A stretch of 64,000 nt of DNA. It comes from Halorientalis persicus. GTDB lineage: Archaea; Halobacteriota; Halobacteria; Halobacteriales; Haloarculaceae. The stretch covers positions 1 to 64,000 of the forward strand of contig NZ_FOCX01000008.1 in assembly GCF_900110215.1 (NCBI RefSeq), written 5' to 3'. Below the pieces are notes generated by a model that was not told where the DNA came from, did no database searches, and saw nothing but the letters and a program-made list of their open reading frames with translations. The first letter of the stretch is position 1; the number at the start of each line of letters is the position of its first letter. A program made the translations under genes and the position numbers. Below are positions 1-64,000 of the stretch, piece after piece.

Positions 1-318
1 CGACTCCTGCTTGCGGACCACAACAAGGAGTCGCTGACCGTCTATACGGACGGATTTCGGGCCTACGATCCGCTCGAAGAAGACGACGCTTTCACCCGCA
101 AATACGTCGTCCACAGTGACGGAGAATACGCTGACGGCGACATCCACGTCAACACCTGCGAGAGCCACGCGTCGCTGACGCGACGGTGGCTCTCGCCCCA
201 CCGAGGAGTGTCAAAAGACAAGCTAACGCCGTATCTCAAAGCCTTTCAGCTCCGCCGCGAACTCTACAGAAAACCAGGTGACGAAGCACTCAAATATGCT
301 CTCGACGCCGTCCTCTAA
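1..318 (+). CDS. IS1595-family (ISXO2-like) transposase, 3' part
   Basis: The reading frame is open from the first base and ends at TAA 316-318, giving the last 105 residues of a protein that starts outside the window. It carries YTDGFRAY, which fits the second catalytic Asp of a DDE nuclease, and HVNTCESHASL, which fits the HxNxxES block that supplies the Glu in IS1595/ISXO2-type transposases. The tail KAFQLRREL matches the usual end of that family. The following 240 bases are more AT-rich than the neighbouring genes and probably hold the right end of the element. No terminal repeat can be assigned because the left end is missing. Intactness of the upstream part is unknown. Confidence 0.8.
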   Translation, partial: RLLLADHNKESLTVYTDGFRAYDPLEEDDAFTRKYVVHSDGEYADGDIHVNTCESHASLTRRWLSPHRGVSKDKLTPYLKAFQLRRELYRKPGDEALKYALDAVL

Positions 319-416
319 AAATCAACAACGTGCTTCACAAGAGCGTTGGTTTTTTCATCCGGAGGGAGCGACTCCTTGAGTAGAAAGTAAACTTCGTTAT
401 ACTCAGGATTAGGCAT
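315..416 (-). CDS. Possible 33-residue ORF at the transposon end
   Basis: An ATG at 416-414 opens a 33-codon frame that overlaps the end of the opposing transposase gene by 4 bases. The product begins MPNPEYNEVYFLLKES and looks protein-like rather than low-complexity. A TATA-like stretch (TTTTATGTC on the minus strand, about 440-448) lies about 28 bases upstream, the spacing expected for a leaderless haloarchaeal transcript. I recognise no family. It could be a passenger or host-flank gene of the insertion sequence, or a chance ORF in AT-rich DNA. Confidence 0.28.
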   Translation of the reverse strand: MPNPEYNEVYFLLKESLPPDEKTNALVKHVVDF

Positions 417-561
417 ATAGATAGTGCAAACAGAATAGACATAAAACTACTCTGACGGGTCGGGTTCAGAGTTGCTAAACATAAACTCTCTATTCAGCGA
501 ATCATCTGCGTCAATCACCGACACTGTAGACACACCGCAAAAATTAGATCCGGATTCCGAC

Positions 562-1041
562 TTACCCAGCGGCCTCGACGGCCTCCTGGACTGCGTCGAA
601 GTCCGGCTGGGTGTGGGGATCGTCGGCGACCCACTTGTACGTGATTTCGCCGTCGGCGTTCACGACGAAGACGGCGCGCTGGGCGAGGCCGTAGTAGCCC
701 ATGTCCGCGAAGTCGATTTCGACGCCGTAGTCCTCGATGACCTCCTTGTTCGAGTCGCTGAGCATGTGGAACTCGAAGCCGTTCTCTTCGCGGAAGGCCT
801 TCTGGGCGAACGGTGAGTCGACGCTGACGCCGTACAGCGTCGCGCCCATGCTGCGGTAGTTGTCGATGTCGCTCTGGAACTGGCTCATCTCTTCCTTGCA
901 GGGCGGGGTGAACGCGCCGGGGAAGAACGCCAGCACGATTGGGGCCTCGTCGAGGTGGTCCGAGAGCGTGAACGGTTCGGGGTCGCCGTCGTGGGCGAGC
1001 GGGACGGTGAAGTCCGGTGCCTGATCGCCAACGTCTGGCAT
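562..1041 (-). CDS. bcp: Peroxiredoxin, Bcp/AhpC-TSA family
   Basis: A 159-residue thiol peroxidase that reduces hydrogen peroxide and organic hydroperoxides in the cytosol. The active-site block FFPGAFTPPCKEEM contains the PxxxTxxC motif (P41, T45, peroxidatic C48). C48 is the only cysteine, so this is a 1-Cys form that needs an external thiol for recycling. The conserved SVDSPFAQKAF and LSDSNKEV segments and the C-terminal AQRAVFVVNADGEI strand follow in family order. Length is normal for Bcp. It stands alone, with its 3' end facing the transposon region. The ATG at 1041 gives the usual MPDVGDQAPDF start. Confidence 0.93.
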   Translation of the reverse strand: MPDVGDQAPDFTVPLAHDGDPEPFTLSDHLDEAPIVLAFFPGAFTPPCKEEMSQFQSDIDNYRSMGATLYGVSVDSPFAQKAFREENGFEFHMLSDSNKEVIEDYGVEIDFADMGYYGLAQRAVFVVNADGEITYKWVADDPHTQPDFDAVQEAVEAAG

Positions 1042-1186
1042 ACGGGAACACGGACGCGCTCTATATCCGTAAAACCCGGCCGCAACCTGTTCGGGTCCCG
1101 ACGCGTCCGCGGGTCCGGTCTGGCGTCCGCGGTTCGGCGCTCGAATTCGGCACGGTGCTTACAACCCGGGACTGCCTAGAGCGGGT

Positions 1187-1552
1187 ATGGTACTGACACC
1201 CGGAGACGACGGCGAGCGCGACGCGACCGCCGAGCGGTCGGCTGTCGAGGACGGCTTCGACGCGCTGGCGACGCGGCTCGGGCGTCTGGCCGCCGTCCTC
1301 CCCTGGTCACTGGACGACGCCGTCGTCTTCCGGGACGACGACCAGGTCGTCCTCGCACGACCGGCGAACGGTCCGGGGCCGGCCGGCCCCACGGTCGGCC
1401 CCGCCCCTGCGGGGGTGGACGACGAGGCAGACGTGCTGGTCGTCGCCAGCGACGACGGGGGACTGGCCGTCGAACACTGTGAACCCGGTGCCGTCGATTT
1501 CGACTCGCTGGCGTGGGTCCCCGGCGGTCTGGAGGCGGCGACCAGGGAGTGA
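1187..1552 (+). CDS. Hypothetical acidic protein, 121 aa
   Basis: The protein is acidic, with no cysteine motif, signal peptide or membrane segment. Its middle (about residues 60-77) is a Gly/Pro/Ala-rich stretch encoded by very GC-rich DNA, which looks like a linker between an N-terminal helix-rich part and a C-terminal beta-rich part (ADVLVVASDDGGLAVEHC). I recognise no family. The codon third positions are as GC-rich as in neighbouring genes, which supports it being real. It is divergent from bcp with 145 bases between the two starts. Confidence 0.65.
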   Translation: MVLTPGDDGERDATAERSAVEDGFDALATRLGRLAAVLPWSLDDAVVFRDDDQVVLARPANGPGPAGPTVGPAPAGVDDEADVLVVASDDGGLAVEHCEPGAVDFDSLAWVPGGLEAATRE

Positions 1553-1736
1553 GCCGGCGTCGGTAGCCACGCCGCGCCAGCACGGCTAGACCGGGCGGCG
1601 CGGAACTGGAAGACGGCACAGACGCCCGACGCGCCCGAACGAGAGACCATCCAGCGGTCGCGGTCCGGGGTCCGTCCGCCGTCGGAGACCCCGGTTCCCA
1701 CACCACACTGAAGGACCCCCGGAACGACCGTCCACC

Positions 1737-1871
1737 GTGACACTGGTCGTCGACATCGCGTGTCCGACCTGCGGTCGGACACGGACGCTTCGGAAAGTCG
1801 CCATCGGAACCTACCGCTGTGGCGACTGCGGCCGTGCGTTCACCGAGGGGGCGATCGACCCCTCACCGTAA
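1737..1871 (+). CDS. Small zinc-ribbon protein, 44 aa
   Basis: A GTG at 1737 opens a 44-codon frame ending at TAA 1869-1871. The product has two CxxC knuckles, CPTC at 9-12 and CGDC at 28-31, spaced 15 residues apart, the geometry of a rubredoxin-type zinc ribbon. The residues between them are basic and the tail is acidic. Small zinc-finger proteins of this kind are abundant in haloarchaea and are often missed by gene finders. No ATG is available nearby, so GTG is the likely start. Its partner (protein or nucleic acid) cannot be inferred. It lies 82 bases upstream of the acyl-CoA synthetase on the same strand. Confidence 0.62.
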   Translation: MTLVVDIACPTCGRTRTLRKVAIGTYRCGDCGRAFTEGAIDPSP

Positions 1872-1953
1872 TGTTCGCATGAGTAACCTTTTATGAGAGG
1901 TGGGCGAGTTATTCCCGAACGTATTATTGTGTGGGACTTCGTGAGTCACGCCA

Positions 1954-3948
1954 ATGACCACAACGGAGGAGTTGTTGCAACTGGAGCGTGAGTACACCGA
2001 CGAAGTGACAGGTTCGGGGACGGTGCCCGAGTTGTTCGAGGCCAGTGCCGAACGACACGCCGAACTGCCCGCACAGCAGTACAAGGGTGGCGTCTACGAC
2101 CGGTCGCTGACCGACGACGTGATCCCCGAACCCGCCGAAGGTGAGTGGGGGCTGTTGACCTACGACCGGATGGCCGAAATCGTCCGGTATCTGGCGGCCG
2201 GCTTCCGGGAACTCGGCGTGGATCACGGCGAACGGGTGGGGCTGTTCTCGAACACGCGGATGGAGTGGGCCCAGGCCGACTTCGCCCTGCTGGCCGCCGG
2301 TGGCGTCGTCACGACCATCTACACCGAATCCTCGCCCCGCCAGGTCCGCTATCTCCTGAACGATCCGGGTGCCACGGGTGTCGTCGTCGAGAACGAGGAA
2401 CTGCTCGCCCGGGTACTCGACGTGAAAGACGACACCGACGTGGAGTTCGTGGTCCTCGTCGACGGCGTCGACATCTACGACGAGAACGACGACATCTACA
2501 CGCTCGCGGAGGTCTACGAACTCGGGCGTGAGGCGTTCGACGAGTCGGCGTACCGGTCCTGGATCGACGAGCAGTCGCCCGACGACCTCGCCAGCCTGAT
2601 CTACACCTCCGGGACGACGGGCAAACCGAAGGGCGTCCAGTTGACCCACGCCAACTTCCGGGCCAACGTCACCCAGATCCGCAAGCGCTACGGGCCGCGC
2701 CCGGACAAAGACGAGGACACGCCGGTGCTGGACTCGGACGTGAAGACGCTCTCCTTTCTCCCGCTGGCGCACGTCTTCGAGCGGACCGCGGGTCACTTCT
2801 CGATGTTCGGTGCCGGTGCGACCGTCGCGTACGCCGAGAGTCCCGATACGGTTCAGGAGGATATGCAGGCAGTCGAGCCGTCGACGGCCACGAGCGTCCC
2901 GCGGGTCTACGAGCGTGTCTTCGACGCCATGCGCGAACAGGCCGCCACCTCGGACCTCAAAGAGAAGATCTTCGAGCGCGCACTGGAGATCGGCAAGGAG
3001 TACGGCCGGACCGAGAACCCGGGTCGGCGGCTCAAGCTGGAGTACTACGTCGCGAACAAACTCGTCTTTCAGCAGGTCAAGGATCAACTGGGCGGCAACA
3101 TCGAATACTTCGTCAGCGGTGGCGGTAGCCTCAACAAGGATCTCGCGGAACTGTTCCGCGGGATGGGGCTGGAGATCTTCGAGGGGTACGGCCTCACCGA
3201 GACCTCGCCGGTCGTCTCGACCAACCCCGCAGAGGACCCACGTCCCGGAACGCTCGGCCCGCCGATGGCCGGGATGGAGATTCATCTCGACGACGCCGTG
3301 ATCGGCCCGGACCGGAAGGAGAAGGCCGACGGCGAGGTCGGCGAACTCCTCGTGCGGGGACCAAACGTCACCCAGGGCTACTGGAACCGGCCCGAGGAGA
3401 CCGAAGATGCGTTCACCACGCTACCCGGCGACGACGAGGACGACGAGCCCTGGTTCCGGACCGGCGACATCATCGAGCAAACCGAGGACGGCTATCTGGT
3501 CTACCACGACCGGCTCAAGCAACTCCTGGTCCTCTCGACCGGGAAGAACGTCGCGCCCGGTCCCATCGAGGACGCCTTCGCGACCAGCGAGCGCGTCGAT
3601 CAGGTGATGGTGATGGGCGACAACCAGAAGTTCATCAGCGCGCTGATCGTCCCGAACTTCGAGGCCGTCGAGCGGTGGGCCGAGGAGGAAGGCATCGACT
3701 TGCCCGAGGACCGCGACGACGTGTGTGACGACGAGCGCGTCCACGAGTGGGTCCAGGAGGCCGTCGACGAGGTCAACGAGCAGTTCGAGAAACACGAGAC
3801 GATCAAGCAGTTCGAACTGGTCCACGTCGAGTGGACGCCCGAAAACGATATGCTCACCTCCTCGATGAAGCTCAAACGCCGGAACATTCGCGACCACTTC
3901 TTCCACAAGGTCGAAGCGATCTACGGCGAGGACGCAAGCGCCAACTAG
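1954..3948 (+). CDS. Long-chain acyl-CoA synthetase (AMP-forming)
   Basis: A 664-residue enzyme that activates fatty acids with ATP and CoA through an acyl-adenylate. The P-loop YTSGTTGKPKG is at residues 217-227, the adenylate motif GYGLTETSP at 411-419, and the hinge/C-terminal block YHDRLKQLLVLSTGKNVAP follows near 520. The size and the long insertion between the first two motifs match the FAA1 branch rather than the medium-chain FadD branch. AT-rich boxes at about 1888-1897 and 1920-1928 precede the ATG at 1954. It is monocistronic and faces the DsrE-like gene tail to tail. It probably feeds the acyl-CoA dehydrogenase and racemase encoded 5-8 kb downstream. The chain-length range is not readable from sequence. 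Confidence 0.92.
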   Translation: MTTTEELLQLEREYTDEVTGSGTVPELFEASAERHAELPAQQYKGGVYDRSLTDDVIPEPAEGEWGLLTYDRMAEIVRYLAAGFRELGVDHGERVGLFSNTRMEWAQADFALLAAGGVVTTIYTESSPRQVRYLLNDPGATGVVVENEELLARVLDVKDDTDVEFVVLVDGVDIYDENDDIYTLAEVYELGREAFDESAYRSWIDEQSPDDLASLIYTSGTTGKPKGVQLTHANFRANVTQIRKRYGPRPDKDEDTPVLDSDVKTLSFLPLAHVFERTAGHFSMFGAGATVAYAESPDTVQEDMQAVEPSTATSVPRVYERVFDAMREQAATSDLKEKIFERALEIGKEYGRTENPGRRLKLEYYVANKLVFQQVKDQLGGNIEYFVSGGGSLNKDLAELFRGMGLEIFEGYGLTETSPVVSTNPAEDPRPGTLGPPMAGMEIHLDDAVIGPDRKEKADGEVGELLVRGPNVTQGYWNRPEETEDAFTTLPGDDEDDEPWFRTGDIIEQTEDGYLVYHDRLKQLLVLSTGKNVAPGPIEDAFATSERVDQVMVMGDNQKFISALIVPNFEAVERWAEEEGIDLPEDRDDVCDDERVHEWVQEAVDEVNEQFEKHETIKQFELVHVEWTPENDMLTSSMKLKRRNIRDHFFHKVEAIYGEDASAN

Positions 3949-4008
3949 CGGTCGGCCAACTGGCCGTCGATCCAGCCATCGTGGGGAGACGGGGCCAGAA
4001 TCGGTTCG

Positions 4009-4368
4009 CTACGGCAGTTTCAGATACGTCGCGCCGCGTTTCTGTGCACGGGTGACTTCCGCGACGCCGGAGGGAACGGTCGTGACGCCATCGGCGAGTT
4101 CGTCGACCGTGTGGTCGAACCGCTCGAGGGAGTTCGTGCAGGCGGCAATCTCAACGCCGGCCGCCGCCATCCGGTCTATCTTGTCCGCTTCGGCGGCCGT
4201 CGCCAGCAGGAACCGGACCGCCGGGCCGTTGACGACGACCTTGATTAGCCCCGGTGGCGTCGACACAGTCTCGTCCTGCACGAGATTCACGAGGTTGCGC
4301 AGTGCCATCCGCCAGTCGCTGCTCTCGCCGCTCGTGACGTGGATCACGATCTCGCTTCCGGAATCCAT
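4009..4368 (-). CDS. DsrE-like family protein, 119 aa
   Basis: A small soluble protein with the DsrE/DsrF-like pattern: an N-terminal IVIHVTSGE strand, the VVVNGPAVRFLL strand-loop and GVEIAACTNSL with a single cysteine at residue 77, where sulfur-carrier members of the family have their reactive Cys. Such proteins accept or relay persulfide sulfur, though many members are uncharacterised. The ATG at 4368 is chosen because the frame upstream encodes only low-quality basic sequence. It sits in a run of small redox-related genes (Bcp, redoxin-like, glutaredoxin), which supports a thiol or sulfur role without proving it. Confidence 0.75.
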   Translation of the reverse strand: MDSGSEIVIHVTSGESSDWRMALRNLVNLVQDETVSTPPGLIKVVVNGPAVRFLLATAAEADKIDRMAAAGVEIAACTNSLERFDHTVDELADGVTTVPSGVAEVTRAQKRGATYLKLP

Positions 4369-4491
4369 GTGATCGAAAACAGGGGTCGAAGACCTAAACC
4401 CCTGCCTCGACACGCCCGGCCGAACGGGCCTCCGTCCTGGGCCGGTCGCGCTGGCGGCGTCTCGCACCGTTCCCGTTCGACTGTGGTGGAC

Positions 4492-4971
4492 TCAGAGCTC
4501 CGCCACGGCCGCTTCCACGTCCTCGTGGGGGAGCGGGCCGATCCACTCGTCGGCGACGTAGGCGAACTGCACTTCGAGATCGGGGTCGACGACGAACACC
4601 GAACGCCACGGCGTCGCGACGTTGGCCATGTGGTCGCGGTCGGTGAGCAGGTCCAGTGTCTCGGAGACCTCGCCGTTCACGTCGGCGAACATCCGGAACG
4701 GCGGACGGCCCAGCCAGCGGAGGAAGTCGTTCTGTGCGTAGGGGCCGTCGCGGCTGATTCCCAGGACGGGCACGTCCTCGAAGTCGTCCCAGCCGTACTT
4801 CTGGAAGCGTTTCCACCAGTTCTGTGCGATGGCGCTGTAGACGAAGCCGGTCGAGACGAGGACCGCGCCGCGGTCGCCCACGGCTCCCGAGAGGTGGGTC
4901 GAGCGGAACGTCTCGCCGTCACAGCACAGTGCCTCGAAATCCGGGAGTTCGTCGCCGTCGGTGGGTGGCAT
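4492..4971 (-). CDS. Redoxin-fold protein lacking the peroxidatic cysteine
   Basis: A 159-residue protein aligning by eye with AhpC/TSA peroxiredoxins: N-terminal DFEALCCDGETF, a central VLVSTGFVYSAIAQ segment, VPVLGISRDGPYAQNDFLRW and a C-terminal RSVFVVDPDLEVQFAYVAD strand. Where Bcp has PxxxTxxC, this protein has no cysteine. Its only two cysteines are adjacent at 16-17, in the N-terminal hairpin. A standard peroxidase mechanism is therefore unlikely, and a redox-sensing, binding or new catalytic role is possible. It lies on the opposite strand to the glutaredoxin-like gene, with about 110 bases between starts. Confidence 0.8.
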   Translation of the reverse strand: MPPTDGDELPDFEALCCDGETFRSTHLSGAVGDRGAVLVSTGFVYSAIAQNWWKRFQKYGWDDFEDVPVLGISRDGPYAQNDFLRWLGRPPFRMFADVNGEVSETLDLLTDRDHMANVATPWRSVFVVDPDLEVQFAYVADEWIGPLPHEDVEAAVAEL

Positions 4972-5082
4972 ACCCGGGCATGGAGTGCCTCCCTCAAAAA
5001 CCCCGGCGTACGCGTGGGGCCGGGGCCCGCACAGACTCCGCTGAGCCGCAGTTTTTTGCCGCCTCCCTCCCTACCCGGAGGT

Positions 5083-5322
5083 ATGACGATGACACTCTAT
5101 CGGCTGGAGGGCTGTCCGTACTGCGAACTCGTCGTCGACCGCCTCGACGAACTGGACATCGACTACGAGTCGGTCTGGGTCGAGGGGCTGCACTCCCGGC
5201 GCAACGAGGTCAAGCGGATCTCTGGCCAGCGCCAGGTTCCCGTCGTCGTCGACGAGGACCGCGGCATCACGATGGCCGAGTCCGACCGCATCCTCGAATA
5301 TCTGGATCAAAGCTACGCCTGA
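5083..5322 (+). CDS. Glutaredoxin / GST N-terminal-like protein
   Basis: A 79-residue thioredoxin-fold protein with the dithiol site CPYC at residues 11-14 and the VPVVVDEDRG strand containing the cis-Pro typical of glutaredoxins. The C-terminal SDRILEYLDQ helix matches the GST-N family as well. It probably shuttles electrons to disulfides or mixed thiols in the cytosol. The start is ambiguous. GGAGGT at 5077-5082 abuts the ATG at 5083 and is 6 bases from the in-frame ATG at 5089, which favours 5089 if the transcript has a leader. A T-tract at 5051-5057 sits at -29 from 5083 and would suit a leaderless start there. Confidence 0.88.
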   Translation: MTMTLYRLEGCPYCELVVDRLDELDIDYESVWVEGLHSRRNEVKRISGQRQVPVVVDEDRGITMAESDRILEYLDQSYA

Positions 5323-5328
5323 CCGGCC

Positions 5329-5727
5329 TCAGTCCAGACTGTGCGGGTCGAGGCCGGGGTCCTCGACCGCCGGTGCGCCGACCGCGAGGACGACGCCCTC
5401 GTCGTCGCCGACGTAGCGGTGGCCGTGACCGATCTCCGGGCCGGCGGCCCAGAACGCGCCTGGGCCGACCTCCATCGTCTCCGCCTCGCCCGAGCGGCCG
5501 AGTTTCAGCGAGAACTCGCCTTCGATCACGTAGTAGAGTTCTTCCTGTTCGCTGTGGGCGTGATACTGGATCTCCTCGCCGGGCTCGAAGTACCACAGCG
5601 TCAGGTGGAGGTTCTCCAGGCCCATCGTCTGCCCGACGGGGCGGATGTCCAGGTCCGGCGGTACACCTTCGACCTCCGACAGGTCGGTGACCGGTACGTC
5701 CTCGGTGTCGAGTACCTCGTACTCCAT
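5329..5727 (-). CDS. Cupin-domain protein
   Basis: A 132-residue single-domain cupin. Motif 1 is complete: G50, H56, H58, E63 and G70 in EEIQYHAHSEQEELYYVIEG. Motif 2 (PGAFWAAGPEIGHGH) supplies H102 as the fourth metal ligand. It therefore very likely binds Fe, Mn or Zn. The substrate is unknown; such stand-alone cupins include isomerases, dioxygenases and binding proteins. The ATG at 5727 is preferred over one 15 bases upstream because MEYEV starts the conserved part. It ends 6 bases from the convergent glutaredoxin-like gene. Confidence 0.85.
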   Translation of the reverse strand: MEYEVLDTEDVPVTDLSEVEGVPPDLDIRPVGQTMGLENLHLTLWYFEPGEEIQYHAHSEQEELYYVIEGEFSLKLGRSGEAETMEVGPGAFWAAGPEIGHGHRYVGDDEGVVLAVGAPAVEDPGLDPHSLD

Positions 5728-5804
5728 AGCGGCGGAACCCACGCCCCGTCACACCAAAAGCGTAGGGGGCGTGTCCGCCGGTCGGTGCCGGCCACGGGTC
5801 GCCC

Positions 5805-6569
5805 TCACTCCACCACCGCCCGCCGCAGTCGCGGGAGCGCTTCGGTCACGTCAGCCCGGAAGTCGTAGGCCGCTCGCTCCGAGAGCGGCGTGGATTCGAG
5901 GTTGACGAGTACCAGCGTCGCCCCGCGCTCGGCGGCGACTCGGGGGAGCGAAGCGGCTGGCTCGACGGTCAGCGACGAGCCCACTGCGAGGAACACGTCC
6001 GCGGTCTCGGCTTTCGCCTGGGACTGCATCAGCGCGTGTTCGGGCAACTGCTCCCCGAACAGGACGGTATCGGGCTTGAGCGTCCCGTCGCAGTCGTCAC
6101 AGGTCGGCGGGAGGTCACCCTCCCGGGCCCGATCCATGGCCGGTTCGGCGTCGAATCGCCGGCGACAGTCCCGACAGACGACTCGCGCGGCCGAGCCGTG
6201 AATCTCGATCACGTCGTCGGAGCCGGCGTCCTGGTGGAGGCCGTCGATGTTCTGGGTGACGACGGTGTCGAGGTGGCCCGCCGATTCGAGGTCCGCCAGC
6301 GACTCGTGGGCGGCGTTTGGCGCGACGTTGCCGTCGTCGAACGCCGCCGCCTGGAGTTTCACGCGGTCAGCCCAGAACCCGCCGGGATCGGCCCGGAACC
6401 GGTCGATGTGGAAGTCCATCGGGTCGTGCCGCTCCCAGATGCCGCCCTCGCCGCGGAAATCCGGGATGCCCGACGCGGTGCTGACGCCGGCCCCGGTCAA
6501 CGCGACGACCGACTCCGCGTCTCGGATCGCCCCGGCTACCGCCCGTACGTCCGACTCGTCGACGCTCAT
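5805..6569 (-). CDS. Sir2-family NAD-dependent protein deacylase
   Basis: A 254-residue sirtuin that removes acyl groups from lysines using NAD. Visible features are the NAD motif GAGVSTASGIPDFRG (26-40), QNIDGLH (106-112), catalytic H124 in EIHGSA, zinc cysteines C132, C135, C157 and C160, and the VLFGEQLP segment at 169-176. All catalytic and zinc residues are present and length is normal, so it should be active. It can act on protein N-acetyl-lysine or on acetylated acyl-CoA synthetases. With two AMP-forming acyl-CoA ligases in this window the second role is plausible, but that is inference. It is the first gene on the minus strand of this small cluster. Confidence 0.95.
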   Translation of the reverse strand: MSVDESDVRAVAGAIRDAESVVALTGAGVSTASGIPDFRGEGGIWERHDPMDFHIDRFRADPGGFWADRVKLQAAAFDDGNVAPNAAHESLADLESAGHLDTVVTQNIDGLHQDAGSDDVIEIHGSAARVVCRDCRRRFDAEPAMDRAREGDLPPTCDDCDGTLKPDTVLFGEQLPEHALMQSQAKAETADVFLAVGSSLTVEPAASLPRVAAERGATLVLVNLESTPLSERAAYDFRADVTEALPRLRRAVVE

Positions 6570-6696
6570 ACCACTAGCTGGCCGCCTGCGGAATTAAAAT
6601 CTCTGCTCGCCGGTTCGCTCGATTCTGCCACCGTGTCCGACCGATTCGGTAATTTGGCACTGATTTTATCTGCGTGTGGGTGGAAGTAACACACCC

Positions 6697-6996
6697 ATGC
6701 CAGCCGAACCGGCCGACGACCGCGACCGGGAGGATTCGGATTCCAAACCACTGGCGGCTGGGCTGGCGGCCGAAATCGACCGGCTCTGGGACGATATGGT
6801 CGACGAGACCGGGACGGAGAGCGACACCGAGCAAGAGGCCGCCGAGACCGAGACGCCGACGGCGGTGATCGACGCGGTGGCCGAACCGCCGACCGGTGCG
6901 AGCCAGTCGGCTGTCGAGGCGGCGGTCGCGGACGCCGAAACGGACGGCACTGCCGGGGACCGCGACATCGACGAGGACGACCACCTGTCCATCTGA
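6697..6996 (+). CDS. Hypothetical highly acidic protein, 99 aa
   Basis: A short, very acidic protein with a predicted helix at about residues 20-35 (AAGLAAEIDRLWDDMVDE) and otherwise disordered, Glu/Thr/Asp-rich sequence. No family is recognised. The ATG at 6697 is chosen because a TATA-like GATTTTATC (6662-6670) lies about 30 bases upstream, fitting a leaderless transcript, and because upstream in-frame codons do not look conserved. It could be an adaptor or a haloarchaeal orphan. It converges on the next gene with 1 base between stop codons. Confidence 0.55.
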   Translation: MPAEPADDRDREDSDSKPLAAGLAAEIDRLWDDMVDETGTESDTEQEAAETETPTAVIDAVAEPPTGASQSAVEAAVADAETDGTAGDRDIDEDDHLSI

Positions 6997-6997
6997 G

Positions 6998-7267
6998 TTA
7001 CAGGGAGCGCCGTTCGACGTCGGGGTCGATGTCGGCCGTGGCCAGATCCTGGCGAATCCGCTCGCGCAGCGGTGTCGGGACAGTGTCACGGCCGACCGGG
7101 ACGGCGATGTCGCCGTCCGGTGAGACCTTCCAGTAGACCACGCACTCGCTCGGTTCGTAGTACTCGATGCTGTAGCGGTCGCTTCCCCCGTCGTAGTGAA
7201 CCCGGGCTGCGGCGTTCTCGACGCGCCACCCGTCCTGCTCGGCCAATCGGTCGAGGACAGCAGTCAT
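6998..7267 (-). CDS. Hypothetical protein, 89 aa
   Basis: A small soluble protein with alternating beta-strand content (VHYDGGSDRYSIEYYEPSE, VVYWKVSPDGDIAV) followed by a C-terminal helix (PLRERIRQDLATADI). No metal-binding or catalytic motif is visible and the family is not recognised. The ATG at 7267 gives MTAVLDRLAEQDGW, and seven residues upstream of it look untranslated. It is a single-gene unit, convergent with the acidic ORF on the plus strand. Confidence 0.6.
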   Translation of the reverse strand: MTAVLDRLAEQDGWRVENAAARVHYDGGSDRYSIEYYEPSECVVYWKVSPDGDIAVPVGRDTVPTPLRERIRQDLATADIDPDVERRSL

Positions 7268-7379
7268 GCTCCGTCGTAGGGTAGCCACGGGCTAGTGGTT
7301 TCGGTCACGGACAGGTCTGCCGGAAGGTGTCCTCACTCGGGAGCGTTCGAAGAGGGGGGAGCGGAAAGAGGGAGGGGAA

Positions 7380-7428
7380 AACCGGTTCGGGATTGGGAGC
7401 GAACCGCACCTGATTCAACGAACCGGTT
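7380..7428. repeat. 10-bp inverted repeat between two minus-strand genes
   Basis: AACCGGTTCG (7380-7389) is mirrored by CGAACCGGTT (7419-7428) with 29 bases between, and AACCGGTT is itself palindromic. It lies in the 250-base gene-free stretch 7268-7517, downstream of the Usp gene on its strand. It may be a transcription-end hairpin or a regulator site. Nothing else is visible in this stretch. Confidence 0.35.
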
Positions 7429-7517
7429 GTGGTTTAGTTTTCTTCACGACATCATCGGTCAGTTATAAGTGTCCGAGATTACGGGCCGGTGTGTGCGGGT
7501 TCGTGACCCGAGCGTGA

Positions 7518-7967
7518 TCAGTTAGCGTGGCGGACGATGTGCACGTCGTAGCGGGGGTCTTCCGACACGGGGCTGCCGACGCTGGTGACAGGGGTCGAGA
7601 CGCGGCCGGCGTTCTCGCTGCCGATGAACACGATGGATGCGTCTACGTCGTCGGCGACGTGTCTGATCGTCCGCGTGATGTCGTCGATGACGGTCGCGGT
7701 CATCGAGTCGCTGGTCTCGGGGTGTTCACACCGATAGGTGGCGTTCGACGCGACCTCCTGTACGGTGCGTTCGAACTCCTCACAGACGGCGGCCTGATCG
7801 TAGGTGCCGTCCTCGTCGATCCAGCCGCGCTCGCGGGCGAACTCCTCGTCGTCGGGGATGATCGTCAGCGCCACGACCTCCTCGTCGCGGTACTCGGCGA
7901 ACTCGCTCGCGCGTTCGAGCGCCGTCCGGGACAGCGCCGATCCGTCGAACGGGACCAGAAGCGTCAT
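7518..7967 (-). CDS. Universal stress protein (Usp) family, single domain
   Basis: A 149-residue UspA-like protein. It starts with the family strand TLLVPFDGSALSRTALERA and ends with SIVFIGSENAGRVSTPVTSVGSPV and a VHIVRH strand. The last Gly-rich segment is a variant of the GxxGxxxxxxxxGS/T ATP-binding signature, so nucleotide binding is uncertain. A CTTAAC box at 7992-7997 (TTAAG on its strand) is 28 bases upstream of the ATG at 7967, which decides the start. Stress or metabolic signalling is the usual role. Confidence 0.85.
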   Translation of the reverse strand: MTLLVPFDGSALSRTALERASEFAEYRDEEVVALTIIPDDEEFARERGWIDEDGTYDQAAVCEEFERTVQEVASNATYRCEHPETSDSMTATVIDDITRTIRHVADDVDASIVFIGSENAGRVSTPVTSVGSPVSEDPRYDVHIVRHAN

Positions 7968-8067
7968 GCGGTTCCGTTCTCCAGCCCGCGTCTTAACGCC
8001 GGGGGAGGCGGCAACGCCTCCCGAACCGCTCCGGACATTGATACCGCTCCGTGACCTGCCCTCCCGC

Positions 8068-8316
8068 ATGGAAACGCTGGGCGACGACGACGGCCCCATC
8101 GACGTCCACGACTACCGGCACGGGCTCAAACTTCTGAAAGAGACGCGCGACACCAGCCACTGGGCGAACAAGAAGGGATACGCCTGTCCCGCCTGCGGGA
8201 AGCCCTTCGAACAACTGTTCGTCTCCGAGAAGACCGACAACACGTTCACGCCGTCGTCGGTGACGCCCTTTTGCATCCGGCACGAACCCAACCGGATCCT
8301 GATGTTCAGGCATTGA
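8068..8316 (+). CDS. Small Cys-containing probable zinc protein, 82 aa
   Basis: An 82-residue protein with CPAC at 40-43 and a second pair C69/H72 in FCIRHE, together a credible four-ligand zinc site. The N-terminal half is acidic and helical (VHDYRHGLKLLKETRD). I recall similar haloarchaeal proteins of unknown function but cannot name the family with confidence. It lies divergently from the Usp gene with about 100 bases between starts, and is followed by another same-strand gene after 64 bases. Confidence 0.7.
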   Translation: METLGDDDGPIDVHDYRHGLKLLKETRDTSHWANKKGYACPACGKPFEQLFVSEKTDNTFTPSSVTPFCIRHEPNRILMFRH

Positions 8317-8380
8317 AACGGGCGAATCATTCCTCGATATGCGGGACGGAGTTATCCCACTCCAAACCCTGGTAAAGTTG

Positions 8381-8776
8381 ATGTCAGAATCGACAGGCAC
8401 GTTGCCGGACCCGGACGAGTACGAGTGGCGGTTCGAGAAGCGCGGCCCGGTCGGTATCTGGTTCATGCAGGGCTGGCAGGGGTTCGCCGACGACGACCTC
8501 GACGCCGCGAGTGATCACTACCGAGAGCGCGGCAAACGCGACGACATCGAAGCGACGCTCGCCGTCTTCGGCGACGGCACGAACCTCCCGAAAGAGACCC
8601 AGGAGTACATGGGTGAGGCCTGGTCGGAGAACGGGGAATACACGGGCGTCGACAGGATCGGATTCGTCTCCGAGGGAACGACCGCGATGGCAGTGAAATC
8701 GAACGTCGAGGTGCCCGGTGCCGCGGTCCGCAGTTTCAGTGACCTCGACGACGCAGTCGACTGGGCGTCGGAGTAA
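8381..8776 (+). CDS. Hypothetical protein, possible SpoIIAA/STAS-like fold
   Basis: A 131-residue soluble protein without cysteines. It reads as EWRFEKRGPVGIWFMQGW, then a helix, a strand IEATLAVFGDG, a helix, VDRIGFVSEGTTAMAVKS, and a final FSDLDDAVDWASE helix. The alternating alpha/beta order and the last helix resemble SpoIIAA/STAS-like proteins, but this is only an inference. The ATG at 8381 is preferred over 8339 because the protein-like sequence begins there. It ends 15 bases before the stop of the opposing acyl-CoA dehydrogenase gene. Confidence 0.7.
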   Translation: MSESTGTLPDPDEYEWRFEKRGPVGIWFMQGWQGFADDDLDAASDHYRERGKRDDIEATLAVFGDGTNLPKETQEYMGEAWSENGEYTGVDRIGFVSEGTTAMAVKSNVEVPGAAVRSFSDLDDAVDWASE

Positions 8777-8791
8777 CCTCCGGCCGTCGAC

Positions 8792-10012
8792 CTACGACAC
8801 GCCCAGTTGCTTCGCGATGGTGTTGAGTTGAATCTCGTCGGTGCCTTCGACCACCCGCAGGATGCGGGCGACGTGGAGGTGATCCATGAACGGGTTGTCC
8901 TCGGAGAGTCCGTTGCCGCCGTGGACCTGCACCACGTCGTCGGCGATGTCGAAGTAGACGTTCGTCGCGAGGTACTTGAAGATCGACGACTCCTCGATGG
9001 CCTGCTCGCCCCGGTCCATCTCCCAGGCGAGTTTGAGGCCGGCGGCGTCGGCGGCGTAGTTGCGCGCCCGTCCTTCCGCGAGCTTGTGGGAGATGCCCTG
9101 GAACTTCCCGATGGGACGCCCGAAGGCCTCCCGGTCGTTGGCGTACTCGACGCCCTTCTCGATCAGGTGTTCGGCGTAGCCGACCGCCTCCGCACCGAGT
9201 TCCAGCCGGCCCAGCGAGAGGAAGTCCATGGCGTTGTAGAAGGCCGTGTCTGGCTGTCCGAGGACGCGGTCCTCGCCGAGGCGTACGTCGTCGAACAGCA
9301 ACTCGGCCTGCATCCCCTCCAGCCCGACGGCGTTGTTCATCGACCCGAGTTCGAACTCGTCGGGCTCGACGATGAAACAGGTGATCCCACCGTAGCGGCC
9401 GGCCTCCTCCTGGGGCGTCGTCCGCGCGAATACCTGCACGAAGTCGGCGTAGGGGGCGTTCGTGATCCACTGTTTCTGGCCGTTGAGGACCCACTCGTCG
9501 CCGTCCTTCTCGGCGTGGGTGTCCATGTTCGGCGAGTCCGATCCCTGACCCGGCTCGGTCTGGGCGAACGCCGTCGACACCTCGCCGGCGACGGCCGGTT
9601 TCAGGTACGTCTCGACCTGTTCGCCCTCGGCCTGCATCAGGAGCGGCTTGGGGCCCTCGGGACCCGCGAGGACGTACTCGGTCAGGCCGACGCCGTGGCT
9701 CGCGACGTGTTTTTTCGCCCGGTACCAGGTGACGTTCGAGACCCCCTCGCCGCCGACCTCCTCGGGCAGGTTCATCGCGTAGTAGCCCGCGTCCGCGCTC
9801 TTTTTCCGGATGGTCTCGATGGCGTCGACGACTTCCGGGACCAGTCGCCCGTCGTCCTCGTGGCGCAGTCGCGGATTCTCCCACGTCTCGCCCAGTTCGT
9901 CCCTGATCGGTTTCACCTCCTGTTCGATGAACTCGTCGAGGCTGTCGAGGATCAGCCTCGTCTCCTCGCCCGTGTCGAAACTGACCGACTGTTTCTTGTT
10001 TTCTGTTGCCAT
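8792..10012 (-). CDS. Acyl-CoA dehydrogenase
   Basis: A 406-residue FAD enzyme that introduces the alpha,beta double bond in acyl-CoA esters, passing electrons to ETF. The family blocks are present: substrate/FAD region STAFAQTEPGQGSDSPNM, the QVHGGNGLSEDNP FAD-binding loop and the C-terminal RVVEGTDEIQLNTIAKQ, where E389 occupies the catalytic-base position of medium-chain enzymes. Length is normal. It is transcribed away from the racemase gene, and the 199 bases between the two starts hold both promoters (ATAGCAATAG on its strand about 25 bases upstream of the ATG). Chain length and branch specificity cannot be read. The neighbouring racemase suggests 2-methyl-branched substrates. Confidence 0.94.
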   Translation of the reverse strand: MATENKKQSVSFDTGEETRLILDSLDEFIEQEVKPIRDELGETWENPRLRHEDDGRLVPEVVDAIETIRKKSADAGYYAMNLPEEVGGEGVSNVTWYRAKKHVASHGVGLTEYVLAGPEGPKPLLMQAEGEQVETYLKPAVAGEVSTAFAQTEPGQGSDSPNMDTHAEKDGDEWVLNGQKQWITNAPYADFVQVFARTTPQEEAGRYGGITCFIVEPDEFELGSMNNAVGLEGMQAELLFDDVRLGEDRVLGQPDTAFYNAMDFLSLGRLELGAEAVGYAEHLIEKGVEYANDREAFGRPIGKFQGISHKLAEGRARNYAADAAGLKLAWEMDRGEQAIEESSIFKYLATNVYFDIADDVVQVHGGNGLSEDNPFMDHLHVARILRVVEGTDEIQLNTIAKQLGVS

Positions 10013-10211
10013 GGCAAGAGTGAACGCGCGCTATTGCTATGAAACCACCGCTCGAGCACAGGGGTGGCCGGGCGAGACTCGTAAGCCGGGTGAACGGATT
10101 GTTCCCGGCGGTTCGTACGGGACGCCGTGCCAGAAAGCGGGGTCGAGCTGGTGGCGTGGCGGTCGCGAGTTCGGGACGGGGGCTTATGGTCGTGGCCTCG
10201 GGAGGAGGGGT

Positions 10212-11378
10212 ATGCGACTCGACGGAGTACGCGTGCTGGACCTCTCGCGACTGTTGCCCGGCCCCTACGCGACGCAGTTGCTCGCCGACGCCGGCGCGGA
10301 CGTGGTCAAGATCGAAGACACGGACGCTGGCGACTACGCGCGAATCCTCCCGCCGTACACCGACGCGGGCGTCGGAGCGATCTTCGACGCGGTCAACCGC
10401 GGGAAACGAAGCGTCGCCATCGATCTCAAGACGGACCGCGGTCGCGAGGCCTTCCTCGATCTGGCCGCCGAAGCCGACGTCGTGTTCGAGCAGTTCCGGC
10501 CCGGCGTCGTCGAGCGCCTGGGCGTCGACTACGAGGCCGTTCGCGCGGTCAACGACGACGTGATCTACTGCTCGCTCTCCGGGTTCGGCCAGGACGGCCC
10601 CCACGCCGACCGGGTGGGCCACGACCTCAATTACGTCGGTATGGCCGGCTTGCTGGATATGACCCGCGAGGACGAAGACAGCAAGCCACAGATGGCTGGC
10701 TATCCCGTCGGCGACATGGCCGGTGGCCTCTTCGCCGCCTTCTCCGTCGTCGGTGCCCTGCTCTCCCGCGAGCTGGGTAACACCGGCGGCGAGTACGTCG
10801 ACGTGGCCATGACCGACGTGGTGGCCTCCTTCTCCCAGGCCGTCGCCCACGACGCACTCACCGGCGAGAACCCGCGCCCTGGCGAGACGGAACTCTCCGG
10901 CTCCCTGCCGTGGTACGACACCTACGAGACCGCGGACGGCAACTACGTCACGCTCGCGGCGCTCGAACCCAAGTTCTGGGAGACCTTCTGTGCGGCAGTC
11001 GGCCGCGAGGATCTCACCGACGCGCACATGACCGGTGATCCCGCCGAGCGCGAGGCCGTGCGCGAGGAACTCGAATCCCTGTTCGCCGAACGCACCCGCG
11101 AGGAGTGGGAGCAAGAACTGGGGGAGACCGAGGCGATGGTCGCACCCGTCCGGACGCCCGCCGAAGCACTCGACAGCGAGGCCGCGGACGCTCGCGACCT
11201 GATCGACCACTCTGGAACGGTACCGCGGGTTGCCTTCCCCGCCCAGTCGACCGCGGAACCGGACGGTGCCGCCGGCTCTCCACCCGGCCACGGCGAACAC
11301 ACGGACGACGTACTCGAAGCCGCGGGATACGACGCCGACCGGATCGCCACGCTCCGCGAGGACGGCGTGATCGAGTGA
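10212..11378 (+). CDS. CoA-transferase family III protein, alpha-methylacyl-CoA racemase type
   Basis: A 388-residue family III (CaiB/BaiF) protein. Three residues match the catalytic set of alpha-methylacyl-CoA racemase: H137 in GHDLNY, D168 in YPVGDMAGG and E239 in YDTYETADGNY. The N-terminal LSRLLPGPYATQLLADAGADVVKIE is the CoA-binding block. AMACR epimerises the 2-methyl centre so that branched acyl-CoAs can be dehydrogenated, and the divergent acyl-CoA dehydrogenase supports that job. A CoA-transferase activity remains possible. A CTTATGG box about 25 bases upstream supports the ATG at 10212. The F420-type gene follows after 72 bases. Confidence 0.88.
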   Translation: MRLDGVRVLDLSRLLPGPYATQLLADAGADVVKIEDTDAGDYARILPPYTDAGVGAIFDAVNRGKRSVAIDLKTDRGREAFLDLAAEADVVFEQFRPGVVERLGVDYEAVRAVNDDVIYCSLSGFGQDGPHADRVGHDLNYVGMAGLLDMTREDEDSKPQMAGYPVGDMAGGLFAAFSVVGALLSRELGNTGGEYVDVAMTDVVASFSQAVAHDALTGENPRPGETELSGSLPWYDTYETADGNYVTLAALEPKFWETFCAAVGREDLTDAHMTGDPAEREAVREELESLFAERTREEWEQELGETEAMVAPVRTPAEALDSEAADARDLIDHSGTVPRVAFPAQSTAEPDGAAGSPPGHGEHTDDVLEAAGYDADRIATLREDGVIE

Positions 11379-11450
11379 TCGGGCGGTCGCGTCGGCGGGC
11401 CGCCGTCACCGGAGGGAGCTTTTTGTGCCGGGGCGGCGATTGCGAAGACC

Positions 11451-12431
11451 ATGCAACCGGGCCTGCTCTTGCCGCCTGCCGACGTGATGGATCCGACCGG
11501 CGTCGCGACCACCGCCGAGCAACTGGGCTACGGCTCCGTCTGGATGCCCGAACTCTGGGGGAGCGACGCGTTCGTCCAGCTCTCTGCGGTCGCCGACGCC
11601 ACCGAAGACGTGCGATTGGGGACCGCCATCGCCAACGTGTTCTCCCGCTCGCCGGCCGTCCTCGCGATGGCCGCCGCGACCGTCGACCGCTACGCCGCCG
11701 GCCGGATGGTGCTGGGAACGGGCGTCAGCACCGCCAAGGCCATCGAGGACCTCCACGGGATCGACTACGAGAACCCGGTCCGGCGCGCCCACGAGACGAT
11801 CGCCATCGCCCAGCGCTACCTCTCGACCGAGGACGGAACCGTTTCCTACGACGGCAAGATATTCCAGGTCGAGGACTTCGAGCCGCTGGGGCGGGACGTG
11901 CCGGTCTACCACGCCGCCCTCGGGCCGGCGAACCGACGGGTCGTCGCACGGCTGGCCGACGGCTGGATTCCGCACAACGTGCCGTTCCCGGATCTGCCCG
12001 CGGCCTTCGAGGATATCGAGGAGACGGCAGCAGAGGCGGGGCGGGACGCCAGCGAGATCACGGTCGCGCCCTACGTTCCCTCGGCCGTCAGCGACGACGA
12101 CCCGGACGCCGCCCGCGACGCGATCCGGGGCCACGTCGCCTACTACGTCGGAAACGGCGAGGGCTACCGGAAGGCCGTCGCCCAGCGGTTCCCCGAGGAG
12201 GCCGGGACGGTCGCGGACCGGTGGCAGGCGGGCGACCGCGACGCGGCGAAGGCCGCGGTGACCGACGAGATGGTCCACGCGCTGGGCGTCGCCGGAACGA
12301 CCGAGCAGGCCCGGGAGCGTCTGGCCGAGCTACAGGATGGATTCGTCGATCTGCCCATCGTCACGGTCCCGCGGCAGGCCGCGGGCGAGATGGCGATGTC
12401 GACGATTCAGGCGCTCGCGCCGGATGGATAG
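11451..12431 (+). CDS. LLM-class (F420-type) oxidoreductase
   Basis: A 326-residue luciferase-like TIM-barrel protein with the familiar order AEQLGYGSVWMPE, VRLGTAIANVFSRSPAVLAMAA, AGRMVLGTGVS, and LGPANRRVVARLADGWI. In this family the coenzyme is FMN or F420. Archaeal members related to Mer use F420, and haloarchaea make F420, so F420 is likely but inferred. The substrate is unknown. A paralogue with the same architecture lies at 24576-25577. It is the second gene of a probable two-gene unit with the racemase. Confidence 0.88.
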   Translation: MQPGLLLPPADVMDPTGVATTAEQLGYGSVWMPELWGSDAFVQLSAVADATEDVRLGTAIANVFSRSPAVLAMAAATVDRYAAGRMVLGTGVSTAKAIEDLHGIDYENPVRRAHETIAIAQRYLSTEDGTVSYDGKIFQVEDFEPLGRDVPVYHAALGPANRRVVARLADGWIPHNVPFPDLPAAFEDIEETAAEAGRDASEITVAPYVPSAVSDDDPDAARDAIRGHVAYYVGNGEGYRKAVAQRFPEEAGTVADRWQAGDRDAAKAAVTDEMVHALGVAGTTEQARERLAELQDGFVDLPIVTVPRQAAGEMAMSTIQALAPDG

Positions 12432-12464
12432 TCCTCCCTCGTCCGGAAGAGCGGACGACGAGAC

Positions 12465-13805
12465 TCATCCGCCGACCTCCGGTTCGAAGGAACTGCGTTC
12501 CAAATAGAGGAATTCGAGCAGGAACAGCGCGACGAAGATCCCGACGATCCACAGGAGGATCTCCACGTCGGTGCGATAGAGGTGATAGAGGACGATGGGG
12601 ATCGCGACTGTCGTCCCGAGGAGACCGAGCGCGGGGAAGACGCGGTTCGAGCCCGTCTCGTCGGCCAGCCGGAGGTTGGTGTAGTTGGTGATGGCGAACG
12701 ACGCGAGGAACGCGACCGAGCCGAACTCGGTGATCTGCTTGAGCGAACCCAGAGCCGCGAACGCCGCGGTCAACCCGCCCATGATCACGAGCGAGTAGAC
12801 CGGTATGCCCTCGCGGTTGCGAAACGAGAACAGGCGGGGCAGTGCGCCCTCGGTCGCGATCTCGTGGACCAGCCGTGACGTTCCGAACAGCGTGGCGTTG
12901 ATGCCCGACGACGTGCTCTTCATCGCGGACAGGACGACCAGGACGAATCCGGCGGCACCGAGTACCGGAATCCCGGCGACAGCTTCGGCGAGCGCGACCT
13001 CCTCGTGGGCGACGAGCTGTTCCGGCGTCAGGTGGAGCGTCGCCATGAACGACACCGAGACGTAGATCAAGATCGCGATGCAGATGGAGACGTACATCCC
13101 GAGCGGCAGGACTCGCTCCACGTCCTCGATCTCTTCGTAGTCGTAGACCAGCAACTGGAACCCCTCGTAGGAGACGAAAATGATCGCGAACCCGGTGATC
13201 GGACTCACGATGCCCGCGTCGAAGAAGTCGATCGCGACGGGATTCCCGTCGTAGAAGACGATTCCCAGCGTCGCCAGCGAGAGTAGAATGACGATCTTGA
13301 TGTAGACGGCGATGTCCTCGAACAGTCCCGTCTCCTCGACACCCTGGAGGTTGAGTCCGACGAAGGCAGCGACGATCAACACCGAGATTACGGGCCGTAA
13401 CAGCTGTGGGAGGGCGACGCCGGCGATGGCGCGTGCGGCGGTGAGCGTGTACGCACCGAACGCGAACGCGTACATCGCCATGACGCCGACGTAGCCGACG
13501 ACGAGGACCCACCCGACGTACGCCGCGACGCTGGGGCTGTCGGTCACGTGTTCGACGAACGAGAACACGCCGCCGCGCTCGCCGAAGTGCAGGGTGAGCT
13601 GCAGATACGAGTACGCGGTCACCAGCGTGATGAGGCCCGCGACGAGGTACGATATCGGCACCGCGTTGCCGGCCTGGGACATCGCCACACCGAGCACTGC
13701 GTAGATCCCACCCGACACCATCCCGCCGATACCCATCGCGACGACTTCCGGCAGGCCGAGTGTTCCCTGGCGTGACCGCCGAAACAGAGACCTGAGAAAG
13801 CCCAT
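12465..13805 (-). CDS. APC-superfamily amino acid permease
   Basis: A 446-residue polytopic membrane transporter with about 12 hydrophobic segments. The first helix carries VVAMGIGGMVSGGIYAVLG, the GxG-type unwound helix that binds the amino group in APC carriers, and a later segment FVSYEGFQLLVYDYEE fits the sixth helix region. It would import amino acids or related amines with an ion gradient. Substrate is not predictable. The downstream-facing LLM gene converges on it. A small membrane protein gene lies 15 bases upstream on the same strand and is probably co-transcribed. Confidence 0.92.
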   Translation of the reverse strand: MGFLRSLFRRSRQGTLGLPEVVAMGIGGMVSGGIYAVLGVAMSQAGNAVPISYLVAGLITLVTAYSYLQLTLHFGERGGVFSFVEHVTDSPSVAAYVGWVLVVGYVGVMAMYAFAFGAYTLTAARAIAGVALPQLLRPVISVLIVAAFVGLNLQGVEETGLFEDIAVYIKIVILLSLATLGIVFYDGNPVAIDFFDAGIVSPITGFAIIFVSYEGFQLLVYDYEEIEDVERVLPLGMYVSICIAILIYVSVSFMATLHLTPEQLVAHEEVALAEAVAGIPVLGAAGFVLVVLSAMKSTSSGINATLFGTSRLVHEIATEGALPRLFSFRNREGIPVYSLVIMGGLTAAFAALGSLKQITEFGSVAFLASFAITNYTNLRLADETGSNRVFPALGLLGTTVAIPIVLYHLYRTDVEILLWIVGIFVALFLLEFLYLERSSFEPEVGG

Positions 13806-13820
13806 ATCTACGGACCCGTG

Positions 13821-14090
13821 TCAGTCGCTGGACTGCCGGAACAGGTCGTACAGACGGGCGAGCAGGTACGCGCCGACGAAGCCGTCCGCGAAGGCCCAGG
13901 CCGCACCGACTGTCAGCCCTTTCGCCGTCGAGTCGTAGCCGAGATACACGTCGGCGAGCAGATCGCGCCACTCGTCGCCCCAGCCGAGGCGTGCGGCCAC
14001 GCCCAGAACGACGACGGCTCCCGCCCAGAGCGATCCCATCGCCTTGCCGAGTGCCAGCGCGTCCACGCCGTCCGAACTGGTATCGGTCAT
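13821..14090 (-). CDS. Small membrane protein, haloarchaeal holin-like
   Basis: An 89-residue protein with two hydrophobic segments (about 17-35 and 58-80) and the central WRDLLADVYLGYDST motif. I recall haloarchaeal and methanogen proteins of this shape annotated as bacteriophage-holin-like, but no lysis role has to follow. A GGTTAAGT box on its strand about 28 bases before the ATG fits a leaderless start. It ends 15 bases before the permease start, so an accessory role for the permease is as likely as anything. Confidence 0.75.
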   Translation of the reverse strand: MTDTSSDGVDALALGKAMGSLWAGAVVVLGVAARLGWGDEWRDLLADVYLGYDSTAKGLTVGAAWAFADGFVGAYLLARLYDLFRQSSD

Positions 14091-14176
14091 ACGAGGAGGA
14101 TGATCGGCCGACCACTTAACCGGTGATCCAGTTCTCGATCACTGGAAACGAAAAACGGTCGCGTGCGGTCCAGCAT

Positions 14177-14366
14177 CCGCCGAGCGCGCCGTGCGCGCGA
14201 GGCGGTTCACCGTCAGAGCAAAACTCTGACGAGCCTTCGTTCGTTCCCAGCGGTCACTCACGAAGACACCGGACGCGAGGCGAAGCCGAGCGTCCGGATG
14301 GTTTTTATACTAAATTTTTGCGAGCGGGGGTGCCCGCAGGGCACCCTCCGAAGTAAAAATTTAGTA
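14177..14366. repeat. Run of four stem-loops, candidate dispersed structured element
   Basis: Four inverted repeats follow one another in gene-free DNA. (1) CCGCC 14177-14181 / GGCGG 14201-14205 with an inner CGCGC/GCGCG stem. (2) CGTCAGAG 14211-14218 / CTCTGACG 14224-14231. (3) CCGGACGC 14269-14276 / GCGTCCGG 14290-14297. (4) TACTAAATTTTT 14308-14319 / AAAAATTTAGTA 14355-14366, enclosing a perfect inner stem GGGTGCCC 14328-14335 / GGGCACCC 14339-14346. The last arm includes the final codon and stop of the SDR gene. Chance ORFs here read as low-complexity basic protein and were not called. It could be a mobile miniature element, a strong terminator or a structured RNA. Confidence 0.65.
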
Positions 14367-15143
14367 GGTGAACAGGTCGACGCCGCCGGTGACGCCCATG
14401 ACCTGGCCGGTGATGTACTCGGCCTGTTCCGAGGACAGATAGGCGACGAGGTTGGAGACGTCCTCTTCGCTGCCGAGCTTGTCCATCGGCGTGGCGCGGG
14501 CGATGTCGGCCCAGTGTTCGTTGACGTTCTCCAGCTGGTCGTGGGGCAGTTCGGCGAGGTCGCCGACGACGATGGTCGGCGCGAGGATGTTGGAGGTGAC
14601 GCCCTCGGGTGCGCCCTCCAGCGCCAGCGTCTTGCCGAAGCCGATGAGGCCGGCCTTCGTGGTGGAGTAGGAGATCTGGCCGTAGCCGCCTTCCCAGCCG
14701 GCGAGGGAAGACATCGTGATGATGCGACCCCAACCGCGGTCACACATATTGGGGAAGATCTCCTTCGTGATGTTGTAGGTGCCCGTCAGGTTGACCGACA
14801 GGTCACGGTCCCAGATGTCGGGGTCGAGCCCGCCGACGGTCCCCACGGCGTCCACGAGGCCAGCGTTGTTCACGAGGATGTCGACGCCGCCGGTCGCGTC
14901 CTGCAGGTCGTCGACGACCTCGCTGACCTCCTCGCGGTCGGTCAGGTCACACTCGATGGCGATGGCCTCGCCGTCGTGGTCCGCGTCGTTGATGTCGTCT
15001 GCCACGTCCTGAGCGCCGTCCTCGTCCACGTCGAGAACGACGACTTCCGCCCCTTCCTGAGCGAGTGTCTTGCAGTCTTCTTCACCGATGCGGCCCGCAC
15101 CCCCCGTCACGAGGGCCGTCTTGTCGTCGAGTCCGAAATCCAT
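14361..15143 (-). CDS. SDR-family oxidoreductase (NAD-type, 3-oxoacyl reductase-like)
   Basis: A 260-residue classical short-chain dehydrogenase. The nucleotide motif TGGAGRIG is at 13-20, NNAG at 93-96 and the catalytic Ser147, Tyr160 and Lys164 are in place. After the second strand comes VVVLDVDED; the Asp at that position usually selects NAD(H) over NADP(H). Relatives act on 3-hydroxyacyl-CoA or other secondary alcohols. A GGAGGAAC tract and a TGTTAACAAAG stretch lie 20-45 bases upstream of the ATG. The stop codon is embedded in the arm of the large hairpin 14308-14366, which probably ends the transcript. Confidence 0.9.
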   Translation of the reverse strand: MDFGLDDKTALVTGGAGRIGEEDCKTLAQEGAEVVVLDVDEDGAQDVADDINDADHDGEAIAIECDLTDREEVSEVVDDLQDATGGVDILVNNAGLVDAVGTVGGLDPDIWDRDLSVNLTGTYNITKEIFPNMCDRGWGRIITMSSLAGWEGGYGQISYSTTKAGLIGFGKTLALEGAPEGVTSNILAPTIVVGDLAELPHDQLENVNEHWADIARATPMDKLGSEEDVSNLVAYLSSEQAEYITGQVMGVTGGVDLFTY

Positions 15144-15267
15144 TGCACCTGTCCTGTACCGAACACACTTTGTTAACAGTTCCTCCTCAGAAGGGAGGGG
15201 GGTTTATCAATTCGCTTCTCAGTCCGTCGAAAAACAGCCGTAGCGGGCCGCTCGTGTGCGCCCGAAT

Positions 15268-15993
15268 TTACGCCACGTCGACGATCGAAAGCAGCGATCG
15301 GTGGTTTTCGATGGCGTAATCGATGGCGTCGTCACCGACGACGCGGTGGCCCTCACGGCCGATCTCCTCGGCGCGCTCGAAGGCGGTCCCGTTGTAGGCA
15401 ACTGTGTCGAGGCCGGCCTCGGTGCCGCCCTGCATATCGTGGTCGTAGCGATCGCCGACCATCAGACCCCTCGTGGGGTCGATACCGGCCTTCCCGAGGG
15501 CGTCCTCGAACATCCGCTGGTCGGGTTTCTTGTAGCCGACGGCCTCGGATGTGGTCACGCCGTCGACGGCGTCGTCGATGCCGAACTGGTCGAGCATCCG
15601 GTGGGCCTCGCGCGTGTCGATGTCCGAGACGATACCCAGGTAGACGCCGGCGTCGTCCAGCGCCCGGATCGTCTCGACGACGTTCGGTTCGGTCTCCATG
15701 GCGGCTTTCGTCGCCGCCTCGAAGCCCGGTTCCCAGTCATCGCGGTCCACGTCGCCGTCCACGATGGCCTGGAAGGCCTTGTGGTACCCCTCTGCCGCGG
15801 ACATATACTCGGTCCCCTCGGCCGATTTGAAGTGTTCGCCCAGTCGCTCCCGCCAGGTCTCCAGTGCCGGCTCTGGATCGAGGTTGCGCTCCGCCGCGAA
15901 CTCCTGCAGGAAATCGACGTAGCCCTGTCGGATCGAGGGGAGCGAGACGATGACGCCACCGATGTCGAAGAAGACGGCCTCGTACTCGGTCAT
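15268..15993 (-). CDS. HAD-superfamily hydrolase
   Basis: A 241-residue HAD phosphatase-like protein. Motif I is FFDIGGV with nucleophile D10. The usual second Asp is Gly, as in the FDxGxV subgroup. An alpha-helical cap follows, and the C-terminal VGDRYDHDMQGGTEAG is motif IV with the Mg-binding acids. The likely reaction is dephosphorylation of a small metabolite or dehalogenase-type chemistry; the substrate is unknown. Its ATG overlaps the stop of the MBL gene (shared ATGA at 15990-15993), so the two are translationally coupled. Confidence 0.88.
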   Translation of the reverse strand: MTEYEAVFFDIGGVIVSLPSIRQGYVDFLQEFAAERNLDPEPALETWRERLGEHFKSAEGTEYMSAAEGYHKAFQAIVDGDVDRDDWEPGFEAATKAAMETEPNVVETIRALDDAGVYLGIVSDIDTREAHRMLDQFGIDDAVDGVTTSEAVGYKKPDQRMFEDALGKAGIDPTRGLMVGDRYDHDMQGGTEAGLDTVAYNGTAFERAEEIGREGHRVVGDDAIDYAIENHRSLLSIVDVA

Positions 15994-16979
15994 GCGACCT
16001 CGTAGCGACGGACGCCGTGCTCGTCCGTCTCGCTGGTCAGGACGCCCTCGCCCTCGAGGTGGGCCAGCGCGCTGGCGGTCTCGATGACGAGGTACTCCAT
16101 GTTGCGGTCACCCGAACGCTGGAAGGCGATCTCGACGGCTGTCGAGCCACTGCCGTTCGCCAGTGCCTCCCGTGTCCGGTCGAGCAGGCGGTCCAGACTC
16201 TCGCGGTCGTGCTGGACCCGCGCGTCGAAGTCGGTGTGTGGGTCGTCGTGCCCGGTGAACACGCGGTCCACGTCGAGTTCCGCTAGCGTGTCGAGCGCGG
16301 CGTAGAACTCGCCGATCGCGTCCTCGTAGCCGTCGTCGAAGCCGGTGTGCATCGCGACGGGGCGGAACGTGCCGAGCGCCATGTCGCCGGAGAAGAGGAC
16401 GCGTTCGCCGTCCAGATCGGCCAGATAGCAGAGATGGTCGGCCTGGTGGCCCGGCGTGTGCACCGTCTCGACGGTGAGCGGACCGATGTCGACGGTCTCG
16501 CCCCGGCCGAGCCAGTGATCGACGGCCTCGCTGGGGAGGAGACTGCTGTCGCGTTTCAGCGACTCGACGGACATCTCGACCGCGTCGTCGAGGTATTCGC
16601 CCTGCACGCCCGCGGCCTGTGCGTTCGCCCGGACTGTCGCTTCCAGGTCCTCGGGATCGCGCTGGAATCGCTCCTGAACCGTTGCGGGCGCGTACACCTC
16701 GGGGTCGGCGGCGTCGATGACCGCCTGCACCTGCCCGATGTGGTCGGTGTGTGGGTGCGTAACGACCAGGTGTTCGATGTCCGCGAGTTCGTAGCCGTGA
16801 GCGGCGATGTCGTCGGTCAGTTCCTCGCGGGCCGTCTCGCCTGCCATCCCGGCGTCGAACAGGATCGGTTCGGCACAGTCCACGAAGTACGCGGCGACGT
16901 TCTCCGGCGGCCAGTCCACGCTGCATTCTAACCGATGGACCGTCGTCGACTCCTGCATTTGCTCTGCTCGCTCGTTCAT
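15990..16979 (-). CDS. Metallo-beta-lactamase-fold hydrolase
   Basis: A 329-residue MBL-fold enzyme with metal motif THPHTDHIG (H75, H77, D79, H80), a further ligand in VHTPGHQADH, the bridging Asp in LFSGDMALG and a final His in FTGHDDPH. The C-terminal roughly 90 residues form a helical domain ending in a winged-helix-like ALAHLEGEGVLTSETDEHGVRRYEV, as in LACTB2/glyoxalase-II-like proteins. It probably hydrolyses a thioester, lactone or phosphodiester. A TTTATCTG box about 29 bases upstream supports the start at 16979. The AACAATGGAAAC element lies just beyond that box. It forms an operon with the HAD gene. Confidence 0.88.
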   Translation of the reverse strand: MNERAEQMQESTTVHRLECSVDWPPENVAAYFVDCAEPILFDAGMAGETAREELTDDIAAHGYELADIEHLVVTHPHTDHIGQVQAVIDAADPEVYAPATVQERFQRDPEDLEATVRANAQAAGVQGEYLDDAVEMSVESLKRDSSLLPSEAVDHWLGRGETVDIGPLTVETVHTPGHQADHLCYLADLDGERVLFSGDMALGTFRPVAMHTGFDDGYEDAIGEFYAALDTLAELDVDRVFTGHDDPHTDFDARVQHDRESLDRLLDRTREALANGSGSTAVEIAFQRSGDRNMEYLVIETASALAHLEGEGVLTSETDEHGVRRYEVA

Positions 16980-17027
16980 TTTCAGAATAGGAGAGTCTTC
17001 CGACAGATAAACGTTCCCCTAGAATAC

Positions 17028-17039
17028 AACAATGGAAAC
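17028..17039 (-). promoter_or_regulatory. AACAATGG(A/T)AAC element upstream of the MBL-HAD operon
   Basis: AACAATGGAAAC, read on the plus strand, lies 49-60 bases before the MBL ATG and about 20 bases upstream of its TATA-like box (about 17004-17012). The same 12-mer with one A/T change occurs at 23650-23661, and in reverse at 36756-36767. A position upstream of the box would suit an activator or distal operator. Confidence 0.5.
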
Positions 17040-17139
17040 TAATCTCTGATGAAACAGCAACAGAACCAGTTATTTGGGGCAGTTTATTTAACGTTGTGCC
17101 CTTTCCGTCGGGTGTGCGGTCCCGAACCCGGGTACTGGA

Positions 17140-18717
17140 TTACTCGTCGTCCCGCAGTTTGTACTTTTGGATCTTCCCGCTGGTCGTCCGGGGGAGGCTG
17201 TCGACGAACTCGACCTCGCGGGGGTGTTTGTACTCGGCCAGTTCGTCGAGGGCGAACTGTTTGATGGCTTCGGTAGTCACGTCCTCGCCGGGTTTGATTT
17301 CGGGCCGTGTGACGATGTAGGCGACGGGAATCTCGTTGCGGCGCTCGTCGTCGACCCCGACGACGGCGGCCTCGGCTACCGCGTCGTGTTCGGTGAGCAG
17401 TTCCTCGACCTCGCTCGGATAGACGTTGTATCCGGCGGTGACGATGACGTGTTTCTTCCGGTCGACGATCTCGTAGTAGTTGTCGCGGTCGCGACGGGCT
17501 ACGTCGCCGGTCCGGAGATAGCCCCGCTCGGTGAACGCCTCCTCGGTGGCCTCGGGCATCTCGTGGTAGCCGTTCATCACCTGTGGGCCCCGGACCAGCA
17601 GTTCCCCCTCCTCGCCGGGCATGACTTCTTCGCCCTCGGCGTCGACGATCTTCGAGTCGGTCATCTGGAGGGGCTGGCCGACGGTCCCCTCGCGGTGGCC
17701 GAACGCGGTCTGGTTCTCCGTGTGGGTCGCACCGCAGGTCTCGGTGAGGCCGTACCCCTCCGTGATGTCGACCCCGGCGGTCTCTTCGAACTCGCGCTGG
17801 ACGGCGACGGCCATCTTCGCACCCCCCTCCGCCGCGACTTCGAGACTCGACAGGTCGTGGTCGCCGAAGGCCTCGTCGTTGACCATGTCGACGTACATCG
17901 TCGTGACGCCGACGAAGTGGGTGATCCCCAGGTCCTCGATGGTCGCCATCGCCTCCGCGGCGTCCCACTCCATCGCGCTCCGGAGGTGGAGCGACCCGCC
18001 GTACAGCAGCGGCTGCCACCCACAGTGGATAAAGCCCGTGATGTGGTACATCGGCAGCCAGATCAGGCTCTTCAGTTCGGCGGGGGTCAGCGGCGCGTTC
18101 TCGTCGTCGTCGACCAGCATATCGATGCCCTGCGCGCGGACGTTCCGGTGGGTCAACTGCACGCCCTTGGGCTGGCCCGTCGTCCCGCTGGTGTATGGCT
18201 GGAGAGCCACGTCGTCGCTGTCGCGTTCGACGTGAGTCGGCTCGCCCGCAACGTCGTCGACGTGGTGGTCATCGTCGGGGACCTGCTCGCGGTCGCCCGC
18301 CGTGATGACCACCGGATCCACGTCGGTCTCTTCGAGCGCGTCGTCCACCGTACTCCGGAGCCACCAGTGGGTGACGATGGCTTCTGCCTCCGTGTCTTCG
18401 AGCTGGTGGACCATCTCTCGGGGCTTGTACTGAGGATTCATGAACGAGACCGGCGTTCCGGCCTTCAGTCCGCCCAGGGCGGCGATCACGTAGGTCGGCC
18501 CGTTGGGCAGATAGAGGACGATGCGGTCGTCCGGGTCCAGCCCCAGATCGTGGAGCCCGCCGGCGAACGCCGCCGACCGATTTCGCAACTCCGCGTGTGT
18601 CAGCGACTCGCCGTCCATCTCGACGGCAGTCAGGTCGCCGTTCGCCTCCGCCGTCCGATCGTGCAGTGCGGCGGCGTTGCCCGCCAGGGGATCGTCGCCG
18701 AGGTCCTGAAAGTCCAT
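17140..18717 (-). CDS. Acyl-CoA synthetase / AMP-binding protein
   Basis: A 525-residue AMP-forming acid-CoA ligase. The P-loop YTSGTTGQPKG is at 175-185, GYGLTETCG in the middle, then YLRTGDVARRD, the hinge DRKKHVIVTAGYNVYPSEVEE and the catalytic-lysine tail PRTTSGKIQKYKLR. Length and motifs fit the FadD/medium-chain or fatty-acid ligase group. The ATG at 18717 is chosen over 18732 because the TATA box TTATTAATAA is then 27-29 bases away, matching a leaderless start. It probably supplies acyl-CoA to the nearby SDR, racemase and dehydrogenase. The exact acid is unknown. Confidence 0.93.
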   Translation of the reverse strand: MDFQDLGDDPLAGNAAALHDRTAEANGDLTAVEMDGESLTHAELRNRSAAFAGGLHDLGLDPDDRIVLYLPNGPTYVIAALGGLKAGTPVSFMNPQYKPREMVHQLEDTEAEAIVTHWWLRSTVDDALEETDVDPVVITAGDREQVPDDDHHVDDVAGEPTHVERDSDDVALQPYTSGTTGQPKGVQLTHRNVRAQGIDMLVDDDENAPLTPAELKSLIWLPMYHITGFIHCGWQPLLYGGSLHLRSAMEWDAAEAMATIEDLGITHFVGVTTMYVDMVNDEAFGDHDLSSLEVAAEGGAKMAVAVQREFEETAGVDITEGYGLTETCGATHTENQTAFGHREGTVGQPLQMTDSKIVDAEGEEVMPGEEGELLVRGPQVMNGYHEMPEATEEAFTERGYLRTGDVARRDRDNYYEIVDRKKHVIVTAGYNVYPSEVEELLTEHDAVAEAAVVGVDDERRNEIPVAYIVTRPEIKPGEDVTTEAIKQFALDELAEYKHPREVEFVDSLPRTTSGKIQKYKLRDDE

Positions 18718-18737
18718 GCCACCCGATACCATTTAGC

Positions 18738-18748
18738 ATTATTAATAA
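18738..18748 (-). promoter_or_regulatory. TATA box of the acyl-CoA synthetase gene
   Basis: TTATTAATAA on the minus strand is centred near 18744, about 27 bases before the ATG at 18717. The same spacing recurs at several other starts in the window and argues for a leaderless transcript. Confidence 0.55.
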
Positions 18749-18797
18749 CTACCGTCGTTCAGGTACGTGAGCTGGTAGGAACGTGGTCGGTCGCGGG

Positions 18798-19964
18798 TCA
18801 GCCCCGGAGGGCTTCCACGGGGCGTTCGCTGGCGGCCCGCCAGGCCGGGTACGCGCCCGCGATCAGGCTCGTGGCGATCCCGAACACGACCGCGCCGCCC
18901 AGATAGAGCAGTGTCTCGGTCGTGAACGCGAAGGGGCTCCCGAGGAAGATGGCGTTGGCCGCCAACACGACCAGCAGTGCCAGTGCGATGCCGATGCCCG
19001 CGCCGATGGCCCCGAGCATCGCGGCCTCGACCAGCAGGATCCGCAGGATGTCGCTCTTCGAGTAGCCGACTGCCCGAAGCACACCGATCTCCTCGCGTCG
19101 TTTGGTCACCGACATCAACATCGTGTTGGCGATGGAGACGCCGGCGACCAAAAGCGACAGCGACCCCAGCCCCGCCAGGAACAGGTTGATCCCGTTGACG
19201 ATCGAGCGGAACAACCGCACGAGCGACGTGAGCTCGAAGACGAGCAGTTTGTCTTTGCGGCCGTTGAACTCCGCCCGTAGCGACGTGGCGGCCGCCTCGG
19301 CCTCGTCGACCGACTGGGTCGTGATCCGGACCTGACTGTAGGTACGATCGCCCGTTTCCTCGATGGGGAGGAACACATCGTCGACGCCGAACGCCGCGCT
19401 CTCGGCCAACACGGCGGTCACGCGGTAGGCTCGACCCTCCGTCTGTTCCCCTTCGTCGGCCTCGGGAGCCAGCACGATGCGGTCACCGGGTTCGAGGCCC
19501 TGGTCCGCCGCGAACTCGTGTGAGACGACGGCGCTCCGTCGCCAGCTTTTCGGAATCTCCCCGGCCGCCACCTCGTAGAGCAGTCGTGGGTCCTCCAGAT
19601 ACGTCGCCGAGATGGTGCGCCTGTGGTCGGCTCGAAGCCGATACTCCATCGATCGGGACTCCGTGGCGACGATTCCGGCACCGCCGACCGTCTCCTCGAT
19701 CCGCATCAGGTCGGTCCGGTCGAAGTGCCGCTCTTCCTTGTCGAACCCCGGCGAGACGTAGACGTTCGTCGCGCCCTGCTCCTGGATTCGGTCGAGCTGG
19801 CTCTCCTTGAACGCCGCGCCGCCCCCGCCGATGGCCGCGATCGCCACGACGCCGATCGTGATCGCCGCGGCCGCCAGCAGCGACCGCGTGCGTGCCCGAG
19901 AGATGTTCCGCCGGGCGATGACGATGGACGGGAACCGCCCCGTGATCCGACGCAGCCAGCTCAT
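18798..19964 (-). CDS. ABC transporter permease, MacB/FtsX type (second)
   Basis: A 389-residue permease with one N-terminal helix (residues about 28-50), a large extracytoplasmic domain of about 220 residues, and three C-terminal helices, the MacB/LolC/FtsX layout. The segment IANTMLMSVTKRREEIGVLRAVGYSKSDI is the FtsX signature. The ATG at 19964 is preceded by GGAGGT with 6-base spacing, which decides it over a TTG start 33 bases upstream. It is the last gene of the four-gene operon and pairs with the preceding permease, presumably as a heterodimer. Mechanotransmission or export of lipids or peptides is the known family role. Confidence 0.92.
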   Translation of the reverse strand: MSWLRRITGRFPSIVIARRNISRARTRSLLAAAAITIGVVAIAAIGGGGAAFKESQLDRIQEQGATNVYVSPGFDKEERHFDRTDLMRIEETVGGAGIVATESRSMEYRLRADHRRTISATYLEDPRLLYEVAAGEIPKSWRRSAVVSHEFAADQGLEPGDRIVLAPEADEGEQTEGRAYRVTAVLAESAAFGVDDVFLPIEETGDRTYSQVRITTQSVDEAEAAATSLRAEFNGRKDKLLVFELTSLVRLFRSIVNGINLFLAGLGSLSLLVAGVSIANTMLMSVTKRREEIGVLRAVGYSKSDILRILLVEAAMLGAIGAGIGIALALLVVLAANAIFLGSPFAFTTETLLYLGGAVVFGIATSLIAGAYPAWRAASERPVEALRG

Positions 19965-19989
19965 CGCAGGACCTCCGTGTTCCCCGCCA

Positions 19990-21171
19990 TCAGTCAAGCG
20001 CCTCCACGGGTCGTTTGTTGGCCGCCTTCCACGCCGGATACAGCCCCGCGACCAGCGCGGTCACGATACCGAACGCGACGCCGACTCCGACGTACCGGAG
20101 CCCCGCAGCGGTGAACGCCAGCGGGTCCCCGAGCAGTAACTGGTTGATCACCATCCCGATGCCGAGCGTGAGGGGAACGCCGATGGCCGCCCCGACGACG
20201 CCGAGGATCGTCGATTCGGCGACCAGCAGGCTGATCACGGCACGTTTTGGGTAGCCGTAGGCCCGGAGGACGCCGATCTCGCTCTCGCGCTCGATGGCCG
20301 CCATCAGCATCGTGTTGGCGATGGTGACCGCCGCGACCAAAAGCGAGATCGCGCCGACGCCGATCAGAAACTGGTTGATCGTGCCGAAAAACGCCGTGAA
20401 CTGCTCGCGTTGCTCCTGGACCTGTTCGACCCGGACGACCTCCTCGCGAGCGTTGAACTCCCGTTCGATGGCCTGGGTCGCGGCGTCGACGGAGCCGGTC
20501 GTCGTGTCGACACGGACGATGGCCTGTTCGTAGCCGTCGCTCTCGAACTGCGAGGCCGGGACGAACACCGTCTGGTCCGCCCCGAGGGGCGCGGTGAAGC
20601 CCTGCGGCTCCAGGACCGCCGCGATCTCGAAACTCCGGTCGAACTCGTCGGTCACGTTGATCCGCAGTCGATCACCGGGTTCGAGGTCGTTCTGATCCGC
20701 GACGCGGGACCCGATCACGATCGTCCGTCGCCAGTTGTCCGGGATCGTCCCGTTTCGCGCCTCGTAGAATTCCCCCGGGTTCTCTAGCCCCTTCACCTGG
20801 GCCATGAACAGGAGCGAGCCGGTCTGGGTCTGGACGGTGGCCCCGATCGGCTCGTGGACCGGCAACACCGTCGCGCCGCTCGCGGCTTGCCCGATGCGGT
20901 CGATGTCTCCGTCGGAGAGTTCCGTGTTGGAGAGGTTGCCGTCCTCGAACACCGGGTCGGGTTCGACCGTCGCCGTCCCGCCGAAGCCCTCGTAGGCCTC
21001 CAGTTGGTCCTGCTTGAACGCCTCGCCACCCGTGCCGATGGCACCGATGGCCACGACGCCGATGACCACGGCCGTGATCGCGAGCGCCGAGCGCAGCGTC
21101 GCCCGCGAGAGGTTCCGCCGGGCCAGCGCCAGCGTCGGAAACCGGCCGACGAGCCAGCGGGTCGGGTTCAC
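19990..21171 (-). CDS. ABC transporter permease, MacB/FtsX type (first)
   Basis: A 393-residue permease with the same layout as its neighbour: N-terminal helix (about 28-48), large external domain, then three helices containing IANTMLMAAIERESEIGVLRAYGYPKRAVI. The two permeases are clearly paralogous but diverged in the external domain, so the transporter is likely an asymmetric dimer. Its ATG overlaps the ATPase stop (ATGA 21168-21171), and 25 bases separate its stop from the next start. Confidence 0.93.
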   Translation of the reverse strand: MNPTRWLVGRFPTLALARRNLSRATLRSALAITAVVIGVVAIGAIGTGGEAFKQDQLEAYEGFGGTATVEPDPVFEDGNLSNTELSDGDIDRIGQAASGATVLPVHEPIGATVQTQTGSLLFMAQVKGLENPGEFYEARNGTIPDNWRRTIVIGSRVADQNDLEPGDRLRINVTDEFDRSFEIAAVLEPQGFTAPLGADQTVFVPASQFESDGYEQAIVRVDTTTGSVDAATQAIEREFNAREEVVRVEQVQEQREQFTAFFGTINQFLIGVGAISLLVAAVTIANTMLMAAIERESEIGVLRAYGYPKRAVISLLVAESTILGVVGAAIGVPLTLGIGMVINQLLLGDPLAFTAAGLRYVGVGVAFGIVTALVAGLYPAWKAANKRPVEALD

Positions 21172-21950
21172 GGCTCGGCGTCCTCCTCGAAGTTCGCTCG
21201 TCGGCTCTCCGTCTCCCGGATCCGGCCGTCGATGAGCGTCACGACGCGGTCGGCGGCCTCGGCCACGTAGTCGTCGTGGGTCACCGTGACGACGGCGACG
21301 TTCTCGTCGCGGCGGAGTTCGTCGAACAGATCGAGGATCTGGTCGCCGGTGTCCCGGTCCAGGTTCCCAGTCGGCTCGTCGGCCAGCAGGATGTCGGGAT
21401 CGTTGATCAGCGACCGCGCGATGGCGACGCGCTGTTTCTGCCCGCCCGACAGTTCGTCGGGGTAGTGGTCGAGCCGGTCGCCCAGTCCGACGCGTTCGAG
21501 TAACTGCGTGGCCCGCTCGCGGGTCTTCGTGGGTGTCCGATCGAGCATTCGGGGCATCTCGACGTTCTCGAGTGCCGTGAGCGTCGGGATGAGGTAGAAA
21601 CTCTGGAAGACGAACCCGATCGTCTCCTTGCGTTTCCGCGTCTGCTCCCGATCGGTGAACGTCGACACGTCCTCGCCGCGCAGGCGCACGTCCCCGCTCG
21701 TGGCCACGTCCAGCAGGCCGAGCAGGTTCAGGAGCGTGGACTTCCCGCTCCCGGAGGGACCGACGACCGCCACGAAGTCCGAGGGTGCGATCTCGAAGTC
21801 GACGCCTTTCAGCGCCCGGACGACCTGCCCGCCCGTCTCGTACTCTTTGACCACGTCGGTCCCGCGGATGATCGCGTCCGTCGGGATCGTCTCACCCGTC
21901 GTGCCGGTACCGAATCCGTCCTCGTCCGGGTCGGGTCCCACAGCGGTCAC
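21168..21950 (-). CDS. ABC transporter ATP-binding protein, MacB/LolD type
   Basis: A 260-residue ATPase with an acidic extension of about 25 residues before the nucleotide domain. Walker A GPSGSGKST is at 64-72, the Q-loop in FVFQSFYLIPTLTALENV, signature LSGGQ at 167-171, Walker B ILLADEPTGNLD from 187, and the H-loop in VTHDD. The LolD/MacB-type spacing and LIPTLTALENV are typical for partners of FtsX-like permeases. The start is a GTG at 21950 sharing GTGA with the upstream stop, so all three junctions in the operon are tight. It powers the two permeases encoded downstream. Confidence 0.95.
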   Translation of the reverse strand: MTAVGPDPDEDGFGTGTTGETIPTDAIIRGTDVVKEYETGGQVVRALKGVDFEIAPSDFVAVVGPSGSGKSTLLNLLGLLDVATSGDVRLRGEDVSTFTDREQTRKRKETIGFVFQSFYLIPTLTALENVEMPRMLDRTPTKTRERATQLLERVGLGDRLDHYPDELSGGQKQRVAIARSLINDPDILLADEPTGNLDRDTGDQILDLFDELRRDENVAVVTVTHDDYVAEAADRVVTLIDGRIRETESRRANFEEDAEP

Positions 21951-23461
21951 CCCCGACGTCGGTAGATCACGACCGCCGCGATCAGGGCCACGAGCACGAG
22001 GATCGGGACGATAGGGAGGCCACCCTGCTGTGTCGACCGATCCGGCGTCGCGGCCTGCGTGACTGGCAGGTCGGTCGTGTAGTTGCGCCGGACGCCGTCG
22101 ACGACGTAGCTCACTTCCACGGGGACCGTCGAGACGTTGCCTCGGATCGACGGCGTGAGCGTGAACGACGAGAAGTCGCTCGCGTCGACCGAGCCCACGA
22201 AGTACTTCTTGCGCCCGACGTTCTCGGCCTCGCCCGTCGAGACGATCACCGACTTCACCTCGTCGGACCCGACGTTGCTCGCGGTGGCGGTGATCTCGAC
22301 CGTTCCGCCGCGCGCGACCGCTTCGACGCCGGTGAGTTCGACCGCTCCGGGGTTGGGTGGCGTGTCGAACGCGGCCTGGAACCGATCGGTCACCTGCTTG
22401 CGGGTGCCGTCGTCGGTGTAGTTCAGCGTCACCGTCACCGGGTAGGTGCCGCTCTCCTCGACCTGGCCCGGGAACCGGAAGTCGGTCGTCTCGCCGGCCT
22501 GCAGTCGGGAGGTGACCCGCTCGCTCGCGGTGAACGTCGCCACCGGCGAGTCGACGGACACTTCCACCTGACTCAGGTCGCCTTCGAGGCCGTTCGCGAC
22601 GGTGACGTTGACCGGCTGGGTCGTGCCGGGCAGTCCGTCGGCCACCGAGAGCGCCAGTTGCGGCCCGTCGACGGCCTCCGTGCCGGTCGCTGCACCGAGC
22701 CGCTTCGTCCGCTTGAGCGTCTGGGTCTGTCCCATCGAGTTCGTGTATTCCAGCGTCGCCGTGATCGAGCCCGTGTCGCCGCTCGTGACCGACCCAGAGT
22801 ACGTGAACGTCCGCTTGGTGCCGGATTCGAGTTTGGCGTCGAGCCGCTCCGGATCGTCGAACCGGATGTTCCGGCCGTCGACGGAAAGGTTGAGGTTCCG
22901 GATCGGATCCGACTGGCCGTTCGAGACGTTGACCGCGATCTCGCGGTTGGTGCCGACCGAGCCCGCCACGTCGATGCGCATCTTCGGCCCGCTCTCGGTG
23001 ACGACGACCGTCACCGGATAGTTGAACTTGATCAGTTCGTCGTCGTTCGTCACCACCGAGACGGTTAGCCGGAGGTTCTTGACGCCGGCCTCCTCGAACG
23101 TCACCGTCAGCGGTGCGGTCACCGATCCACCCGGAGTCACCGTCCCGATGTTCCGGACCTGTCCGTACCGCTCGTACCCGCTGCGGCTCTCCAGCCGGAC
23201 CGTCCGGACCTCGGCAGCCTCGGCACTGGCCGCCGCGTTCGAGATCTCGGCGCTGATCTCGACTAGATCTCCGGGAGCAGGCTGTGAGGGCGTGACGTTT
23301 ACGCTCCCGAGCGAGATCTGCGGGCCCGATGACTGGGTGTTGTTCGCACTGTTCACCGTGTTCGCAGCCGCGAGCGGTGCGCCGGCCGCGGACGCGACCA
23401 ACAACACCGCGAGCGCCGCCGTCGTCACCGCCGACAGCGATCGATGGAGGGCGGGACTCAT
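21947..23461 (-). CDS. Secreted, membrane-anchored protein with repeated Ig-like (CARDB/NEW3-type) domains
   Basis: A 504-residue envelope protein. It has an N-terminal signal peptide (about 1-33, ending in Ala-rich sequence), three to four beta-sandwich modules with phrases such as VNVTPSQPAPGDLVEISAEI and TGVEAVARGGTVEITATASN that resemble CARDB/NEW3 repeats, and a C-terminal helix (about 480-500) followed by YRRRG, leaving most of the protein outside the cell. Many NxS/T sequons could be glycosylated. It is the first gene of the ABC operon and is likely the extracellular partner of the two permeases. An AT-rich promoter lies near 23533-23545. Confidence 0.87.
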   Translation of the reverse strand: MSPALHRSLSAVTTAALAVLLVASAAGAPLAAANTVNSANNTQSSGPQISLGSVNVTPSQPAPGDLVEISAEISNAAASAEAAEVRTVRLESRSGYERYGQVRNIGTVTPGGSVTAPLTVTFEEAGVKNLRLTVSVVTNDDELIKFNYPVTVVVTESGPKMRIDVAGSVGTNREIAVNVSNGQSDPIRNLNLSVDGRNIRFDDPERLDAKLESGTKRTFTYSGSVTSGDTGSITATLEYTNSMGQTQTLKRTKRLGAATGTEAVDGPQLALSVADGLPGTTQPVNVTVANGLEGDLSQVEVSVDSPVATFTASERVTSRLQAGETTDFRFPGQVEESGTYPVTVTLNYTDDGTRKQVTDRFQAAFDTPPNPGAVELTGVEAVARGGTVEITATASNVGSDEVKSVIVSTGEAENVGRKKYFVGSVDASDFSSFTLTPSIRGNVSTVPVEVSYVVDGVRRNYTTDLPVTQAATPDRSTQQGGLPIVPILVLVALIAAVVIYRRRG

Positions 23462-23637
23462 GGCTGCAACCTCGGAGGGGAAGGGAAGTTGGGGACCATC
23501 GTCCTATGCGTTGGTCTCCCACTTCTACCCATTAGAATTTTTTTACTTGACATCGTTAGCGAGAGATTCGACACGCGAATTCTCGATCCGGAACGCTCCC
23601 GGCATGTGCAGATTTATTAACAGTGAGGTAGAACGCG

Positions 23638-23661
23638 CCATTGTTGATTAACAATGGTAAC
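23638..23661. promoter_or_regulatory. Palindromic operator CCATTGTT-4-AACAATGG with the shared AACAATGG(A/T)AAC element
   Basis: CCATTGTT (23638-23645), GATT, AACAATGG (23650-23657) is a perfect 8-bp inverted repeat. It is followed by TAAC, so the 12-mer AACAATGGTAAC spans 23650-23661. A TATA-like GATTTATTAAC (23611-23621) places the transcript start near 23640-23645, inside the palindrome, as expected for a repressor operator. The SDR start is 22 bases further on. Confidence 0.6.
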
Positions 23662-23679
23662 TAAAACGGAGGCAGCACG

Positions 23680-24453
23680 ATGAGAGAACAGTTCGCAGTC
23701 GAGGGTCAGACGGCGCTTATCACGGGCGCGTCACAGGGTATCGGTCGCTCCATCGCCGAGCGGTTCGCCGACGACGGGGCCGACGTGGTCATCTGCTCGC
23801 GCGAGCAGGAGAAAGTCGACGAAGTCGCCGAGGGCATCAACGCCGAGGACGGTGGCGAGTGTCTCGCCATCGAGTGTGACGTGACCGACCGCGACGCGGT
23901 CGACGCGCTGGTCGAGGCGACCGTCGAGGAGTTCGGCGGCGTCGACATCCTCGTCAACAACGCCGGGGCCTCGTTCATGGCCAACTTCGAGGGCATCAGC
24001 GAGAACGGCTGGAAGACGATCGTGGACATCAACCTCCACGGTACGTATCACTGCACGCAGGCCGCGGGCGAAGTCATGCGCGAGGGTGACGGCGGCGTGA
24101 TCGTCAACTTCTCCAGCGTGGCGGGCAACCGCGGCGCGCCGTTCATGAGCCACTACGCCGCCGCGAAAGCCGCCGTCTCGAACCTCACGTCGACGCTGGC
24201 CTTCGAGTGGGCCGAGGACGACGTCCGGGTGAACTGCATCGCGCCTGGGTTCGTCGCCACGCCCGGCGTCGAGAGCCAGATGGGCGTCAGCGCCGACGAC
24301 ATCGAACGCTCGGAGGTCGACCGCCAGATCGGCGTCGAGGAAGAGATCGCCGACCTGGCCCAGTTCCTCGCCAGCGACGCGTCCTCGTACATCACGGGCG
24401 AGACCATCACGGCGAAGGGCGTTCCGGACATCATGGAAGACCCGGACATCTAG
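23680..24453 (+). CDS. SDR-family oxidoreductase (NADP-type)
   Basis: A 257-residue classical short-chain dehydrogenase with TGASQGIG at 15-22, NNAG at 93-96, Ser146, Tyr159 and Lys163. The second strand ends VVICSREQEK; Ser-Arg there usually means NADP(H), in contrast to the NAD-type paralogue at 14361-15143. The pair could therefore run the same ketone/alcohol step in opposite directions. GGAGG at 23668-23672 is 7 bases from the ATG, so this gene has a leader, and the palindromic operator lies in that leader. It ends 122 bases before the second LLM gene. Confidence 0.92.
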   Translation: MREQFAVEGQTALITGASQGIGRSIAERFADDGADVVICSREQEKVDEVAEGINAEDGGECLAIECDVTDRDAVDALVEATVEEFGGVDILVNNAGASFMANFEGISENGWKTIVDINLHGTYHCTQAAGEVMREGDGGVIVNFSSVAGNRGAPFMSHYAAAKAAVSNLTSTLAFEWAEDDVRVNCIAPGFVATPGVESQMGVSADDIERSEVDRQIGVEEEIADLAQFLASDASSYITGETITAKGVPDIMEDPDI

Positions 24454-24575
24454 GTCCGCGAAATCCCATTCGATCTTTTGGCGTGGCCGCGGCGTCCCAC
24501 CCGGAGCCCCGCGTGGCGGTCGAACGACCTCACCGAGGCGGTAACTTATTTCCCGGTCCCGGTCGGTGAGGGGGT

Positions 24576-25577
24576 ATGGCACGTGACGTATTCCTGCCGG
24601 TCGCGGCACAGCCCAGCGTTGACACCCTCGTCGAACAGGCACAGACTGCGGAGGAACTGGGATACGACCGCGCGTGGCTCCCGGAAACCTGGGGTCGGGA
24701 CGCGGTGACGACACTCACGAGCATCGCCCACGGGACCGAGGAGATCGGTATCGGCACCTCCATCATGCCGATCTACTCCAGGTCGGCTGCCCTCATCGGC
24801 CAGACCGCCGCCACCCTGCAGGAGGTCTCGGACGGCCGGTTCCGCCTCGGCCTCGGCCCGTCGGGCCCCATCGTCATCGAGAACTGGCACGGCAAGGATT
24901 TCGCCAACCCGCTGAAGTACACCCGCGAGACCGTCGACGTGGTCAAGCAGGTCCTCTCGGGCGAACGGGTCAGTTACGACGGCGAGTACTACGACCTCGA
25001 CGGGTTCCGCCTGCGCTGTGAGCCGCCCGAACAGCCACCGGGGATCGACGCCGCCGGGATGGGACCAAAGTCCGTCGAACTCGCCGGCCGCTTCGCCGAC
25101 GGCTGGCACGCCCTGATGCTCACGAAAGACGGCCTCCGTGACCGACTGGACGACTTCGACCACGGTGCCGATCTGGGCGACCGCGACCGGAGCGACCAGG
25201 AAGTCACGGTCTCGCTGACCTGCTGTGTCGACGAGGATCGGGAGCGTGCCCGCCAACTCGTCAAGCAACATATCTGCTTCTACATCGGGGGCATGGGCAC
25301 ATTCTACCGGGATGCGCTGGCCAGGCAGGGCTACGAAGATCTGGCCCACGACATCGCGGACAACTGGGACGACGGCGACCGCGAAGAAATCGTCGCGGAG
25401 TTCCCGGAGGACCTACTCGACGAACTCGCCGTGGCTGGAACGCCCGAAGAGTGCCGCGACCGCATCGACGAGTTCGAGGCCATCGACGGCGTGACTTCCG
25501 CCTCTGTCTCTTTCCCCCGGGCGGCCGAACAGGCCGACATCCAGCGAACCATCGAGACGCTCGCACCGGAAAACTGA
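24576..25577 (+). CDS. LLM-class (F420-type) oxidoreductase, Mer-like
   Basis: A 333-residue luciferase-like barrel protein with AEELGYDRAWLPETWGRDA, IGIGTSIMPIYSRSAALIGQTAATL, GRFRLGLGPSGP and AGMGPKSVELAGRFADGWHAL. These are the landmarks of F420-dependent members close to methylenetetrahydromethanopterin reductase. The actual substrate is unknown. It is a paralogue of the protein at 11451-12431. A CTTATTTCC box about 29 bases upstream supports the ATG at 24576. It lies between an SDR and a TRAP transporter on the same strand. Confidence 0.9.
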   Translation: MARDVFLPVAAQPSVDTLVEQAQTAEELGYDRAWLPETWGRDAVTTLTSIAHGTEEIGIGTSIMPIYSRSAALIGQTAATLQEVSDGRFRLGLGPSGPIVIENWHGKDFANPLKYTRETVDVVKQVLSGERVSYDGEYYDLDGFRLRCEPPEQPPGIDAAGMGPKSVELAGRFADGWHALMLTKDGLRDRLDDFDHGADLGDRDRSDQEVTVSLTCCVDEDRERARQLVKQHICFYIGGMGTFYRDALARQGYEDLAHDIADNWDDGDREEIVAEFPEDLLDELAVAGTPEECRDRIDEFEAIDGVTSASVSFPRAAEQADIQRTIETLAPEN

Positions 25578-25687
25578 CACGAACGTCTCGGCTCGATGAA
25601 CAGACTCGTCCGGAGTCGAATCGGCCACCCGAGTCATCGCTTTCACATTCCAGAGCGAGTTGCGGGAAACTATTATATGCTAGGGGC

Positions 25688-25714
25688 TGTTTAACACACC
25701 CAACTGTTAACACA
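25688..25714 (+). repeat. Direct repeat TGTTTAACACA / TGTTAACACA upstream of the TRAP promoter
   Basis: TGTTTAACACA at 25688-25698 and TGTTAACACA at 25705-25714 start 17 bases apart and differ by one T. They lie about 40-65 bases upstream of the TATA box of the TAXI gene, a position suited to an activator. The surrounding 204-base gap is otherwise AT-rich without a gene. Confidence 0.4.
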
Positions 25715-25750
25715 GAACCTATTCAGTTTTACACTTCTATTATGAAAGGG

Positions 25751-25758
25751 TATATATG
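25751..25758 (+). promoter_or_regulatory. TATA box of the TRAP transporter operon
   Basis: TATATATG is centred about 28 bases before the ATG at 25782, implying transcription starts at or next to the start codon. No ribosome-binding sequence is present before the ATG, consistent with a leaderless mRNA. Confidence 0.65.
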
Positions 25759-25781
25759 CAGTAAACGTTAATTCGGTTCTT

Positions 25782-26843
25782 ATGCGTGGGAAATCCACAT
25801 TAGATGCCGTCGATAGACGGGCGTTCATGAAGCGTTCGGTCGGGACAGCAGGACTCGTCGGGGCCGCTGGCCTCGCGGGTTGTTTCGGTGACGAGGGGAC
25901 CGGTAGCGGCGAGGCCCCTGGTGCCGACGGCGAGATGGTCATGACGACCTCGACGCAGGACACGTCGGCGTATACCATGAGTACGGTCATCGCGAACGTC
26001 GTGAGCCAGAACAGCGACGAGGTGAGCGTCCAGGCCCAGCCCAGCGAGGGGACCAACGCCAACATCGGTCGGCTCAGCCAGGACAATTCCGACATCGTCT
26101 ACATCCAGAACTGGACGGCGAGCAAGATCGCAAACGAGGAAGAGCCCTTCGGAAACCTCGATTACACCCCGGTTCAGACGTTCCACCTGTACGATCTGGC
26201 GTGGTTCCTCTGTTCGGCCAACGACGACTGGACCACCATCTCCGACATCGGCTCGGGCGACCGGGTCTCGCCGACCCCGAGCGGCTCGGGGACTGCGGAG
26301 ATGCTCGAATACGCGCTCGGGTTCGCCACGGACGAGTACGAGCGCATCAGTATCGGGTACGGCTCACAGGGGAGTGCGATGAGCGAAGGCCGCCTCGACG
26401 CCGGAGCGGGGACGTTCATCAACCTCTCGGTCGAACCGAGCTGGGTCCAGCAGATGAAGAGTACGGTCGACCTGCGCCTGCTCCAGTTCCCCGATAGCGT
26501 GACCTCGGAACTGGAGGAGGACCCGGCCATCATCATGAGCGAGGTCGACACGACAGAGTTCGACGGCTACGCCTACGCGCCTGACACGCTCAACACGCCG
26601 GCGCTCGCGTACAACTTCGTCACCCGGGACGACTTCGACTACGACACGCTCTATACGTTCCTCGAGACGCTGTGGGCCAACCGCGACGGCCTCGGCGATG
26701 AGAACGCCCTGCTCGCCCGGATGGAAGAGGGCGAATTCTGGGTCGAGAACGGTTACGACACCCTCCCGTTCCACCCTGCTGCTGCTGACTTCTACAAGGA
26801 ACAGGGCGTCTGGAACGACGACTACGACGTCGCCGAACAGTAG
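25782..26843 (+). CDS. TAXI-family TRAP transporter solute-binding lipoprotein
   Basis: A 353-residue extracytoplasmic binding protein. The N-terminus has a twin-arginine signal (R12-R13 in DRRAFMKRS), a hydrophobic stretch and lipobox LAGC with C34, so it is exported folded by Tat and anchored as a lipoprotein. The mature part has TAXI features (GSGTAEMLEYAL, EGRLDAGAGTFINLS, LNTPALAYNFVTRDDF). It captures a small organic acid for the fused permease encoded 45 bases downstream. The ligand is unknown; glutamate-like or dicarboxylate ligands are known for some relatives. Promoter features upstream indicate regulated, leaderless expression. Confidence 0.9.
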   Translation: MRGKSTLDAVDRRAFMKRSVGTAGLVGAAGLAGCFGDEGTGSGEAPGADGEMVMTTSTQDTSAYTMSTVIANVVSQNSDEVSVQAQPSEGTNANIGRLSQDNSDIVYIQNWTASKIANEEEPFGNLDYTPVQTFHLYDLAWFLCSANDDWTTISDIGSGDRVSPTPSGSGTAEMLEYALGFATDEYERISIGYGSQGSAMSEGRLDAGAGTFINLSVEPSWVQQMKSTVDLRLLQFPDSVTSELEEDPAIIMSEVDTTEFDGYAYAPDTLNTPALAYNFVTRDDFDYDTLYTFLETLWANRDGLGDENALLARMEEGEFWVENGYDTLPFHPAAADFYKEQGVWNDDYDVAEQ

Positions 26844-26888
26844 CGACCGGGACTGGTTGCCGCCACACCTCATTCCTTCGATACTACG

Positions 26889-29255
26889 ATGACCGATACT
26901 ACATCCGAAACCGAGATCTGGTCGCCGCGCGAGGACCTCGATGCCTTCCGCGAGCGGGGGATCGTCGAACAAGTACTGCTCGTGTTGATCACTTTCATCG
27001 GCGTCGGCCTGACTGCGGTGACGCTGTACTTCGCCTGGGGCAGACCGATCGTCCGGGCCAAGTTTGCCGTCGGCTTTTTCGGTGCCGGCACTGCCCTGTA
27101 CTACCTCACACAGGCACTGGCGGTCGCGGAGGACCCGACCGACCGGAGCGACGCGACGCTGGTGACCGACTGGCTTCCCGACCGCGCCTATCGGCTCGTC
27201 AGGATCGTCGATGGCGTCGTCTGTGTCGCGATCGCAGGGGCTGCCGCCGTCGCCAGCTACCACGTCTTCACCAGCTACGCCCGCCTCGACGGCCCGGCCC
27301 TCATCAGCGGGTTCCAGAACGTCGACCTGTACGTCGGGCTGGTCATCGTCTTCCTGGCTATCGACGCCACCCGGCGAGCCTACGGTTGGTCCATCGCGCT
27401 CGTCGCGGTGGGCTCTGTGCTGTACGCCTACTTCGGCGACCTGATGCCGGGCTTCCTCCAGCATCCCGGCTTCTCGCTCGAGGGTGTCGCGACGTACGGC
27501 GCGGTCCGGCTCACTGGAGCCTTCGGCTTTATCATGGAGATCGGTGCGACCTGGGTCGCCATCTTCATCATGTTCGCCGGGCTCGCTCGCGAGTTCGGCG
27601 CGCTCGACGTAATCTTGGGCCTGGGCCAGAAACTCGGCGAGAACCTGCGGAGCGGCGTCGTCCACGTCGCCGTCATCTCCAGCATGGCCATGGGGTCGAT
27701 CACCGGGAGTGCGGCGGCCAACGCCGCCACCACCGGTTCGTTCACGATCCCGATGATGAAAGAGCAGGGCGTCCGGAAGGACTTCGCGGCCGCCATCGAG
27801 AGCGTCGCTTCCTCCGGCGGGCAGATCATGCCCCCGGTCATGGGTGTGGCCGCGTTCCTGATGGCCGACATCCTGGGTGTGGCCTACGTCCGGGTCATCC
27901 AGGCGGCGATCATCCCGGCACTGCTGTTTTACTTCTCGGTCGGCGTCGCCGTCCAGTTCGCGGTCCTCCGGTACGGCTGGACCACCGAGAACACGGACGG
28001 CCCCGGCATTCTGGCCTCGCTCTTTAGCCGGAGCGCGCTGCTGAAATCGCTGTACGCGCTGGTCGTCGTGGGCGCGTTCTACCAGGCCCGAGTCATTCTT
28101 GGCTTCAGTCTCTTCGCGGCGGCCGCGGCCGCTCTGGCGTCGCTGGTGGTCGCCCGCCTGCTCCGGGCCGTGGTCCAGAACCAGCGCAGTACGGCCGCGG
28201 ATTTCGCCAGTGGTGTCGCGCGCTTTTTCGACGGCACGCACTTCGCGATCCCGATGTCGGTGTTGATCTACACGCTCGTCGTCATGCAGCTCTCGCCGAT
28301 GGCGGCGGGGCTGTACACGACGCTGACGCTGATCGGGACGATGGTTCTGGGCAACCCCATCGCGACGCTGGCCCGCGAACTCGGCGGTCTCGCCGACGAG
28401 AGTGACGCCAGCGGCTCGCCCTCGAACGTTTCTCTCGTGGCGGCGATCGAACAAGCGCTGTACACGTTCGTCGGAACGGGGTACCGGACGCTGAAGGGCT
28501 TCCGGCGCGGTGCGATCGACATGGCCCCGCTGGTGGGCGTCCTCGCCGCGATGGGCGTCATCATCAGTATGCTGACCCAGACGGGACTGACCTCCGAGAT
28601 CAGTGTTCGGATGGTCGCGCTCGGCGGTGGTGTCCTGCTGGTCGTCCTGATCCTGGCGATGATCACCAGCATCCTCTTCGGCCTCGGGATGCCGACGCCG
28701 GCCGCCTACATTCTCGTGGCGACCCTGCTCGTGAGTCCACTGACGGATCTGGGCGTGACCGAGATCACGGCCCACCTGTTCGTCTTCTACTTCGCGATGC
28801 TGTCGGCGATCACGCCGCCGGTCGCGGTCGGCGTGGCCGTCGGCTCCCGGATCGCCAACAGCGGGTTCATGACCGCCGCGAAACAGGCGATGAAGATCGG
28901 TGCGGCGGGCTTTCTGATCCCGTACGCCCTGGTCGTCAACGACAGCCTCGTGAACTGGACGCTGACCGGGACGCCCGTGGCCGTGTTCTGCGTGTTCGTC
29001 GGCGTCGTCGCGCTGACGGCGGTCACGATCGGCTTCGACGGCCGCCACGTCCTCGGTATCCCCCACCGGGCGGCCTATCTCGCCCTGGCCATGCTCGCGA
29101 TGTACGCGCCGGCACTGGGCGGGTTCGTCGGCGGTAGTGTGACAGTGCTGTTGCAGGTCACCGCGGCCGCCGTCGCGCTGGTCGGCCTCGCACTGGTGCA
29201 ACTCGATCGGCTGCCGCCGGCCGTCACGCCCGCACCCCGCGCCCGGGACCGCTGA
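26889..29255 (+). CDS. TRAP transporter fused permease (small and large subunits)
   Basis: A 788-residue membrane protein combining the small DctQ-like part (first about 150 residues, four helices) and the large DctM-like ion-coupled part. Family landmarks are MGSITGSAAANAATTGSFTIP, SSGGQIMPPVMGVAAFLMAD, GLGMPTPAAYILVATLL and FYFAMLSAITPPVAVGVAVG. These fused permeases pair with TAXI binding proteins and are driven by a sodium or proton gradient. A few extra helices at the C-terminus are usual for this subgroup. It is co-transcribed with the binding protein. The long antisense frame opposite it is a coding shadow. Confidence 0.94.
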   Translation: MTDTTSETEIWSPREDLDAFRERGIVEQVLLVLITFIGVGLTAVTLYFAWGRPIVRAKFAVGFFGAGTALYYLTQALAVAEDPTDRSDATLVTDWLPDRAYRLVRIVDGVVCVAIAGAAAVASYHVFTSYARLDGPALISGFQNVDLYVGLVIVFLAIDATRRAYGWSIALVAVGSVLYAYFGDLMPGFLQHPGFSLEGVATYGAVRLTGAFGFIMEIGATWVAIFIMFAGLAREFGALDVILGLGQKLGENLRSGVVHVAVISSMAMGSITGSAAANAATTGSFTIPMMKEQGVRKDFAAAIESVASSGGQIMPPVMGVAAFLMADILGVAYVRVIQAAIIPALLFYFSVGVAVQFAVLRYGWTTENTDGPGILASLFSRSALLKSLYALVVVGAFYQARVILGFSLFAAAAAALASLVVARLLRAVVQNQRSTAADFASGVARFFDGTHFAIPMSVLIYTLVVMQLSPMAAGLYTTLTLIGTMVLGNPIATLARELGGLADESDASGSPSNVSLVAAIEQALYTFVGTGYRTLKGFRRGAIDMAPLVGVLAAMGVIISMLTQTGLTSEISVRMVALGGGVLLVVLILAMITSILFGLGMPTPAAYILVATLLVSPLTDLGVTEITAHLFVFYFAMLSAITPPVAVGVAVGSRIANSGFMTAAKQAMKIGAAGFLIPYALVVNDSLVNWTLTGTPVAVFCVFVGVVALTAVTIGFDGRHVLGIPHRAAYLALAMLAMYAPALGGFVGGSVTVLLQVTAAAVALVGLALVQLDRLPPAVTPAPRARDR

Positions 29256-29384
29256 CCGCGCCGTTCGTTTGGTCGGCACTCCGTGTCGGCCCCATCACCG
29301 AACTGTCCAGCGGCGACGGCGTACAGTATCAGTCCTGAATACGGAGACGATGGATTCTTTGCACCCTCCCCTGCTACAGTGGCT

Positions 29385-30830
29385 ATGCTCGCGTCGGATA
29401 CCCTCGATGTGCTGGTCGTCGACGACAGTGATTTTTTCGTGAGCATCACTGCCGACAAACTCAGCGACGAACACGGGATCGCGACGCGAACCGCCAACAG
29501 CGGTGCAGAGGCGCTGTCAATCCTCGAAGACGAAGCCGTCGACTGCGTGGTCAGTGACTACCAGATGCCCGAGATGAACGGGCTCGAACTGTATCGTCGG
29601 ATCGATGACCAGTACGGCATCCCCTTCGTCATGGTGACCGGCGAGGGCGACGAGATGGTGGCAAGCCACGCGATGAGCGCGGGCGTCGACGAGTACTTCA
29701 AGAAAGACGAGATCGCGGCCCAGGACCGACTGGAACTGCTCGCCAACCGGATCAAAAACGTCGTGGCACAACAGCGGGCCCGCAACCGATACGAGTTGCT
29801 CGTCGACAACGCGCCCGACGAGATCGTCCACGTCGACACCGACGGCACCATCGTGGCGGCAAATAGCGCGATGGCTACCTCCTTCGGGACCGACGAGCAA
29901 GACCTGATCGGCCAGCAACTCGGACACGTGGTGCCGGGCGACGTGGCCCAGGGCCGTATCGAGGAGGGCAAGCGGGCTATCACCGCTGGGAGCGCGGTCA
30001 CGTTCCAGGACAGCATCGGCGTCCGGCACTTCCACAACATCGCCGTGCCGATCACGGAGGGCAGCGGCGACGAGTCCTTCCAGCTCATCTCGCGGGACAT
30101 CACCCAGCAGAAACGCCGTGAGCGGGAACTGGCCACCACCAACGAGGAACTCGCCGTCATCAACCGTCTCGTGCGACACGACATCAACAACGACCTCCAG
30201 CTCCTGCTCAGCTGGGCCGAGATCGCCAAACAGCAGGCCGAGGGCGAGCCCCGGGAGTACCTCGACCGCATCGAGAACGCCTCGGAACACATCGCCGAAC
30301 TAACCTCCGTCGTCGGCGACGTCGTCGACTCGATCGCCCACGGCGAGTCGTTCGATCTGGAAGCCATCCCGCTGGAGCCAGTCGTCACCACCGAGATCGA
30401 GAAGCGGCGGACCGCCGACGACGCGACTATCTCCATCGTCGGCGACGTGCCGTCGGTCGAGGTCTGTGCCAACGAGTTACTTCGATCGGTCGTCGGGAAC
30501 CTCCTGAGCAACGCCGTGCGTCACAACGACAGCGACGACCCGACCGTCTGGGTTACAGTCGAGGAGGAAGACGAGGACGTGATCGTCAGCGTCGCCGACG
30601 ACGGCCCCGGCATTCCGGACGACCAGAAAGACGAGATCTTCGGGAAAGGCGAGATGGGCACAGAGAGTCCGGGCACCGGAATCGGACTCTACCTCGTCAA
30701 CCGCCTCGCGGAGGCCTACGGCGGCCGCGTCTGGGTCGACGACCGCGTGGACACGGACGTTCCACCCGAGTCCACAGCGGACGACAGCGGAGCCGTGTTC
30801 AGGGTGCGACTCCCGAAACACATCGCGTGA
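29385..30830 (+). CDS. Receiver-PAS-histidine kinase hybrid
   Basis: A 481-residue soluble signalling protein. The receiver domain (about 7-125) has the acidic pair D13/D14, phospho-acceptor D58 in VVSDYQMPEMNG and a conserved Lys at 106-107. A PAS domain follows (about 137-245). The kinase has H265 in RLVRHDINND, an N-box in GNLLSNAVRHND and ATP motifs DDGPGIPDDQ and GTGIGLYLVNRLAE. There is no DNA-binding output. The ATG at 29385 is used because upstream GTG codons add non-conserved sequence. Lying 129 bases downstream of the TRAP permease, it may regulate or report on that uptake system. Confidence 0.92.
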   Translation: MLASDTLDVLVVDDSDFFVSITADKLSDEHGIATRTANSGAEALSILEDEAVDCVVSDYQMPEMNGLELYRRIDDQYGIPFVMVTGEGDEMVASHAMSAGVDEYFKKDEIAAQDRLELLANRIKNVVAQQRARNRYELLVDNAPDEIVHVDTDGTIVAANSAMATSFGTDEQDLIGQQLGHVVPGDVAQGRIEEGKRAITAGSAVTFQDSIGVRHFHNIAVPITEGSGDESFQLISRDITQQKRRERELATTNEELAVINRLVRHDINNDLQLLLSWAEIAKQQAEGEPREYLDRIENASEHIAELTSVVGDVVDSIAHGESFDLEAIPLEPVVTTEIEKRRTADDATISIVGDVPSVEVCANELLRSVVGNLLSNAVRHNDSDDPTVWVTVEEEDEDVIVSVADDGPGIPDDQKDEIFGKGEMGTESPGTGIGLYLVNRLAEAYGGRVWVDDRVDTDVPPESTADDSGAVFRVRLPKHIA

Positions 30831-30968
30831 TTCGGTACGGGGCGGCGAGGACCCAGACGAGTTGGCTTAACAGTTTTTTCCCAGGAGTCGTCGCTGGAAG
30901 CCGTTGGCAATCCCTGACACCCGGAGGTTAACTATTTTAGGGGTGCCCGCCGGAGAGACAGTAACTCC

Positions 30969-32663
30969 ATGACAGGCTATACGGGTTCGGATCTGTTCGT
31001 CGACGCGCTGGAGCAGTATGGCGTCGAACACGTCTTCGGCAACCCCGGCACGACGGAGTTGCCAGTCCTCGACGCGATCAGTCGGAGCGACCTCGAATAC
31101 GTCCTCGGACTGCACGAGGACATCGCGGTCGGGATGGCCTCGGGCTACGCCAGTACCCGCCGCTACCACGCCCACCACGACGAGAGCGTGATGCCGGCCG
31201 GCGTCGTCAACCTGCACATCACGCCCGGCCTGGCCCACGGCGTCGGCAACACCTACGCCGCCCAGTTCGCGGGCACGCCGCTGGTCATCACCGCCGGCAA
31301 TCACGAACGGGACTTCCGCCACGAGGAACCCCTGCTCCACGGCGACCTCGAAGCGATGGTCGACCAGTTCACGAAGTGGTCCGACGAGGTACTCGACGTG
31401 ACGGCCCTACCGACGATGCTCCGGCGGGCGTTCCGCGTCGCGCTGACACCGCCGACGGGCCCGGTCTTCCTCGGTCTCCCACAGGACGTGATGCTGTCCG
31501 AGACCGACCCCGAGGCCATCGAGCCGTTGGGTCCGATCCCGAACGCCGGGCCGGGCGATACCGGCCAGATCGAACGCGCCGCCGACCTGCTCGCAGAGGC
31601 CGACGATCCCGTGTTGATCCTGGGCGACCACGTCGCTCGCTCTGGGGCCGACGCCGTCGACGCGGCCGTCGACTTCGCTGAGGCGTCGGGCGCACGAGTC
31701 CACGCCGAGATCCTCTCCTGTGAGGTGAACTTCCCCGGCGAGCATCCCCAGTGGATCTCCCACGTCCCACCCAACGAGGGCGTCGCGAGTATGCTCATGG
31801 ACACCGATACGCTCGTGTTCGTCGGCACCTCCACCCACACGACCCTGCTGAACCACGAGAACGCGCTCGTCGACAGCGACACCACTTGCATCCACATCTC
31901 CGACGACGCCTGGGAGGTCGGGAAGAACCAGCCCGCACAGGCCGCTGTCGTCGGCGACCCGGGCCTCGTGATGGAACAGCTGGCCGAGCGCCTCGACGAC
32001 CGGATCGACGACGCGGAACGAAAGCGCCGGATCGACAGCGTCGAGACGACCAAGCAGGCCCTTTCCAGCACCATCCAGTCGATGAGCGAGGACGAGACGC
32101 CCGAGGGCGAGACCCGCGCTTCGAAGGCCGACCTCGTCGACGCGCTCAAAGAGACCGCGCCGGACGCCTACATCGTCGACGAGGGCGTCACGTCCAAATA
32201 CCCCCTCCTGATCCGCTGGGAGATGGAAGCCGAGCAGATGATCTCGAACAAGGGCGGTGGCCTCGGCTACGGCCTCCCCGCCTCCGTCGGGGCGGCCGTG
32301 GCCGAGTCGATGCAGGACGACCCCCGCGACGTGGTGGGCTACATCGGTGACGGCTCGTACCTCTACTACCCGCACTCGATCTACACTGCGGCCCGGCACG
32401 ACCTCGATCTCACCGTCGTGATCCCGGACAACCGCAACTACCGCATCCTGAAGGACAACACCATCGAGATCTTCGGCGGCGACGACGAGGACCACGACTA
32501 CGTCGGCATGGACTTCGAACCACCGGTCGACCTGGTCAAAAACGCCGAGAGCCACGGGGCGCGGGGCCACCGCGTCGAGACCGCAGACGAGATCGCCGAG
32601 ACCTTCGCCGACGCGCTGGACCGGGAGGGGACGGACGTGCTGGACGTGCTGGTCCACGACTGA
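30969..32663 (+). CDS. Thiamine-diphosphate enzyme, benzoylformate-decarboxylase-like
   Basis: A 564-residue ThDP enzyme. The N-terminal FGNPGTTELPVLDAI is like that of benzoylformate decarboxylase, E50 in GLHEDIAVGMASGYA is the cofactor-activating glutamate, and the ThDP/Mg motif runs from GDGS (460-463) to N488. Expected chemistry is non-oxidative decarboxylation of a 2-oxo acid, or carboligation. It is less like acetolactate synthase, which usually has a small subunit nearby; none is seen here. A TATA-like CTATTTTAGG is about 34 bases upstream. The next gene is an acetyltransferase and a D-2-hydroxyacid dehydrogenase lies 1.6 kb away, so a 2-oxo-acid pathway is plausible. Confidence 0.9.
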   Translation: MTGYTGSDLFVDALEQYGVEHVFGNPGTTELPVLDAISRSDLEYVLGLHEDIAVGMASGYASTRRYHAHHDESVMPAGVVNLHITPGLAHGVGNTYAAQFAGTPLVITAGNHERDFRHEEPLLHGDLEAMVDQFTKWSDEVLDVTALPTMLRRAFRVALTPPTGPVFLGLPQDVMLSETDPEAIEPLGPIPNAGPGDTGQIERAADLLAEADDPVLILGDHVARSGADAVDAAVDFAEASGARVHAEILSCEVNFPGEHPQWISHVPPNEGVASMLMDTDTLVFVGTSTHTTLLNHENALVDSDTTCIHISDDAWEVGKNQPAQAAVVGDPGLVMEQLAERLDDRIDDAERKRRIDSVETTKQALSSTIQSMSEDETPEGETRASKADLVDALKETAPDAYIVDEGVTSKYPLLIRWEMEAEQMISNKGGGLGYGLPASVGAAVAESMQDDPRDVVGYIGDGSYLYYPHSIYTAARHDLDLTVVIPDNRNYRILKDNTIEIFGGDDEDHDYVGMDFEPPVDLVKNAESHGARGHRVETADEIAETFADALDREGTDVLDVLVHD

Positions 32664-32731
32664 GCGGCGGCAAGCACGATTCGCTGTCCGGTCGACAGGT
32701 ATTTTTTCGCCGCGGTGGCTACCCGGCGAAC

Positions 32732-33304
32732 GTGCAGAACCCGCTGTGGCGGCTGAGCCGCAACGCGTACGGGCGGCAGATCTACGAGACGCTCGCCGAC
32801 CTCGGGATCAAAGTCGCCAAACTCGACCAGTACGTGTCCGATCTGACGACCGTGCCCGACGCCACAGCGCCTGGCGGTGTCACCATCGACTGTCACCGCG
32901 CCGGCGAACTCGACCGCTCGGAAGCCGACGCGTTCGTCGAACCGGCCCCCATCGACCGGGTCGTCACCGCCCGGATCGGCGGTGACCTCGTGGGGTACCT
33001 GTTTCTGAGCCACAATCGGCCGGTCTACGTCGAGGCACTGGATTCGGAGCGCCTGTTCGACGGCGCGTACCTCTGGCGAGTGTTCGTCGATCCCGCCCAC
33101 CGAAACCGGGGCATCGCCACGGCCCTGGTCCGCCGGGCGCTCCGTGAAGCGGCGAGTCGGGGGGCCGACCGTGCTACTGCCCTCGTCGCCGTCGACAACG
33201 TCCCCTCCAAACGCCTCTTTGCCGCCAACGGGTTCGAACCGGAAAAACGCGTCAGCTACTACCACCTGCTGGGGTTCGAGCATCGCAGTACGAAACCACT
33301 GTAG
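32732..33304 (+). CDS. GNAT-family N-acetyltransferase
   Basis: A 190-residue acetyltransferase. The acetyl-CoA loop is WRVFVDPAHRNRGIATALV (the R/Q-x-x-G-x-G/A block as RNRGIA), followed by ATALVAVDNVPSKRLFAANGF. A helical N-terminal stretch of about 45 residues precedes the fold. The start is a GTG at 32732 with MQNPLWRLSRN as the first residues; no ATG fits. The target (protein N-terminus, antibiotic or polyamine) is unknown. It follows the ThDP gene by 68 bases. Confidence 0.85.
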   Translation: MQNPLWRLSRNAYGRQIYETLADLGIKVAKLDQYVSDLTTVPDATAPGGVTIDCHRAGELDRSEADAFVEPAPIDRVVTARIGGDLVGYLFLSHNRPVYVEALDSERLFDGAYLWRVFVDPAHRNRGIATALVRRALREAASRGADRATALVAVDNVPSKRLFAANGFEPEKRVSYYHLLGFEHRSTKPL

Positions 33305-33404
33305 TGCCGAAGGGACCCTAACGGGGCGGAATGCGGTCCTATATAGCACTTTTAGTCACCTTTATACAGAGTGTTAGATATCGATAAAAGTAGGGAAGGG
33401 GCCC

Positions 33405-34097
33405 ATGACCGACGTCAAAACACACGTTCGGACAGCGGTGCGGAACGTCAGACGACGGGTCGACCGCCGAAAACCACCGGCAGACGAGGAGTATCTGCTG
33501 TTCAGTCTCGGGGTCGCCGACTACATCAGTCTCGTGGCGCTGTTTTTCGGCTGGACGGCGACGCTGCTGGTGTTGACCGGCGAGCCCAACTGGGCGCTGG
33601 TCTCCATGCTGGTCGCGTTCGGCTTCGACAAACTCGACGGGTTCTACGCCCGCGAGTTCGGCGAACCGACGACGATGGGGCGACACATCGACGCGTTCAT
33701 CGACGTGTTCACGTACCTGGTTCCGGCGGTCGCGCTCTATCACGTCGTTCTCTCTCCCGCCACGGTCCTCAGCGTCCTCGTCGGCTTCACCGTCCTCGCG
33801 TTCGGCCTCCTCCGACTGGTTCGGTTCGCCAGTGAGGGGCTCGAAGACGACGACGGGACGAGCTACTACCGGGGGCTCACCGTCGTCCACCTCAACGTCC
33901 TGATGGTCGGCAACTACTTCCTCGCCACCTTCGTCGACCAGTGGAACGGGTGGCTGGCGGCCGCGACGGTCCTGCTGACCGCTCCGCTGATGATCTCGAA
34001 CTACCGGAGCTACAAGACCGTCGGCAGTCACACCGTCGCGGGACTGCTCGCGCTCGCCGTCGTCGGGCTCGCGCTGGTCCTCGAATTCGGCATCTAA
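33405..34097 (+). CDS. CDP-alcohol phosphatidyltransferase family protein
   Basis: A 230-residue integral membrane enzyme with about six helices. The family signature is perfect: D75, D78, G79, A82, R83, G92, D96 and D100 in the spacing DxxDGxxARx8GxxxDxxxD. It would transfer a phosphatidyl (here archaetidyl) group from a CDP-activated lipid to an alcohol such as serine, glycerol phosphate or inositol phosphate. The acceptor cannot be read from sequence. It stands alone; the 100 bases upstream have several AT-rich boxes (33341-33349, 33361-33367, 33380-33388) from which the promoter cannot be chosen by eye. Confidence 0.93.
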   Translation: MTDVKTHVRTAVRNVRRRVDRRKPPADEEYLLFSLGVADYISLVALFFGWTATLLVLTGEPNWALVSMLVAFGFDKLDGFYAREFGEPTTMGRHIDAFIDVFTYLVPAVALYHVVLSPATVLSVLVGFTVLAFGLLRLVRFASEGLEDDDGTSYYRGLTVVHLNVLMVGNYFLATFVDQWNGWLAAATVLLTAPLMISNYRSYKTVGSHTVAGLLALAVVGLALVLEFGI

Positions 34098-34220
34098 TCT
34101 CAGTCGTCGCGCTCCGCCCGCCCCCGCTCGCCCTGTGCAGTCCCACCTTTTTCTCCTCGGGTTCGCTCCCCTCCGGTCGCGAACCCCTCGTGCAAAAACG
34201 TGGGCGAAAAAACCGGTCGC

Positions 34221-35648
34221 TCAGTCGTCGCTCTCGGCCCGCACCCGTTCACCCTGTGCCGTTTCGGGGAAGATCTTCCCCGGATTCAGCGTGTCCTTTG
34301 GGTCCAGGGCGCGTTTGAGCGCCCGCATCGCCTCGACGCTCTCCTCGCCGTGTTCGGACACGAGGTACTTCCGTTTCCCGCGGCCGACGCCGTGCTCGCC
34401 GGTACAGGTCCCGCCCATCTCGATGGCGCGCTCGACGATGTCGGTGTAGACTTCTTCCCCCGTCGCGATTGTCTCGGGGTCGTCCAGGTTCACCAGCACG
34501 GAGTAGTGGACGTTGCCGTCGCCGGCGTGGCCGAAGCAGGGGACGACGATGTCGTCTTCCGCGCCCCGATCCTTGGCGTAGCGGATGATCTCGGGGAGCT
34601 TGCTGATCGGGACGGTGATGTCGCCGGGGTGGAGCGGCTGGAGGTCGGGCTTCCACATCTGGATCGCGAAGGCGAGTTCCGCGCGGGCCTTCCAGAGCTG
34701 GTCCATCGCCTCCTCCTCGGCCATCTCGAACCGCTCGACATCGTGGCCCTCGAAGATCGACCGGCAGAAGTCGATCTCCTCGTCGATCCCGTGGTTGGCG
34801 TGGAATTCGAGGAAGACCATCGGGTCGGCCGGCAGGTCGGTGTCGTCGTCGGCGTAGTCGGCAGCGATCTCGGCGCTCACGTCGTCGACGAGTTCGATCT
34901 TGGCCACGTCCACACCGGACTGGATCGCGTCCATGACGGCCTCGGCGGCGTCGTCGAGCGTCGGGAAGATGGCCCGTCCGCCCCTGATCTGCTGGGGTCG
35001 TCCCTCCAGCTCAAGCGTCGCTCGCGTCACGACGCCGAGGGTCCCCTCGCTCCCGATCAGGAGCTCCTTCAGGTTGTACCCGCTGGAGGTCTTGACTGCC
35101 TTCGAACCGGTCTTGATCACGGAGCCGTCGGCGAGGACGGCTTCCAGTTCCAGCACCCAGTCGGCGATCTCGCCGTACTTGACGGTCTGCATCCCGCTGG
35201 CGTCGTTGGCGATCATGCCGCCGATGGTGGAGATGTCACCCGAAGACGGCAGCGGCGGGAAAAAGAGGCCGTGCTTGGCGACTTCCTCGTCGATCACGTC
35301 GCCCATCACACCCGGTTGCACGTCGATCTGGAAGTCGTCGGGGCGGACCGCCAGCACGTCGTTCATCCGTGTCATGTCCATGCTGACGCCCTCGTACTCG
35401 GGAACCGGGTTGCCTTCCAGGCTGGTGCCCGCAGCGTAGGGTGTCACCGGGACGCCACGTTCGTTGGCCGCGGCCAGGACAGCGGACACGTCCGCCGTCG
35501 ATTCGGGCCAGACGACGGCGTCGGGCTTGACGCCCGTCCCGGCACCGTCGGAGGCCCAGTCGCCCGCGTGGTTGTCCCGGTCGGAGTCCCCGAACGACAC
35601 CTGCTCGTCGGGCAGCACGTCCGTCAGAAACGAACAGTCGTGTGGCAT
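34221..35648 (-). CDS. FAD-linked D-2-hydroxyacid dehydrogenase (GlcD/D-lactate type)
   Basis: A 475-residue VAO/PCMH-family flavoprotein. The FAD-binding part has VPVTPYAAGTSLEGNPVP and IGGMIANDASGMQTVKYG. The C-terminal part has CFGHAGDGNVHYSVLV and CTGEHGVGRGKRKYL, typical of GlcD and D-lactate dehydrogenases. It should oxidise a D-2-hydroxy acid (lactate, glycolate or a longer chain) to the 2-oxo acid. No separate Fe-S subunit is nearby. The ATG at 35648 is supported by a TTTAAG box (35674-35679) 29 bases upstream. The product could be a substrate for the ThDP enzyme at 30969. Confidence 0.92.
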   Translation of the reverse strand: MPHDCSFLTDVLPDEQVSFGDSDRDNHAGDWASDGAGTGVKPDAVVWPESTADVSAVLAAANERGVPVTPYAAGTSLEGNPVPEYEGVSMDMTRMNDVLAVRPDDFQIDVQPGVMGDVIDEEVAKHGLFFPPLPSSGDISTIGGMIANDASGMQTVKYGEIADWVLELEAVLADGSVIKTGSKAVKTSSGYNLKELLIGSEGTLGVVTRATLELEGRPQQIRGGRAIFPTLDDAAEAVMDAIQSGVDVAKIELVDDVSAEIAADYADDDTDLPADPMVFLEFHANHGIDEEIDFCRSIFEGHDVERFEMAEEEAMDQLWKARAELAFAIQMWKPDLQPLHPGDITVPISKLPEIIRYAKDRGAEDDIVVPCFGHAGDGNVHYSVLVNLDDPETIATGEEVYTDIVERAIEMGGTCTGEHGVGRGKRKYLVSEHGEESVEAMRALKRALDPKDTLNPGKIFPETAQGERVRAESDD

Positions 35649-35817
35649 TGTATTACACCCACGCCCGGGCCGGCTTAAATCCATGCCGTACGCGGCCGGT
35701 TCCGCGATCGAGAGGACCGTCCCGGTCGATCCGCCCTCGACGCCACGGGGGTACGCTGGGGGCCCGATCGGCGATGGCGACCTGCTCTTTTATTACTCGT
35801 CCGTGAGATCCGTCGGT

Positions 35818-36690
35818 ATGTACGACCGGATCCTGCTGCCGACGGACGGGAGCGAGGAGGCGACGGCGGTCGCCGACGTAGCCTTCGATATCGCGGCGGC
35901 TCACGACGCGGCGGTCCACGTCCTCAACGTCGCGGACACGACCCGGGACAGCGTGACGAACATTCGCGGTCAGGTCGTCGACGCCCTCGTGGAGGAGGGT
36001 GAACGGATCGTCGACGACGTCGAGGAACGGGGCCGAGACCGGGGCGTAACCGTGTGGACGGAGGTCTTGCAGGGTGACCCGTCACCGACGATCGTCGATT
36101 ACGCGTCGGAGTCCGATATCGACCTCGTCGTCATGCCGACCCAGGGGCGACGCGGGCTGGAACGGGTCCTCCTTGGAAGCGTCACCGAACGGGTGATCTC
36201 GTCTGCGCCGGTTCCGGTTCTCGTCTGTAACCCTGGCTCGGAGTTCGCGTTCGCGTACCCACCCGAGCGCGTACTGGTCCCGACCGACAGGAGCGACGCG
36301 GCCGACCGGGCGCTGTCGGCGGGGATCGACGCCGCCGCCGCGACCGGCGCGACGCTGCACCTACTCACCGTCGCCGAGACGGCGTCGCTCGGTCCCGACG
36401 TGCGATCGACTAGCACGACGGAGCGACTCTCCGAGGCGGCCGAAGAAACGCTTGATGACGCCCGTACTCGTGCCGAAGCGGCCGGGGTCGAATCGCTCGT
36501 AACCGCCGTCCAGCAGGGACAACCGTACCGGGAGATCCGTTCGTACATCGAGGACGAGGACATCGATCAGGTCGTTCTGGGCACCGGCGAGGAGTCCGAT
36601 TTCGGCCATTTCCTCTGGGGCGGTGTCACGGCGAAACTCGTCAGATCGTCACCGGTCCCGATCCTGATAGCCCGAAATCGTGACCGGTAG
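35818..36690 (+). CDS. Tandem universal stress protein (two Usp domains)
   Basis: A 290-residue protein of two Usp repeats (about 1-138 and 145-290). The first ends with VVMPTQGRRGLERVLLGSVTERVI and carries the full ATP-binding signature. The second has VVLGTGEESDFGHFLWGGVTAKLV, a looser version. Each repeat ends in a VPVLV or VPILIA strand. Such tandem Usps act as nucleotide-binding stress or energy sensors. TTTATTACT at 35788-35796 lies about 27 bases before the ATG, again a leaderless start. Confidence 0.9.
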   Translation: MYDRILLPTDGSEEATAVADVAFDIAAAHDAAVHVLNVADTTRDSVTNIRGQVVDALVEEGERIVDDVEERGRDRGVTVWTEVLQGDPSPTIVDYASESDIDLVVMPTQGRRGLERVLLGSVTERVISSAPVPVLVCNPGSEFAFAYPPERVLVPTDRSDAADRALSAGIDAAAATGATLHLLTVAETASLGPDVRSTSTTERLSEAAEETLDDARTRAEAAGVESLVTAVQQGQPYREIRSYIEDEDIDQVVLGTGEESDFGHFLWGGVTAKLVRSSPVPILIARNRDR

Positions 36691-36755
36691 TCCCCACTCA
36701 GACAACTCTCCACAACGGCAAAGTTCCCTCATACCGGGAGACTTTACATAGGAGG

Positions 36756-36767
36756 GTTTCCATTGTT
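36756..36767 (+). promoter_or_regulatory. AACAATGG(A/T)AAC element upstream of the quinone oxidoreductase
   Basis: GTTTCCATTGTT is the reverse complement of AACAATGGAAAC. It lies 6-17 bases before the ATG at 36773 and downstream of a TTTACAT box (36743-36749), that is, between the core promoter and the transcript start. That position fits a repressor site. Identical or near-identical 12-mers occur at 17028 and 23650. Confidence 0.5.
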
Positions 36768-36772
36768 AGGTC

Positions 36773-37744
36773 ATGAAGGTAGCTGAGGTAACAGAGTTCG
36801 GCGGAAAAGAGAACATCGAGGTCAACGAGCGGGAGAAACCGGAGCCCGGGTCGGGCGAGGTCCGGATCGAGGTGAAGGCCGCGGGGATCAACTTTGCGGA
36901 CATCATGCAGCGCCGCGGGCACTACCAGGGCGGTCCCGAACCGCCGTACGTCCCCGGGATGGAAGTCGCGGGCGTCGTGGACGCCGTCGGCGATGGCGTC
37001 GGCCGCGAGGTCGGTGACGAAGTGATGGGCTTCGTCGAGGAGGGCGGCTACGCGGAGTACGCCATCGCCAACGCGGCGGGGCTGTTCGACCTCCCCGAGA
37101 ATATGTCCTACGAGGAGGGCGCGGGCTTCTCTGTCCAGTTCCTCACCGCCCACAACTGCCTGTTCGAGTGGGGCGACATGACCGAGGACGAGTCGGTGTT
37201 GATCCACGCCGCCGCGGGCGGGGTCGGGACTGCCGCCGTCCAGCTGGCCAGCAACGCCGGCGCGGACGTGTTTGGCACGGCGAGCACCGACGAGAAGCTC
37301 TCGCTGGCCGAAGAACTCGGCTGTGACCACCCGATTCAGTACACCGAGGAGGACTTCGTCGAACAGGTGAACGACCTCACTGACGGCGACGGTGTCGACC
37401 TCGTGCTCGACGGCATCGGCGGCGAGACGACCACCGAGAGCCTGAAGGCGCTGACCCACTTCGGCCGGATGGTTTCCTTCGGCGCGGCCTCGGGCGAACC
37501 GGGCCAGCCCAACACCGCCGACCTCCTGTTCAACAACCACACGATCATCGGCTACCACCTTGGGCAGGCCATGTACCGCGACCCCGGTCGTGTGTTCCAG
37601 GCCGTCCCGAAGCTGACCGAACAGCTGGGGTCTGGCGATCTCGAAGTGATCGTCGGGACGAGTTTCGACCTCGACGACGCTGCCGAGGCCCACCAGTACA
37701 TCGAGGACCGCAAGTCCAGCGGCAAGGTCGTCCTGAAACCCTGA
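36773..37744 (+). CDS. Quinone oxidoreductase-like MDR protein (zinc-independent)
   Basis: A 323-residue medium-chain reductase/dehydrogenase. The N-terminal GroES-like part has MKVAEVTEFGGKENIEV and INFADIMQRRGHYQ. The Rossmann part has the nucleotide loop HAAAGGVGTAAVQLA and a LDGIGGETTTESL segment. The catalytic zinc cysteines of alcohol dehydrogenases are absent, so the quinone oxidoreductase/enoyl reductase branch is indicated, using NADPH to reduce quinones, enones or enoyl thioesters. An enoyl-CoA role would suit the acyl-CoA genes in this window. The ATG immediately follows the shared regulatory element. Confidence 0.92.
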   Translation: MKVAEVTEFGGKENIEVNEREKPEPGSGEVRIEVKAAGINFADIMQRRGHYQGGPEPPYVPGMEVAGVVDAVGDGVGREVGDEVMGFVEEGGYAEYAIANAAGLFDLPENMSYEEGAGFSVQFLTAHNCLFEWGDMTEDESVLIHAAAGGVGTAAVQLASNAGADVFGTASTDEKLSLAEELGCDHPIQYTEEDFVEQVNDLTDGDGVDLVLDGIGGETTTESLKALTHFGRMVSFGAASGEPGQPNTADLLFNNHTIIGYHLGQAMYRDPGRVFQAVPKLTEQLGSGDLEVIVGTSFDLDDAAEAHQYIEDRKSSGKVVLKP

Positions 37745-37807
37745 GCCGCCACTGTCGAGTTCGAAGCGACCAGTACCATTAGGAACCGGCAGTCCCTAGC
37801 CGGGGTG

Positions 37808-38503
37808 ATGACCCGTGAGGCCGTCCAAGCCGGGTTCGCAGAGTTCGTCGGTGACATCGTCGACACAGCGTACGACGAGTTCGACGTGGTCGCCGTGTTG
37901 CGTGGTGGGTCGGGAACCAGCGGCCGCCTGCTCAACAAACTCCTCAAGAACAGTCGCCGCCTCGACCAGCGCGTCGTTCGCCCGGAGTTGCGCGAGTACC
38001 GCCGTCGGGTCCTCGACCAGTTCGAGCCGGTCCTGGCCTACGCCGCCGATGGTGACGGTGATTTCGAGGACTACCGGAATCGGGTCCGCGAGGCTGACGT
38101 GTACCTCGCCCATCTCCGGCCGTCCGTCCGTGGCGACCGCCGGCAGGCCATCGAACAGGCCCAACTCGACAGACAGCGCCGGCTGGCCGAGGCCGCCCGG
38201 CCGCTGGTCGAGTCACCCGAATCCGACTTCTGGGCCGCCGCCGTCGACGCGCTCGACCGGGACCACGCCCGCGACCTCGTCCAGACACACTTCACGTTCA
38301 CCGATCCGCTCCGGGAGTACCCCGACGCCTTTCTCTTCGAGACCGAGATCGACCCGGGTGACGTGGTCGGTGGCCCGCTGGCCGGTCGGCTCCCCTCGGT
38401 GACCGTCGAGTACACCGACGAGGTGATCCGGGTGCTCGAACGGGCCGAGGCCACCGTGGTCGAGCGGGCGCTCTCCGAACTGGACCGGCGGTTCGACGCC
38501 TGA
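37808..38503 (+). CDS. Hypothetical protein, 231 aa
   Basis: A soluble, charged, mostly helical protein rich in Arg, Asp and Leu, without cysteine motifs or signal sequence. Segments such as GGSGTSGRLLNKLLKNSRRLDQRVV and EADVYLAHLRPSVRGDRRQAIEQAQ suggest a helical bundle with nucleic-acid or protein contacts, but no family is recognised. The ATG at 37808 follows an overlapping GTG at 37805. It is encoded 63 bases after the quinone oxidoreductase on the same strand and ends close to the opposing membrane protein gene. Confidence 0.7.
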   Translation: MTREAVQAGFAEFVGDIVDTAYDEFDVVAVLRGGSGTSGRLLNKLLKNSRRLDQRVVRPELREYRRRVLDQFEPVLAYAADGDGDFEDYRNRVREADVYLAHLRPSVRGDRRQAIEQAQLDRQRRLAEAARPLVESPESDFWAAAVDALDRDHARDLVQTHFTFTDPLREYPDAFLFETEIDPGDVVGGPLAGRLPSVTVEYTDEVIRVLERAEATVVERALSELDRRFDA

Positions 38504-38526
38504 AAATCCCGAATCCGAACCCCCAC

Positions 38527-39228
38527 TCACTCCCGAGGGTCTCCCAGCATGATAGCGACGCCGAAGACGGTGAGTCCGAGTACGACGCCGAGTGCACGGG
38601 CAGTGAGGATCACCATGGCCGCCGCTTCGGCCTCCGCATCCGGCGGCGAACGATCACCCGACACCTCCCAGAGCAAGTGATACTCACCGCCGGACCGCAC
38701 GACGATCCCACCCCGGGGGTTCCGGTGGTCTGTCCAGTCGATGGGTCGATGAGTGGTCAGGTTCCGCTCGTCCAGGAGTCGCCGTTCCCGCGGCGAGAGG
38801 TCGTCACGCTCGACGGAGACGTTCTCGAGCACGTCTCCCCAGGAGACCGGAACGAGGAGCGCGGTGACCGTCTCGTCGTCCGTTTCGACGACCCGTCTGT
38901 GAAGCTGACCCTCGATACCGACGAACCGTTCTCCCGCACTCGCGGCGCGTCCGACGCCCGTGGGGTAGTTCTGCACGAACCGCACGGAACCGTTGGCTTC
39001 GATCGCCTCGTCGAAGACGCATCCCCAGTCCTGCTGACTGTATTCGCATCCGATCCCCGCGATGTCCGTTCCCCTGGCTGCTCGCGGGAGGCGATCCCCG
39101 TCGCTCGGCAACTCGACCGCGCGATACTCGAACGCCGGATCCGTGGCGTGCGGGAAGACCAGAATCGGATTGGCGACCAGCACGACCCCGACCACCAGTA
39201 ACACTCCTCGAACGTATCTGGAGGGCAC
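38527..39228 (-). CDS. Hypothetical membrane protein with external domain, 233 aa
   Basis: A protein with an N-terminal hydrophobic segment (about 8-24, signal or anchor), a hydrophilic domain of about 170 residues, and a C-terminal helix (about 207-226) before DPRE. The central domain contains GIGCEYSQQDWGCVFDEAIEA, two cysteines that could form a disulfide outside the cell, and an NLTTHRPIDW segment. No family is recognised. It probably faces the cell exterior. It stands alone, 41 bases downstream of the stop of the MptE-like gene on the same strand. Confidence 0.7.
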   Translation of the reverse strand: MPSRYVRGVLLVVGVVLVANPILVFPHATDPAFEYRAVELPSDGDRLPRAARGTDIAGIGCEYSQQDWGCVFDEAIEANGSVRFVQNYPTGVGRAASAGERFVGIEGQLHRRVVETDDETVTALLVPVSWGDVLENVSVERDDLSPRERRLLDERNLTTHRPIDWTDHRNPRGGIVVRSGGEYHLLWEVSGDRSPPDAEAEAAAMVILTARALGVVLGLTVFGVAIMLGDPRE

Positions 39229-39269
39229 ATCGACCCCTGGAACCGATCAGGTGAAAAACAGTTCGCTCG

Positions 39270-39956
39270 CTATATCGGCAGCATCGACACGTCGATACCG
39301 TCCCGTCGGCCGTCCAGTACGTCGAACCGTTCATCTCGGCGCTGTTCGAGCCAGTAGAGCAATCGTTCGGCCCACGTCAGCTTCCGCCCTTTCGCCTCGC
39401 TCACGCCGGGATCGTCGAAGTCCCAGCCCACGAAGGTCAGTTCGGCCGCACCGACGTGGCCGGCCAGAAAGGCCGCCCGGTCGCCGTCGGTGAACCCGCC
39501 GAAGTTCTCCACCGGTCCCCCCGGCTCGGCCTGTGTCGTCGGGAGCACCTGTTCGTCCGTAAACCGGGGTACCCACTCTCTGACGGCCGCGACGTTGTCG
39601 CCGTGGGCGTGTGTCGCGACCGGGATGCCCTGATCGGTGAGGTCCAGGGCCGTCCCGGGATTCTTGTCGAGGTCGGTGACCATGCAGTCGACAGCGACCC
39701 CCTCCTCACGCAGGGTATCCACGGCCGTCGACGCGGCGATCACGGCGTCGGCCGCGGCTGCGCGGTCGGCCTCGGCCGCCAGTGACGGTCCCGCACCCGC
39801 GATCGCGACGCGCTGGTCGGTGAAATCCAGCTCTGCCATGTCGAAGGACCCGACGAGGTCGGCGAGTACGTCCCGAGCACGCTCGTCGCCGCGACGGTCG
39901 TAGCCGAAATCCGCGAGGATGGCCTCGTAGACGGGTTCCCAGGTGCAAAATTCCAT
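39270..39956 (-). CDS. mptE: 6-hydroxymethyl-7,8-dihydropterin pyrophosphokinase, MptE type
   Basis: A 228-residue DUF115-type protein. Key segments are AIAGAGPSLA, IAASTAVDTLREEGVAVDCMVTDLDKNP, THAHGDNVAAV and LTFVGWDFDDPG, all characteristic of archaeal MptE enzymes that transfer pyrophosphate from ATP to 6-hydroxymethyl-dihydropterin. The step makes the activated pterin used for tetrahydrofolate or methanopterin-type cofactors. A strong TATA box (39981-39989) is 29 bases from the ATG, so the gene has its own leaderless transcript. The dihydropteroate-synthase gene, the next enzyme in the pathway, lies 188 bases upstream on the same strand. Confidence 0.88.
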   Translation of the reverse strand: MEFCTWEPVYEAILADFGYDRRGDERARDVLADLVGSFDMAELDFTDQRVAIAGAGPSLAAEADRAAAADAVIAASTAVDTLREEGVAVDCMVTDLDKNPGTALDLTDQGIPVATHAHGDNVAAVREWVPRFTDEQVLPTTQAEPGGPVENFGGFTDGDRAAFLAGHVGAAELTFVGWDFDDPGVSEAKGRKLTWAERLLYWLEQRRDERFDVLDGRRDGIDVSMLPI

Positions 39957-39980
39957 GCTAAGCGCTCACCGACTTGGTCC

Positions 39981-39989
39981 TATATAAAT
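39981..39989 (-). promoter_or_regulatory. TATA box of mptE
   Basis: TATATAAAT on the plus strand (ATTTATATA on the coding strand) is centred 29 bases from the ATG at 39956. It is one of the clearest core promoters in the window, and lies in the 188-base gap that separates mptE from the dihydropteroate synthase gene. Confidence 0.7.
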
Positions 39990-40144
39990 CGAGGTGAGCC
40001 GAAGTGGCACAACCTGGTACCCCTACCCGGGTGCCCTTTCGGCCTTCACCCCCCTGTTTTGGCGCATCTGGCATAAGTTTTCTCTTCGTCAGACACCCCG
40101 GTCGGCCGTCGTCCGGCGGCTGGCGTCTGACGAGTAAGCAGGGC

Positions 40145-41293
40145 TTACGCCGCCGGTAGTCCGTTCGTAATCGCCGACAGAACGGGTGCGAGCGAATCTC
40201 TGTCGACACCCGCGGCCAACCGCCGGAGGGCGCTGACCGTCCCGAACAGCAGGAGCGGCCCGTTGCCGTCACAGTCCCCACCGTTCTCGACGGCCGTGAC
40301 GCCGTAGGTACCGGCCTCGTTGCGGAGCAGTGTTGCGGCCGTCCGGTCGAGCCCCGATACCTCGAACACCCGAACGACGGCGTCGTCTGCGTAGGTACCA
40401 TCGACGCCGAGCCGGTCGAGATGCCGGCGGGCCTCGCCGGTCGTGGTCACGTCCAGTTCCTCGACCTCGGGCGTTCGGACCCGTTCGCGAGTGAAGGCGT
40501 CACCCACCAGCGCGGCGTCGCGGGTCTCTTTCACGTCGTGGGTCCGGATCACGTGCGCGCCGCGCTCGACGGCCATCGCCGTGGCCGCGAGGCTCACGGG
40601 GAGGGCCTCCTCGGTCGTCCGGCCGGCGATCTCCCGGAGGAAGTTCTTCCGGTTGATCGAGACCAGCAGCGGGTAGCCGTAGCCCCGGAACTCACGGAGC
40701 CGGTCGAAGGTCTCTCGGTCGTCGTCGGTGGTCTTGTCCTCGCTCCAGCCGCCGAAGGCGGGGTCGAGGATCGTCTTGTCGGTGAACCCGTTGAGTTCGA
40801 GGGCGTCGTAGATGTCGTCGACCGCTTCGATAGCGCCCGGCCGTTCCAGATCCGGCGGGCTGGCCATCTTCGCGACGGCCACGTCGTAGTCGGCACAGAC
40901 CTCGGGTAGCTCCGGGTCGGCGAACCCGCAGATGTCGTTGACCATGTCGAAACCCCGATCCAGGGCGGCCTCGGCGACCTCGTGGTAGCGGGTCTCGATA
41001 GAGAAGACGGCGTCGCCGGAGACGCTCTCGATGGTCTCGACGGCCGTATCGAGCCGGTCGAGTTCCTGCTCGGCGGAGAGCACGTCGAACTTCTTGTTGG
41101 CCGATTCGAGGCCCACGTCGACGATGTCTGCCCCTTCGTCGATGAGTTCCTCGTCGACGTACTCGGCGGCGTCTCCGGGGTCGTCGTAGACGCTCGGGTC
41201 GTACGGCGACTCGCTGGAGACGTTCAGCACGCCCATGATGCGGGGCGGATGGTCGTCACCGATGCCCAGCCCGGCCGCGTCGACGTTGCGCAT
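40145..41293 (-). CDS. folP: Dihydropteroate synthase family protein with C-terminal extension
   Basis: A 382-residue protein. Residues 18-270 follow DHPS: IMGVLNVSSESPYDPS, SIETRYHEVA with E100 where most enzymes have Asp, NDICG (N119), DPAFGGW (D177), VSINRKNFL (K216) and GAHVIRTHDVKETRDA (H252). The GGESTRPGA loop is replaced by VGLESANKKF. The enzyme would join the activated pterin to p-aminobenzoate or a related amine. Residues 280-382 form an extra acidic alpha/beta domain of unknown role, about 100 residues longer than ordinary DHPS. The start at 41293 is backed by a GTTTTACC box about 27 bases upstream. Confidence 0.85.
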   Translation of the reverse strand: MRNVDAAGLGIGDDHPPRIMGVLNVSSESPYDPSVYDDPGDAAEYVDEELIDEGADIVDVGLESANKKFDVLSAEQELDRLDTAVETIESVSGDAVFSIETRYHEVAEAALDRGFDMVNDICGFADPELPEVCADYDVAVAKMASPPDLERPGAIEAVDDIYDALELNGFTDKTILDPAFGGWSEDKTTDDDRETFDRLREFRGYGYPLLVSINRKNFLREIAGRTTEEALPVSLAATAMAVERGAHVIRTHDVKETRDAALVGDAFTRERVRTPEVEELDVTTTGEARRHLDRLGVDGTYADDAVVRVFEVSGLDRTAATLLRNEAGTYGVTAVENGGDCDGNGPLLLFGTVSALRRLAAGVDRDSLAPVLSAITNGLPAA

Positions 41294-41352
41294 ACCGCTC
41301 CCAGGGAATCCAGCCGGTAAAACGACGTGATTCGCGTCGGGTGACCCCGCCG

Positions 41353-43533
41353 TCAGTCCTGCTCCCATCGTTCGACGTCCGTGATCTCGAACCGCGCACC
41401 CCCCTCTGTGCCCGCCGTGGCCCTGATCTCCCATCCGTGAGCGTTGACGATCTCCTGGACGATGTTGAGCCCGAACCCGGTCCCCTGGTCGTCGGTCGTG
41501 TAGCCGTGTTCGAAGACGTCCTCGCGTTCCTCGGCCGGGATGCCCGGGCCGTCGTCTTCGACGTAGAACCCGTCAGAGAGCGTGCCGACCCGGACCGTCA
41601 CGTCGCGGCCGCCGTGTTCGATCGCGTCATCGGACGAAGTCCGATTGCTCGTGGAACCGTGTTCCACGGCGTTCCGGAAGAGGTTCTCGAACAGCTGCTG
41701 GATGCGGCTGGTATCGACCGAGATGGTCCGGTCGGTGTCGACGATCAGTTCGGCGTTACCCGTCTCGACGCTCCCCCAACAGCTCTCGGCGAGCGGTGCC
41801 AAATCGACCGGCTCCCTGTCCTCGACCTGCTTGCCGTGTCGAGCGATGGCGAGGACGTCCTCGATCAGTTCCTCCATGCGGACGAGTTGCTCGTCGATGA
41901 CGGCGAGGTGGTCACAGTCGTCGGCCTGGCGGGCGAGTTCCAGCCGGGACTGGGCCGCGTTGAGCGGGTTGCGTAGATCGTGCGTGACGATGCTCGCGAA
42001 CTGTTCGAGTTGCTCGTTCTTTCGCTCCAGTTCGCGTTCGCGCTGGCGGCGGTCCGTCACGTCCTGGAGGATCCCGTCGATATAGACGTCGTCGTCCTCT
42101 TCGGTCAGTATCGCCGTGAGCGTTACGTCGATGCGCTCGCCCGAGAGCGTCCGCTGTTCGACCTCGAACCCGGTGACCCGTCTCTCCTCCTGGAGCCGTT
42201 CTCTGAACTCGACGCGGTCGTCGGTGTCGGCGTAGAAGCTGGCGACGCTTTTCTCCAGCAGTTCCGACTTCGAGTAGGCGTCGTAGAGCGACACGAGCGT
42301 CGAGTTCACTTCGACGAACTCGCCGCCCGAATCGGCCGTGGTCCGGTAGACGCCGACCGGCAGGTTCTCGATGATGTTCTCGTAGCGCTGGAGCCGCCGC
42401 TCGTACGCCTTCCGCTGGGTCACGTCCGTGTTGATCGCGACGAACCGATCGATGGTTCCCGTCTCGTCTTCGACTGGTGCGACGGTCTGCTCGACCACGT
42501 ACCGCTCGCCGTCGCGGCGCTCGTTTATGACCTCCCCCTTCCAGACGTTCCCCGAGAGGATCGTGTTCCAGAGCCCGGCGTAGAACTCCGGTCTGTGTTC
42601 GCCGGAGCTGAGGATGTTGGGATTCTGACCGACTGCGTCAGCCCGATCGTAGCCCGTCGATTCCTCGAACGCGGGGTTGACGTACTCGATGGCCCCGTCC
42701 GTGTCGGTGATGTAGATCGAGTGGCCGGCCTGCTCCACGGCCTGCCGGAACCGCCGGAGTTGCCGTTCTTTCCGCTTTCGCTCGGTCACGTCGGTCAGGG
42801 TCACGACGAGGCCCTGGATCACGGAGTCGGCCACCCGATTGCGACACCGGCACTCGACCCACCGTTGGTCGCTGTCGTCCGGCCGAACCCGGAACTCGCC
42901 GGTCACCGTCCGGTCCGGGTTGGCGAGCGCGGCCTCGAACAGGTCACGAACCGGGTCGGTATCGGCGGGAGCGACCGCTCGCAACGCGTCGTCACCGACG
43001 ACGTCCGACGGTTCACAGCCGAATACCCGCCTCGTGGACTCGTTGGCGTAGGTGATCGTCCGCGACTCGCCGACGACCCAGATCGCGTCCGTCGTCTCGG
43101 AGAGGAGGGCCGCTGCCAACTCGTCCCGCTCGGCCGCCGCCCGTTCCCCGTTCCTCGTGATACTCTCGCGGACGCGCTTTGCCGCCGTCGCGTACGGTTC
43201 CGGGTCGGCATCCACGAGCACGTACTCGGTCGCGCTGTCGTCGCGCAACTCCGCCATCACCGCTGTCTCGTCGTCGCTGACCAGCGCCACGAACGGGAGC
43301 GTCGGTGCCCGCTCACGAGTGGCGTCGCGGAGGCTCCGTGCGTCGCCGTCCGGTAACTCAGCGTCACAGACGACACAGTCGAACGGCTCAGCCGACAGTC
43401 TGTCGAGGGCGTCCTCTCTCGTCCGTTCCCCGGCGATGTCGAGAGCTTCAGAACTGAGATGCCCGACGAGTTCCGGTACGAGCCGCTCGTCGCTCCCGAC
43501 GTAGAGGACGCTGAAACTCGATGCTCCGGGCAT
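41353..43533 (-). CDS. Multi-PAS sensor histidine kinase with degenerate receiver domain
   Basis: A 726-residue cytosolic kinase. Residues 1-120 look like a receiver with D57 in [11 protein letters not shown], but the acidic pair is reduced to D15 and the conserved lysine is missing, so phosphorylation is doubtful. Three PAS domains follow (about 142-255, 262-375, 382-495); the second has the [12 protein letters not shown] loop. The kinase has H518 in [15 protein letters not shown]-box [10 protein letters not shown] and ATP motifs [10 protein letters not shown] and [12 protein letters not shown]. The ATG at 43533 is used because sequence further upstream runs antisense to the next gene. The sensed signal is unknown. 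Confidence 0.92.
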
Positions 43534-43671
43534 AAATCTCAAGTCAGTTGTCTCACGTTTGGTCCATCCTTTCAAATACCACTCGGTCTCTCTCTCAGAT
43601 TCGAGAACTGGACTGGCCCCCAGCCGGCCCGAGTCGCGCGCTTTTTGGTCGGCAAACGAGTAGGCACGTCC

Positions 43672-44196
43672 ATGGGCAAGGTCAACATCGGGCTGCGCGG
43701 CTGGCGGTTCGACGAGGAGGAAGTCTTCGACGAGGACGGCGATCTCATGCCGCTTGGCACCCTCGAACCCGAGACGCGCGACCGGATCGTTCGCCTCTCG
43801 ACGATGATGGGCGAGCCGTGTGACGCCTGCTATCTGATCCACGGCGACGAGAACATCCAGCAGTGCAACGTCGCCCGCATCGTCTACGGCGAACCACTCG
43901 GGGAAGTGTTGCTCTGTCCCGAACACGAGGCGGACTTCCTCTACTGGTTCCGCGAGGAAGGGGGCAAACGCTACGCTGGCGACACCGAGCTGGAGGACGC
44001 GTTCCACGCCTGGTTCGACGACGGCGGGCGCGCCCCCGAGGGCTACGGCGGCATCGACCACGTCGACACCGACGCCGACGACATCCCGGCTCCGGACCCG
44101 ACCGAGGAACTCCCCACGCTCGAAGAGGAACTGGAGAAACTGGACGACGAGAAACTCGACGATCTGGGTGTCGACCTCAGCGACCTCGATCTCTGA
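43672..44196 (+). CDS. Cys-containing protein co-encoded with a tRNA methyltransferase, 174 aa
   Basis: A conserved-looking acidic protein starting [15 protein letters not shown]. Cysteines C50 and C53 (CDAC), C65 and C82 with H85 in LCPEHE form a plausible zinc site. A long acidic tail ([18 protein letters not shown]) follows. No family name is recalled. Its stop overlaps the ATG of the SPOUT methyltransferase (TGATG at 44194-44198), which implies translational coupling and perhaps a role in RNA modification or ribosome-related work. Confidence 0.82.
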
Positions 44197-44930
44197 TGGT
44201 TGCCGTCGCCGTCGTCGACGCGACCGAACCCGGGAACGTCGGCACCATCGCCCGTTCGATGAAGAACTTCGGGCTCTCGGACCTCCTCCTCGTGAATCCG
44301 CCCGAACTCGACCCCGAGGGCGAGGCCTACGGCTTCGCCGGCCAGGCACGCGAGGACGTGCTTCCCGAGGCTCGCGAACTCACGTTCGACGAACTCGTCG
44401 CCGAGTACCACACTGTTGGCACGACCGCGGTGACCAACGAGGACGCGACCAAACACGTTCGCTATCCGTTCCAGACGCCCGCCGAACTGGCCGAGGACCT
44501 CGCCGGAATCGAGGCCGAGACGGCCGTCGTCTTCGGCCGCGAGCGCGTCGGCCTCACCAACGACGAACTGGCCCGAATGGATCAGGTGTGTTCGATCCCT
44601 GCCAGCGCCGACTACCCCGTGCTGAATCTGGGACAGGCCGCGAACATCGTCTGCTACGAACTCCGTGACCTGACCGTCGAGGAAACCCAGCATCCCGACG
44701 AGCGCCACGAGCGCGCCGACCAGCAGGCCGTCGAGGGACTCAACGAGCAGTTCGGGGAGTTTCTGGAGGACATCGGCCATCCGGAAGAGAAACGGCCGAA
44801 GGCAAAGCGGCTCTGGCGGCGGTTCGTCGGCCGCGCACATCCCACGGGCCGGGAAGCTCGCACCCTGCGGGGAATCTTCCGGCGAGCGGGACAGCGGATC
44901 GAGCGGGCGGAAAACGACGATACCGAGTAG
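44196..44930 (+). CDS. trmJ: SPOUT-family tRNA 2'-O-methyltransferase, TrmJ type
   Basis: A 244-residue enzyme with the SPOUT knot motifs VDATEPGNVGTIARSMKNFG, VFGRERVGLTNDEL and LNLGQAANIVCYEL. In archaea TrmJ uses S-adenosylmethionine to 2'-O-methylate nucleotide 32 of tRNAs, and the C-terminal helical extension with KRLWRRFVGRAHPTGREARTLRG is the family's RNA-binding tail. Its start overlaps the preceding gene's stop by one base. It ends one base before the stop codon of convergent gatE. Confidence 0.93.
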   Translation: MVAVAVVDATEPGNVGTIARSMKNFGLSDLLLVNPPELDPEGEAYGFAGQAREDVLPEARELTFDELVAEYHTVGTTAVTNEDATKHVRYPFQTPAELAEDLAGIEAETAVVFGRERVGLTNDELARMDQVCSIPASADYPVLNLGQAANIVCYELRDLTVEETQHPDERHERADQQAVEGLNEQFGEFLEDIGHPEEKRPKAKRLWRRFVGRAHPTGREARTLRGIFRRAGQRIERAENDDTE

Positions 44931-44931
44931 C

Positions 44932-46809
44932 TTAGGCCCGTTTCTGGATCTCCTCCCGCAGAACCTCACTCACGAGGTCGCCGTCTGCCTGTCCGCGGAG
45001 CGCGCCCATACACTCGCCCATTAGGCCGGAGAACGCGCCCATCCCCTCCTGTTCGACCTGATCTGCGTTGCGCTCCACGACCTCGACGACGGCCTCCCGC
45101 ACTTCGTCCTCGTCGGCGCTACCCAGGTCTTCCTGCTCGGCGGCCTCGGCCGCGGTCAACTCGGGGCTCTCCGCCAGCGCGGTCAGCAGGTCGGGGACAC
45201 CCTCCTTGGCGAGTTCGCCCTCGGCGAGCAGGTCGAACACGCCCCGGAAGTGGTCGTCGGTCAGGTGCTCGACGGGCACGTCGTCCCGCCGGAGTTCGGT
45301 CACGTCGGATTCGACCGTGCGGGCCGCGAGGTTCGGGTCGACGCCGGTCTCGACGGCCGCCTCGAACAGCGCCCAGCGCCGGCCGTAGGCCACCTGCTCG
45401 GCGACGCCCTCGCCGAGGTCGAACGCCTCGGTATAGCGCTCGACCTTCTCGGTAAGCAACTCGGGCGTCTCGACCTCGGTCGGGTCGGGTTCGACCGGCG
45501 GCACGTCCGTCTCGGGGTACATCCGCGCCGCACCCGGGAGCGGACGGAGGTAGCGAGAGGTCCCGTCCTCGTTCGCGTCGCGAGTCTCCTCGGGCACGCC
45601 CGCCATCGCCGTTTCGGCCCGCTCGGCGACGGCCTCGATGGCCAGCTCGGCGGTCTCGGGATCGTCCGCGACGATGGCCACCGCGTCCTCCGGGCCGGCG
45701 TCGACGGCTTCTCGGAGGGCTTCGACCTCTTTCTCGGTGACGCCGTAGGCCGGGAGTTCGTCGGTGTGGAAGATGCCGCCCGCGCCGTGGCGCTTGGCGT
45801 GGTCCGAGAACTCCGTCCCGAGTCGGCGGTCGGGCTGGATCTCCCGGCCGACGAGGCCGTCGAAGCCGTCCAGTCGAACGGCCTGCACGACGCCGCCGGA
45901 GTCGAGCGCGCCGCCGATGACGCCCGAGTCCGTCCCCTCGAACACCTCGGTCACGTCCTGCGGGTCGCCGACCGCGGCGTCCCGCTCCGCGAGTTCGTCG
46001 GCGATCTCGACGAGTTCGACCTGCCGGCGGACCTCGTTGCGCACCAGGTCGTCGATGTCGTCGAGGCTCTGGACGCCCTTCATCTCGATGCGTGCGCCCT
46101 CGGCGATGGAGACGTTCACGTCCTGGCGGATGGTGCCCAGGCCGCGCTTGACCTGGCCCGTCGAGCGCAGGAGCATCCCGATCCGTTTGGCCGCCTCCTT
46201 GGCCTGTTCGGGCGAGCGGATGTCGGGTTTCGTGCCGATCTCGACGAGCGGAATCCCGAGCCGGTCGAGGCTGAACCGCACCCCCGAATCGGTCTCTGCG
46301 ACGCGCTGGCAGGACTCCTCCTCCAGCAGCATATCCTCGATCCCGACCGGCCCCTCGGAGGTCTCGATCTGCCCGTCGTTTGCCACCATCATCGACCGCT
46401 GGAAGCCCGTCGTGTTCGAACCGTCGACGACGATCTTGCGCATGACGTTGACCTGATCGACGACGTGCATATCCAGGAGCTGAGCGATCTCCAGACTCGT
46501 CGCCAGCGCTTCCTCGTCGACGCGGTGGGGCGGTTCGTCGTCTTCCTCGACCAGACAGGTCGTGTCGTAGGCCAGATACTCGAACTCGCGTTCGACCTGG
46601 CTCTCTTCGAGGGCGGCCTCGTCGATCTCGCCGAGTTCGGACTTGGTGGGGTGGAGATAGCGGGTGAACCGACGGGTGGACTCCTCGGGCTCGCGGAGCT
46701 CTGTCGGACAGGCACAGAACAGCTTCGTCTCGGTGTCGAGTTGCTGGTGGATCTCCAGGCCGGCCACCAGCCCCAGTTCCTCGTAGTCGAAGGCGTCCGC
46801 GTCAGTCAT
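44932..46809 (-). CDS. gatE: Glutamyl-tRNA(Gln) amidotransferase subunit E
   Basis: A 625-residue GatE. The start DYEELGLVAGLEIHQQLDT, the TKLFCACPTEL segment, NTTGFQRSMMVANDG and the GTIRQDVNVSI region are characteristic, and the archaeal-specific AspRS-like insertion (about 270-420) and C-terminal YqeY-like tail are present. With GatD it amidates Glu-tRNA(Gln) to Gln-tRNA(Gln). GatD is not in this window, as is common. The gene is the first on its strand and converges with trmJ. Length is normal. Confidence 0.96.
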   Translation of the reverse strand: MTDADAFDYEELGLVAGLEIHQQLDTETKLFCACPTELREPEESTRRFTRYLHPTKSELGEIDEAALEESQVEREFEYLAYDTTCLVEEDDEPPHRVDEEALATSLEIAQLLDMHVVDQVNVMRKIVVDGSNTTGFQRSMMVANDGQIETSEGPVGIEDMLLEEESCQRVAETDSGVRFSLDRLGIPLVEIGTKPDIRSPEQAKEAAKRIGMLLRSTGQVKRGLGTIRQDVNVSIAEGARIEMKGVQSLDDIDDLVRNEVRRQVELVEIADELAERDAAVGDPQDVTEVFEGTDSGVIGGALDSGGVVQAVRLDGFDGLVGREIQPDRRLGTEFSDHAKRHGAGGIFHTDELPAYGVTEKEVEALREAVDAGPEDAVAIVADDPETAELAIEAVAERAETAMAGVPEETRDANEDGTSRYLRPLPGAARMYPETDVPPVEPDPTEVETPELLTEKVERYTEAFDLGEGVAEQVAYGRRWALFEAAVETGVDPNLAARTVESDVTELRRDDVPVEHLTDDHFRGVFDLLAEGELAKEGVPDLLTALAESPELTAAEAAEQEDLGSADEDEVREAVVEVVERNADQVEQEGMGAFSGLMGECMGALRGQADGDLVSEVLREEIQKRA

Positions 46810-46953
46810 TGCCCGAACCTGCGAGGCCGGCGGTCAAAAAACGCACCCTTCCGGTCAGTCCGTACCCGACCGTCGACCGCGTGGAGGGCACACGCATAAA
46901 TCGCCTCGGAACCGACGAGACAACCACTTTCGGGTCGGTCGTGAACGGGAACC

Positions 46954-47526
46954 ATGACCGACACCGAGGAACTCGCCGCGGAGGTCGAGCGCGTGCTCGA
47001 ACTGCCGACCGACGAACTCACAGAGGAACTGCCCGCCGTTCTGGACGACCTCGAAGGCGAGGTCGAACTGCTGGCCCTGGAGAACCCGCTGTTGCTGTCC
47101 GACGTGATCGACCGCGTCGGCGACGTCGACGTTGCCGAGTTTGCCGCCGACAACCCCGAGACGGTCGACCAGTTCCAGGAACTCCAGTGGCAGGGCGTCG
47201 AACTGCTGGCCCAGTTCAGCCCCGACGTGCAACAGTCCATCGAGGAAGATACCACGGTGAACTTCGAGGCGACCGACGCCCCGATGGCAAGCCACCTCGA
47301 ACTCGACGCCGGCGCGGGGTCGGTCTCGGGCGGCGCGGGTCTGGCCGACGAGCCCGATCTGGAGATCCGCGGGCCGGCCAACACGCTGACGGCGCTGACG
47401 ACCGGCCAGCTCGATCCGGTTTCGGGCTACGAGGACGGCCAGTTCGAGATGGACGGCTCCGAAGCCACCGGCGACCAGCTGGCGACGACGATGGGGAAAC
47501 TCGCGGAGAAACTGCCCGACAACTAG
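46954..47526 (+). CDS. Acidic protein with likely SCP2 sterol-carrier domain
   Basis: A 190-residue protein. The first 90 residues are acidic and helical. The C-terminal part ends in ANTLTALTTGQLDPVSGYEDG, then FEMDGSEATGDQLATTMGKL, matching the common SCP2 end (small-domain ligand site followed by the G-D-xxA-L-xx-L helix). SCP2 proteins bind lipids or fatty acyl-CoA in a tunnel. That would fit the acyl-CoA genes in this window, but is inferred from a short pattern. The stop codon TAG overlaps the convergent acetyltransferase stop, sharing CTAG at 47523-47526. Confidence 0.7.
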   Translation: MTDTEELAAEVERVLELPTDELTEELPAVLDDLEGEVELLALENPLLLSDVIDRVGDVDVAEFAADNPETVDQFQELQWQGVELLAQFSPDVQQSIEEDTTVNFEATDAPMASHLELDAGAGSVSGGAGLADEPDLEIRGPANTLTALTTGQLDPVSGYEDGQFEMDGSEATGDQLATTMGKLAEKLPDN

Positions 47527-48131
47527 AACGGCGCGCGGTAGATCCGGAACGTACAGCCACAGTAGTTCTCGCCGGGACACTCCGGGCAGTCACGGCCCTC
47601 GCCGTAGTACTCGTCGTACTCGGCGACCAGCTCGCCGTAGGTCTCGACCAGCGCGAGGTTCGCCGAGTTGTGCTCCCGGACCCACGCGACGGCGATGGCC
47701 TCGTCGACGCGGTCGTCCTCGACGAACGTCTCGCCGATGGCGCGCAGGCCCAGTTCCGTCCCGATCCGCCGGTCGCGCGCACTCGGTTTCACGACCAGCG
47801 ATTTGAACATCCCGACGGGGCAGTCCTCGCGGTCGAACAACTCCCCGACCGGGACCTGCAACTCGGCGTCGAGTTCCTCGTAGGTGTGAACGCAGGTCAA
47901 CGTGAAGCCCAGAACCTCCCGCCCGATCTCCGCGTCGTCTTGTGTTTCGAGTTCTCGGTACACCACGTCGTCTCCGTCGGCGATAGCGACCCAGAGGTGT
48001 CGGTCGGCGAGGTCGACCTGCCGACGGAGGTCGTCGGCGGTCCACATCCCCTTCAGGAGTTCCGCGTCGCTGAGTTCGACGATCTGTTCGACAGCCGGCC
48101 CGTGCGTCGAGGTCTGCGTTTGATCCGTCAC
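47523..48131 (-). CDS. GNAT-like acetyltransferase with C-terminal Cys cluster
   Basis: A 202-residue protein with a GNAT core (GMFKSLVVKPSARDRRIGTELGLRAI, then AIAVAWVREHNSANLALVETYG) and an unusual tail with four cysteines at 182, 185, 191 and 193 (CPECPGENYCGC). A further cysteine pair is at about 81 and 101. The tail could bind zinc or a metal cluster. The start is GTG at 48131 because no ATG precedes the conserved part. Its function is unknown. It converges with the SCP2-like gene, sharing stop bases. Confidence 0.78.
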   Translation of the reverse strand: MTDQTQTSTHGPAVEQIVELSDAELLKGMWTADDLRRQVDLADRHLWVAIADGDDVVYRELETQDDAEIGREVLGFTLTCVHTYEELDAELQVPVGELFDREDCPVGMFKSLVVKPSARDRRIGTELGLRAIGETFVEDDRVDEAIAVAWVREHNSANLALVETYGELVAEYDEYYGEGRDCPECPGENYCGCTFRIYRAPF

Positions 48132-48192
48132 TCGTGCCCACCTACGTACGATTCCTTCACCAAGTCCAGGCGACTTAATTTTTCCCCGGCAA

Positions 48193-49935
48193 CTAGTGGT
48201 TCGTTCCCGGGCCGACACTGGCGGCCACGTCGTCCGCCTGGGTCCGTTCGGTGTGGGGGAGTGACACGGCGACGGCACCGCCGTGGTTCGTCTCCGGGAA
48301 GGAGACGGTGCCGCCCGACAAATCGGTGATCCACTTGACGATCCACAGCCCCAGCCCGCTGCCGTGTTCCAGCGACGTTTCGTAGCCCTGTTCCAGCGCG
48401 GCCACGTCGGCGTCCGGAATCCCCGGGCCGTTGTCGACGACGAGCAGTCGGGCCCACGTCTGGCCGTCGCGTTCGTGCGTGTCGACGGTGACTCTGATCC
48501 AGGGACTCTCGTCGTCGTTGTGCTTGCAGGCGTTCTCGACCAGTTGAGTGACCGCCGTCGGGAGTGACTCGACGGCCAGTACGTTCGCTTCGTCCGGGAC
48601 GGCGGTCTCGACGTCGACGGCCGGGAACTCCTCGGTCACCTCGTCGACGGTCTCGGTAACGACCGTTGATAAGTCGTGGACGGTTCGAGTTTCGTCGCCC
48701 GTTTCGAGGACGGTCGCGATCTCCCGTGCCTGGTCACTCAGGTCGGCCAACTCCCAGGACTTGGCGAGGATCCGGTCGGCGGCCGTCTCGATTTCCGTGT
48801 CGTCGGCTCGCTGGCTGATGACCTGCGCGTACCCGATGACGCTGGCCGTCCCGTTGCGGAGGTTGTGCCGGAGGACACGCATGAGGACGTTCAGTCGCTG
48901 CTCGCGCCGCCGCTGGGTGGTCACGTCCCGGAGACTCACCAGACGGCCGGCGACCAGGCCGTGCGCCCGGTGGAGTCTGGCGACGCGGACGTCGAAATCC
49001 CGGTCGATGCCGTCGACGGCGATCCGGACCGACCCCGGTGCGTCGGTGGCTCCCTCGCGCAACTCGGCGTGGAGCTCCGGGAGGACCGACGACAGGGGTT
49101 CACCCACGATGGAGTCCCGGCCGACGAGCCGTCGCGCCGAGGGGTTGGCGTCGACGATCCGGTCGTCGTCGTCGAGGACGAACACCCGGTCTTCCATCTC
49201 CGTGATGAGTTCTTCCCGGGCGATCTCCTTGGCCACGGGGACGATCTCCAGCAACCGCTGGCGGAAGATCGCGATTGCCAGGACGACGCCGGTGAACACG
49301 AACCCGACGTTCGTCTCGACGCCCGGGGGCAGGAGGCCGAGCAACCAGAGCGCGTTCGCCGCGAGCGGGCCACACACTGCGAGCAGGAGCGCGACGCTCT
49401 GATCCCGGTAGAGTTGGTCCGTGTTGACGACCAGTCGGGTAAGCAGGACCGCCCCTGCGAGAAAGAGCAGATAGGTGTACGCGATGTGGGCCTCGAAGAG
49501 CGGACCCGGGTCGTACCGGAGGACCTGCATCCCACCGGCTGGTTCGAGCGTGACCCCCGACCGGAGCAACGGGTCCGGATCGACGGCCCAGATTACGGCT
49601 GTGAACGCGACCGGCTCGGCCAACAACGCCGGGACACTCCACCGATTGACCCACTCCTCGTGGCCCGTATAGACCACCGCGAACCAGAGCCAGCACAGGA
49701 CTGCCAGCGGTGCGAGCGACATCTGCAGGCGGCTCAACAGTAACTTGCCCTCGATCCCGGCGACCGCGACCGCGGCCAAGTCGAGCGCCGACCACAGGCT
49801 CGCGGTCCCCATCAGCGCCGCCAGCGGCACCGCACCGGCGACGCGCCGGTTTCGGAGCGAGAACACCGCCACGCCGATGCCCAGGACCGTCGACAGCGCC
49901 GTCAACACCGCGTGCGGACTGAACCACCAGACCAT
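48193..49935 (-). CDS. 7TM-sensor histidine kinase with PAS domain
   Basis: A 580-residue membrane kinase. Residues 1-225 contain about seven hydrophobic segments (starting WWFSPHAVLTALSTVLGIGV), the N-terminal 7TM sensor module common in haloarchaea. A PAS domain follows (about 245-345), then H357 in RVLRHNLRNGTASVIGYAQ, N-box LVENACKHND and ATP motifs VVDNGPGIPDADVAALE and GSGLGLWIVKWITDLSGG. The signal probably arises in the membrane. No response regulator is adjacent. The C-terminal half resembles the fragment at 63634-64000. Confidence 0.93.
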   Translation of the reverse strand: MVWWFSPHAVLTALSTVLGIGVAVFSLRNRRVAGAVPLAALMGTASLWSALDLAAVAVAGIEGKLLLSRLQMSLAPLAVLCWLWFAVVYTGHEEWVNRWSVPALLAEPVAFTAVIWAVDPDPLLRSGVTLEPAGGMQVLRYDPGPLFEAHIAYTYLLFLAGAVLLTRLVVNTDQLYRDQSVALLLAVCGPLAANALWLLGLLPPGVETNVGFVFTGVVLAIAIFRQRLLEIVPVAKEIAREELITEMEDRVFVLDDDDRIVDANPSARRLVGRDSIVGEPLSSVLPELHAELREGATDAPGSVRIAVDGIDRDFDVRVARLHRAHGLVAGRLVSLRDVTTQRRREQRLNVLMRVLRHNLRNGTASVIGYAQVISQRADDTEIETAADRILAKSWELADLSDQAREIATVLETGDETRTVHDLSTVVTETVDEVTEEFPAVDVETAVPDEANVLAVESLPTAVTQLVENACKHNDDESPWIRVTVDTHERDGQTWARLLVVDNGPGIPDADVAALEQGYETSLEHGSGLGLWIVKWITDLSGGTVSFPETNHGGAVAVSLPHTERTQADDVAASVGPGTNH

Positions 49936-50249
49936 GTCGGTCTGTGAGACTCTTTAACGCCCGGCCAGAAAAGTATTACCCGGATGATACTTGTCACTCT
50001 AATTTATTCATTTATTGTCCCATGCGGGTGGGGTTCGGGCAGCGGAGTCGTCGTGTGTATGATTCCACGGCGCAAATTCGACTCGGGAGAGTTTCGTCAC
50101 CTCACGGAACCGGAAACGTAGCACGGTCGAACAGTCGCCAGCGGTGGGCACGAACTTCTCCGCCCTGCTGTGATGGTGTGAATTCCAGCGTCGGTTTTGG
50201 TGCGTGAAACAGACCTCGATATTTTAGGATCTGACGGACACGTTCCAGT
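49936..50249. other. Gene-free region between kinase and zinc-ribbon protein
   Basis: A 314-base stretch without a convincing gene. It holds divergent promoters: a TTTAACG box (49953-49959) and the imperfect hairpin AAGTAT 49971-49976 / ATACTT 49987-49992 near the kinase start, an AT-rich segment 50000-50018, and TATTTTAGG (about 50219-50227) some 26 bases upstream of the ATG at 50250. The middle part, 50030-50200, shows no clear element. Confidence 0.6.
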
Positions 50250-51035
50250 ATGTCCGATCCGGATGCGGTATCCGGTGGCGATGCGGGGACGTCGTACTGC
50301 TGGGATTGCGGGGAACCGATCGGCCGCGAAGCGGCGTTCTGTCCGAACTGTGGCGCGGACCTGTCTGGGCCGTCCGACGACGATCGCGCCGGGCCGCCGG
50401 AGCGGAACGGGACCGCAACGTCGATGCCGGACTCGGATTGGTATCCGTATATCTTCGTCGGCATCGTCACGCTGACCGTCGGGCTGTTTTTCTACACAGC
50501 CACAGCGGCGGCCGCGCCGACGGAGACGAGTCGGGGCGGTGCAGTCGCGGTGGTGGTCACCTACACCGGAATCGGCGTCCTCCTGGTGTCGGTCTACAAG
50601 GATACGACACACGTCGCCCGACACAGCGACTGGTCGCCGAGACGCTGGTTCTGGACCATCGGCGCGTTCGTCGGGGCAGTGAACTACGTCGTCGTCGCGG
50701 TGTATGCAAGCCGTCGCTCGAACCGGACCGGCAAGTCGTGGGTGCCGCGGAACCCGCTCCGGGCCGCCAACGACGACCTCGTCAGTTTCGATCTCCCGCG
50801 GATATCGCTCACACTGCTCGTCTTTCTGTTTTACAACTGGGTGCTGTGGTTCGTCGCCCCCGATCTCGGGAGCGTGCTGGTCGGACTGGTTTCGATCTGG
50901 GAAGTCACTGGAACGACGGTCCTCGGCAGTTCGACGAGCTATACGATCACCGGCTACAGCCCGATCGGCGGCGTCGTCAGTCTGCTGGCGTCCTACGGGC
51001 TGATCTGGCTCGCAGCCACGAAATACGGAGGCTGA
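50250..51035 (+). CDS. Zinc-ribbon membrane protein, 261 aa
   Basis: The protein begins with a zinc ribbon (CxxC at C17/C20 and C31/C34 in YCWDCGEPIGREAAFCPNCG), then an acidic linker of about 30 residues and five to six hydrophobic segments from about residue 67. The ribbon faces the cytosol if the first helix runs outward. Such zinc-ribbon membrane proteins (DZR/zinc_ribbon_2 type) are of unknown function in archaea. Its stop is 5 bases before the next gene, which encodes a second protein with the same plan, so they probably form one operon. Confidence 0.8.
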   Translation: MSDPDAVSGGDAGTSYCWDCGEPIGREAAFCPNCGADLSGPSDDDRAGPPERNGTATSMPDSDWYPYIFVGIVTLTVGLFFYTATAAAAPTETSRGGAVAVVVTYTGIGVLLVSVYKDTTHVARHSDWSPRRWFWTIGAFVGAVNYVVVAVYASRRSNRTGKSWVPRNPLRAANDDLVSFDLPRISLTLLVFLFYNWVLWFVAPDLGSVLVGLVSIWEVTGTTVLGSSTSYTITGYSPIGGVVSLLASYGLIWLAATKYGG

Positions 51036-51040
51036 TTCCG

Positions 51041-51613
51041 ATGTACTGTCAGGAGTGTGGCACCGAAGCCGAGGCGTACCAGTCCTACTGTACGGCGTGC
51101 GGTGCGAAGCTTCACGACGGGGCGAGCGCCCGACCGACGGATTCGGAGGCCAACGCCGGAACTGGGGACGAGGACGCGGCGACGAGCGGAACGGACCCGG
51201 ACCCGCGCGCCGACCCCACACCGGACGCCGATGCGGTCGAATCCGAACCGCACGATTCCGACGGCGAACCGCCGACTGCGGGGTCGGCAGGGGAGCTGGC
51301 GACCTCGGCGTTTTTCGGCTATCTGGGGATCGTGTTGCTCCGCGCCTCGGGCGTGAGCGCACTGGTTTTTGCCCCGGACGGTACGTCACTGGCCGCCGGC
51401 CCACTGCACGCCGCCGGTGTCTTCGTCTTCTACGAGGGGTTCCTCTTCGCCCTCGTGAGTCTGGCCGCGAGCGGGTATCTGACCGCCCGGCGATTCCTGA
51501 ACCGGAGCGACCCCGCGGGACCCCTCGCGACGGTCGACCGGGTCGCATCGGTAGCGCTCTCGCTGTCGTCACTGCTCTACGCACTCGGCATCGGCGCGAC
51601 GGTGCTGGGCTAA
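51041..51613 (+). CDS. Zinc-ribbon membrane protein, 190 aa
   Basis: The first residues form a zinc ribbon (C3/C6 and C17/C20 in MYCQECGTEAEAYQSYCTAC), followed by an acidic, disordered linker of about 55 residues and three to four hydrophobic segments from about residue 85. The plan mirrors the neighbouring gene, suggesting they arose by duplication or act together. No enzymatic motif is visible. Cysteines are likely cytosolic. The pair lies between a kinase and fumarase. Confidence 0.78.
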   Translation: MYCQECGTEAEAYQSYCTACGAKLHDGASARPTDSEANAGTGDEDAATSGTDPDPRADPTPDADAVESEPHDSDGEPPTAGSAGELATSAFFGYLGIVLLRASGVSALVFAPDGTSLAAGPLHAAGVFVFYEGFLFALVSLAASGYLTARRFLNRSDPAGPLATVDRVASVALSLSSLLYALGIGATVLG

Positions 51614-51702
51614 AGCGGGGACGCTCCCTGACGGTCGCGTCGCGCGACTCACGGGTCACCCCGTTCGAACGTTCGGCGCTTCTCGCTACGCCTGTCCGCC
51701 CG

Positions 51703-53115
51703 TCAGTCGTCCGCCGACAGGATGCCGGTCTCGGTCATCTTCATCGGGTCGAGCACGTCGTCGACCTCGTCCTCGTCGAGATAGCCCTCTTCGAGGACGA
51801 CCTCCCGAATGGTTTTGCCGTCGGCCAACGCCTTCTTCGCGACCTTGCTGGCCTTGTCGTAGCCGATGGCGGGGTTCAGGGCCGTCGCCAGCGCCATGCT
51901 CTGCTGGACGCGCTCCTCGCAGTGCTCGGCGTCGGCCTCCAGTTTGTGGACGAACTTCTCGCCGAAGGTCTCGCTGGCGTTCGCGAGCAGTTTCGCCGAC
52001 TGCAGGAAGTTGTGCGCCAGCACTGGCTTGTAGAGGTTGAGGTCGATCTGCCCCTCGGCCGCCCCCGCAGACACGGCGGCGTCGTTGCCGACGACCTGCT
52101 TGTGGACCTGATTGACCGCCTCGGCGACGACCGGGTTGATCTTCCCGGGCATGATCGAGGAGCCGGGCTGGTTCTCGGGCTGGTCGATCTCGCCGAGGCC
52201 GTTCCGGGGACCCGACGCGAGCAGGCGCAGGTCGTTGGCGATCTTGTTGAGCGAGCCCGCGATAGTCCGGAGCGCGCCGTGGGCCTCGTTCATCGCGTCG
52301 TGGGCGGCCTGGGCCTCGAAGTGGTTGTCGGCCTCGCGGAACTCCAGTCCGGTCTCCTCGCTCATGTACTCGGCGGCGAGTTCGGGGAACTCGGGGTGGG
52401 TGTTCAGTCCCGTCCCGGTGGCGGTCCCGCCGAGCGCGAGTTCGCCCAGGTGGTGTCGGGTGTCCTCGGCGCGGGTGATGCCCTTCTCGACCTGGGCGCG
52501 GTAGCCGCCGAACTCCTGACCCAGCGTGACGGGCGTGGCGTCCTGCAGGTGGGTCCGGCCGGTCTTGACCACGTCGGCGAACGCCTCCTCTTTGGCTTCG
52601 AGTTCGTCACGCAGAATCTCCAGTGCGGGGATGAGATCTTTCTGGACGGCTTCCATCGACGCGACGTGCATCGCGGTGGGGATCACGTCGTTGCTGGACT
52701 GGCCGAAGTTGACGTGGTCGTTGGGGTGGATCTCGCGGGTGCCGATCTCGCCGCCGTAGATCTCGGTCGCGCGATTCGAGATGACCTCGTTCGCGTTCAT
52801 GTTCGAGGACGTGCCCGAACCGGTCTGGAACACGTCGACGGGGAACTGGTCATCGTGCTCGCCGGCGATGACCTCGTCGGCGGCCTCGATGATACAGTCG
52901 GCCTTGTCCTCGGGGACGGTCCCGAGGTCCCTGTTCGCCTGTGCCGCGGCCTTCTTGACGATTCCGAGTGCGCGGACGAACCGGCGACCGAAGGTCACGT
53001 CCGAGATCGGGAAGTTCTCCACGGCGCGCTGGGTCTGTGCGCCCCAGTAGGCGTCCGCCGGCACCTGCATCTCGCCGAGACTGTCCTGCTCCGTACGGTA
53101 GTCCTCGTCAGTCAT
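51703..53115 (-). CDS. fumC: Fumarate hydratase class II
   Basis: A 470-residue fumarase of the fumarase/aspartase superfamily, interconverting fumarate and malate in the citric acid cycle. Conserved blocks are VDVFQTGSGTSSNMNANEV, HPNDHVNFGQSSND, KTGRTHLQDATPVTLGQE and the family signature GSSIMPGKINP, all intact. Aspartase is a possible alternative activity, but the start EQDSLGEMQVPADAYWGAQTQ fits FumC. The ATG at 53115 is preceded by a GCTTTTAGG box about 27 bases upstream. It is monocistronic. Confidence 0.93.
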   Translation of the reverse strand: MTDEDYRTEQDSLGEMQVPADAYWGAQTQRAVENFPISDVTFGRRFVRALGIVKKAAAQANRDLGTVPEDKADCIIEAADEVIAGEHDDQFPVDVFQTGSGTSSNMNANEVISNRATEIYGGEIGTREIHPNDHVNFGQSSNDVIPTAMHVASMEAVQKDLIPALEILRDELEAKEEAFADVVKTGRTHLQDATPVTLGQEFGGYRAQVEKGITRAEDTRHHLGELALGGTATGTGLNTHPEFPELAAEYMSEETGLEFREADNHFEAQAAHDAMNEAHGALRTIAGSLNKIANDLRLLASGPRNGLGEIDQPENQPGSSIMPGKINPVVAEAVNQVHKQVVGNDAAVSAGAAEGQIDLNLYKPVLAHNFLQSAKLLANASETFGEKFVHKLEADAEHCEERVQQSMALATALNPAIGYDKASKVAKKALADGKTIREVVLEEGYLDEDEVDDVLDPMKMTETGILSADD

Positions 53116-53178
53116 GATCGTCCGAATCTCCGTCCGGAACGGTCCTAAAAGCATACGATCCGGACCGGGAACGGCCCG

Positions 53179-54780
53179 TCAGTTCCCGCCGCGCAGACTC
53201 GCCTGTAATCGGTCGCGGTTCAACTCGTAGAGGTCTCCGGCCACGTCGGCCTCGATGTCGTAGGCGGTGGCGTCCTGACGGCCCAGCAGTGAGGCAGTTG
53301 CGGTGTCGGCGGTCAGGTGGGCCAATTCGAGCCGGCGCTGGAAGACGGTCCGCTGTCGGATCACCGTCTGGAGTCGGTAGTAGGGGACGATCCGGGTCTT
53401 TCGGTTCCAGAACCCGTCCCGCACGACGAAGTGATCCTCGCCCACGCAGTAGCCGCGGTGTTTCCACTTCAGGTGGGCGGCCGGTGGCACGCCGACCAAC
53501 AAGAGCAGCGGCAGATACCAGAGGTCGAACGCGGGGACGGCGACCGAGAGGCCGACCGTCAGTGCCGACAGGCCGAGGACGACCAGTCCGTACCGGACCC
53601 CGTAGCGGCGGCGGGCCCGCTTGGGCGAGCGGGTGAAGGACAACTCGTCGAACGGTTCGAGTTCCCGTGCCAGCGCCAGCGTGTGTTCCCGGCCGGCCAG
53701 CGGAATCGCCGACTGGGGCCCCTGGTCGCTCTGCCCGGGACTGTAGCCGGCCGTCTCGACCGTGAAGCCGGCGTAGCCCAGCGCGCGCATCAGGACGTTC
53801 TCCTGAATCGTCAGCGTCTGGATCTTGTCGGTCGGGATCGACCCGCTGTAGCGCTGGAGCAGGCCACGTTCGTAGACGAGATCCTCGCCCTGCCGGCCGA
53901 GCGTGAACCCGTAGTACTGCAGGAACGTGACGACGCTGCTGACCGCCCACATCGTCACGGCGGCGAAGGCCACGGCGAGCAGACCGACCAGGATCGCCAG
54001 GTCCGGCGTGCTGGTCAGCGCGTCGACCGGGGCCTCGATCCCGGTGAGGCTCGCGAACACGCCGACGATCAGATCCCCGACGATCGGAAAGCCAAAGAGG
54101 AGGAAGGCGACGGAGGCGAGCTGGAAGGAGGTGAGCGCGAGCACGAGCAGCTCGGTCGACCCGAGCTCGAACAGGGTCGTCTCGGGCTGGAGGTCCCCCT
54201 CCCGGGAGAGCCGGTCGGCGACCGCTTCGGGGTCGGCGTGGCGGGTCTCGGACGGGCCGGTGACCCCCTCGGCCGTCGCCTCGTCCGCTGTCTCGGCGGC
54301 CGCGGCCTCTCCGTCGGCCGTGCCCTCGTCGCGAGCACGGGCTCTGCGGTCGCGGATCTCGCGCTGGAGGCGACGGGCCTCGTCGGCGGCGACGAAGTTC
54401 AGCGTCGCCTCGGTCTCCGAGCCGCCGGCGGTCTCGATCTGGACGATGGCGACGCCGACGATCCGGTGGAAGATACTCTCGGTCACGTCGACGTTCTGGA
54501 TGCGCCGATAGGGGATCTCCCGTTCCTGCCGGCCGATCACGCCCGAGTACACGTCGAACGTGTCCGGCGTGAGCGCGTACTCGAAGCGGTAGTAGTAGGC
54601 GACGCCGTACGCGACGCCCACGACGAACAGGAGGACGAACAGTCCAGCGATGAGGGCGAACGACCCGAGCAGTTCCGGAGCGGCAAACTGCCCGATCGCG
54701 GTCAGGAAGAACGCGAACGACGCCGCGACCAGTCCCCGCTGGAGGCTCCGCGTGACGGCACTCAGCGGGTGGAGTTTCAT
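53179..54780 (-). CDS. Bacterial PH-domain membrane protein (YdbT-like)
   Basis: A 533-residue membrane protein with several paired hydrophobic segments and repeated bPH2 (YdbS/YdbT) modules. One begins RFEYALTPDTFDVYSGVIG, another TLGRQGEDLVYERGLLQRYS, and a third near the C-terminus is GYCVGEDHFVVRDGFWNRKTR. Each shows the strand pattern typed by GxxxxxxxxxIPYxRIQNVD. A long acidic Ala/Glu linker (about residues 160-205) separates the first two. The function of the family is unknown. Its ATG overlaps the stop of the upstream one-domain partner (ATGA at 54777-54780). Confidence 0.87.
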   Translation of the reverse strand: MKLHPLSAVTRSLQRGLVAASFAFFLTAIGQFAAPELLGSFALIAGLFVLLFVVGVAYGVAYYYRFEYALTPDTFDVYSGVIGRQEREIPYRRIQNVDVTESIFHRIVGVAIVQIETAGGSETEATLNFVAADEARRLQREIRDRRARARDEGTADGEAAAAETADEATAEGVTGPSETRHADPEAVADRLSREGDLQPETTLFELGSTELLVLALTSFQLASVAFLLFGFPIVGDLIVGVFASLTGIEAPVDALTSTPDLAILVGLLAVAFAAVTMWAVSSVVTFLQYYGFTLGRQGEDLVYERGLLQRYSGSIPTDKIQTLTIQENVLMRALGYAGFTVETAGYSPGQSDQGPQSAIPLAGREHTLALARELEPFDELSFTRSPKRARRRYGVRYGLVVLGLSALTVGLSVAVPAFDLWYLPLLLLVGVPPAAHLKWKHRGYCVGEDHFVVRDGFWNRKTRIVPYYRLQTVIRQRTVFQRRLELAHLTADTATASLLGRQDATAYDIEADVAGDLYELNRDRLQASLRGGN

Positions 54781-55238
54781 ACCGCGTCCTCCGGTTCGCT
54801 CTCGATGGCCAGGTCACGGAGCCGGTTGCGAAGCTCGCGGGCCTGATCTGGTTTCAGACCGGGAATCGTCACGTCGGCACCCCGCGAGCCGGCGGTGTAG
54901 ACGACGACCTGCCCGAGGCCGAGCAGGCGATCCAGCGGCCCCCGTTGGGTGTCGACGTGCTGGACCCGGACGTAGGGGACCGCGGTCTCGACGTTCGTGA
55001 TGACGCCGCGTTGCAGTTCCAGCGCATCGTCGTCGAGCCGATAGCCCCAGCTCCGGTAGAGCAACTGGACGTAGACGATAGCGAGTACGAACAGGACCGC
55101 GGCGAAGCCCGGCCCGAGCAACGGCGAGAAGCCGAGGACGAACCGGTCGATGGCGTAGACGATTGCCCCGAGAATCGCTGCGACGACCAGGGCGACGAGT
55201 ACCCACCGAACCCGAACGCGCGACTGGAGGGCGTTCAT
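54777..55238 (-). CDS. Bacterial PH-domain membrane protein (YdbS-like)
   Basis: A 153-residue protein with two hydrophobic segments (about 12-32 and 40-60) followed by one bPH2 domain (GYRLDDDALELQRGVITNVE, VPYVRVQHVDTQRGPLDRLLGLGQVVVYT). This is the YdbS form that regularly pairs with the larger YdbT form encoded immediately downstream, with overlapping stop and start. The two likely form a membrane complex of unknown role; cell-envelope stress resistance has been suggested for bacterial homologues. The ATG at 55238 gives MNALQSRVRVRW. Confidence 0.88.
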   Translation of the reverse strand: MNALQSRVRVRWVLVALVVAAILGAIVYAIDRFVLGFSPLLGPGFAAVLFVLAIVYVQLLYRSWGYRLDDDALELQRGVITNVETAVPYVRVQHVDTQRGPLDRLLGLGQVVVYTAGSRGADVTIPGLKPDQARELRNRLRDLAIESEPEDAV

Positions 55239-55317
55239 ACCCGTCAGTTCGGCGGCGGATCCGAAAGCGTTCCGGAAGGTCCTCGGTCGGGGCCATTCTC
55301 GCCACGGCCGATCACGT

Positions 55318-55920
55318 TCAACTGGACAGGTTCCGGTTGTAGGCTTCACTGGCGTTCAGTGCGTGCTCCCACGTGCTCTCGTTCATCGACGGCGGTCTGG
55401 TTACCTCGCCGGTCATCCACCCGCCACCGCCCCGGCGGGTCCTGTAGGTCATCTCCTTGAGGAAGCCGTCGTGGGTCACCAGGACGGTGTACTCCTGAGC
55501 CCGGGGAATGGCGACAGTAACGTTGTACCGGACCTCCAGATAACAGTCCGCGGTCCGGTTGCCCGGCGAGCGCTGGAGGTTCAGCCGATAGCGGTTCTCC
55601 CCGATCTCGTCGACCTGCGCGGTCACCTCGCTGTCGGCGGCCGCGACCGGGATCGTCCCGTTCAGACTGAGGTACGTGGTCCCCCCTGCCGTCCGCTGGG
55701 CCTCCGACCCGGACTGGCGCTGGTGGGTCCCGCAGGCCGCGTCGCTCGTTTCGATGTTCGTTACGTTCGCCACGGACCCTTCCCCTTCACCGGCGGAGAA
55801 GTCGGAGACGGCCACGGCGAAGCCGAGTACCAGAAACAGGACGAGGAGCGCACCGACGACGACGAGGGCGGCGTGCCGGCTCGACCGCCCGTCGTCGAGC
55901 AGGTTCGAGTCGATCGGCAT
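55318..55920 (-). CDS. Hypothetical protein with one N-terminal anchor, 200 aa
   Basis: A single hydrophobic segment (about 16-40) anchors a domain of about 160 residues outside the cell. That domain is rich in beta-strand patterns and has cysteines at about 58 and 121, which could bridge. The tail includes NESTWEHALNASEAYNRNLSS with N-glycosylation sequons. No family is recognised. A signal-anchor topology is likely because no cleavage site is evident. It is 79 bases upstream of the YdbS-like gene and may be in the same unit. Confidence 0.7.
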   Translation of the reverse strand: MPIDSNLLDDGRSSRHAALVVVGALLVLFLVLGFAVAVSDFSAGEGEGSVANVTNIETSDAACGTHQRQSGSEAQRTAGGTTYLSLNGTIPVAAADSEVTAQVDEIGENRYRLNLQRSPGNRTADCYLEVRYNVTVAIPRAQEYTVLVTHDGFLKEMTYRTRRGGGGWMTGEVTRPPSMNESTWEHALNASEAYNRNLSS

Positions 55921-56002
55921 CTACTGTGACGGCGTCCCCGACCCGTAAATAGATGCCCGTCGCTGACACGAGTTCGTGGCCCGTGTCCCGGCCGTGATCC
56001 CG

Positions 56003-56983
56003 TCACGTCCACCGATCCAGCCCGGTCTGGACCGTCGCGTCCGCGATCCGCTCGAACCCGCGTTCGACCTCGTCGGCCGCGACGCCCCACTCGTCGACGA
56101 CGAACGCTTTCGCCGCGTCCACGTCCGGTTCGAGCTCCGTGTCGAAGGCCACGTCGTCGGCGACCGGCGGATCGAGGAAGAGGTTCCGGATGCGGTCGAC
56201 GTTCTCGACGGACACGTCGCGGGCCTCGAAGACGCCCCAGATGTCGCCGTGCTCGCGGACCGTCTTTACCGCCGTCTTGGGGCCGATCCCGGTGACGCCC
56301 TCGTTGAAGTCGGTCCCACAGAGGATCCCCACGTCGACCAGTTGCTCCCACGTGAGGTCGTGTTCGGAAAGCGTCGCGTCCAGATCCATGCACTCGGGGT
56401 CGCCCTTCGAGGTGAGCTGTCGCAGCGTCAGCGGCGAGCCAAAGAGCAGGGCGTCGTAGTCCTCGGTGCCGGCGTAGTCCACGGTTCCGGCGCGGGCCAT
56501 CCGTGCGGCCTGAGCCTCCCCCTCGGCGGGGGCGTCGACGACTGGCACGTCGAGCAGGGCGAGCAGTTCGCGCGTGGTGTCGACGATGGTGTCGGTGAGC
56601 CGCTGGGTCCGTGAGTCGAGTTTGGCGACCTCGACGGAATCACCCGCCTCGCGGGCTTGCTCCAACTGCTCCTCGTACTTCTCGCGCTGTTCGCGGCGTT
56701 GCTCGACTTCCGCTTCTTTGAGATCCGTCACGCCGCCGTCGAAGACGAACACCGGCGTCACGTCGTGTTCGAGGAACTTCGGAAGGCCCTGCACGACGCC
56801 GATCAGGTTGGCGACCTCCTCGCCGTCCGCGGTCGTGTACGCCGCGTCGCGGGTGAACTTGACCGTCGTCGTCAGATACCGGTACAGCCAGTTGTGGGCG
56901 TCGACGGCCACGACCGATCCCGCGAGATCGTCGTAGGCCACCTCCTCGATGACCGCGAGATCGCGCAGATCTGCGTTTCCCAT
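56003..56983 (-). CDS. fen: Flap endonuclease 1
   Basis: A 326-residue structure-specific nuclease that removes 5' flaps during lagging-strand maturation and repair. The N-domain starts [14 protein letters not shown], and metal-binding acids appear in [35 protein letters not shown] and [16 protein letters not shown], the last being the helix-hairpin DNA-binding turn. The final QTGLDRWT is a PCNA-interacting (PIP-like) tail, with W in place of the usual aromatic pair. AGGAGG lies only two bases from the ATG, closer than normal, so translation may not depend on it. Confidence 0.95.
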
Positions 56984-57033
56984 TACCTCCTGCTAGCGGC
57001 GGCCGCCGCTTGAATCTCCCGACCCGACCCCGG

Positions 57034-57579
57034 TCAGGCGTCGTCGGCGGGAACCGACCGAATCGTCGTCGGTGGATCGCTATCCCGGCGCTCGCGCAGG
57101 AACTCGCGTTCGGCCTCCGAGAGGTCCCGCTGGCGGTACACGTCGAGACCGGCCTGGTAAGACTCCCGGGTCCGCTCGCCGGGCCAGATCATCACCAGTT
57201 CGGCGATGCCGGTCTCCTCGCCGGTGAAGGCGAAGCCGGCCTTCGAGAGGGCCTCGAAGGCGAAGGGGTTGTTGACGGCGATCCGAACTTGCCCGTAGCC
57301 GCGCTCGCGAGCGTGTTCGGCGGCGAACCGGCAGAGGCGCGGGCCGATCCCGTCGCCGCGGTGGTCCTCCCGGACGGTGACGTAGCGCAGCCAGAGGGTG
57401 TCGGCGTCGGTGCGGTCCTCGTTGAACGCGACGGCGGCGAGGATCTCGTCGGCTTCGCTCCCGCGGACGACTGCCTTGCCGGTCGCCGACATGACGAACT
57501 TCCCGGCGTAACTGAACCGCCGGTAGTCCAGCCGGAAGGTCGGTCCGTCCGGGGGCCACCCCAGCAACGCGTACTCCAT
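57034..57579 (-). CDS. GNAT-family N-acetyltransferase
   Basis: A 181-residue acetyltransferase with RYVTVREDHRGDGIGPRLCR as acetyl-CoA loop (RGDGIG) and VRIAVNNPFAFEALSKAGF following. The N-terminal MEYALLGWPPDGPTFRLDYR is typical of a haloarchaeal branch I recall but cannot name. A GTAAAGC box about 28 bases upstream supports the ATG at 57579. It is divergent from the methyltransferase gene with 72 bases between starts. The substrate is unknown. Confidence 0.86.
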   Translation of the reverse strand: MEYALLGWPPDGPTFRLDYRRFSYAGKFVMSATGKAVVRGSEADEILAAVAFNEDRTDADTLWLRYVTVREDHRGDGIGPRLCRFAAEHARERGYGQVRIAVNNPFAFEALSKAGFAFTGEETGIAELVMIWPGERTRESYQAGLDVYRQRDLSEAEREFLRERRDSDPPTTIRSVPADDA

Positions 57580-57651
57580 GGTCGATCCAACGGGCGGGAC
57601 CCGCTTTACTTCGGGGGAACGACTGAGGGGGTCGGGCCCGATGAGCGTGGT

Positions 57652-58233
57652 ATGGCATCCGACACCCGGACCGGCGACGTGGGGATCTTCGATCGTTTCG
57701 CCCGACTGTACGATCTGAAACCGGCTACGCGCCGGGCGAAACTCGCGCCCGCGCTCGAACTGGCCGATCGCGATGTTCAGCGCGTCCTCGACGTTGGGGG
57801 CGGGACCGGACAGGGCGTCCGGGCGCTGGACGTGCCCGAGGGCGTCGTCGTCGACGCCGCACTGGGGATGCTCGCGAAGGCACGGGACCACGGCGTCGCC
57901 GGGGTTCGCGGGGACGCGACGCGGCTCCCCGTCGCGGACGAGTCCGTCGACGCCGTGTTGATCCTCGACGCCTTGCACCACATGGCCCGGCCCGAAGCGG
58001 TCGTCGAGGAGGCCGCGCGCGTCCTCAGACCCGGGGGCGTACTGGTCTGTCTGGAGTTCGACCCGACGACGGTTCTGGGCCGGGCACTCGTCGCTGGCGA
58101 ACACCTGTTCGGGTTCGACTCCCGGTTTTTCACCGCGGGCGATCTGGCCGCGGTGGTTCGGGCGGCGGGCCTCTCGGCGTCGATTCCCCGGACTGGCTTC
58201 GAGTACACCGTCGCGGGCGTCAAGCGGTTCTGA
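57652..58233 (+). CDS. Class I SAM-dependent methyltransferase
   Basis: A 193-residue methyltransferase. Motif I is VLDVGGGTGQGVR, the post-I acidic residue lies in VVVDAALGML, motif II/III are VDAVLILDALHHM and VLRPGGVLVCLEF. The general shape resembles UbiE-like small-molecule methyltransferases acting on quinones or lipids. Without the specific N-terminal block, the acceptor cannot be assigned. A membrane-protein gene follows after 46 bases on the same strand. Confidence 0.87.
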   Translation: MASDTRTGDVGIFDRFARLYDLKPATRRAKLAPALELADRDVQRVLDVGGGTGQGVRALDVPEGVVVDAALGMLAKARDHGVAGVRGDATRLPVADESVDAVLILDALHHMARPEAVVEEAARVLRPGGVLVCLEFDPTTVLGRALVAGEHLFGFDSRFFTAGDLAAVVRAAGLSASIPRTGFEYTVAGVKRF

Positions 58234-58279
58234 GCGGGGAGTCGGGACACCCAAGTCCACGCGGTCCGAACGCCCGGCT

Positions 58280-58714
58280 ATGACTGCGCTCGACTGGGTT
58301 CGGAGTCGCGTCGATCCGTCCACCGCGACGGGGCTCTTTCTCGTCGGTGATCTGCTGGCCATCGCGGTGTTCGTCGTGATGGGTGAGATCAGCCACGACT
58401 ACCCGCTACTCTCCATGCGGGTCCTCGGAACGTACGCCCAGTTCTTGCTCGGCTGGCTGGTCGTGGCGATTCCCGCGGGCGTGTACGCGGCGGACTACCG
58501 ACGTGACCTGACGCGCTCGACGGTACTGGTACTGGGCGCGTGGCTCGGTGCCGACGTGGTGGCCCAGGGGTTGCGCTCGACGGCGGTTTTCCCGGGTAAC
58601 GCGGCGCTGACGTTTGGAATCGTCGCCTTCCTCGTCGGTGGCGTCCTGCTGGTCGCGTGGCGGCTGACGTTCGCCGTCGTCACGTCCCGACGGCAGTCGA
58701 CGGTGCCCGCGTGA
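58280..58714 (+). CDS. DUF3054-type membrane protein, 144 aa
   Basis: A small membrane protein with four hydrophobic segments, starting ATGLFLVGDLLAIAVFVVMGE and ending FLVGGVLLVAWRLTFAVV. The G-D-L-L-A-I start and the GEISHD loop match DUF3054 proteins as I remember them. Function is unknown. Its last 35 bases overlap the 3' end of the opposing MFS gene, so the two transcripts are antisense there. Confidence 0.78.
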   Translation: MTALDWVRSRVDPSTATGLFLVGDLLAIAVFVVMGEISHDYPLLSMRVLGTYAQFLLGWLVVAIPAGVYAADYRRDLTRSTVLVLGAWLGADVVAQGLRSTAVFPGNAALTFGIVAFLVGGVLLVAWRLTFAVVTSRRQSTVPA

Positions 58715-59978
58715 CGAGATAGATCCCGAGCCCGGCGGCCACCGCCGCCAGTCCCGCGAGGACGACGAACAACTGCTGGGGGGCGAAGAAGGTCAACATC
58801 GTGCCCGCAAGCGTCGCGCCAAGCGCGCCGACGCCGAACACGCCGAGGTAGGTGAATCCGTAGGACAACCCCCGGGTGCCGGCCGGCGTGTACTCGGCGA
58901 CGCTGGCCTGGTAGAACGGCTGGACGAAAAACAGGAAGAAGCCGAGCAGTGCCGAGACGACCAGCAGGGCCGACAGTCCGAGTGCGGCCGCCGGCAGGAA
59001 CAGCAGTGCGATGACGGCCAGCGCACCGAAGCCGGCGAGGATCCCGACCTCCGGGCGGCCCCGATCCGTGAGTTTGCCGGCGACGAACTGCCCGCCGACG
59101 CCGACCATCAGCAGACCGACGTAGATGTACCGGCTCGGCTGGAGGGTGCGCCCGCCGAACTCGACCGGAGCCAGCGCGGCGATCGCCAGGTTGTCGAGCA
59201 GTTCGGGCAGGAAAGTGAGGACGCCCCGGTAGTACAGACCCGAACAGAGCGTCACCGCGAAGACGACGACGAACGCGCCGGCAAACAGGTGTCGCGACTG
59301 GCTGAGGAAGTCGCCGAGCGAGTCGACACCGCCGCCGGCGCGGCTGTCCCCGTCGTCGCCGCTCTCGCCACTCCCGTCCGTGGCCGCCACGGCCGCGCGC
59401 TCGTCGATGTCGGCCCTGAAGGCGTAGAGGGCGGCGAGGGCGGCCGGCAGAGCGAGGATTGCCACCACGACCCGCCAGTCGAACGCCAGCAGGAGGAGGA
59501 TCGTCAGGAGGGGGCCGACGGCGATACCGACGTTGCCGGCCATCCCGTGGTAGGCGAAGGCGCTCCCGCGCTGTTCGACGCCGCGACTGATCAGCGAGAG
59601 CCCGGAGGGGTGATAGACACTTGCGGCGACGCCCCAGACGGCCATCGCGAGGCCGATCACCGCAGGGGTCGGCGAGACGGCCAGCAGGAGGAACGACGCA
59701 CCCATGCCGACCAGACAGGCCGTGATGAGCACGCGGGCGTCGATCCGGTCGACGAGAACGCCGCTCGGGAGCGCGCCGAGCCCGAACAGCGCGAACCCGA
59801 CGGTCACAAGCGCGCCGATCGTCGCCTCGTTGACCGGGACCTGCGCCAGTCCAACGTCGATGACGGAGAATTCGGTGAGCCAGATGGGGATCAAAACAGG
59901 GATCGACAGCTCGTAGGTGTGGACCATCGCGTGTGCGACCGTCACGAGACCGACGATCGAGCGGTCGTTACTGTTCAC
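58680..59978 (-). CDS. Major facilitator superfamily transporter
   Basis: A 432-residue carrier with 12 hydrophobic segments in two halves, joined by an acidic cytosolic loop of about 35 residues (DERAAVAATDGSGESGDDGD). The first half has LGALPSGVLVDRIDARVLI, the MFS loop between helices 2 and 3, and the second has QFVAGKLTDRGRPEVGIL, the matching loop. It is a secondary transporter, perhaps for efflux. Substrate is not predictable. Its 3' end overlaps the DUF3054-like gene. Confidence 0.92.
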   Translation of the reverse strand: MNSNDRSIVGLVTVAHAMVHTYELSIPVLIPIWLTEFSVIDVGLAQVPVNEATIGALVTVGFALFGLGALPSGVLVDRIDARVLITACLVGMGASFLLLAVSPTPAVIGLAMAVWGVAASVYHPSGLSLISRGVEQRGSAFAYHGMAGNVGIAVGPLLTILLLLAFDWRVVVAILALPAALAALYAFRADIDERAAVAATDGSGESGDDGDSRAGGGVDSLGDFLSQSRHLFAGAFVVVFAVTLCSGLYYRGVLTFLPELLDNLAIAALAPVEFGGRTLQPSRYIYVGLLMVGVGGQFVAGKLTDRGRPEVGILAGFGALAVIALLFLPAAALGLSALLVVSALLGFFLFFVQPFYQASVAEYTPAGTRGLSYGFTYLGVFGVGALGATLAGTMLTFFAPQQLFVVLAGLAAVAAGLGIYLVTRAPSTAVGT

Positions 59979-60107
59979 GCCACACGGCTTCGACGTTGAC
60001 CCGCTTCAACGCGTCGGTTACGCGCAGTTTGGCAACTGGTAACGCGCGACTACCACTGGTGGTATCGAGAGAAACGTGTGTCTGGGCCTTCCCCCCTGCG
60101 GTCGGCC

Positions 60108-60272
60108 TCAGCACTCCTCGTCGACCGGAATCGACACGCTGGACTGGATCCAGGCCTGGTGGTTCTCCCGGTCGTAGATGACGAACTCGTCTTCGCCGAT
60201 GTCGAGTTCGGCGTACTGTGGCTGCTGGGAGTCGCCTGCTTCGTCGTCGGTGTCCGTGTTGTGGATGCTCAT
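60108..60272 (-). CDS. Short acidic haloarchaeal protein, 54 aa
   Basis: A 54-residue acidic protein with the core ELDIGEDEFVIYDRENHQAW followed by IQSSVSIPVDEEC. The DRENHQAWIQS phrase recurs in small haloarchaeal proteins I recall, which supports it being real. No domain or membrane segment is visible. The ATG at 60272 is the only start before the conserved core. Codon use is like neighbouring genes. A function cannot be stated. Confidence 0.68.
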   Translation of the reverse strand: MSIHNTDTDDEAGDSQQPQYAELDIGEDEFVIYDRENHQAWIQSSVSIPVDEEC

Positions 60273-60618
60273 GTGTGACCTCGGCGGCTGTTCCGCTTCC
60301 GTCCGCCTCGTGACCGAAATTTCCCGCACGTCCCCATAAGGGCTTGCTCCAGATTATCACACAATATAATGCTATATACCAGACTCCCATCGATAAATGC
60401 AAATATTCTCAGCAATAAAAATCAGACCTCGACTCGTCGGTGTAACAGTCGCTCCCGCCGAGCCACGTGTTCCGCCGGTGACACTGTGAAACGATCTGGG
60501 TTACTCCGCGATTGTCGGGTTCGACGTACAGCCGTCTGGAAGGGAACACCCACTACAGCAACCCATACTAGTACACGGTATTACGTGATACTACGACGAC
60601 GTTCTCTGCCTCGTTCCG
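60273..60618. other. AT-rich gene-free region
   Basis: A 346-base gap with no convincing gene. The stretch 60354-60430 is strikingly AT-rich for this genome (several TATA-like runs, such as CAATATAATGCTATATACC). A further imperfect hairpin is TAGTACACG (60569-60577) against CGTGATACTA (60584-60593). These features fit promoter or mobile-element-scar DNA, and I see no repeat copy to prove the latter. Confidence 0.5.
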
Positions 60619-60807
60619 GTGTCCGCTGCAGGAATCAGCGCTGCGCTTCTCGGTGCGGGAGTGTCACGCACGGTCGCCGTTCCGCTCGCTCTGGTCTTCG
60701 CTGTCGGTCTGATCGGCTACGCGATGTTCGTCAACGCCCCGGTCGAGGACGGGACGCCGACCTCACCCACGGCCTCACAGGATACCCCACAGTACTCCGC
60801 CGACTGA
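60619..60807 (+). CDS. Possible small membrane protein, 62 aa
   Basis: A GTG at 60619 opens a 62-codon frame with one hydrophobic helix (about 16-39) and a Thr/Ser/Pro-rich tail. The helix ISAALLGAGVSRTVAVPLAL is plausible for a single-pass protein. There is no ATG, no ribosome-binding site and no clear TATA at the right distance, so it may be chance. It lies 107 bases upstream of the ornithine cyclodeaminase-like gene. Confidence 0.4.
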   Translation: MSAAGISAALLGAGVSRTVAVPLALVFAVGLIGYAMFVNAPVEDGTPTSPTASQDTPQYSAD

Positions 60808-60914
60808 ATCCGCTCGCTTTCCGTTCCCGATTCTGCGTTCTGTCTCGCCGTCCCCTCGATTCCGCCACCGCCCCTTCCAGCACACCTATGAGTGGGTCGC
60901 CCGAACGGGCGGGC

Positions 60915-61922
60915 ATGACGACACACAAGGAAGCGCTGTTCCTGCGGAGCGACGAACTCGCCGGGCTCGCCGACCCGGCGGAGTACGTCGACGCTGTGCG
61001 GGAGGGCTACCGTCAGCGCGGCGAGGGCGCACCGGCCGAACCCCGGACCAAATTGCCCAACGCCGACCCACCGGGGTTCTTCACTGGCTATCTCGCCATC
61101 TTGCCCGATACGGGCGCGATGGGGACCTACACCTACGGTGCTGGCTTCGGGGCCCAGGACGCTCACTTCATGCTCTCTTTGTTCGATGCCGAGAGCGGCG
61201 AGCCGCTGGCGCTCATGGACGGCGCGAACATGAACCCGTTCAAGACCGGGGCGGCGGGCGCGGTCGGCATCGACGCGCTAGCCCGCGAAGATGCCGCCAC
61301 GCTCTCGATCATCGGGAGTGGCGCACAGGCCCGTGGCCAGCTCCGCGCCGCGACGACCGTGCGCGACTTCGACCGGATCGACGTGTACTCCCCGACCAAA
61401 GAACACCGCGAGAGCTTCGCGGCGGAGATGAACGACGCGCTCGACGCGACCGTCGCCGCGGTCGCCTCCAGCGCGGCCGCCGTCGAAGGCGCCGACGTGG
61501 TGATCACCGCGACCAACGCTTCCGAACCCGTCTTCGACGGCGACCTGCTGGAGGAGGGGACCCACGTCACCGCAATGGGGCAGTACGACGCCGACGTGCG
61601 CGAGATCGACGCCGAGACCGTCGAGCGTGCCACCTACGTCCCCGACCTGCGCGCCCGCACCGAGACCGACGCGGGCGCGTTCATCCAGGCCGTCGAAGAG
61701 GGCGTGATCGCCGAGGGCCACGTCCACGCGGAACTGGGCGAAGTCGTCGCGGGCGTCGAACCCGGCCGCACGAGTGACGACGAGATCACGGTGTTCGACA
61801 GCGGCGGGACGGCCATCGAGACCGTCGCCGCCGCCCATATGCTCTACGAGCGCGCCGTCGAGCGCGACCTCGGGACGCCACTGGAGTTCGCCCCGGCCAG
61901 TCAGGCACTCACCGGGAAGTAA
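60915..61922 (+). CDS. Ornithine cyclodeaminase / mu-crystallin family protein
   Basis: A 335-residue enzyme of the OCD/archaeal alanine dehydrogenase family. The NAD-binding loop is LSIIGSGAQARGQLRA, and SLFDAESGEPLALMDG precedes it. Other landmarks are ADVVITATNASEPVFDG and the THVTAMGQYDADVREID segment with the usual acids. Reaction could be ornithine to proline, NADH-linked alanine dehydrogenation, or imine reduction. The family alone does not decide. The ATG at 60915 is the first codon of the conserved part; an earlier in-frame ATG at 60888 adds nine residues. Confidence 0.9.
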   Translation: MTTHKEALFLRSDELAGLADPAEYVDAVREGYRQRGEGAPAEPRTKLPNADPPGFFTGYLAILPDTGAMGTYTYGAGFGAQDAHFMLSLFDAESGEPLALMDGANMNPFKTGAAGAVGIDALAREDAATLSIIGSGAQARGQLRAATTVRDFDRIDVYSPTKEHRESFAAEMNDALDATVAAVASSAAAVEGADVVITATNASEPVFDGDLLEEGTHVTAMGQYDADVREIDAETVERATYVPDLRARTETDAGAFIQAVEEGVIAEGHVHAELGEVVAGVEPGRTSDDEITVFDSGGTAIETVAAAHMLYERAVERDLGTPLEFAPASQALTGK

Positions 61923-62120
61923 CTACCCGAACCGCCGGGCCAGTTCGTACGCGACTGTCGCCGGGAGCGACACCCAGAGCAGGACGAACCCGACCGTCTC
62001 GGGAGCGGGCTCACCGGGCGTCAGCGCCGCGTAGAAAAAGAGCGCGCCGGCCGCCAGCACCATCACGACCGTGGAGACGTATGTCGGGTCGGTCCACGAA
62101 CTCGGGAACCCATCGGACAT
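61923..62120 (-). CDS. Small two-helix membrane protein, 65 aa
   Basis: A 65-residue protein with two hydrophobic segments (about 16-32 and 42-58), joined by a short TPGEPAPET loop. There are no cysteines or catalytic residues. It ends directly at the stop of the opposing ornithine cyclodeaminase-like gene. Small haloarchaeal membrane proteins of this size are common and mostly uncharacterised. The ATG at 62120 gives MSDGFPSSWTDP. Confidence 0.65.
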   Translation of the reverse strand: MSDGFPSSWTDPTYVSTVVMVLAAGALFFYAALTPGEPAPETVGFVLLWVSLPATVAYELARRFG

Positions 62121-62300
62121 AGCAGCCGGTGCCCTCGCCGCGTCAAAAAAGATACCGTCAGGGCACGGCCGAGCCCGGACGCGCCGCCCGAGGTCCGACC
62201 CCTTACTCTCGCCGGACCGTAGCGTCCCCAGGCGACTGACGGATCGTCGTCTGACATGGTATGCTATGCAACAGGCCGATACCGTGGTGTGATATACCTC

Positions 62301-62316
62301 ACCTCACGAGTGAGGT
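62301..62316. promoter_or_regulatory. 7-bp palindrome ACCTCAC-GA-GTGAGGT
   Basis: ACCTCAC (62301-62307) and GTGAGGT (62310-62316) are perfect reverse complements separated by GA, and CCTCAC is also repeated just upstream (62296-62302). It overlaps the start region of the 62-residue ORF at 62315. Shape and position fit a repressor or translation-control site. Confidence 0.4.
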
Positions 62317-62503
62317 GTTGAACGAAGTCACGAACACGGTGCACAAACACGAGACGGGTAAGTCGGCGTTCCAGTCGGAGTATGGCGTCACGTACAATCT
62401 CTCCGAGGACGACCTCCCGGTTCTCGGAACTATCGAGTCCGAGCTCGGTCCGGCGACGGTCAGCAAGTGCGGTCGGTGTTTCGACGACGCTGGCGGCCAC
62501 TAG
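62315..62503 (+). CDS. Possible small protein with C-terminal CGRC, 62 aa
   Basis: Frame from GTG 62315 to TAG 62501-62503 with good third-position GC bias. The product runs HKHETGKSAFQSEYGVTYNL to a KCGRCFDDAGGH end; the single CxxC could join with histidines to bind metal. Its stop TAG overlaps the stop of the opposing presenilin-like gene in a shared CTAG (62500-62503). An upstream ATG at 62261 would add 18 residues containing a palindrome, which argues against it. It could be a truncated relative of a larger protein. Confidence 0.45.
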   Translation: MLNEVTNTVHKHETGKSAFQSEYGVTYNLSEDDLPVLGTIESELGPATVSKCGRCFDDAGGH

Positions 62504-63546
62504 AGGAAGCCGGCGACTCCGAGCGCCTCCACCAGCGGGAGGCCGCTCGCGAGCGCGCCGACGAGATATCCCCCGATCACGCCCCCGTTGAGCAGTGGCA
62601 GTCCTGCGTGAGCGCGCCCCTGCAGCACCATTCGCAACAGCACCGCCAGGCCGAGGAAGGTCCCGACCATCGCACCCAGCGCCGTGACCGGAATCACCAG
62701 TCCCAGCGCGCCGACGGTCGGAACCGACGCCGGCGCGAAGAAGGCTGCGCTGGCGACCAGCACCGTTGGAATCACCGCGTCGCCGAGCCCGATGAACAGC
62801 GCGTCTCGGTCCATGGGGTCCGCGTCGACGGCGTCGTCGGTCTCGTCGTCGTCCGGCCCGTCTGCGTCGGCCGCACCCGATTCGGTTCCTCCGTTGGCCG
62901 CTGCCTCGCCCTCGACCTCGCCCGTGGGATCGGGCGTCTCTGCGTTCAGGAACGAGTACGAGAGCGTGAGGGGAACGACCAGCACGACCGGGACCTTGAG
63001 GTCCATCACGCCGGAGGCCAGCGTCAGCATATGTTCGGTGCCGTAGACGCTGATGGCGTCGTAGATGGCCAGTACGGCCAGCAAGAGTATGGCGGGCAGC
63101 AGCCCGAAACTGATCCCGAACAGGCCGGCCGCACCGGCCCCCATGACGACGCCGGACGCGTCGATGACGTACCACTCGGGATACAGCAGGAGGGCAGCCC
63201 CGAGCGCGAGGGCGGCCGCCACGGCCAGGACATTGAATCCCGCGACGGAGCGGACGTTCGGGACGACGACGCTGAACACGTACCACGAGAGATAGACCCC
63301 GGCGAAGACGACGAACGCCCGGATGAGCTGGTCCACGTTCAGTTTGATCGCCAGCAACATGAGGCCGGTGGCGATCAGGATCGCCGCCACGTAGACGACG
63401 GTGTTCGTCGGGTCGCTCGGGTCCTCGACGGCCTGGTAGCCGGCCGCCTCGAACGGCTGGACCAGCGCCAGCGCCCCCAACTGCACGAGCAGAAAGATCA
63501 GTCCGATGAATGCGCTCGCGACGAGCGCCCGCGTTCGCTGCTCCAT
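62500..63546 (-). CDS. Presenilin/signal peptide peptidase-type intramembrane aspartyl protease (PSH)
   Basis: A 348-residue, nine-helix membrane protein. The catalytic aspartates are D163 in the AIYDAISVYG helix (YD motif) and D256 in FIGLGDAVIP (GxGD motif), separated by an acidic loop (about 205-248), as in archaeal presenilin homologues. The C-terminal PAL region reads AGLPLLNGGVIGGY, so PAL is changed to PLL. These proteases cut transmembrane helices. Substrates in archaea are unknown. It faces the small CGRC ORF and is 87 bases from the kinase fragment. Confidence 0.93.
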   Translation of the reverse strand: MEQRTRALVASAFIGLIFLLVQLGALALVQPFEAAGYQAVEDPSDPTNTVVYVAAILIATGLMLLAIKLNVDQLIRAFVVFAGVYLSWYVFSVVVPNVRSVAGFNVLAVAAALALGAALLLYPEWYVIDASGVVMGAGAAGLFGISFGLLPAILLLAVLAIYDAISVYGTEHMLTLASGVMDLKVPVVLVVPLTLSYSFLNAETPDPTGEVEGEAAANGGTESGAADADGPDDDETDDAVDADPMDRDALFIGLGDAVIPTVLVASAAFFAPASVPTVGALGLVIPVTALGAMVGTFLGLAVLLRMVLQGRAHAGLPLLNGGVIGGYLVGALASGLPLVEALGVAGFL

Positions 63547-63633
63547 ACCGGCCCCACGCCCGTCTCCCGTTTCAGGATTGCGAAGGCGGTGTCCAGAGGC
63601 TCCACAGGAAAAGCGGTGTCCACGGTCGAGCAG

Positions 63634-64000
63634 TCACCGTGATAGTTCTATTCTGACGACGTTACCGGCTGGCGAACCTTCCTCGACGGTGATGGCCCCA
63701 CCCGACCGAGTGACGATCAAGTTGACGAGCCACAACCCGAGCCCGCTCCCATGATACAGCGGCGTTTGCTCCGTCTCATCTACCAGTACGTTCCGCTCTA
63801 CCTCCGGGATCGGTGGCCCGTTGTCGGCGATGTCGATGTGAACAGTCTCGTCGGTGTGGGTCACAGTGACCGTGACCTCGGGTGACGGCGAGTCGTTGTG
63901 GACGATTGCGTTCGTAACGAGTTCTCCGATCGCCTGGTCGAACTGTTTCGTTGCCTGCACGGTCACCGTTTCGGAACAGTCGACAGCGATCTCCGCGTCC
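63634..64000 (-). CDS. Histidine kinase C-terminal fragment (cut by window edge)
   Basis: The frame is open up to the last base of the window, so the gene starts beyond it. The visible 121 residues are the ATP-binding domain: N-box ELVTNAIVHNDSPSPEV, G1 ADNGPPIPEVE and G2 GSGLGLWLVNLIVTRSGG, ending GNVVRIELSR. This strongly resembles the end of the 7TM kinase at 48193-49935. The sensor part and His box lie outside, so the signal cannot be inferred. Confidence 0.9.
   Translation of the reverse strand, partial: DAEIAVDCSETVTVQATKQFDQAIGELVTNAIVHNDSPSPEVTVTVTHTDETVHIDIADNGPPIPEVERNVLVDETEQTPLYHGSGLGLWLVNLIVTRSGGAITVEEGSPAGNVVRIELSR

Follow-up and report, generated by a model that had tools for sequence, protein, structure and literature searches.

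A mosaic of dispersed hairpin modules at a gene end of Halorientalis persicus, containing a putatively mobile 59-bp double hairpin

The hairpin block at the SDR gene end

The window, i.e. the whole stretch of 64,000 nucleotides analyzed, contains an SDR gene whose stop codon falls within a 197-base block of consecutive hairpins. Orthologs of the gene in Halorientalis (H. pallida, H. regularis and a Halorientalis MAG) are 91–95% identical. The gene and the modules into which the block may be divided are located as follows.

14174–14208, plus strand: module M1, AGCATCCG...CGGTTC, with an outer 5-bp and an inner 6-bp hairpin
14209–14267, plus strand: module M2M3, a putatively mobile double hairpin of 59 bp, ACCG-hp1-CGAGC-hp2-GAC, between GGTTC and ACCGG
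14211–14231 and 14235–14265, plus strand: hp1 and hp2, respectively, within the 59-bp double hairpin
14269–14297, plus strand: module M4, hairpin CCGGACGCGAGG...CCGAGCGTCCGG, with a T5 run then at 14302–14306
14300–14370, minus strand: module M5, palindromic, TACTAAATTTTT...AAAAATTTAGTA, with an inner 8-bp stem and T-runs on both strands
14361–15143, minus strand: SDR gene, open reading frame of 260 aa, with its TAA stop (14361–14363) inside M5
34137–34213, minus strand: second M5 copy of the window, between convergent genes (43.3 bits with R2, the model of M5)

A preliminary description of the window had reported four stem-loops in the block, and all four are found in place, at 14177–14205, 14211–14231, 14269–14297 and 14308–14366, the last with an inner 8-bp stem closed by a GCA loop. 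A fifth one, where 14235–14240 pair with 14260–14265, had been overlooked, so that five hairpins are contained in 197 bases. The overlap of the last stem arm with the final Tyr codon (14364–14366) and the stop codon of the SDR gene, also reported there, agrees with the coordinates. The folding check it had proposed gave a clear result: as a single strand, the block is predicted to fold at -103.9 kcal/mol, versus -70.8 ± 4.5 in 200 dinucleotide shuffles, none of which scored as well (z = -7.4). The search for copies in the same and related genomes, proposed on the same occasion, was positive too. With a 231-bp query, 21 matches, mostly partial, were found in the window's own genome (G000, a single fragmented assembly of 4.87 Mb in 121 contigs); seven further genomes of Halorientalis have 8–15 block matches apiece, and, altogether, 32 of the 58 genomes searched contain block matches. 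The block is more than a chance arrangement, because, besides the folding score, the same sequence recurs in its own and in other genomes.

The block is a mosaic of dispersed haloarchaeal hairpin modules, not one element: M1, M2M3, M4 and M5 combine differently from copy to copy. M4, whose arms read CCGGACGC..GCGTCCGG across copies, adjoins M5 in many of them. M1 is identical at the SDR locus of two further Halorientalis (L079, L080), where the adjoining DNA then differs, and is also dispersed elsewhere, as indicated by matches to query positions about 23–63 in the 58-genome search. The window and other Halorientalis (L078–L080) have the array in common as far as M1 reaches; the neighbour genes beyond it are different. 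In this comparison, position 14174 is a putative rearrangement breakpoint, located at a hairpin.

Covariance models from Rfam, run on ten loci, returned no family for the block, the only hits there being the SRP RNA and a sub-threshold CRISPR repeat, both elsewhere in those loci. No match for the 197-bp block was found in plasmid and phage collections, nor for the exact hp1 pattern in the viral contigs scanned, and open-access literature text yielded no description of the double-hairpin element. At two other loci of the same genome (L014, G000:C76:79400–80200; L018, G000:C62:99150–99900) the 3' end of the neighbour gene, about 70–100 bp, is present on both sides of the array in partly diverged form, as though the gene end had been copied or brought along by the insertion.

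Module M5 and gene ends

M5 has the general form GTTTTTATACTAAATTTTTGCGAG-hairpin-CGAAGTAAAAATTTAGT. Its model R2 gives 67 hits in the window's own genome, corresponding to about 55 distinct places, two of them in the window. On the minus strand, the copy at the SDR end (80.8 bits) starts at the stop codon and reads TAAATTTTTAC; behind this stop codon, the nearest T-run lies at 14351–14359. More generally, when M5 is entered in the sense of the gene, the stop codon is directly followed by a T-run (TTTTTAC), and T-runs are present on the opposite strand as well. The genes flanking the second copy of the window end at 34097 (plus) and 34221 (minus).

Thirty M5 copies were read together with 1.5 kb on each side. 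In 21 of them the stop codon of an opposite-strand gene falls between -20 and +12 bases from the M5 edge, a figure to be taken as an estimate, since genes were picked by codon-position G+C. Among the remaining copies, one is found behind the SRP RNA (L149) and one beside a tRNA gene (L152). In five copies, including that at the SDR end, the TAA is provided by the CTAAAT of the module itself.

Intergenic termination sites of Haloferax volcanii are T stretches ending at C (PMC7237163). M5 resembles such terminators in having a T-run, then C, directly behind the stop codon; it differs from them in that it is a palindrome, conserved and dispersed, and carries T-runs on either strand. M5 looks like an archaeal gene-end or terminator module. 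Because of the T-runs, after the stop codon and on both strands, of the copy between convergent genes and of the Haloferax signal, it probably terminates transcription from both sides. At one gene end, represented by loci L010 and L023 (G003:C1:1770314), the M5 of the latter has shrunk to ACTAAATTTAGT, which is what would remain if the hairpin between the AAATTT repeats had been deleted.

The double hairpin in gene ends, tRNA genes and protein genes

The same SDR end is found in a MAG (L080), with M5, M4 and M1 in equal order and without the 59-bp double hairpin. There the sequence reads GGTTCACCGGACG, versus GGTTC-(ACCGTCAGAGC...GAAGAC)-ACCGGACG in the window: a clean difference of 59 bp, at 14209–14267, with no target duplication. 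M5 is kept at this gene end in both L078 and L080. The SDR locus, taken alone, may reflect a loss in L080 instead of a gain in the window.

Other copies were collected by R1, a covariance model built from 19 double-hairpin copies, and their census rests on such model searches. The window element scores 83 bits; 26 matches are found in G000 and 4–26 in each of the other seven Halorientalis; R1 hits below about 40 bits may belong to other hairpin families. The double hairpin, common in Haloarculaceae, is present in 57 of 116 genomes of the family (E <= 1e-8). Copies are also carried by three genomes from another family of the same order, and none was detected outside these two families in a 120-genome sample of the phylum (E <= 1e-7). 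Family members are 46–61 bp long. In the inserted copies, the form ACCG-hp1-CGAGC-hp2-GAC follows a C, mostly without target duplication, and linkers and ends (CCGTCAGAGC, GAGCCC, GAGGAC) are shared by unrelated loci and different genera. A duplication of CACC(G) at the target was considered as a general rule and discarded: it is not repeated in L044 (ACC versus ACT) and is contradicted by argH (ACC versus GTG) and by a T-run at C64:106609 (ACC versus CAC).

Six tRNA genes, from four genera, are interrupted by the double hairpin: tRNA-Thr(TGT) in G000 and G002, and tRNA-Arg(TCG) in G002, G013, G014 and G133. The site is always AGAGC|AC, where AGAGC is the end of the D-arm and AC the start of the next tRNA segment. 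ARAGORN finds no tRNA when the insert is present, and the correct tRNA in all six cases once it is omitted; for tRNA-Arg of G002, a second double hairpin, 63 bp long and located in the T-loop, was omitted too. The tRNA arrays of G002 and G000 are orthologous, and an intact tRNA-Arg(TCG) in the latter represents the empty site for both inserts; the comparison, in which the main insert is a 50-bp copy, reveals no target duplication. In the 63-bp double hairpin (L111, region of G002:C4:112330), the first stem arm is formed by the sequence of the T-loop. In one dense array of G000 (L097, C22:16000–23000) 26 tRNA genes were detected, and several of these contain or adjoin hairpin elements. At the insert junctions, no equivalent cut allows a bulge-helix-bulge with a full 4-bp central helix and flanking helices to be drawn; because of this, a normal archaeal tRNA intron was ruled unlikely.

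Protein genes are also affected. In argH of G000, G001, G003 and G007 a 51-bp in-frame insert (TVGASSDEPPVADAPGD) separates GD from VVRRDRF; GAC, the usual end of the element, is present on both sides of it. The insert is missing from argH of G002, G004, G005 and G006, and from all readable N-termini of outgroup ArgH; on this distribution, half of the eight Halorientalis and all those outgroups lacking it, it must be regarded as gained. At least eight further G000 copies, in both orientations, fall within open frames whose codon bias is strong. The length is a multiple of three in 10 of the 10 copies taken as coding, versus 3 of the 15 others, a contrast which partly follows from how coding copies were selected, and which fits the survival of in-frame insertions only. 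In argH of G001 (L143), two different hairpin inserts are found in tandem, and the end of argG in G000 (L138) seems to have a C-terminus with yet another hairpin insert. Three histidine kinase genes of G000 (L103, L105 and L110, on contigs C64, C63 and C25) feature tandem in-frame hairpin units right after NAVEHG, with the DAVEHG codons repeated in each unit.

Stem changes were counted in two alignments. In the first, built without reference to structure, 42 double and 2 single cells were found; in the second, where 100 distinct copies were fitted to the covariance model, 311 changes are compensatory and 18 one-sided. Stem pair cells, 1854 in total, include 19 G-T and 28 A-C, so that G-U is limited to about 1%. 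RNA families usually pass through G-U pairs and keep many of them. Because covariation in the stems is almost purely Watson-Crick, the palindrome seems to matter as DNA, or on both strands.

Interpretation, rival readings and known elements

On the evidence of the empty sites, the double hairpin is an inserted element. The preliminary description had offered three readings of the block. That of a miniature mobile element applies to the central 59 bp, for which empty sites are available at the SDR end, in a tRNA gene and in argH, and does not extend to the whole block; that of a terminator suits the last hairpin, M5, with its T-runs and its start at stop codons in 21 of 30 copies, and not the rest. 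As to a non-coding RNA, compensatory changes do exist, but almost without G-U and with no Rfam family: a conserved RNA is not favoured.

For the locus as a whole, we regard as probable an array of gene-end modules joined by a 59-bp, non-autonomous, palindromic mobile element. The array would be assembled from dispersed hairpin modules, with M5 closing the SDR gene and probably terminating transcription from both sides, and the double hairpin would have entered its CACCGG joint without target duplication. Members of the 46–61-bp family would insert precisely in gene ends, in tRNA genes and, where their length is a multiple of three, in protein genes. An enzyme acting in trans would recognize the element in its folded, single-stranded form, which could arise on the lagging strand, for instance, and would move it; recognition as folded DNA is, from the strict Watson-Crick covariation, most likely.

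Mobile DNA of about 55 bp, landing cleanly in tRNA genes and reading frames, would be a source of new protein segments, as well as of broken or altered tRNAs, and would explain many intergenic hairpins and short polar protein inserts of haloarchaea. In gene-end arrays, where double hairpins are joined to T-run palindromes, it would be tied to transcript ends. The argH, tRNA-Arg and SDR-end loci provide natural before/after pairs for finding the enzyme.

A narrower form of this explanation is a real possibility, although below an even chance: the double hairpin would be a relic of an IS605-type transposon, moved by a Y1 (IS200-type) transposase, comparable to the terminal-only forms of PATEs. 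These palindrome-associated transposable elements of Haloquadratum walsbyi are described (PMC3119063) as transposase-free, multi-copy elements with near-terminal palindromes, neither terminal inverted repeats nor target duplication, and terminal-only forms of 52 bp as the shortest, which may move. The present family shares the haloarchaeal context, the size and this anatomy: two different hairpins lie near its ends, terminal inverted repeats are absent, and no target duplication is found at the SDR-end and tRNA-Arg empty sites. On the other hand, its two palindromes are unlike in sequence, and the likeness is one of anatomy; moreover, a fixed tRNA position and in-frame protein copies are not among the PATE features in the passages compared. 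Of the 8 Halorientalis, 7 carry Y1 genes, but copies do not track them (R1 copies versus Y1 matches: 26 and 0 in G005, 11 and 8 in G007, 4 and 2 in G006), and the Y1 transposase was discarded as mobilizer on this ground. A more far-reaching proposal, which we put forward tentatively and consider rather unlikely, is that of an undescribed archaeal family of 46–61 bp, served by non-Y1 machinery reading folded DNA, targeted to the joint between D-arm and anticodon-arm of tRNAs and entering proteins in frame, and the tRNAs that it interrupts may be either tolerated or made whole again.

Part of hp1 is, in some copies, shared with the target (histidine kinases and one tRNA T-loop), which simple insertion does not explain. 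This sharing, the nearly perfect Watson-Crick stems and the gene ends duplicated around two arrays would be accounted for if hairpins, instead of being transposed, were made on site through fold-back copying or template switching; such a process, however, cannot create the conserved linkers and ends at unrelated loci of different genera, and we hold it for unlikely. Still less credit is given to the whole block being only a multi-hairpin terminator of the SDR gene, inherited vertically: M5 does start at stop codons, has T-runs on both strands, is retained in L078 and L080 and recurs between convergent genes, but the 59-bp part is missing in the sister species, its family occurs within tRNA and coding sequences, where a terminator would be senseless, and, seen from the stop codon, all non-M5 hairpins lie beyond the first T-run. 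A structured RNA or tRNA intron selected for its RNA fold is very improbable, since strong covariation and a tRNA position that is the same in four genera are outweighed by the scarcity of G-U, the lack of a complete bulge-helix-bulge at any equivalent cut in all tRNA inserts, the absence of Rfam matches at ten loci and the in-frame copies in mRNAs in both orientations.

Returning to a mobile double hairpin, its inserted-copy form also resembles what is moved by IS200/IS605-type single-strand transposition. A classical MITE is ruled out by the absence of terminal inverted repeats and target duplication. With REP/BIME sequences and REPINs (PMC3733652, PMC3116915) the modules share dispersed hairpins and mosaics between genes, but not a fixed GTAG/CGTC tag in all copies, and many copies are intragenic. 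Depending on the copy, hp1 starts with CGTC, CGAA, CGAG or CGGG; the family thus departs from extragenic, tagged palindromes of 20–40 bp, and no RAYT link was found for it.

In-frame palindromic elements are best known from Rickettsia. These bacterial elements (Ogata 2000, 2002, reviewed in PMC10969869) are about 150 bp long, and are short palindromic mobile DNA found in frame in unrelated protein genes. The present family is archaeal and shorter, 46–61 bp; like them, it is found in frame in unrelated protein genes, namely argH and the at least eight further open frames.
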